Positions 1 through 26,011 of a DNA stretch of 26,011 nt are shown in pieces. Made by a program: the position numbers and the translations under genes. The stretch comes from a virus: positions 1-26,011 of IMG/VR virus record IMGVR_UViG_3300025132_000253; one strand, written 5' to 3'. The notes beneath the pieces were generated by a model. It saw only the letters and a program-made list of their open reading frames with translations, had not been told where the DNA came from and searched no databases. Numbering within the stretch: the stretch's first letter is position 1; every line of letters starts with the position of its first letter.

Positions 1-1
1 A

Positions 2-739
2 TGGTCTGGCCCAGCATGGTACAGAATCAAAACAGATAAAGAAGGATTTCCAGAAGAGTTTAAATTAGTACATTTCCATCCACTTGACTTAGGTCATGGC
101 ACATCAACAGAATGGGAAGCTAAAGACTTAGCCAAAATACTAAGAACTACTTATGAAAAATATCCTTCATTAAAGAAATGCTTTATGGGACTTATTCATA
201 GTCATCATACAATGGGAGCATTCTTATCTGGAACAGATCAAGCAACTGTACAAGAAATGGCACCAGTCAAAGGCTTTTATGGTAGTTTAGTAGTTGCAAG
301 TAGTGGTAAAGCTACTGAAGCATTTGGATTTGGATATAAAGACCAATATGGTGCATCACATTGTTTAGAAATTGATAACGATAAGATTGAAATCAAAATA
401 CCTGAATACAAAATTGAAGATGATTGGAAAGAACAAGCTGATATTATTGAAAAGAATAAACCAGCTGCTACACCTAAACAAATGACCATAGGAGGTGGAC
501 TATCTTATGTTCCTTATAAAGAAAAAAGAAAGAAGGAAATATTAGACAAGCAACCTCAAGACAAGCAAAGGCAAATTAATAAACTTCTAGACCTTAATAT
601 AGAAGGCAAACTAGACGATGTACAATTAGAAGCTCAGCTTGAAAAATTAGGTTTAGGTGCAGATGAAGTTTTCTATGTAATGGATGAAGCAGATAATAAT
701 TATGGTTATGGATACGGAGGATATTATGGCGGATACTAG
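2..739 (+). CDS. JAB/JAMM (MPN) metalloprotease-like protein, 5'-truncated
   Basis: The open frame runs in from the left edge, so the start is missing. The ATG at 185 is internal because conserved sequence precedes it. The zinc-binding JAMM motif is complete from base 197 to 238: HSHHTMGAFLSGTD fits H-x-H-x7-S-x2-D exactly. The partner glutamate that normally lies upstream is not visible in the window. JAMM proteins cleave isopeptide or C-terminal bonds of ubiquitin-like proteins; phage versions also occur in tail assembly (lambda K type), but no NlpC/P60 domain or tail gene is adjacent here. After the domain come a Lys/Gln-rich helical stretch and a Gly/Tyr tail ending YGYGYGGYYGGY. The gene overlaps the E1-like gene by 14 nt, which suggests a joint role. 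Fold call is firm; substrate is unknown. Confidence 0.85.
   Translation, partial: WSGPAWYRIKTDKEGFPEEFKLVHFHPLDLGHGTSTEWEAKDLAKILRTTYEKYPSLKKCFMGLIHSHHTMGAFLSGTDQATVQEMAPVKGFYGSLVVASSGKATEAFGFGYKDQYGASHCLEIDNDKIEIKIPEYKIEDDWKEQADIIEKNKPAATPKQMTIGGGLSYVPYKEKRKKEILDKQPQDKQRQINKLLDLNIEGKLDDVQLEAQLEKLGLGADEVFYVMDEADNNYGYGYGGYYGGY
716..720 (+). promoter_or_regulatory. Shine-Dalgarno GGAGG deciding the E1-like start
   Basis: GGAGG lies 5 nt before the ATG at 726. An in-frame ATG at 684 has no such site, so 726 is preferred. The site lies inside the coding sequence of the JAB gene and encodes part of its Gly/Tyr tail. Confidence 0.75.
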
Positions 740-1391
740 ATTCCTTAGAAACAAAGACCTTATACCTCAAGGCAAGCTTGACAAAATAGGTATAATAGGA
801 TTAGGAGGTATCGGCTCACAGCTGGTACCTCTTTTGTCTATTATGGGCTTTAAGAAGATAGTTGGATGGGATTTTGACACACTCGAAGAGCATAATTTAA
901 GCACAACTATGTACCCACAGAATGCTATGGGGACAAGTAAAGCTGAAGTAGCTGAAAACATATCAAAACTATATGCTGTTAAACCAGGTAATATGAAATT
1001 TTATAATGAATATTATAAAGAAGAAAGTCCAACACTTCCTAAAATGATTGTATGTGCTGATAATATGGAAGTTAGACTATTGGCGTATAACAAATGGTTA
1101 GAACAAGACAATAGAAAAATGTTTTTAGATTTGCGTATGGGTGCTATGGCAATGGAAATTGTTACAGCAACTAAAGACCATGACAATTATATGGATACTT
1201 GGCTACCAACTCACAAAATAAGTGAAGAGCCTTGTACTATGAAACATACTATTTTTACAGCGTCCATTGTAGGAGGTTTAGGAGTAGATCAGGTGTTCAA
1301 TATTGTTGCAAATAAACCTTATTATCAGTATATTTGGTGCGGCTTAATGCCACTTCAAATACGAACTGACAACCTAATAATCAAAGGATAG
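726..1391 (+). CDS. E1/ThiF-like adenylating enzyme
   Basis: A 221-aa protein of the ThiF/MoeB/E1 superfamily, which adenylates the C-terminal glycine of ubiquitin-like or sulfur-carrier proteins. The nucleotide-binding loop GLGGIGS is at residues 25-31. It is followed by a WDFDTLEEHNL segment matching the family pattern D-x-D-x-V-E-x-x-N-L, then a downstream Lys and an ADNMEVR segment. Cys170, in EEPCTMKHT, is the best candidate for a catalytic or thioester cysteine. The paired CxxC zinc motif of many ThiF/MoeB proteins is absent, and the protein is shorter than typical MoeB (about 250 aa). It overlaps the JAB gene and is followed 2 nt later by the Sak4-like ATPase. No ubiquitin-like protein or E2 is seen in the window; one could lie to the left. 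Confidence 0.8.
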   Translation: MADTRFLRNKDLIPQGKLDKIGIIGLGGIGSQLVPLLSIMGFKKIVGWDFDTLEEHNLSTTMYPQNAMGTSKAEVAENISKLYAVKPGNMKFYNEYYKEESPTLPKMIVCADNMEVRLLAYNKWLEQDNRKMFLDLRMGAMAMEIVTATKDHDNYMDTWLPTHKISEEPCTMKHTIFTASIVGGLGVDQVFNIVANKPYYQYIWCGLMPLQIRTDNLIIKG

Positions 1392-1393
1392 TT

Positions 1394-2260
1394 ATGGATA
1401 TTCAAGTAAGAAAAGTATCTACTGACTGGTCTAAATTGCCTAAAGGGCTGACTTGGTATTTTATCGGTCAGCCCAAAACGGGCAAAACATCACAGGCTAG
1501 TAAGTGGAGTGATAAAGGAGCAGAGGGTGTTTTATTAATAGACACAGACCTAGGCTCTGATTTTGTAAATAATGCAAATACAGTAACAGTTACATCTTTA
1601 AATACACCTACTAGACCTCAAATGCTAGAAGGTAAGCAAGTAACTAAAGATGGCAAGCCAGTAATAGAAGCAGTGCCTCATGATGAACGTGGATACTACA
1701 ATAGAACAGGTGATGAAATAGGTGAACCTATGGAAGTATATTCTATGGTAGAAGTATACTTATGGTTAAAAGAAAACCTTAAATCATTACCTTATGACAC
1801 TATTGCTATTGACACAGTTGATCATATTAATAGATGGATTGAGCAGGAAGTATGTGATGAAAGAGGTCAAGCAGCAATGGGAGAAGGCTCTTCATGGGGA
1901 GCTGACTGGGCACAAGCAAGGAAGAAAAACCTTGATATCATTAAAAAATTTCAAACGCTATGCAAAGCATTAGGAAGAAACCTAGTGTTGATATCGCATG
2001 CAAAAAGCACTGTCGTAACAGACGGTAAAAGTCAGTTAGGGCCTGAGCTACCACGAGGGTTGTCTTATGCTTTAACTGCATCAGCAGACGTGATAGGTTA
2101 CGCTACAGCTAGTAAAGAAGATGGTAAGTTCTATATTTCTTTTCAAGCTTATGATGAAAGAACTGTAGGCAGCAGGTTAAAACCTTTAGCCCAGAAAGTT
2201 CTTGATTTTGATTACGATAGCGTAATGAAGGAAATCCTAAAATACAAAGAACAGGAGTAA
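1394..2260 (+). CDS. Sak4-like RecA-fold ATPase (AAA_24 type)
   Basis: A 288-aa P-loop ATPase. Walker A is GQPKTGKT at residues 25-32, after the short lead-in usual for phage Sak4/AAA_24 proteins. Walker B is the IAIDTVDHI segment near residue 137. A WGADWAQARKKN stretch and a later NLVLISHAK strand fit the RecA-like core. Sak4 proteins are phage single-strand annealing/recombination ATPases that act with a phage SSB, and the next gene is SSB-like. The start has a Shine-Dalgarno AAGGA 5 nt upstream and follows the E1-like stop by 2 nt. Family call is good; the recombination role is inferred from family and context. Confidence 0.8.
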   Translation: MDIQVRKVSTDWSKLPKGLTWYFIGQPKTGKTSQASKWSDKGAEGVLLIDTDLGSDFVNNANTVTVTSLNTPTRPQMLEGKQVTKDGKPVIEAVPHDERGYYNRTGDEIGEPMEVYSMVEVYLWLKENLKSLPYDTIAIDTVDHINRWIEQEVCDERGQAAMGEGSSWGADWAQARKKNLDIIKKFQTLCKALGRNLVLISHAKSTVVTDGKSQLGPELPRGLSYALTASADVIGYATASKEDGKFYISFQAYDERTVGSRLKPLAQKVLDFDYDSVMKEILKYKEQE

Positions 2261-2263
2261 TAC

Positions 2264-2896
2264 ATGCCGTTTAGAGGTACAAATGTACAAGATAAATCTG
2301 AGTTCAGTTCATCACCGAATTGGCTTGGATATCAATCAGTAGCATTTACTGATGTAGTAGATAGATCAAGTGAATATGAAAATATGGATATGTTTTTAGA
2401 AATATATTTTAAAAATCAAAATTCAGAATATCCTTTTAAATATGCCTTACTAGGGAGTTTCGATTTCGATACTGATGGTAATGTAAATGGGGATAGTGGT
2501 CTACTAAAACGCATAGTATATTTTTGTGATGCTCTAGGATGGGATGGTGGTGTAAATAAAAAAGGTCAGTGGGTAGATGGAGACGATAAAGAAATAGAAG
2601 ATATAGCTTCTTATCTTAATCTTAACTTTACCGCTGCTAATTATGATCTAAAGAAAGATGAAGGCGACTTGAAATACTACATTTATGTATATAAAAAGTA
2701 TAACGAGAAAGCTGGACAAGCTTATACTACTGTATGCCCAAAAGTAGTCCCTAACGATACTAAGTCTCAAGCAGATTTAGAAAGTTATGTTGACTGGATG
2801 AAGGCAAACAAGTATATTGTAGAACATGATGAAAAAGCACCAACTTCGAATGGTACAAGTGGCACCGCTGCCTCTTCACCATTTGACAAATTCTAG
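2264..2896 (+). CDS. Probable single-stranded DNA-binding protein (DUF669-like)
   Basis: A 210-aa protein with a compact, aromatic-rich N-terminal two thirds (residues 20-160) and a flexible Ser/Thr/Gly/Ala tail from about residue 190. It ends in SSPFDKF, which recalls the acidic or Phe-terminated tips that phage and bacterial SSBs use to bind partners. Residues such as NWLGYQSVAF and CDALGWDGG resemble phage DUF669-type proteins found beside Sak4 ATPases. AGGAG lies 6 nt before the ATG. The stop TAG shares its G with the GTG start of the primase-helicase. Function rests on gene order and tail shape rather than on a diagnostic motif. Confidence 0.55.
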   Translation: MPFRGTNVQDKSEFSSSPNWLGYQSVAFTDVVDRSSEYENMDMFLEIYFKNQNSEYPFKYALLGSFDFDTDGNVNGDSGLLKRIVYFCDALGWDGGVNKKGQWVDGDDKEIEDIASYLNLNFTAANYDLKKDEGDLKYYIYVYKKYNEKAGQAYTTVCPKVVPNDTKSQADLESYVDWMKANKYIVEHDEKAPTSNGTSGTAASSPFDKF

Positions 2897-4722
2897 TGCA
2901 ACTCTATCACGAGATAGCAATAAGTAGCCCCCGTAACAGGGGGTTACTTGTTCCTGAAAAACAACTGATAGATATATTATTATCTGAAGGTAAAAAACAA
3001 GCAGTATATAAAAGCTTGTATCTATATGATGAAGAAGGTAAAGAATATCATAAAATAAAAAGAACATTCAAAGACTTCTTAGGTAAAAGATACATAAAAG
3101 ATGTACTAATTGACATAGATAAAGGCCAAAACACAGACGATTATACACTAAACAAAACAAAAGGTGTATTATTTGAACTAGAGGAACTAGGTGTGCATAA
3201 ACGGTCTTATCGATTATATTATAGCGGCACTGGATATCACATTGAAATAAGCAATGAAGTTTTCAATTTCCCTCAAGGAAATAAAGACTTGCCATTTATT
3301 ATTAAAGAAACAATGAATAATCTATTCGGTGATATAGACCTATCAGTATATAATAGAACATCAATATATAGGTGTGAAAACACTCTTAATCAAAAATCAA
3401 ACCTATATAAAATTCCATTAGACTCTAATATTATTAATGATCTATCAGCAGAACAAATAATTGAACACGCTGCTAAGCAAAGACATATTAAACAAGAGCC
3501 TATATGGGGAGATGGTGAATTAGAAGACAAGGTTATTACAGAAGTACCTAAAGTAAGAGTACTTCAATCTAATGCAGAACCAAACAATATAGTCCCATGT
3601 GTACAAAAGATGTATAAACTTGGCCCCGAAGAAGGATCAAGAAATAATACTTTGATGCGAATAGCGTCCCATTTCTTTAGACACGGATTACCTAGTGAAG
3701 CTGCTAAAGCTGCACTACTGCATTGGAATAGTGGACAATTACAAGATGATGTTATTATTAAAAAAGTAGAAGATACTTATAGAGGTGGATATAAATACGG
3801 ATGTAAAGATGTATTAATGGAAAAACATTGTCAACCTAATTGTATATACTATAAACGTAAAGACTACCTTGTAGATGTTAAGAGTAGTGAAGAGTTACAA
3901 GGAGAGCTAGCAGAACGAATAGAAACAGATTTTTCTGGTCGTACAATAGACTTAGCTAAGTTATTTGGAGTAAATGATAAAGATGCAACTGTATATCCAG
4001 GTGAATTAGTTACAATATTTGGCTCTACTGGTGCTAATAAAACAGCATTAGCTCAAAATATAGTATTAGGTTATAGTGCAGAAAATGATCAGATAGACAA
4101 AGAAAACCAAATACCTACATTATTCTTATCATTAGAACTATCTGGATTTGTAATGCATAGAAGAAATCTACAGATTGTAGCAGGGGCAAGCAAAGATGAG
4201 GTACTTAAAAACTACCAAGCACTTTATGAACATCATAAAGAAGAGCTAAGCCACATTATAATGCAATCTGTTAGTCCAACAATACAACAAATACAAGAAA
4301 AGATAAAGCAGCTACAACCTAAATGTGTAGTAATTGACTATATAGACTTAGTAGATGTACCATATAATAAACGTGGTGAATACGAAAAGTTAAATTATAT
4401 AAGTCATAGCTTATCTAACATAGCAGTTAATGATGATATTATAATAATACAAATATCACAAGTATCCAGAGATTATTCACGTAATCAAATAATGGACTTA
4501 TACGCTGCTAAAGGTAGTGGAGCAATAGAAAATGCATCACGAAAAGTAATTGGTATAACTGGATCATCTGAATCAGCAGACAAAAAGATGAGCATTTACA
4601 AAAACAGTGATGGTGACTTATTTGAAGTAGAATTGAATTGGACACCATCTTTCAGACTAAAGAAAAAACCTACAGTATACAGCCCAGCGCTTGGCAAAAG
4701 GTTTACAATTAAGGAAGAATAA
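2896..4722 (+). CDS. Primase-helicase: AEP-type primase fused to DnaB-like helicase
   Basis: A 608-aa two-part replication protein. The N-terminal half fits the archaeo-eukaryotic primase fold: a metal-binding D73-I-D75 pair in LIDIDKG, then YSGTGYHIEI with the family S-G-x-G-x-H pattern (Ser110-His115). A linker follows with Cys303, Cys312 and Cys316, a possible zinc site. The C-terminal half is a DnaB/RecA-type helicase: P-loop GSTGANKT (376-383), Walker B VVIDYIDLV with Asp481, then QISQVSRDY and AAKGSGAIENAS, as in DnaB motifs. The P-loop has Asn381 where Gly is usual. It starts at GTG in a TAGTG overlap with the SSB-like gene; no better start precedes the conserved region. A strong hairpin (2922-2949) lies in codons 9-18. 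Confidence 0.85.
   Translation: MQLYHEIAISSPRNRGLLVPEKQLIDILLSEGKKQAVYKSLYLYDEEGKEYHKIKRTFKDFLGKRYIKDVLIDIDKGQNTDDYTLNKTKGVLFELEELGVHKRSYRLYYSGTGYHIEISNEVFNFPQGNKDLPFIIKETMNNLFGDIDLSVYNRTSIYRCENTLNQKSNLYKIPLDSNIINDLSAEQIIEHAAKQRHIKQEPIWGDGELEDKVITEVPKVRVLQSNAEPNNIVPCVQKMYKLGPEEGSRNNTLMRIASHFFRHGLPSEAAKAALLHWNSGQLQDDVIIKKVEDTYRGGYKYGCKDVLMEKHCQPNCIYYKRKDYLVDVKSSEELQGELAERIETDFSGRTIDLAKLFGVNDKDATVYPGELVTIFGSTGANKTALAQNIVLGYSAENDQIDKENQIPTLFLSLELSGFVMHRRNLQIVAGASKDEVLKNYQALYEHHKEELSHIIMQSVSPTIQQIQEKIKQLQPKCVVIDYIDLVDVPYNKRGEYEKLNYISHSLSNIAVNDDIIIIQISQVSRDYSRNQIMDLYAAKGSGAIENASRKVIGITGSSESADKKMSIYKNSDGDLFEVELNWTPSFRLKKKPTVYSPALGKRFTIKEE
2922..2949 (+). promoter_or_regulatory. 11-bp hairpin just inside the primase-helicase gene
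   Basis: AAGTAGCCCCC and GGGGGTTACTT pair over 11 bp (one G-U) around a GTAACA loop, 26 nt after the GTG start. A run of five C and five G is rare in this AT-rich region. No U-run follows, so it is not a normal terminator. It could slow translation or transcription, or protect an RNA end. Confidence 0.5.
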
Positions 4723-5273
4723 TGCCAGTAATTAAAAAACCAGCAACACAATTAGTAGGTGAACTAATAGATGTCGAACAAGAGCTATTTCTAACACAAG
4801 ACGAAGACAGAAAAGACGAATTAAAACAAGAACAGAAAAAGCTCCAAACAACAATACGCCACAAAATATCTAATATAGATCATTTTATGGTTGAAATGAA
4901 GAAACGAGAGCACCTTATAGACGCAGAAGTAGAATCTTTAAAAGATGAAATACAAAGACTAAAGAATCGAAGACGAGGACTAGAAAGAACGCAAGATTTC
5001 TTCAACAGACAACTATTACCTGCTGTAATTCAAGAAGTAGGAGATGAAGATGGAGTATATGAAACTGATACAGCTAGATACAAACTTTACGAATCATTTG
5101 GCCCTGTAGACATTGACCATGATATTATATCTAACGATTTTAAAAAAGTAGAAATACTTGAGAAAGTAGATAAAGTAAAAGCCCGAAAAGCAGCAATAGA
5201 TGCATTTAAGGCTGGTCAAGATATGCCTCCAGGTATCAATATTGACACAGTAAAACGAGTAAGAAGATCATAA
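4722..5273 (+). CDS. Gp157-family (Siphovirus Gp157-like) protein
   Basis: A 183-aa charged protein. Residues 10-100 are Lys/Glu/Gln-rich and read as a long helical coiled coil. The C-terminal part (127-183) has the Gp157 family layout: a VDIDHDIISNDFK segment, a DKVKARKAAIDAFKAGQDM helix, then PPGINID. Gp157 proteins are common next to phage recombination ATPases and SSBs. The first example was linked to phage resistance in Streptococcus thermophilus and some are called host-nuclease inhibitors, but the mechanism is not settled. It begins in a TAATG overlap with the primase-helicase stop and is the last gene before the structured spacer. Confidence 0.75.
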   Translation: MPVIKKPATQLVGELIDVEQELFLTQDEDRKDELKQEQKKLQTTIRHKISNIDHFMVEMKKREHLIDAEVESLKDEIQRLKNRRRGLERTQDFFNRQLLPAVIQEVGDEDGVYETDTARYKLYESFGPVDIDHDIISNDFKKVEILEKVDKVKARKAAIDAFKAGQDMPPGINIDTVKRVRRS

Positions 5274-5381
5274 ATACAACTTCTTGTGAATTACATCATT
5301 TTAACAGTAAATTATCAAGGGCTCAGTTGCCTCAAGAAATTGAGCAGTGAGTTTAAACACCTACGCTGAGCCCTGATATTT
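5274..5381 (+). other. Structured intergenic spacer / leader of the HNH cassette
   Basis: A 108-nt gap in an otherwise gapless block. AGGGCTCAGT (5318-5327) pairs with GCTGAGCCCT (5365-5374). Inside it, CTCAA-GAAA-TTGAG (5331-5344) forms a hairpin with a GNRA-type tetraloop. The 3' arm ends 7 nt before the HNH ATG and there is no Shine-Dalgarno, so the fold covers the ribosome-binding region. No U-run follows. The same 9-bp arms recur in the terminator at 6684-6716. Confidence 0.6.
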
Positions 5382-5822
5382 ATGAAGTATGATAAAGAAA
5401 TATTTAAAGAGGTATTAGAACCTCATCATCGTACTTACTGGAAGATTGCTTACACAAAGCTACAGAGGAAAATGCAAAGCCTCAAATCCTCCCTTAAGAA
5501 ACGATCCGAAGATAATAACGTATTATTTAAAATTGATATGGAAGAACTTCGGAAGATGTTTTATGATTCATACGGCAAAGGCTGCAAATACTGTGATAGA
5601 AAAATGACGCTAAGAAATATGGTATGTGATCATATTGTACCACTTACTAAAGGTGGTGAGTCAACTGTTGAAAATCTTCAACTTATTTGTAAGAGTTGCA
5701 ATACTAGAAAAGGCCCATTAGATGAGAAAGACTTTATAGAGCTTATCGACTGGGTAAGTCAATTAAAAGAAGAAACAAAAGAATATGTGCTAAGAAAATT
5801 AGCAAAAGGAGGACGTTACTAA
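5382..5822 (+). CDS. HNH endonuclease
   Basis: A 146-aa HNH nuclease. A zinc pair at Cys68/Cys71 (CKYC) and a second pair at Cys103/Cys106 (CKSC) frame the catalytic segment CDHIVPL with His84 as the general base. Asn98 (ENLQLIC) and Asn107 complete the H-N-N/H set. The N-terminal 60 residues are basic and helical and could read DNA. HNH enzymes of this size are often free-standing homing endonucleases or packaging-linked nickases; no terminase is adjacent, so homing or a general nuclease role fits better. The start has no Shine-Dalgarno and sits directly behind a stable stem. The stop overlaps the next gene as TAATG. Confidence 0.88.
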   Translation: MKYDKEIFKEVLEPHHRTYWKIAYTKLQRKMQSLKSSLKKRSEDNNVLFKIDMEELRKMFYDSYGKGCKYCDRKMTLRNMVCDHIVPLTKGGESTVENLQLICKSCNTRKGPLDEKDFIELIDWVSQLKEETKEYVLRKLAKGGRY

Positions 5823-6058
5823 TGAAAGTGACTAAAGAACAAGCAAAGATTATATTAACAGCTTTACAAAACTATAGTGCAGAAGCTTATATTAATGGAA
5901 ACAACGATGAAATGTTAGAGTCTCAAGATATAATAAAAACAATAGAAGAAGAAATGGGTGAAGGAGACGACACCCAAAGTGTCGGTGTTGGCTCCGAAAC
6001 GGGGATAGAAAGAGATTATGCTAATCAAGGTAAGCCTAACTGCGAGGTATGCGAATGA
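5822..6058 (+). CDS. Small hypothetical protein
   Basis: A 78-aa acidic protein that I do not recognise. Residues 1-47 are likely helical (VTKEQAKIILTALQNY), and the rest is Gly/Asp/Ser-rich, ending CEVCE with two cysteines. A GGAGG sequence lies upstream inside the end of the HNH gene and the start overlaps its stop as TAATG. The stop TGA overlaps the next start as ATGA. Its tight fit between two genes supports it as real. A 6-bp hairpin (CGACAC/GTGTCG, 5968-5984) falls in its coding sequence. Confidence 0.65.
   Translation: MKVTKEQAKIILTALQNYSAEAYINGNNDEMLESQDIIKTIEEEMGEGDDTQSVGVGSETGIERDYANQGKPNCEVCE
6044..6047 (+). promoter_or_regulatory. Shine-Dalgarno GAGG deciding the start at 6055
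   Basis: GAGG ends 1 nt before an ATG at 6049 but 7 nt before the in-frame ATG at 6055. The latter has proper spacing and forms an ATGA overlap with the previous stop, so it is chosen. Confidence 0.6.
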
Positions 6059-6450
6059 ACAATAAAGAAGTAATGAAAAATAAAATTAAGCATTTAGAAA
6101 ATGCATTAATTGAAGCAGACTTTACATTTCAAGCAATGGAATTGAAAATGAGAGAGCTGCAAGAAAAAATCAATAAATACAAAATCACTAATGATCCAAA
6201 ACATTTAGTTCAAAACAATGAATTAATATTGGAGCTAATACAAAAAAGACTAGACTTAGGTGCAACAAAATACTTGCAACAAGTACCTATTCTTCCTGAA
6301 GATGACTTTACTAGAGATAACTTTTATGAAGCTATTGAAGAATCGTTAGATTTATGCGTATATTTAACAGCATTCTTATTAAGATTGATGCAAGAAAAAG
6401 AAAAGTTTGAAGAACAAGAAAACAAATCTAAAAAAGATAGCTCAAAATGA
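6055..6450 (+). CDS. Possible MazG-like nucleotide pyrophosphohydrolase
   Basis: A 131-aa helical protein. Residues 1-45 look like a coiled coil. The middle reads RLDLGATKYLQQVPI, then EAIEESLDLCVYLTAFLLRL with Glu92, Glu95, Glu96 and Asp99. The E-x-x-D pair in a helix followed by a Tyr-Leu stretch, and the preceding G-x-x-K-Y, are like all-alpha NTP pyrophosphohydrolases of phages (MazG-like). Only this half of the usual E-x-x-E ... E-x-x-D set is clear, so the call is tentative; it may instead be a structural helical protein. The end is Lys/Glu/Ser-rich. Confidence 0.45.
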   Translation: MNNKEVMKNKIKHLENALIEADFTFQAMELKMRELQEKINKYKITNDPKHLVQNNELILELIQKRLDLGATKYLQQVPILPEDDFTRDNFYEAIEESLDLCVYLTAFLLRLMQEKEKFEEQENKSKKDSSK

Positions 6451-6625
6451 GTGTGCTAATTGGAGTCTTGGTAACTGCATTGGCTGTGATGTATATATTG
6501 ACACAGGATATCTAGAAAGAAACAACTGGACACCAGTATTCTTATCTATAAAATCAAAAAAAGCAGACAAGCCTTGTACAGTTGACAAGGGTTGCGAATA
6601 TTTTAATAACTTCGTTGTCAAATAA
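6407..6625 (+). CDS. Small Cys-rich protein (start uncertain)
   Basis: A frame of up to 72 aa with five cysteines in the order ECANWSLGNCIGC ... CTVDKGCEYFNNFV. This C-x-N ... G-x-C-x-G ... C ... C-x-Y-F pattern is like short phage proteins of unknown role that may bind zinc. The only start in the window for this frame is TTG at 6407, inside the end of the previous gene with a weak A-rich upstream site. Entry by a +1 slip on AAAAAA (6430-6435) of the upstream gene is another possibility. The stop TAA is also the base of the first terminator hairpin. Confidence 0.55.
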   Translation: MKNKKTNLKKIAQNECANWSLGNCIGCDVYIDTGYLERNNWTPVFLSIKSKKADKPCTVDKGCEYFNNFVVK

Positions 6626-6673
6626 GCTACTGGACTCACTCTAGTTTTATTATTTTTTCTAGAGAGTAGCTTA
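6623..6673. terminator. Hairpin 1 between the converging blocks
   Basis: TAAGCTACT (6623-6631) pairs with AGTAGCTTA (6665-6673). CTCTAG (6639-6644) pairs with CTAGAG (6659-6664). A 7-nt bulge lies on the left side and a T-rich loop in the middle. It starts at the stop codon of the last plus-strand gene. It gives a long stem without a strong U-run and probably supports the next terminator or protects mRNA ends. Confidence 0.6.
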
Positions 6674-6683
6674 TGTCTCAAAA

Positions 6684-6716
6684 AGGGCTCAGTTTTTATT
6701 CACTTTTCTGAGCCCT
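6684..6716. terminator. Bidirectional intrinsic terminator
   Basis: AGGGCTCAG (6684-6692) and CTGAGCCCT (6708-6716) form a perfect 9-bp stem with a 15-nt loop. TTTTT (6720-6724) follows on the plus strand, and five T follow on the minus strand (complement of 6680-6684). It lies exactly where the two convergent gene blocks meet, and the minus-strand stop codon at 6715-6717 overlaps its base. Confidence 0.8.
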
Positions 6717-8181
6717 ATCTTTTTAATACTGCAGCTCTAACTATTCTACCACCATATCTTTTTGCAAGTCTAGTAGCAGATGCATATGCTTTATCCCATT
6801 CTTTAGCTTTAATTGCAGATAATAAAGATTTTTTATAAGATTTATAAGGGACTATTTCTGTATTAGTATAGTATGTAATATGAGGATTTTTCTGCACCCA
6901 TCTTGCACCTTTTGCTAAGTCTAAAGCATCTGTATATAAATAAGATTTTCTTATTTTTACAGGTCTTATTTTTAAATCTTCACCTGCTTTTTTTACCCAA
7001 GTTCCAGGATATTTTTTTTCTAACGATGGCATAATATCTTTGCCCGTATATCTTTGATAATTTATATTAGCATTAAAACCACCTATTAATGGCAAAGGTT
7101 TTCTCATAGGACTAAATTGTAAAGTTCCTATACCAGTAGCAGGATTGTATTTAAAAGCTTTCATAAACTTAGCTACTTCTTCGTCTATTATACTAACTTG
7201 TTTATGTAAAGATTTACCATCTTTAGAGGGAAGCTCTTGTAAATGTTTAAATCTTTCTGTTGCTATTTTTTTTATTTCATTTGAATCACTCAAATCTTTT
7301 GTTTTAAACATAACATGTTCAGCCATTTGTTGCATATGATCGTTACGTACAGCTCTTTGTATAGAAAATATATCAGAAGAATTTTTTATTTTTGTAGCAG
7401 TTATTTTAGCTTCTGGATGTGCTATATCACTACCCCATACACCTATTGCATTACCATGGTTTCTTAAAGCATCTTTTTGATTAAATGAAAATAAATTACC
7501 CATATTAGTTTTTTCTATTCTATGTAACCCCCCAGCATCAAATAATCTTTGTCTAGCTTCAGTAATTTTTCCATCATACAAAATATCATTTAAATTTTTC
7601 CAAGCATTCTCAGCCCTAAGAACTCTTTGAGCTTTGCCAAGCTTTCCACGAAGACTAGGGTTCTCACCTGGAGCTAAATTTAACCTTCTTATAGCCATAT
7701 CTTCTTCCATAGCAGCTCTAAATTGACCCATATTATTAACAGGATTTCCACCTTTTATAATATGGCTTATATCCATATCAAAATCTTTTTTAGCTATGCT
7801 TATCAGTTTTTGTTTTATATTAGTATTTTTATTTATGCCAAGCTCTGTCCCATAATCATTAACCATTTTAGCTATTTCATCAGATTCATTGTTTATAAAA
7901 TGATCAGCAGACATACTAATTTTTTGCCATTTACTTAATCTAGGGTCATAGTATTTATCTATTTCAATACTAGCTTTAGAACCTACACGCTGTAACAAAG
8001 GTTGAGCAGCAGCTCTAATAGCTTCTTTACCAGCATAAGCACTAGCTGTACCAATTCCAATGTTTCTTAATTGAGTATTAATAATGTTAGCACGCTGAGC
8101 TTCTTCTTGCTCTCTTTTATAATCTTCCATTATAGGAGGAAAATCTATTTGGTCTTTTTTATCTGGTGGAGCAAACGACAT
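6715..8181 (-). CDS. Virion-block protein of unknown function, last gene
   Basis: A 488-aa protein that I do not recognise. It is basic, with a short Ala-rich segment near residues 35-65 (GIGTASAYAGKEAIRAAAQPLL) that could touch membranes. A long helical middle follows, then a Lys/Arg/Tyr-rich C-terminus ending RIVRAAVLKR. It starts in a TAATG overlap with the stop of the giant gene, so the two are probably translated together, and it is probably packaged or ejected with it. It ends in the shared terminator. Alternatives include a scaffold-like or internal virion protein; nothing indicates an enzyme. Confidence 0.75.
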   Translation of the reverse strand: MSFAPPDKKDQIDFPPIMEDYKREQEEAQRANIINTQLRNIGIGTASAYAGKEAIRAAAQPLLQRVGSKASIEIDKYYDPRLSKWQKISMSADHFINNESDEIAKMVNDYGTELGINKNTNIKQKLISIAKKDFDMDISHIIKGGNPVNNMGQFRAAMEEDMAIRRLNLAPGENPSLRGKLGKAQRVLRAENAWKNLNDILYDGKITEARQRLFDAGGLHRIEKTNMGNLFSFNQKDALRNHGNAIGVWGSDIAHPEAKITATKIKNSSDIFSIQRAVRNDHMQQMAEHVMFKTKDLSDSNEIKKIATERFKHLQELPSKDGKSLHKQVSIIDEEVAKFMKAFKYNPATGIGTLQFSPMRKPLPLIGGFNANINYQRYTGKDIMPSLEKKYPGTWVKKAGEDLKIRPVKIRKSYLYTDALDLAKGARWVQKNPHITYYTNTEIVPYKSYKKSLLSAIKAKEWDKAYASATRLAKRYGGRIVRAAVLKR

Positions 8182-11100
8182 TACATTATCCTAGGATAAA
8201 GCATTTCTTCATCTTTATATTTTTTGACTTGTCTAGCTAATTGTTGATTAGGCAATCCAGTTAATTTTTCTACAACCCTAGAAGGATTTTCTACTAAACC
8301 ACCTTTACCAAATATATCATAACCCATTCTACCAAACGGAAACATACTCCAAGCTATATAACTTGCATTAGTTGTTGAATCATCATTTATCATCCATTTA
8401 AACAAAGGAGGAAGAGCTCTAAATCCAGGAGGGGTTATTATCTGAAGAGGAGCAACAGCAGTAGGATAAGAACCATAAAATGCTCTACTCCTCTCTTTCT
8501 CATTACCAAAAGACCAATCTGCTAGGTCTTGCATCCAGCCATAAGGCTGAGGTAAAGTATTCTCAAACAAAGAATACATAAAGACGTTTGCCAACCCAAA
8601 CATCATTAAGTCCATTGCAGCCATCCGTTTAAATCTTTCCATTTCTTGAGTACCTTCTTTGTACCCACGAAGCTTAGCCTCAGCCATAGCTTCTTTTCTA
8701 AATCTTACAGAGTTCCAAGCCCACAACTGGAATCTAGTCATCATTTTACCCATAGTAGAACGAGCAAATGCAGGTCTAAATGGTGCAGAATATAAAAACT
8801 GTGTAGATTTTACACCCTCCATACCAAATTTAATTAGTATTGGATCGTCAAAGTTTTTTATACCACCTTCAAAGTTTTGTCTAGCATGCAAATAATGAGC
8901 CATAAATGCGTCTCTACGAAGAGTTCTTTCAGGTCTACGCATAAACCACGCAGCTTTATTAAAAACGCTATCAGCTATACCATTAGCTCTAGCAATCTGT
9001 CTTAACGAAGTATCAGGAAGATTAGGGTCTCTTTTTATTTTCTTTACAGCTTCTTTCATGAAGTTAGCGAAACGTTCACCTTGAAATTTAGGGTTAAGCC
9101 CAGCTTCATAAAGCAAAAAGTCTTCTACAACACCTAAACTTTGTACCCATTTTTCTACATCTCTCATGTTATTCCATTCAGGGTTAACATTAGATTGTAA
9201 ATATTTTATATTTCTAGCATTTTTAAAATTACCATATCCAGTATTAATTAAAGTATGGACACTACCACCGTAAAGGTTTGCAACAGCACTTTTAGGGTGA
9301 GCTAATAGAGTAGCTAACTGATACTTAGCCTCAAGATTACCCCATTTAGCAAGGTCACCAAAATCAATACCTTTTAACTCTTCAGGTAAGCCTCTTTCTT
9401 TAGCTTTACCTATGCCCATTTTCTTTCTTATTCCATTAATTCTATTCTTAACATTAGTATCGTTCCACCAAGCATAAGGAGTACCCTTTATTTTCATTCT
9501 TGGGTTATCGAGTACACTCTTAGGCAAGTTTTGATGATATCCAAGTGCATCTTGTGCGTACAAATTGTAAAAGTCTACCCAGTCAAATGTGTATTTAGGG
9601 TCTTTATGTTTTGCTAAACTTTCTTGTTGAAACTTATAAATATCTGATCGAACTTTTATTTGTGCAACATGCTTAAAATAATTATCTATCGCTTGTTTCA
9701 TGTACATAGGAAATATTTCAGGTTCTACACTCCATCCAGGAATGTGTGAATCTCTTTTTTGTTGAGAACCTATTTGCCTGTTTTCTGTAAAACCTTTTAT
9801 ATTTTCTAGTTTCTTACCACTTCTGGTAGCTATTGACTTATAAGCTTCAGATACAGCACCATAAGCATCATTAATATCAGCAGAAGGTATAAAGTCTCCA
9901 GTAAGTTGTTTATAACTATGTATAGCTTGTTTAATTTCCTTCATACGTGCTTCTTTAGACATATAAGGATCGTTAGCTAATTCTTGTATAACTTTTTTAA
10001 GACCTTTAGCAGCAAGTTTAGGGTCTCCTGGAAGATGTGGCCAATAACCTTTACCTAAATCACCAGTAGTTCCAATGTTAATACCATCTAATATTTGTTT
10101 TTTAACTGCTTCTTGAGCTTTAGGAAAGTAAGATATCATTTGGCTTTTAGCAATTTCTCTTATTCCATCAATGCTTTCAGCCATGCTTATAGGTTTTCCT
10201 TCAAGTAAAGCTTTGTCTATTTTCTTTAAAAACTTTTCTACTATTAAATAATCTCCGTCAAAACCTTTTCTATCTCTAAGAGGTTTATATTCTGTATTCC
10301 AAAGAGTGTTTCCAAATTTGTCTTTTCCTGCTAACCATCCATAAGTTCTTTGTGTCCATTTATCAATAATCTTATTTATTTCTTTTACAACTTGTTTACC
10401 AGTTTTTTTAGATACTTTTCCGTCTTTACCTATAACGCTAAATTCTTGATTCTGTAACTCTTTCCAATTAGTTTCTTTTTGTATTTCAGCCCATTTATCA
10501 TAATATTCTTTAGATTTAATATTATAAGCACTTTTATTTTCATTTTGTTTTATAATATCAGGTATGTTTTCTACTTCACGTTTTCTAACTGCTAATCTAA
10601 AAAATTTAGCACCATCAGGGATACCTTCTAAATAAGGTTGCAAATCTCTATCCCATTCTCTTTTTTGTTGTTCAAACATTTGAGTAGCTTGCTGTTGAGT
10701 AGCATACACACCAGATTGTAATTTTTCTATAGTAGCAGCAGGAGTTTTTATATTACTTCTAATCCACTCACCTTCTTTGTTTTTAAACAAACCACGTTGA
10801 TCTATTAATTTTAAATCATATCTTAATGTATCTTTACCTATAGCTTTAGGAAACATTAACCAATGCCATCTGCTTATAGGTGCTTTATTATCTTTAGCTG
10901 GTCTCATAATACGTTGCCACCAAGTACCATCTCTAGTCATATTAAACCATCTGTCTAAAGTTTTAAAATCTTCTAATGACGCAGCATTTAAATCTTTTTT
11001 GACAAGCCATCTCATAAGTCCGTTTAAATCTACACTATTAACGCTGTTAAAATGCTTTAAATGGTCTTTTATTCTTAAAGCTAACTCAGCCTCAGCTTTA

Positions 11101-14100
11101 TTTAATTTGCCCTCATTTAAGCCTATAAACGGCTCGTATTCATCTATTCTTTTTCTTTGAGCAGGAGTAAGCTCTGGGTCTTCTATAACTTTTTCAAAAT
11201 CAGTTTCAATTTTTTCAGCTTCTTTTAAATTTTTAACTGAATCTATTTTTACTACACTAGTATCATATAGTTTTTGGTATTCGCTTAGCATTCGTTTTAC
11301 ACTAGAATCAGGAATAGCATCAGAATTATAACCCACTCTAGACAAGCTTGTTTTCTTGGAATCATGTATCATTGCATCAACTTGTTCTCTAACAGCTTCA
11401 GAAGGAGCTTCATCTCTTAATTTTTGTGCATCAAATTTTCTACCTCTAAATAAAGTGCCAAGCATAAACGCATCAAAAAGCTTAGCCTCTTGAGAATTAA
11501 GAGTCTTCTTTTCTTTCTTTATTTTAAAATCAATCTGAGCTTGATCAAGTGAAGCAGTTTGTTTTTCACCAGCAATTTTAATTCTAGCTGATTCTAAATA
11601 AGCCATTTCTATAGGGCCTAATAATACATCTTCTCTATCAATTTTTCTTGACTTTTTAGCTAAAAGTGCACTACTTTTCTTTAAATCATCTGCTTTTTTA
11701 GCTAAGAATCTTATTCTTTGAGTAGATATATTTTCACTTAAATCAGAAATAACTTTCATACTAGCAATATCGGAGAAATCATTAACAATAAAATCCTCAG
11801 CTTTTCTAACAATCTCGTTAAGATAACGTGCTCTTTGTTCAAGATTGTTATTATCAAAATCACGACGCTTATTGTAGCTCTTGAAAATATCAGTAAGAAA
11901 TAAATTATTATTATATTTACTATTTTTAGGGTCTAATTGCTCTTTCATTCCTTCAGGAGTATGTAAACGATGTTTAAAAACAGCATCTACAACTTTACTT
12001 TTAGGAACAGCCATTGAGCTCCTGCCAAGTATGTCTTTTAATGCATCTAATTCTGGCAACCTTTTTTCATGATTTTTGTAAATATCAAAAAGTTTTGTTT
12101 CATTAACACGATTTAAAATACTATCACTCCAATCTAATCCTTTTAGATCAGTACCTATTTTAGTAAGAAAAGTGTTTCTATGTTCTTTTGGTATACCTGT
12201 TTTAAGATTATCTAAATTTTCTAATTTATTTTGTATTTCCCATAAATTAAAAGTTCTATTCTCAGCATAGTTTTTACTATATATAGCTTGATTTACATCT
12301 TTAATTTTATCTATAATAATTTTTCTATGACTATCTTCAATAAGATTTTTTTGTCTTAGAATAGGCTTACCTTTTTTATCAACAATCATATACTCAAACA
12401 ATGCATCAGTTTGTTTTTTAAGCAACCCTTGGCCATATTTACCAAAGTTTAATCCAGCTTCATCCATAGGGTCAGAAGCAAAACCAACAGAAGCTCTAGT
12501 TAACCCTCTAAATGCTCTTAAATTTTTCTCTGCAGTTTTAGCTTTTATTCTTATCCTTATTGGTTTTTTTAATATATTAGAATAAACTTCTACAAACATT
12601 TGACCATTAGGCATAGACCTTATAGAAGAGTAAGCAGATTTAATATATGAAGATTGCGTAACAGCTATTCCTAATTGATTTCTTCCTTGAGAAGCTGCAT
12701 CTGAAGCAATATTACGAGTTAAGGGAGAGAACTGAAGTGCTGGATTAGCAACATCATCCTTAGCTTTTCCTTGTGTAGTTAATTCCTGTCTATATGTTTT
12801 TGGTTTTTTAGGATCACTTAAAGGATTAATTGCATCTTTATTAGACTCTTCCATTCCGTTTTTAACATATTCATTTTTAGACCAATCAAATGCATCTTTC
12901 CATTCTTTTTTAAAACCCGAACCTTTACCATCAGAAGATTTACCACCAAAAAATATAAAAGCTTTGTCTCCATCAAGGTCTGCACCTCCAAGTGCTTCCA
13001 TTGTTCTTCCATGTAATAAACTTCCAAAACCTCGTATACCAGTAAATCCTTTAAACTTTAATGCATGTGCACCAGACATAGAATCCATAGGTGTTCTTAC
13101 AACTAATGCTCTAAATAATTCTTCTAAATCCTTATCACGCTTACCTTTACCTTCTTTTTCTCTAGCTAAACTTCTTTCATAGGCTTCCCATAATTCACCT
13201 AAAGGTTTCTTACCTTTTTGGCCTAACCCAGTTACATCTACCATTAATTTTTTAAATCCGTCATCTAAAAAGAATACATCATCTCTTTTTTCTAATATTC
13301 TAGTAATCCCTTCTTTAGACATACCAATTTCATAAGGTCTCATTCTAGAAACAGAACTGTTACCTATTTCAGGTCTAGTAATACTACTAACTAAATAATT
13401 TCTAATAACAGACATTCTATAATCACGATTAAATTTATGAGTAAATCCAGCTAAGCTATTATCAACAAGCTTAACAACTCTTTCGTGAACAGTTTCAAAA
13501 TCAAGAGATTCATTTTTTATTTGCTCAAGTTGTTTATCTGTGTATTCTCCATCAGCTCTCATTTGCTCTACAACATCTCTATTTAATTTTTGTATTTTTG
13601 TATACACTTCATTAGTAAATTTTTCTAGCCCTGGTTTTTTTAATGCTTGAAGCATTTCGTGTACACCGATATTGTCAAGATTTTCTACCAACTCTTTGAT
13701 TAAATTTTCTTTAGCTATGGGGTCTCTAGCGTATTCTGCTAGCTTGCCATTCATTTCAGGATTGCCTTCAATTCTTTTACCGCTAGTTTCTTGATACATA
13801 TTTTCAAATATTTCAGTCATAGCTTCATTATATTCAGCTTCTGTCTTAAATGGAGCTTTTCTAGGGTCAAAAAAAGAAAATGGTGTATAATTAGTCCATA
13901 ATTGTTTCAACATTCTTTGAGGTTTTAAATACTTATCACCAGTTTTTTCAGATAAAATTACTTTAATATCTTTTATTGGCAATTTGTAAGATTCGCCTAC
14001 AACTCTAGGTGCATTCCTATACCATTCAAACTTACCTGGGTTTCTTTCACCTATTTGCTTAGCAGCTGATTTAGGTATAACTAAATGTATATTATTTTGC

Positions 14101-16655
14101 TGCATATACTTTTCCATTTTAGGAGTAACAGAATGTATCATATACTTGCCTAATAAAGCTCCATATTTAGGGCTAGGAGACACGATAAATGATTTATTGA
14201 CTCCACCTTCGATTGGAAGCCCTGCCTGCTTATTTAAGCCATCTATAATATCAGAACGACCATATATTGCTCCATCACCCGTAGGAAACAACTCACTGTT
14301 TTTAGTTCCAATTAATTTTTGCCCTTCAGATGCCAAGTCTTCTACTATTTTTATATTTAGCTCATTGTTTTCTATATCCGATTTACCTTTTCTAGCTTTT
14401 TCAGTAGTCCTAATAATAACTTCAGGATCAGAACTGTAGCCAGATGTAAACCATATTTGTGACCTTTTATTAAAGCCTTTTGCATTTCCTATATATCTCC
14501 CCTCAGAACTACCTTTAACAATCTTAGATATATCTTTTAAGCCTCCCTCATAACCATTTAATCTTACAGTATATAAAGCATTAGATATATAAGCTCTATC
14601 AAAAAGTTTTTCTGCTTCTCTTTTATTTTTTAAACCACTAGAATACTTATCTACAAATTCTTGTCTTGATGTATTAATTTCTTTTAAATCTTTTTCACTT
14701 ACCCCAGAACTTTTTAAATAATTTTTTAACTGTCTCATTGTATTTCTTGTAGCAGCAACAGTAGTAGGAGTTTCTGGATGATATTTTGTGAAATACATTC
14801 TTTCAGCATCTCCTCTACCACCATAATAATATTGTTTTTGAACATCATTCATATATGAAAACAATTTTCCAATTTCTTTATTAAATTGGTTTGTTCCAGA
14901 TTGTTCTCCTAAAAATCTAGCTTCTTTAAAATTTCTAGCAGTCCCTTCAGACATTATTTTGCTTGTATTTAATTCTATTAAATAATCTTTGTATTTATTA
15001 AGACTGTACTCTTTTACACCAGTTGACGTATTTTTTACAACATGATCTAAGATTGAGTAAACACCTCGACTGCTTACTTTCCCAGGTTGTATTTTAGATA
15101 AATCTTCTAAATAAATTTCTTCTATTAACTTACGTTCTTGACTGAGCATTTTTCTATTTCCAGCAGCATTAACTGCGGAACCTGATTCGTCAAGCTTCAT
15201 TGCTCTAGGAACTCCATTTTCAAAAGTAATCATTTCTACTGGAGAATCTTTAATCCTTCTAAAGCCTATATTAACCCAAAAATCTCTATCCTGTTTTGAA
15301 GAACTACTAAAACCTGGATGTTTTTCATTAATATAATCTACCATATCATCAGCAGGATTAATTTTATTTTTCTTACCTTTTCTAATTAACTGTAACCATT
15401 TATTGTTTAAATCACCAGCAATTAAAAGTCTTTCCCCTTTGCTACTATTGCTTAAATATTCAGACATATTATTGTCAACAAATGACTTAGCGTTTATAGA
15501 GATTCTATCAGGTATATTTTGTGGGTCTACATCTTCACCACTTAGTTCCATTTCTCTACGTTCTTCTTTTGTAAGGTTTCTTAAAGGTTCTCCTTCTTCG
15601 CCAAACTTAATAGTTGTTATCTTTTTCTCAGCCTCAATTAATTCTTTTGCTCTTACCTCTGCTTCTTGAGGAGAAATTCCTTTTACATTTTTTAATATGT
15701 CAGCAGCTAAACGATTAACAGGGTCTTGTTCTAGTTTTAATTGTTTTATAACAATATCTTTTCCTGGTTGATCTATCTTGTCCCAACCTTCTACAAACTC
15801 AGGGTCTTTTATTCCTCTTTCTCCTGTTATAGGGTCTTTTTGTTTTCTCATCTTTATAAGATGTTGTTGTGCCATACGTCTGTGGACTGGTAATTCATTC
15901 TTACCAAAATAAGCACCAAGTACATATTGATATATTTGCATAGGTGTAGTTTCACCACGCATAGTAGATGGTAAGCCTGTAAACAATGAACCAGCCAATG
16001 TTTTTAAAGCAGTATCTGCTTTAGGGCTACCAGTCTGAACAAGGTTACCAATACCTCTAAAAGCACCACCAGCTATAGCTCCGTGTTTAAATGCATCCAT
16101 CATTTCATCTACACCACCTTGCCAAGAACTAACAGAGCTAGCAACACCTAAATGAAATGCTCCAGAAGCTACATCTTTAACTACGTTGCTTTGTAAAAAC
16201 CCTGTAGCTGTTTTACCAGCAGCAGCACGAGCTTCAATAGCTCTACCATATATAGGGTTAACTATTTTTTTAACACCTTGCTCTGCTTTTCTAGCAGCTA
16301 TCATAGGTACAGACATGCCTCTAGCAGCTCTAACTCCTGGTATATAGCCTACAAATCCAGCTAAGTGACCTAAGTTCCTAGCTATAGCTTCTGCGTCACC
16401 AACAGGAGGTTCTCCAGTTTTAAACGTAGTAAAGCCTTCAAAAAAACCTGACCCAGCTTGAGCCATTATACTTTTTGTTTTATCTATAAAATTTTTATTT
16501 GATTCTGCAAAGGGAAGTTTATAATACTCAGCATGTTGCTGAATAGCTTGAACGGTTTGTTCGTTAAATTGGTCAGGCTTTTGCTCGTAAAGCCTTTTAA
16601 AATTCTTTACCTGCTGAGGGGATAAGCTAGGTCTAAATCCTTGAGGGGTAGCCAC
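8181..16655 (-). CDS. Giant virion-block protein with two-barrel RNA polymerase catalytic motif
   Basis: A 2824-aa protein starting at GTG, 3 nt after the previous stop. The N-terminus (1-260) has Ala/Gly-rich membrane-like segments and GLPSTMRGETTPMQIYQYV near 223-245. A beta-rich, Lys-rich region lies at about 822-960. Arg1187-Thr-Pro starts RTPMDSMSG, and 37 residues after Pro1189 comes GGADLDGDKAF with Asp1226, Asp1228 and Asp1230. This matches the R-x-P ... D-x-D-G-D layout of RNAP beta' (E. coli R425, D460/462/464) and of YonO/QDE-1-type enzymes. A Gly/Ala helix (about 1307-1335) and ASVGFASDPMDEAGLN (about 1388-1402) follow. The C-terminal half is helical with a membrane-like stretch near 2680-2700. 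Inferred: an RNA polymerase ejected with the DNA, like crAss-like gp66 in strategy. The coding sequence is certain and the polymerase call likely. Confidence 0.8.
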   Translation of the reverse strand: MATPQGFRPSLSPQQVKNFKRLYEQKPDQFNEQTVQAIQQHAEYYKLPFAESNKNFIDKTKSIMAQAGSGFFEGFTTFKTGEPPVGDAEAIARNLGHLAGFVGYIPGVRAARGMSVPMIAARKAEQGVKKIVNPIYGRAIEARAAAGKTATGFLQSNVVKDVASGAFHLGVASSVSSWQGGVDEMMDAFKHGAIAGGAFRGIGNLVQTGSPKADTALKTLAGSLFTGLPSTMRGETTPMQIYQYVLGAYFGKNELPVHRRMAQQHLIKMRKQKDPITGERGIKDPEFVEGWDKIDQPGKDIVIKQLKLEQDPVNRLAADILKNVKGISPQEAEVRAKELIEAEKKITTIKFGEEGEPLRNLTKEERREMELSGEDVDPQNIPDRISINAKSFVDNNMSEYLSNSSKGERLLIAGDLNNKWLQLIRKGKKNKINPADDMVDYINEKHPGFSSSSKQDRDFWVNIGFRRIKDSPVEMITFENGVPRAMKLDESGSAVNAAGNRKMLSQERKLIEEIYLEDLSKIQPGKVSSRGVYSILDHVVKNTSTGVKEYSLNKYKDYLIELNTSKIMSEGTARNFKEARFLGEQSGTNQFNKEIGKLFSYMNDVQKQYYYGGRGDAERMYFTKYHPETPTTVAATRNTMRQLKNYLKSSGVSEKDLKEINTSRQEFVDKYSSGLKNKREAEKLFDRAYISNALYTVRLNGYEGGLKDISKIVKGSSEGRYIGNAKGFNKRSQIWFTSGYSSDPEVIIRTTEKARKGKSDIENNELNIKIVEDLASEGQKLIGTKNSELFPTGDGAIYGRSDIIDGLNKQAGLPIEGGVNKSFIVSPSPKYGALLGKYMIHSVTPKMEKYMQQNNIHLVIPKSAAKQIGERNPGKFEWYRNAPRVVGESYKLPIKDIKVILSEKTGDKYLKPQRMLKQLWTNYTPFSFFDPRKAPFKTEAEYNEAMTEIFENMYQETSGKRIEGNPEMNGKLAEYARDPIAKENLIKELVENLDNIGVHEMLQALKKPGLEKFTNEVYTKIQKLNRDVVEQMRADGEYTDKQLEQIKNESLDFETVHERVVKLVDNSLAGFTHKFNRDYRMSVIRNYLVSSITRPEIGNSSVSRMRPYEIGMSKEGITRILEKRDDVFFLDDGFKKLMVDVTGLGQKGKKPLGELWEAYERSLAREKEGKGKRDKDLEELFRALVVRTPMDSMSGAHALKFKGFTGIRGFGSLLHGRTMEALGGADLDGDKAFIFFGGKSSDGKGSGFKKEWKDAFDWSKNEYVKNGMEESNKDAINPLSDPKKPKTYRQELTTQGKAKDDVANPALQFSPLTRNIASDAASQGRNQLGIAVTQSSYIKSAYSSIRSMPNGQMFVEVYSNILKKPIRIRIKAKTAEKNLRAFRGLTRASVGFASDPMDEAGLNFGKYGQGLLKKQTDALFEYMIVDKKGKPILRQKNLIEDSHRKIIIDKIKDVNQAIYSKNYAENRTFNLWEIQNKLENLDNLKTGIPKEHRNTFLTKIGTDLKGLDWSDSILNRVNETKLFDIYKNHEKRLPELDALKDILGRSSMAVPKSKVVDAVFKHRLHTPEGMKEQLDPKNSKYNNNLFLTDIFKSYNKRRDFDNNNLEQRARYLNEIVRKAEDFIVNDFSDIASMKVISDLSENISTQRIRFLAKKADDLKKSSALLAKKSRKIDREDVLLGPIEMAYLESARIKIAGEKQTASLDQAQIDFKIKKEKKTLNSQEAKLFDAFMLGTLFRGRKFDAQKLRDEAPSEAVREQVDAMIHDSKKTSLSRVGYNSDAIPDSSVKRMLSEYQKLYDTSVVKIDSVKNLKEAEKIETDFEKVIEDPELTPAQRKRIDEYEPFIGLNEGKLNKAEAELALRIKDHLKHFNSVNSVDLNGLMRWLVKKDLNAASLEDFKTLDRWFNMTRDGTWWQRIMRPAKDNKAPISRWHWLMFPKAIGKDTLRYDLKLIDQRGLFKNKEGEWIRSNIKTPAATIEKLQSGVYATQQQATQMFEQQKREWDRDLQPYLEGIPDGAKFFRLAVRKREVENIPDIIKQNENKSAYNIKSKEYYDKWAEIQKETNWKELQNQEFSVIGKDGKVSKKTGKQVVKEINKIIDKWTQRTYGWLAGKDKFGNTLWNTEYKPLRDRKGFDGDYLIVEKFLKKIDKALLEGKPISMAESIDGIREIAKSQMISYFPKAQEAVKKQILDGINIGTTGDLGKGYWPHLPGDPKLAAKGLKKVIQELANDPYMSKEARMKEIKQAIHSYKQLTGDFIPSADINDAYGAVSEAYKSIATRSGKKLENIKGFTENRQIGSQQKRDSHIPGWSVEPEIFPMYMKQAIDNYFKHVAQIKVRSDIYKFQQESLAKHKDPKYTFDWVDFYNLYAQDALGYHQNLPKSVLDNPRMKIKGTPYAWWNDTNVKNRINGIRKKMGIGKAKERGLPEELKGIDFGDLAKWGNLEAKYQLATLLAHPKSAVANLYGGSVHTLINTGYGNFKNARNIKYLQSNVNPEWNNMRDVEKWVQSLGVVEDFLLYEAGLNPKFQGERFANFMKEAVKKIKRDPNLPDTSLRQIARANGIADSVFNKAAWFMRRPERTLRRDAFMAHYLHARQNFEGGIKNFDDPILIKFGMEGVKSTQFLYSAPFRPAFARSTMGKMMTRFQLWAWNSVRFRKEAMAEAKLRGYKEGTQEMERFKRMAAMDLMMFGLANVFMYSLFENTLPQPYGWMQDLADWSFGNEKERSRAFYGSYPTAVAPLQIITPPGFRALPPLFKWMINDDSTTNASYIAWSMFPFGRMGYDIFGKGGLVENPSRVVEKLTGLPNQQLARQVKKYKDEEMLYPRIM
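8186..8199. repeat. 14-bp perfect palindrome at the giant-gene end
   Basis: TTATCCTAGGATAA is a perfect palindrome over the last codons of the giant gene. Its minus-strand AGGA half is the likely Shine-Dalgarno for the next start at 8181. It may be chance from the codons used. Confidence 0.4.
12966..13097 (-). other. Predicted RNAP catalytic loop (R-T-P ... D-L-D-G-D)
   Basis: These codons encode residues 1187-1230 of the giant protein. The three aspartates of DLDGD would hold the catalytic magnesium, and Arg1187 corresponds to the arginine near the NTP in beta'. The GG-A-D-L-D-G-D wording is closest to the S-G-S-D-L-D-G-D form of eukaryotic RNA-silencing polymerases and their phage relatives. 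Confidence 0.7.
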
Positions 16656-16658
16656 ACA

Positions 16659-17633
16659 TTATTCCCGTTCAAGTATTTTATTATCAGAAAGAAGACCAGT
16701 TGCTGCAATGCTTCCTAATAATCCAGCTGCAATTTTACCTTTACTGCCCATTTTAGAAAGACCTTGTATAGCTCTTTGCGTTATTGTAGGCTTACCAATA
16801 CCTCTAGATATTACTTGATCAATAGCACTTCTGCTACCTTTAACTGCTCTTTGTAAATCTGGATTATTATTTAATGCTATTCTTTGTGCTTGTTTTGCAG
16901 CTTCTCTTTTTTTAGCAACTTCTTTAACAGCGTCTTTATATTTATTAGTTCTTCTATCGCCAACAGCATCTTTTGCAATTTCTTGTGGACTTCTTCGTTT
17001 AATAACTCTTTTTCCGTTTTCAGTTACTGCTTTAAATCCTTGTGCTCTTAAATCTCTCATTGCTTCAATATTAGGTTTTGCAGGATTTATTCTACTATAT
17101 AATCTTTCAGCAGCAATAGCTCCACCAGTTCCAATAGCTAAATCTTTAGCAATATCACCAACACCAATACCAGTATTTTCTCTTGGTATAATAGCATTAT
17201 TTAAAGCATAATCATATAAATCAGGGTTTTCTTTTAATGTGTTTCTAATTTTTTTCTCACTAAAACCAGATTCAGTCATAGCTGCTATTTGATTAGCAAG
17301 ATTCATATCATACATTTGTTTTCCCATTTGATATTTTTCTTGGAATACCATAGGGTCTATGCCTCTATTAGAAGGCATATTAGCACTAAGTTCGTTCCAC
17401 AAATCAAATGGATCAGAAAAAGGCGTAGCTGCTTTAATTGCATCTATATTAACAGTATTGTCTGAGTTAAGCATTCTTGTTATAGGTAATGCTTGTTGTT
17501 GTATACGTTGATTAAAATTTATATTGGCATTGTTTACTTGCCTATCAGCACCTATTTGTGCGTTTCTATCTCTATCTAAAGCTTGTGCTAAAGGTGCATA
17601 AGCTGCCATTACTTGTTCTGCTCTTATTGACAT
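16659..17633 (-). CDS. Putative internal virion / ejection protein (324 aa)
   Basis: An unrecognised protein directly before the giant gene. The N-terminal 90 residues are Gln/Asn/Ala-rich and helical. Near residues 155-180 is a Gly/Ala segment (GVGDIAKDLAIGTGGAIAAE) and at the C-terminus another (GKIAAGLLGSIAATGLLS), both able to enter membranes. Between them is a strongly basic helical region (residues 200-260). Such mixed basic and membrane-active make-up is common in phage internal proteins that form a DNA-delivery channel. It is in the same frame as the giant gene, separated only by TAA and one codon before GTG. Confidence 0.6.
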   Translation of the reverse strand: MSIRAEQVMAAYAPLAQALDRDRNAQIGADRQVNNANINFNQRIQQQALPITRMLNSDNTVNIDAIKAATPFSDPFDLWNELSANMPSNRGIDPMVFQEKYQMGKQMYDMNLANQIAAMTESGFSEKKIRNTLKENPDLYDYALNNAIIPRENTGIGVGDIAKDLAIGTGGAIAAERLYSRINPAKPNIEAMRDLRAQGFKAVTENGKRVIKRRSPQEIAKDAVGDRRTNKYKDAVKEVAKKREAAKQAQRIALNNNPDLQRAVKGSRSAIDQVISRGIGKPTITQRAIQGLSKMGSKGKIAAGLLGSIAATGLLSDNKILERE

Positions 17634-17637
17634 AATA

Positions 17638-18285
17638 TTAATTCCTAAACTTGTTAAATAAAGCCATTACACCTTTACCAGTCCCAGCAAGACCACCAGT
17701 AGTTAGTCCACTAACTTGCATTTGACCAAATTCATCTCTTGTCATTCCATCCATACCAGGCATTATTCCTTGTTTGTATAAAGCTCTTGGGTCTGCATTA
17801 GAATTTTTAAATTCTTCTAAATTTTTATTATATTCTTCTTCGTTAACCTGATAATCAGGTTGAGCATTAGGGTCAGTATAAGGATTTGCTTGAGGTTCGT
17901 TATAAAGCCCTCTGTCTTTTAATGCTTGTCTATAATTTACTTTATATTCATTGCCAATATCTTGACCAAACCCTTTAAGTTGATCCCAAATACTACCCAT
18001 TTTTTTACTAGCTCCACCAAACATAGGAGTATTTACTTCTTGTAAGCTTGACATACCCATATTTCCTTGCTGTGTTCTTATATTAGGATTAAAAGATGGG
18101 TCTTTCATTAAAGCATGTATATCCATATTTGGTTTTATTTCATTAGGTTTTTCATAACCACCAGAAGCTAAAGCATTATCATCAAAAGTTGGAGTAGTAG
18201 GATTAGTTGGAGGAGTTGGATTCTCAGGCATTCCAGAACCTTTCATCATATTAAACAAACCACCTAAACTTCCAAACTTAAACAC
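17638..18285 (-). CDS. Pro/Asn-rich virion-block protein (215 aa)
   Basis: It starts at GTG in a TAGTG overlap with the previous stop. The N-terminus has a short hydrophobic Phe/Gly/Met stretch, then a Pro/Thr/Asn-rich low-complexity region (residues 18-75). A helical middle and a Gly-rich end (GLTTGGLAGTGKGVM) follow. No enzyme motif is present. Neighbours and composition point to a small internal or ejection protein. I do not recognise a family. Confidence 0.6.
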   Translation of the reverse strand: MFKFGSLGGLFNMMKGSGMPENPTPPTNPTTPTFDDNALASGGYEKPNEIKPNMDIHALMKDPSFNPNIRTQQGNMGMSSLQEVNTPMFGGASKKMGSIWDQLKGFGQDIGNEYKVNYRQALKDRGLYNEPQANPYTDPNAQPDYQVNEEEYNKNLEEFKNSNADPRALYKQGIMPGMDGMTRDEFGQMQVSGLTTGGLAGTGKGVMALFNKFRN

Positions 18286-18815
18286 TAACTAAAAACCCTT
18301 CCTAAAAGACCCATTCCTGTTTTACCTAAAGCGTCTATACCCGCTCCAATTGTGCCTAATCCTTCTTGCCCCATCATTCCTTGACCTATGCCCATCATAG
18401 CTCCAGCTTGTCCTAGTCTAGCTTGCATTGCGTTTTGTCTTCCAGCTTGCATTTGTCTTGCTATGTTGCTGTCTATATCAGATTGTAACCTAGCTGCGTT
18501 GCCAAGACCTCCTTGAAAACTTTGATAAGCCTTATTAACGCCACTCTGTTTTAATCTGTTCTTAATAGCATTAGCTTGACTACCTCCCATACCCATCATC
18601 ATAGCATCTTGTACGCCTTGGTTCCCAGCTTGTGTTGCTAAATCCATAGCTCCACCAGAATACTGATTAAAATTAGTCATTCTATCTATAAGACCTTGAG
18701 AGCCTGAAAATGTACTTCTTAAATTTGATTCGGAAGGTTGTGCCATTTTAGCAACGTCACCCATTGCTTTATGTCCTCGATACATACCATATGCACCTGC
18801 TAATAATCCTAGCAT
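18285..18815 (-). CDS. Gly/Met/Ala/Gln-rich putative pilot protein (176 aa)
   Basis: A low-complexity protein rich in Gly, Met, Ala and Gln, with a hydrophobic start (MLGLLAGAYGMY) and a Gly/Met-rich C-terminal third (AGAMMGIGQGMMG). This composition is typical of podovirus DNA-transfer proteins such as P22 gp7 or T7 gp14 types, which leave the virion and insert in the host envelope; sequence homology is not claimed. It is the first of three such genes that precede the giant protein. AGGAGA (18822-18827 on the minus strand) lies 6 nt before the ATG, one of the best ribosome sites in the block, so high expression is likely. Confidence 0.65.
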   Translation of the reverse strand: MLGLLAGAYGMYRGHKAMGDVAKMAQPSESNLRSTFSGSQGLIDRMTNFNQYSGGAMDLATQAGNQGVQDAMMMGMGGSQANAIKNRLKQSGVNKAYQSFQGGLGNAARLQSDIDSNIARQMQAGRQNAMQARLGQAGAMMGIGQGMMGQEGLGTIGAGIDALGKTGMGLLGRVFS

Positions 18816-18889
18816 ATTATATCTCCTAAGAATGGTTTTTTACCTTGCAATTTACGAAGGTATAGTCTATTTACAAATAGTTTTTTCAT
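18809..18889 (-). CDS. Candidate 26-aa basic micro-protein
   Basis: An ORF of 26 codons beginning MKKLFVNRLY and ending GDIIC. It fills the only sizeable gap in the virion block. Its ATG overlaps the previous stop as TAATG, the same junction type used by its neighbours, and its stop lies 7 nt inside the next gene. It has seven Lys/Arg and no acidic residue except one Asp. It may be a real small protein, or a leader that carries ribosomes to the next gene. Evidence is only positional. Confidence 0.45.
   Translation of the reverse strand: MKKLFVNRLYLRKLQGKKPFLGDIIC
18822..18827 (-). promoter_or_regulatory. Strong Shine-Dalgarno for the pilot-like gene
   Basis: AGGAGA on the minus strand, 6 nt before ATG 18815. 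It lies within the micro-ORF at 18809-18889. Confidence 0.75.
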
Positions 18890-19392
18890 TATACTGCAGT
18901 CCATTGATATTGGTCTTTTGTGCTTTGTTGTGTAATGTTCCAAGTAGTATTGTATGTATTATTTAACCAATCAAAACCACCTTCATAATCTACAGCATTG
19001 CTAGAATTGCCAAGTATTTTACTATAATAAGTCCCAGGATTTGCTTCTGCTATATTCCAAACATATGGTGTTAATTCTGCTCCTGATGCATTAATATTAA
19101 CATCTAAACTTGATAATACTTTTTCACCAGAAGATGTACCTCCCATATATTCCCCAACATCACCTTTTACTTTTATCCAAAATTGACCTCTACCCTCACT
19201 TGCATTGCCTGGCGTTTGTGTATTATTCAATGCAACACTACTACCAATTTTAAAGCTAGCCCACATCGCAGTATTTTCTTCATCTCCTTCTCCACAATCA
19301 TCGTCTAATTTTACTTCACTGCCTGCACTAATATTAGAAGTAATCAAACCTAGCTTGCCTAAAGATAAATCAGATGGTGTACATAATGCCAC
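18889..19392 (-). CDS. Hypothetical virion-block protein (167 aa)
   Basis: A 167-aa Asn/Ser/Thr/Gly-rich protein starting at GTG in a TAGTG overlap. It looks beta-rich with many Trp and Tyr residues (FWIKVKGDVGEYMGG, YVWNIAEANPGTYYSKIL). It contains an acidic Asp/Glu/Gly loop near residues 30-42 and two Cys residues. The composition is like phage fibre tips or head and tail decoration domains. It follows the fibre gene, so a fibre accessory, head decoration or receptor-binding part is possible. No family recognised. Confidence 0.6.
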   Translation of the reverse strand: MALCTPSDLSLGKLGLITSNISAGSEVKLDDDCGEGDEENTAMWASFKIGSSVALNNTQTPGNASEGRGQFWIKVKGDVGEYMGGTSSGEKVLSSLDVNINASGAELTPYVWNIAEANPGTYYSKILGNSSNAVDYEGGFDWLNNTYNTTWNITQQSTKDQYQWTAV

Positions 19393-19637
19393 TAAAGAGC
19401 CTCTGCATCTGTTTTAAGCAGTTGCCAATCTTCTTTTTCTTTTGTTAGCTCAGCAATTCTTTGTGTTAATAAATCTATTTCTGATTGTATTGCACTAGAA
19501 CTAGGACATTGTGTTTTGCTATCGTCAAGCTCTGCTCCAGTATTTTGATCATATACTTTTTTTGTTATCCAGATTACATCATTTTCTTTTGATAATGAAA
19601 CTTTGCTAGCTGTTTTAGAGTCTTTATATCCTATCAT
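19392..19637 (-). CDS. Small coiled-coil protein after the fibre gene
   Basis: An 81-aa protein. The first half is beta-like (KVSLSKENDVIWITKKVYD) and the second half is a clear heptad-type helix (IQSEIDLLTQRIAELTKEK). It starts 1 nt after the fibre stop. Its size and place fit a small fibre-attachment or assembly protein. No family recognised. Confidence 0.6.
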   Translation of the reverse strand: MIGYKDSKTASKVSLSKENDVIWITKKVYDQNTGAELDDSKTQCPSSSAIQSEIDLLTQRIAELTKEKEDWQLLKTDAEAL

Positions 19638-19638
19638 A

Positions 19639-21822
19639 TTAAATCCATTTCCTTGCTTTTTGTAAAGCTTTTATTTGTCTTTGTTGTTCTTGTATTGCTT
19701 TTACTAATACGGGTACTACTTTAGCATAATCCACAGTTAAAAACGATTTATCTTCATTTAACCCTTCTCGTTCTTTCACTAATTCTGGAATAACTTTTTC
19801 TACCTCTTGAGCTATAAATCCTACATCATGAGTGTTATTATGTTTTCTATCCCAATCAAAATCAACAGCTCTTAATTTTAAAATATCTGATAAGCCGTAT
19901 TTAGTATCAACAATATTTCTTTTTAATTTTCTATCTGAACCAATAGATGTTGAATAAGCTATAACATCTTGGTCGCAATGAACATTGCCATTGCTTTTAA
20001 CTCTCATTCTTTCTACTACAGCACTACCACTATACGTTGAAAATTTTAACTCATAACTACTTTCTGATATAGTTGCATTGCCATTAGCCCATGTAAAGCC
20101 ATAACCAGCAGACATATATTGCCAGCTATCCCAAACTGTAAAATTTTGAGGATTTTGACTAGTGTGTCCTATTGTAAGCTTCCCAGGTATATATAGGTTA
20201 CCATTACCTTGTAAATTCATTATTGTTGTGTCATCATATCTTTTCCATACTTGACAATAATTACTACTATTGGCACCTGCTCTTACATAAACACCGTAAC
20301 CGTTACTAGCAACATTGTAAATATCTAAAACAGAATTTGCAGATAAAGTGTTGCTGCTACTTTGAATTATTTTACTAGTTGTTCCACTAAAAGATAAATT
20401 CCCGCTAGTAACTGTTAGCTCACCAAAAGAAGTATTATCATAAGCCATAAATGAACCAGTGTTAGCAAAAGCCATTGATCCTAATTCTCTTTTACCGATT
20501 ACATTGCTTCCATTTATCATAACAGCAGTTGCTTCAGAAGACTGGTCACTTAAACTGCTAAGTGTCAATCCTGTAAAAGTTGGTGCATTACTTGTCCCTA
20601 TGCTTTGCCCTATAGAAACAGTAACCTTATCTGTGCTACCAACTACTGTGCTTACACCTGTTCCACCTTCTATGTCAAGCGTATTACCATGAGCTATAGT
20701 TTGATTGCTTCCACTATCTGCAGTTAATGTAAATGTAGTAAGTTGATTTGTATTAGTGTCAGTATTAAGAGCATTTAAAGTTATAGTGTGTACATTATTA
20801 CTAGTACTTACTGAACCTGTACCATAGCTTCCTTCTTGCGTAACAATTTTTATTATTTGTGCGTCACTTACTTCAATATCAGGAAATAAATTAAAATCAG
20901 ACATAAAGCTACCTGTAGATTTAATAGCTGCTGTATGCTGTGTTACACTACTTTCTGATATTCTAGCATCTACAAACGTACCTTGATTTATTTTACTTGT
21001 AGCTAATGCTGGTATTTGACTTGCTTGTAATCCACTTATATCTGAAACTACAAATGCAGTATTAACAAAAGCAGTTCCATTGTGTCTTAAATAATGACCA
21101 GCAGAAGGACTAGAAGTAGCCATATCGGTTAAAGTATTTGTACTAGCACTGGATATATACTGTCCAAGGTTAAGCATTGTTTCTAGCTGACTTAATGTTA
21201 TTTCTTCTACATTACCAGTACCAGCTGTATCTCTACCTAAAAATGTATCAGTATTAATTTGTTGAAGCTTGGCATAAGTTACAGCATTATTAGTTATTTC
21301 TGCTGTATTTACAGCGTTATCAGCCATCATAGAGTTTTCTACTGCATTAGTAGCTATTGTAGCGTTTATTGTAGCAGAGCCACTACCACCAGTAATGTCT
21401 CCAGTAAAACTAAAATCCGTAGCATTATCATCTACATATTTTTTAGTAGCTAAATGTAAATCATTACTGGGGGCAACACTTGTTGGTGCAGCAGTAAATG
21501 GAACAGTTCCATCAGGTTTAATATAAGTTTCAGTAGAGCTAAAATTTATAGTTTCATCTTGCCCAGCATCATTGTTATCAGAAAACAATAACTCACGCTT
21601 AGCCCAACCATCACCAAACTTACCTTCAATAAAATATTTAGTACGATCTACGTCTTTAAATAATCTTATGTCACCATCTTTACCAGACGCACCGTCTCTG
21701 CTTTCTACTCCAGATTTATTATTTACTGCCTTTATTATATCATTAATATCATCGTACACCTGAGACCAAGCACGTTCATTCGATGATACCGATGGAGCTC
21801 TTTTAGATTTTAAATCAGACAT
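19639..21822 (-). CDS. Tail fibre/spike with C-terminal S74 self-cleaving chaperone
   Basis: A 727-aa protein. The N-terminus (1-110) probably attaches to the tail; a GASGKDGDI segment is a short collagen-like trace. Then come beta-rich repeats with patterns such as NAVENSMMADNAVNTAEITNNAV (given here only as a region, about residues 155-190) and Ser/Thr/Asn-rich shaft. The C-terminal 99 residues are the intramolecular chaperone of endosialidase (peptidase S74): SDRKLKRNI starting at Ser629, the expected self-cleavage site, then LRAVDFDW, VGFIAQEVEKVIPELV and a final helix. The chaperone trimerises the fibre and is then cut off. It starts in a TAATG overlap with the 1079-aa gene. Confidence 0.85.
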   Translation of the reverse strand: MSDLKSKRAPSVSSNERAWSQVYDDINDIIKAVNNKSGVESRDGASGKDGDIRLFKDVDRTKYFIEGKFGDGWAKRELLFSDNNDAGQDETINFSSTETYIKPDGTVPFTAAPTSVAPSNDLHLATKKYVDDNATDFSFTGDITGGSGSATINATIATNAVENSMMADNAVNTAEITNNAVTYAKLQQINTDTFLGRDTAGTGNVEEITLSQLETMLNLGQYISSASTNTLTDMATSSPSAGHYLRHNGTAFVNTAFVVSDISGLQASQIPALATSKINQGTFVDARISESSVTQHTAAIKSTGSFMSDFNLFPDIEVSDAQIIKIVTQEGSYGTGSVSTSNNVHTITLNALNTDTNTNQLTTFTLTADSGSNQTIAHGNTLDIEGGTGVSTVVGSTDKVTVSIGQSIGTSNAPTFTGLTLSSLSDQSSEATAVMINGSNVIGKRELGSMAFANTGSFMAYDNTSFGELTVTSGNLSFSGTTSKIIQSSSNTLSANSVLDIYNVASNGYGVYVRAGANSSNYCQVWKRYDDTTIMNLQGNGNLYIPGKLTIGHTSQNPQNFTVWDSWQYMSAGYGFTWANGNATISESSYELKFSTYSGSAVVERMRVKSNGNVHCDQDVIAYSTSIGSDRKLKRNIVDTKYGLSDILKLRAVDFDWDRKHNNTHDVGFIAQEVEKVIPELVKEREGLNEDKSFLTVDYAKVVPVLVKAIQEQQRQIKALQKARKWI

Positions 21823-24800
21823 TATCTAGGGCTTCGTTTTGTTCTAAATAATATCCCTACAGCACCGCATTCATCTCCAGCAGTATTAGAGTCTAACCTT
21901 ACCTTGAGATTTGTTGCTTTTTGATTAACATCCATTCTATAAGTACCTCTAACTTGAGTATTAGATACTTGACTTCCAGCAGAAGGTTTGCTGCTATTTA
22001 TAGTATAATTAGCTTTAATCCTAGAAGGTAACAATATTTTTTTAATACTTTTTTGCTGAGTATCGTTACCCATTGTTAAATCTTTAGATACCCAAGTCCA
22101 TTGTCTTTTAGTGCTAGCGTGTCCTAAAAATTGAATAATAGATGTTCCATTACTTACATTTATAGTATTATCATCTAACGTATAAGAACCTTTAGGTTGT
22201 GCTGTACCTTCAGTGTCTCCAAATGATAGCAAATCCCATCTTTTTCTTGGTATGTTCCATGCCCAGGCATAAAAATTATTACCTGTTTTAAACGTAAAAT
22301 ATACGCTTCTACGCTTAGCATCATACATAGCCCTAGTATAGTAAGAGGTATCCCTGTTTTGCCAAGAATATGTAGAGTCACCTCTTACTATAGCTTCGCC
22401 TATTGGTTCTGCTGATTGTCCATTATGCTGATATATATTATTGTTATCAGCAAAAAATAAACCAAAGTCAGTAGAAACAATGGCATCATCATTTAGGCAG
22501 CCAACGCCTTCGAAGATATCCTCGATATATAAATCATTACCACCACGTATTCTATAAGTATTTGACTTATCAAATGCAAATACTCTTCCAGCAAAACTTA
22601 TTAATGCTGTAGGAACTGTAGGTAGTTTAATAAAATCTACCACCCAATCAAACACATCAAACTTTCCAACCTTAGATACAAAGATATAGGTGCTTGCGTC
22701 ATCGATATAACCTTCGTGAGCACAGTTGCCTATGTAATGTTGATTATTTAGTTGAGTTGATAGTGAGTAATTGGGTAGTGTAGCTTCTATACTTTCAGGT
22801 AGTCCAGATTCTGCTTCATACGAAGCTCCTTTTGTACCTGTGTCAATTATTGTTTGAGTTTTTCCAGATGTTCCAGAATCAGCCCATCCTGATGCAAATG
22901 TTAAAAATTTGACAAGCCTGTATACTGACACAGGTGCAGTAGCACTAGAAGCTGATGACTCAGCTCTATAAATTTTTATTCCAGAAGCTCTGTCAGGTAT
23001 TTGAAATTTATCATTAATGGTTATAGCTATACTTGTATTAGTAGTTGTTCCTGCATCTATAACAGTTTCTAAAGAAGGATTAGATTCTTGATATCCATCA
23101 TACATCATACTAATTTTATAAAAATATGTATATCCATTCTGAAGTTCTGACGTAGTGCTTGAAACATCGCTAGCTGCTAAACTTATTAAACTATTATCTT
23201 TAAAAAATACCCAACTACTTGCACTTGTAAATGTTTTTGGAAGCTTATCCATTCCAGATGTTCCTGATTGTCTTAACAATACAAAGTTTGTACCATCTGC
23301 TGAATAAGTACTTCCTGTTGATGCAGTGCTTGAAACATATCCAAAATGAACATTAACACCTAATCTATTTATTTGACCAGATGGTGCAACATCGTATAGT
23401 ATTTCTTGGGTAGGCCCTGTAGCATTGTTTGCAACTAAATGACGAACGTTGTAGGGGCTACTACTACCATCAGAAGAAGTCCAACTTGTAGCTAGATCAA
23501 CAGATAGCTTTTGTACAGCATCTCCTTTTGTTAAATATATTTCACTAGGATTTGTACTAAGACTATCTACTCCAATACTAGTTATATCACAAGTAGTGAA
23601 AGCCTGGATTCCTTGTTCAAAATTAGTTGCAGTTCCATTAGCATTATTAGGATGATATACATTTGTTATTGGAACAAAATCTCCACCAGAATTATTTGTT
23701 CCAGCACTATGGTTATTTTTAATTCTATGCAAAGCTAAGGTTATAGGTTTAGTTACAGATTCAACTTTAGCAAGATTATCCGCACCTGTTATATCATCTC
23801 CATCTCTGTTAAGCCATCTTACAGCATAATAATCCCCAGCTCCGCCTTCTGTATTCCCACTGTTTTCATACCTAGCTAGCCAATATATAGCAGCATTATC
23901 GTTAGTTTTTAAAAGACTCCTGGGGAATGTTTCTTGAATACTATTAGTAGTAGGATTTATATCATTTGCATCAAAAGCACCAAAGCTATCTTGCTCAAAT
24001 TCAACCCAAGTTCCAACAGTATCTTTATCGCCTCCTTGCATATTAGGCATCATATTTGTAGGAGTTACTGTAGCACTACTACCACTATCTGTAATTTTAA
24101 ATAACAACTTAACACCAGAATCTGTATTTCCAGTAGCAGGTCTTTTAGTATCGTAATGGCAAGCAAGCCATATAGTGCTTCCTGTGCTTGTATATTCTAT
24201 ATCTGTATAATTACTTCCTGAAGGCCCAGCGTAAGTTCCTAAAGTATAAGTTACTGCTTTTGTGCTTAAATCTGATGTTGCAACTTTGTAAACTATTCCA
24301 TCCCCAACTTTATCTAAAACAAATAAATTTCCACTACCATCAGTACAAATTGATCTTAAATTTGAAAACGTTCCTAATATAGAAGTAGATACAGCACTTC
24401 CTCCGCTAGCATCATTAGAGCCATCAAGTTTCCATATTTGAGTACCACCAAGCTCTATTCCATATATATGACCATCGCTTCCACCTTTAACTACTTTATA
24501 CATAAAAGGAACAGATGAAGGATACTTTACTTCAGCATCTTCAACTATAAGTTTTTTTGCACTTTGAGTCAAACCTTTATGATTAGTATAGCCAGCCCAT
24601 TTAGGTTTATTGGTAAGTCCTAACCCCACATGAACTTCTTTATTATTATTTTCCATAGCAACATTATCAAGAGGAGTATCTTGAAATGTTATTCCATTGT
24701 TTACAGAAAAAGGAGTAGAACTTGGGTCTAGTATTGGATTTGTGTTTTGAGCATCTTGTATAAAATGAAGTTTGTTTGTATCGTCTTCCCAAGCTACAAC

Positions 24801-25061
24801 ATCTTCACTTATGTTTCCAGAGCTATCAGCTCTTTTAATTACTGTAGCTTTATCTATGTCTACAGTAGCAGTAGAACCACTAGAGCTTCCATTTTTTGAG
24901 GTTTTAGTTACATTAATAGGTGCTCCTTGTAAAGCACCATCTTTGTGAACACAATCAAGGTTTATAGAAAAACTGGCAGACTGCTCAGGTGTATCCGTAG
25001 CATCAGGAGTGGTAACTGTACCATTCTGAAATTTATTTATCTCAAGCAGTTGTTTTGCCAT
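21822..25061 (-). CDS. Large tail protein, beta-propeller-like (1079 aa)
   Basis: A large beta-rich, Ser/Thr/Asn/Gly-rich protein. The first 500 residues hold repeated short strand patterns (GTQIWKLDGSND, GNLFVLDKVGDGIVYKV), as in propellers. Around 790-900 is a stretch with FDVFDWV, ALISFAGRVFAFD, GCLNDDAIVSTDFGLFFAD and IYQHNG, a layout I know from phage tail-tube/nozzle or receptor-complex proteins. A basic C-terminus ends RTKRSPR. It precedes the fibre gene with a TAATG overlap, so it is probably the tail part that carries the fibre. Exact role (nozzle, hub or appendage) is not decided. Confidence 0.65.
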   Translation of the reverse strand: MAKQLLEINKFQNGTVTTPDATDTPEQSASFSINLDCVHKDGALQGAPINVTKTSKNGSSSGSTATVDIDKATVIKRADSSGNISEDVVAWEDDTNKLHFIQDAQNTNPILDPSSTPFSVNNGITFQDTPLDNVAMENNNKEVHVGLGLTNKPKWAGYTNHKGLTQSAKKLIVEDAEVKYPSSVPFMYKVVKGGSDGHIYGIELGGTQIWKLDGSNDASGGSAVSTSILGTFSNLRSICTDGSGNLFVLDKVGDGIVYKVATSDLSTKAVTYTLGTYAGPSGSNYTDIEYTSTGSTIWLACHYDTKRPATGNTDSGVKLLFKITDSGSSATVTPTNMMPNMQGGDKDTVGTWVEFEQDSFGAFDANDINPTTNSIQETFPRSLLKTNDNAAIYWLARYENSGNTEGGAGDYYAVRWLNRDGDDITGADNLAKVESVTKPITLALHRIKNNHSAGTNNSGGDFVPITNVYHPNNANGTATNFEQGIQAFTTCDITSIGVDSLSTNPSEIYLTKGDAVQKLSVDLATSWTSSDGSSSPYNVRHLVANNATGPTQEILYDVAPSGQINRLGVNVHFGYVSSTASTGSTYSADGTNFVLLRQSGTSGMDKLPKTFTSASSWVFFKDNSLISLAASDVSSTTSELQNGYTYFYKISMMYDGYQESNPSLETVIDAGTTTNTSIAITINDKFQIPDRASGIKIYRAESSASSATAPVSVYRLVKFLTFASGWADSGTSGKTQTIIDTGTKGASYEAESGLPESIEATLPNYSLSTQLNNQHYIGNCAHEGYIDDASTYIFVSKVGKFDVFDWVVDFIKLPTVPTALISFAGRVFAFDKSNTYRIRGGNDLYIEDIFEGVGCLNDDAIVSTDFGLFFADNNNIYQHNGQSAEPIGEAIVRGDSTYSWQNRDTSYYTRAMYDAKRRSVYFTFKTGNNFYAWAWNIPRKRWDLLSFGDTEGTAQPKGSYTLDDNTINVSNGTSIIQFLGHASTKRQWTWVSKDLTMGNDTQQKSIKKILLPSRIKANYTINSSKPSAGSQVSNTQVRGTYRMDVNQKATNLKVRLDSNTAGDECGAVGILFRTKRSPR

Positions 25062-25468
25062 TATAATATACCTTCTCTTAATTGCCTAATTAATAATTCT
25101 AAATCTTCGCTTGTAAATTGTCCTTTTAATGGAGATTTTCTTTTAGCAAGTGGGCCCAATCCTTCTAAATTAGGTTTGCTTTCAAATCGAGATAATTTAA
25201 AAGGCATATTTCCTTTTAATCCAGTTTTATCTTTGATCCACCTGTCTAAATAAAGCTTGTATTTTTTATTAAAATCAGCATTCACATTCCATTGTCTAGT
25301 ATTTAGTTTATATATATCTTTAACTTTTTGAGCAGTTTCAGGACTATCAAAAGCTTTTTGCACATTAGACTTAACATATTTTTGATTCCAGACTCTAGCT
25401 GCAACAGCTCTTGAAGCTCTTGGGTTTCTAGCTAAAGCTCGTGCTATATATGCTGCCTTACTAATCAT
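25061..25468 (-). CDS. Small basic hypothetical protein (135 aa)
   Basis: A strongly basic, helical protein starting with an Ala/Arg-rich helix (YIARALARNPRASRAVAARVW). AGAGGG lies 6 nt before the ATG, and the stop overlaps the next start as TAATG. It may be a small virion or DNA-binding protein; no family recognised. Confidence 0.65.
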   Translation of the reverse strand: MISKAAYIARALARNPRASRAVAARVWNQKYVKSNVQKAFDSPETAQKVKDIYKLNTRQWNVNADFNKKYKLYLDRWIKDKTGLKGNMPFKLSRFESKPNLEGLGPLAKRKSPLKGQFTSEDLELLIRQLREGIL

Positions 25469-25470
25469 TT

Positions 25471-26011
25471 TTATCCCTCTATAAGCTTACCCCACAATGA
25501 AGTCTTACCTTCTATGATGTTTATTACATGCACTGTAAATAAACCTTTATCAAAGTAATCTACCACTGCAAAGGCATGTGCCCAGTTGTGTTGTCTACCG
25601 CCAAGCCAAGCATTCTTTTCAGATGTCATATCTTTTAAACATCCTATTGACCAAGCAGATTTTACTCCGTCAAGGTGAGTTACACTACTCTGTTGTAAGT
25701 CATGATGATGTCCATACATTACATTAGCACCTAATCTAATTAGATGGTTTCTAGTATGTTGTACACCAGCAAAATGATGACCGTGATAATAGTTTAAACT
25801 ACCCATCTTTAGATACTTACCAGCAGGATAATACTTGTATCCTCTTTCATCAATCTTTAATGCTTTTTTGCATTTGTATTGAGTAAGATAAGGGTTTTCC
25901 ATCACAAATCTATCTAACCATTCATCATGATTTCCTTGTGTAAAGTATTTCTCTTTACAGTTTACCTTATCAAGAGCTTCATCTATTCTGTCAAGCCCTT
26001 TATTTACTTCA
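25471..26011 (-). CDS. Calcineurin-like metallophosphoesterase, 5'-truncated
   Basis: The frame runs in from the right edge; the ATG at 25905 is internal, since the motif QGNHDEW lies upstream of it. Visible metal-binding motifs are GNHDE, HGHHF and YGHHHD (the G-H-x-H motif), in the order expected for the family. The first two motifs (D-x-H and G-D-x-x-D) should lie outside the window. Phage enzymes of this type act as phosphodiesterases or phosphatases on nucleic-acid or nucleotide substrates. It is upstream of tail genes in the virion block, 2 nt from the next gene; a link to virion assembly is not evident. Confidence 0.85.
   Translation of the reverse strand, partial: EVNKGLDRIDEALDKVNCKEKYFTQGNHDEWLDRFVMENPYLTQYKCKKALKIDERGYKYYPAGKYLKMGSLNYYHGHHFAGVQHTRNHLIRLGANVMYGHHHDLQQSSVTHLDGVKSAWSIGCLKDMTSEKNAWLGGRQHNWAHAFAVVDYFDKGLFTVHVINIIEGKTSLWGKLIEG

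Follow-up and report, generated by a model that had tools for sequence, protein, structure and literature searches.

A predicted two-barrel RNA polymerase within the giant late-block protein of an uncultured phage family with a P22-type portal

The window analysed here, a single virus record of 26,011 bases, encodes on its minus strand a virion-block protein of 2824 amino acids, which raises the question whether this protein is an RNA polymerase and whether the phage carries it in the particle and injects it into the next host. The initial annotation had pointed to RTPMDSMSG at residue 1187 and to DLDGD at residues 1226-1230, and both were found where it had placed them, with a spacing of 37 residues from P1189 to D1226 and the motif block at window positions 12966-13097. 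By a rough estimate from residue frequencies, about 1e-4 occurrences of the pattern R.P(37)D.DGD are expected by chance in a protein of such length. As a single query, the protein gave no informative match in Pfam, PHROGs, PDB sequences or INPHARED (tblastn). Its parts are as follows.

8181..16655, minus: giant virion-block protein, 2824 aa, GTG start; N-terminal region, predicted two-barrel RNA polymerase and large C-terminal region
15216..16655, minus: N-terminal region, residues 1-480; Gly/Ala-rich in the first 330, conserved around 200-255; putative envelope or ejection segment
11676..15158, minus: predicted RNA polymerase module, residues 500-1660; confident model with phi14:2 gp66 as top PDB match
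13941..14204, minus: probable DPBB-B, residues 818-905 (NKSFIV...GALLGKYMIH...SAAKQIG); with K837 and K866 as putative catalytic lysines
13071..13097, minus: RTPMDSMSG, residues 1187-1195; RxP motif preceding the catalytic loop, in gapless match with gp66 R1322/P1324
12966..12980, minus: DLDGD, residues 1226-1230; predicted metal-binding catalytic triad of DPBB-A, aligned with gp66 DFDID at 1361
12621..12728, minus: conserved region past DPBB-A (SPLTRNIASDAASQGRNQLGIAV); candidate bridge helix
12450..12476, minus: SDPMDEAGL, residues 1394-1402; conserved, candidate trigger-loop side element
8184..10958, minus: C-terminal region, residues 1900-2824; helical nearly throughout and strongly conserved, candidate ejection or regulatory domain

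The sequence motif had been read as the signature of a double-psi barrel polymerase, and structure prediction agrees with this reading. An AlphaFold2 model of residues 500-1660, built with 26 family sequences, reached a pLDDT of 84.8 and a pTM of 0.80, and in a Foldseek search against the PDB its best match was the virion RNA polymerase of phage phi14:2 (6vr4, gp66; E 1.9e-8), followed by QDE-1 (5.3e-5), P74 gp62 (6.9e-3), the AR9 nvRNAP (0.1) and then cellular RNA polymerases. The Foldseek probability was 1.00 for both 6vr4 and QDE-1, and RNA polymerases make up nearly all of the 50 PDB fold matches listed. The TM-scores are not high (for 6vr4, 0.43 of the query) and the rmsd given is large, as one would expect when multi-domain proteins are only remotely related. 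Against viral models, the same search returned crAss-like giant proteins at E values of 1e-11 to 1e-6. The central module is thus predicted to have a two-barrel polymerase fold, in which DPBB-A would lie at about 1182-1240, DPBB-B near 818-905 and the polymerase centre as a whole at about 600-1660.

An alignment of the family with a separate profile of seven crAss-like sequences (hhalign) gave 57 gapless columns at E 3e-5 and placed R1187, P1189 and D1226 on gp66 R1322, P1324 and D1361, with all three aspartates aligned and a spacing of 37 in both; the residue register to gp66 is taken from this alignment and from the whole-domain fold match. A forced alignment to gp66 extended past the DPBB-A block is of low confidence, and it is in this alignment only that K837 and K866 fall near gp66 lysines. 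The C-terminal part, serving as a negative control, matched nothing in the PDB at E 0.001 and scored only E 0.68 against the gp66 profile.

The residues of the putative active centre are conserved throughout the family. The arginine, the proline and the three aspartates are kept at the constant 37-residue spacing in 68 of 68 distinct cores, which were drawn from loci detected with motif-free patterns. Neither outcome that the initial annotation had named as refuting, a confident model with the loop outside a double-psi barrel or loss of the aspartates in close homologues, was obtained. The family consensus reads R.PMD..SG...L.F.GFT...G.G...H.......GGADLDGD, and further conserved blocks are NKSFIV...GA.LGK...SAAKQ.G (818-870), PKQM, GR..LG.AV and SDP.DE.GL. 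In the other barrel, K821, K837 and K866 are invariant in an alignment of 28 sequences that reaches down to about 31% identity. In four loci (L022, L024, L030, L043) the polymerase is interrupted behind the DPBB-A block by a circularly permuted YpsA/SLOG domain (PF12694, with E values as low as 1.9e-28); most family members do not have this insert. Inteins as the identity of the inserts after DLDGD in L022, L024 and L030 were ruled out, the inserts containing cpYpsA (SLOG) domains. Annotations of crAss-like polymerase proteins likewise name extra domains (DprA-like, DUF1768).

How widespread the giant protein is could be judged from viral metagenomes. A direct search of IMG/VR contigs yielded four relatives with 62-67% identity to the giant protein, and a polymerase-region profile based on patterns outside the catalytic motif yielded 32 loci with identities down to 29%. 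Profiles of the polymerase core and of the C-terminal part matched 195 and 288 related contigs, respectively (80 of each were kept); the two sets overlap and include near-duplicate contigs. Judged by sequence, the giant gene is shared by about 200 related viral sequences, its full-length ORFs spanning about 2,800-3,600 aa, and these matches strengthen the earlier suggestion of a new lineage. The family is unrecognised by Pfam and PHROGs. No relative was found in GTDB genomes by profile search, neither the window protein nor one divergent member gave a match in INPHARED, and the family profiles gave none among PDB sequences. The viral structure library contains unnamed members (A0A516LW39, 24% identity, E 2.7e-52 by Foldseek), so that single family sequences are already present in UniProt.

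The genes that flank the giant gene in the window are the following.

18285..18815, minus: 176-aa Gly/Ala/Met-rich protein; candidate ejection or internal virion protein, from position and composition only
17638..18285, minus: 215-aa protein; candidate ejection or internal virion protein, from position only
16659..17633, minus: 324-aa protein directly upstream of the giant gene; candidate ejection or internal virion protein, from position only
6715..8181, minus: 488-aa protein; its gene closes the late block and begins right where the giant gene ends

The initial annotation had placed the giant gene in a virion block after three ejection-type genes. The late-block site and the contiguity with the upstream genes are borne out, but the ejection type of the three genes (16659-18815) found no informative Pfam or PHROGs profile match. 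The same arrangement recurs in three annotated genomes of the family (G001, G011, G012), where the late block starts with terminase, portal and MCP, continues with fibres and small genes, and finishes with the giant gene plus one further gene, converging on the replication block; the giant gene is penultimate in each, with a gene of 476-761 aa at the place equivalent to that of the 488-aa protein. Among 23 large genomes the giant gene is present once in every one, nearly always accompanied by genes for a helicase, an HNH nuclease, an AAA protein, ThiF, terminase and portal, and often by JAB. The portal of G001 belongs to the P22_portal family (PF16510, E 7.4e-65), and a portal gene is present in 22 of the 23, the window record being without that stretch. 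Contigs of the family reach 55 kb. Its phages are probably short-tailed (podovirus-like), as judged from the portal family.

Some other genes may be mentioned. The early block of the window encodes a JAB-like peptidase (2-739; weak Pfam match) and then a ThiF/E1-like protein (684-1391), a ubiquitin-system-like pair that was found in most family genomes. A 727-aa protein (19639-21822) is probably a self-cleaving tail fibre because of its C-terminal Peptidase_S74 endosialidase chaperone domain. An early protein of 581 aa (L113:1189-2931; 21189-22934 in G001) has no PHROGs match and is patchily conserved across genomes. Of the genes checked, none was recognised as coding for a DNA polymerase.

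With respect to other transcription enzymes, no second polymerase with the GGADLDGD or two-barrel signature was evident in the 23 large genomes, and no T7-type RNA polymerase (PF00940) was detected in 14 family genomes, in a scan whose positive control was the T7 enzyme (9.9e-110) and did not include the N4 vRNAP, itself a T7-like enzyme. The best account of a late-encoded polymerase within a giant protein, in genomes where no other early phage enzyme was recognised, is that it travels as cargo to the next host. Since the giant protein holds a relative of the crAss-like particle polymerase, the phages probably deliver a transcription enzyme of their own along with their DNA. We therefore consider the giant protein likely to be a single-chain two-barrel RNA polymerase that is carried in the virion and injected; the late-block position, the conserved architecture and the analogy to known systems point to packaging and injection, and catalysis and early transcription are predicted along with them. 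The protein would be produced late, alongside the products of the head genes, and enclosed in the capsid. In the next infection it would leave through the tail together with the internal proteins encoded next to it, probably in a partly unfolded state, and would refold on the cytoplasmic side, where it would transcribe the first phage genes with its central polymerase, whose DPBB-A would hold the metal-binding D1226, D1228 and D1230 as well as R1187 and P1189.

The N- and C-terminal regions may handle packaging, passage and anchoring, as is thought for the flanks of the N4 vRNAP. The C-terminal flank is conserved as much as the enzyme part; its model is of low confidence (pLDDT 63), and a fold search with it returned matches at chance level and no recognisable relative. 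The membrane-like ends described earlier are not well supported, the sole hydrophobic 19-mer lying at residues 2679-2697 (mean Kyte-Doolittle value 1.45) and stronger ones being rare in relatives. The anchoring role of the ends is thus a conjecture, as ends that span a membrane are poorly backed by hydropathy.

Position in the late block alone is no proof of packaging, and P23-45 gp64 is an example of a non-virion two-barrel RNA polymerase (PMC10770324), so that the enzyme of the family described here might instead stay unpackaged and act late in the same infection on late or replication genes. We consider this unlikely, given that the giant gene is penultimate in the late head block and not early, that the polymerase is embedded in a protein of about 2,900 aa with an equally conserved C-terminal flank, and that no other phage RNA polymerase was recognised for early transcription, a task that the host enzyme could also take on. 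The fold, which is near QDE-1 as well as gp66, the cpYpsA/SLOG domain within the polymerase of some relatives and the failure to find an early promoter motif would also fit an injected two-barrel protein that acts on RNA or on the host, be it an RNA-dependent polymerase, a primer-making enzyme or a defence-blocking effector. Such a function is quite improbable, however, as, among relatives of solved structure, the closest is a DNA-dependent RNA polymerase of the virion (PMC7886860) and the extra domain is missing from most members. Very little speaks for a barrel that is merely a catalytically dead structural relic in an ejection or scaffold protein: although zeta crAss-like phages have disrupted RNA polymerase genes (PMC7886860), and activity is here a prediction from sequence and model, the invariance of the catalytic positions in all 68 distinct cores and of the lysines of the other barrel down to about 31% identity makes this highly improbable.

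No promoter motif common to the family was found in early intergenic DNA, which counts against the injected-polymerase reading. Exact copies of TACTGCTAGTA occur in two related genomes, at 13139 (-) and 13202 (+) in G011 and at 24030 and 24094 in G012, each of them a small inverted repeat with a 4-bp stem and a 3-nt loop, in the divergent region between the terminase and the early genes. In G008 the divergent region has TAAACTGTAGTTTACTA, with a near copy lying 23 bases further along. These repeats are possible promoters or operators, but are not family-wide. TACTGCTAGTA was accordingly rejected as a family vRNAP promoter; de novo 11-mers were hardly above shuffles.

Virion-carried polymerases have been described for crAss-like phages (PMC7886860, PMC10172136), P23-45 (PMC10770324) and N4 (PMC12633501). 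The best fold match, phi14:2 gp66 (gp077 in the record, PDB 6vr4), resembles the protein described here in being a single-chain two-barrel RNA polymerase that forms part of a giant protein encoded close to where the late block ends, with RxP(37)DxDxD in register; gp077 adjoins structural proteins detected by MS and is itself annotated as structural from MS/MS. It differs in showing only about 10% identity over the fold match, in its length (2180 versus 2824 aa), in having DFDID in place of DLDGD, and in lying among three large neighbouring structural proteins (gp076-078) rather than forming one giant chain. The phi14:2 genome is a Crassvirales genome of about 100 kb, in contrast to contigs of at most 55 kb here, and with portal, terminase and MCP of G001, G011, G012 and G008 as queries, tblastn against phi14:2 30-100.4 kb returned nothing at E 1e-2; going by head-gene homology and genome size, the family would thus fall outside Crassvirales.

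In the Thermus phage P23-45, gp96 is a virion RNA polymerase fused to the tape measure (PMC10770324), and thus, as here, a two-barrel polymerase joined to a large DNA-entry protein. However, its polymerase is N-terminal (DFDGD at 779 of 5,002) whereas ours is more central, and P23-45 is long-tailed and has a second RNA polymerase, gp64, in contrast to the P22-type portal and the lack of a second enzyme among our findings. gp96 was absent among the PDB fold matches listed, and P74 gp62, an nvRNAP homologue, was a weaker match (6.9e-3). In layout, the protein appears closest to N4 gp50 (Schitoviridae, PMC12633501), a giant single chain with an N-terminal domain, a central polymerase and a large C-terminal domain; the likeness is one of architecture and layout only, since gp50 is T7-like and the enzyme here two-barrel and gp66-like by predicted fold. 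QDE-1 and the eukaryotic RNAi RNA polymerases share the two-barrel single-chain fold as the second-best PDB match, but belong to a cellular RNA-interference system and show 11-12% identity over the match. We regard the virion two-barrel RNA polymerase as the known kind to which this family adds a new lineage; members of the family may already appear in the supplementary surveys of PMC10770324.

On balance we favour the view that this uncultured P22-portal phage group, of family level, has built an N4-style ejected giant protein around a two-barrel polymerase, so that entry machine and early polymerase would be one chain. The sequence set supplies homologues in number, the predicted catalytic residues and approximate borders of the domains, so that the activity is directly testable. 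Injected polymerases were previously known from N4-like, crAss-like, jumbo and P23-45-type phages. The present family extends this list by a large lineage from the environment, of modest genome size (contigs of up to 55 kb), in which a gp66-like enzyme is paired with a P22-type head, and suggests that the fusion of a polymerase to the entry machine arose, or spread, repeatedly with unrelated catalytic folds.
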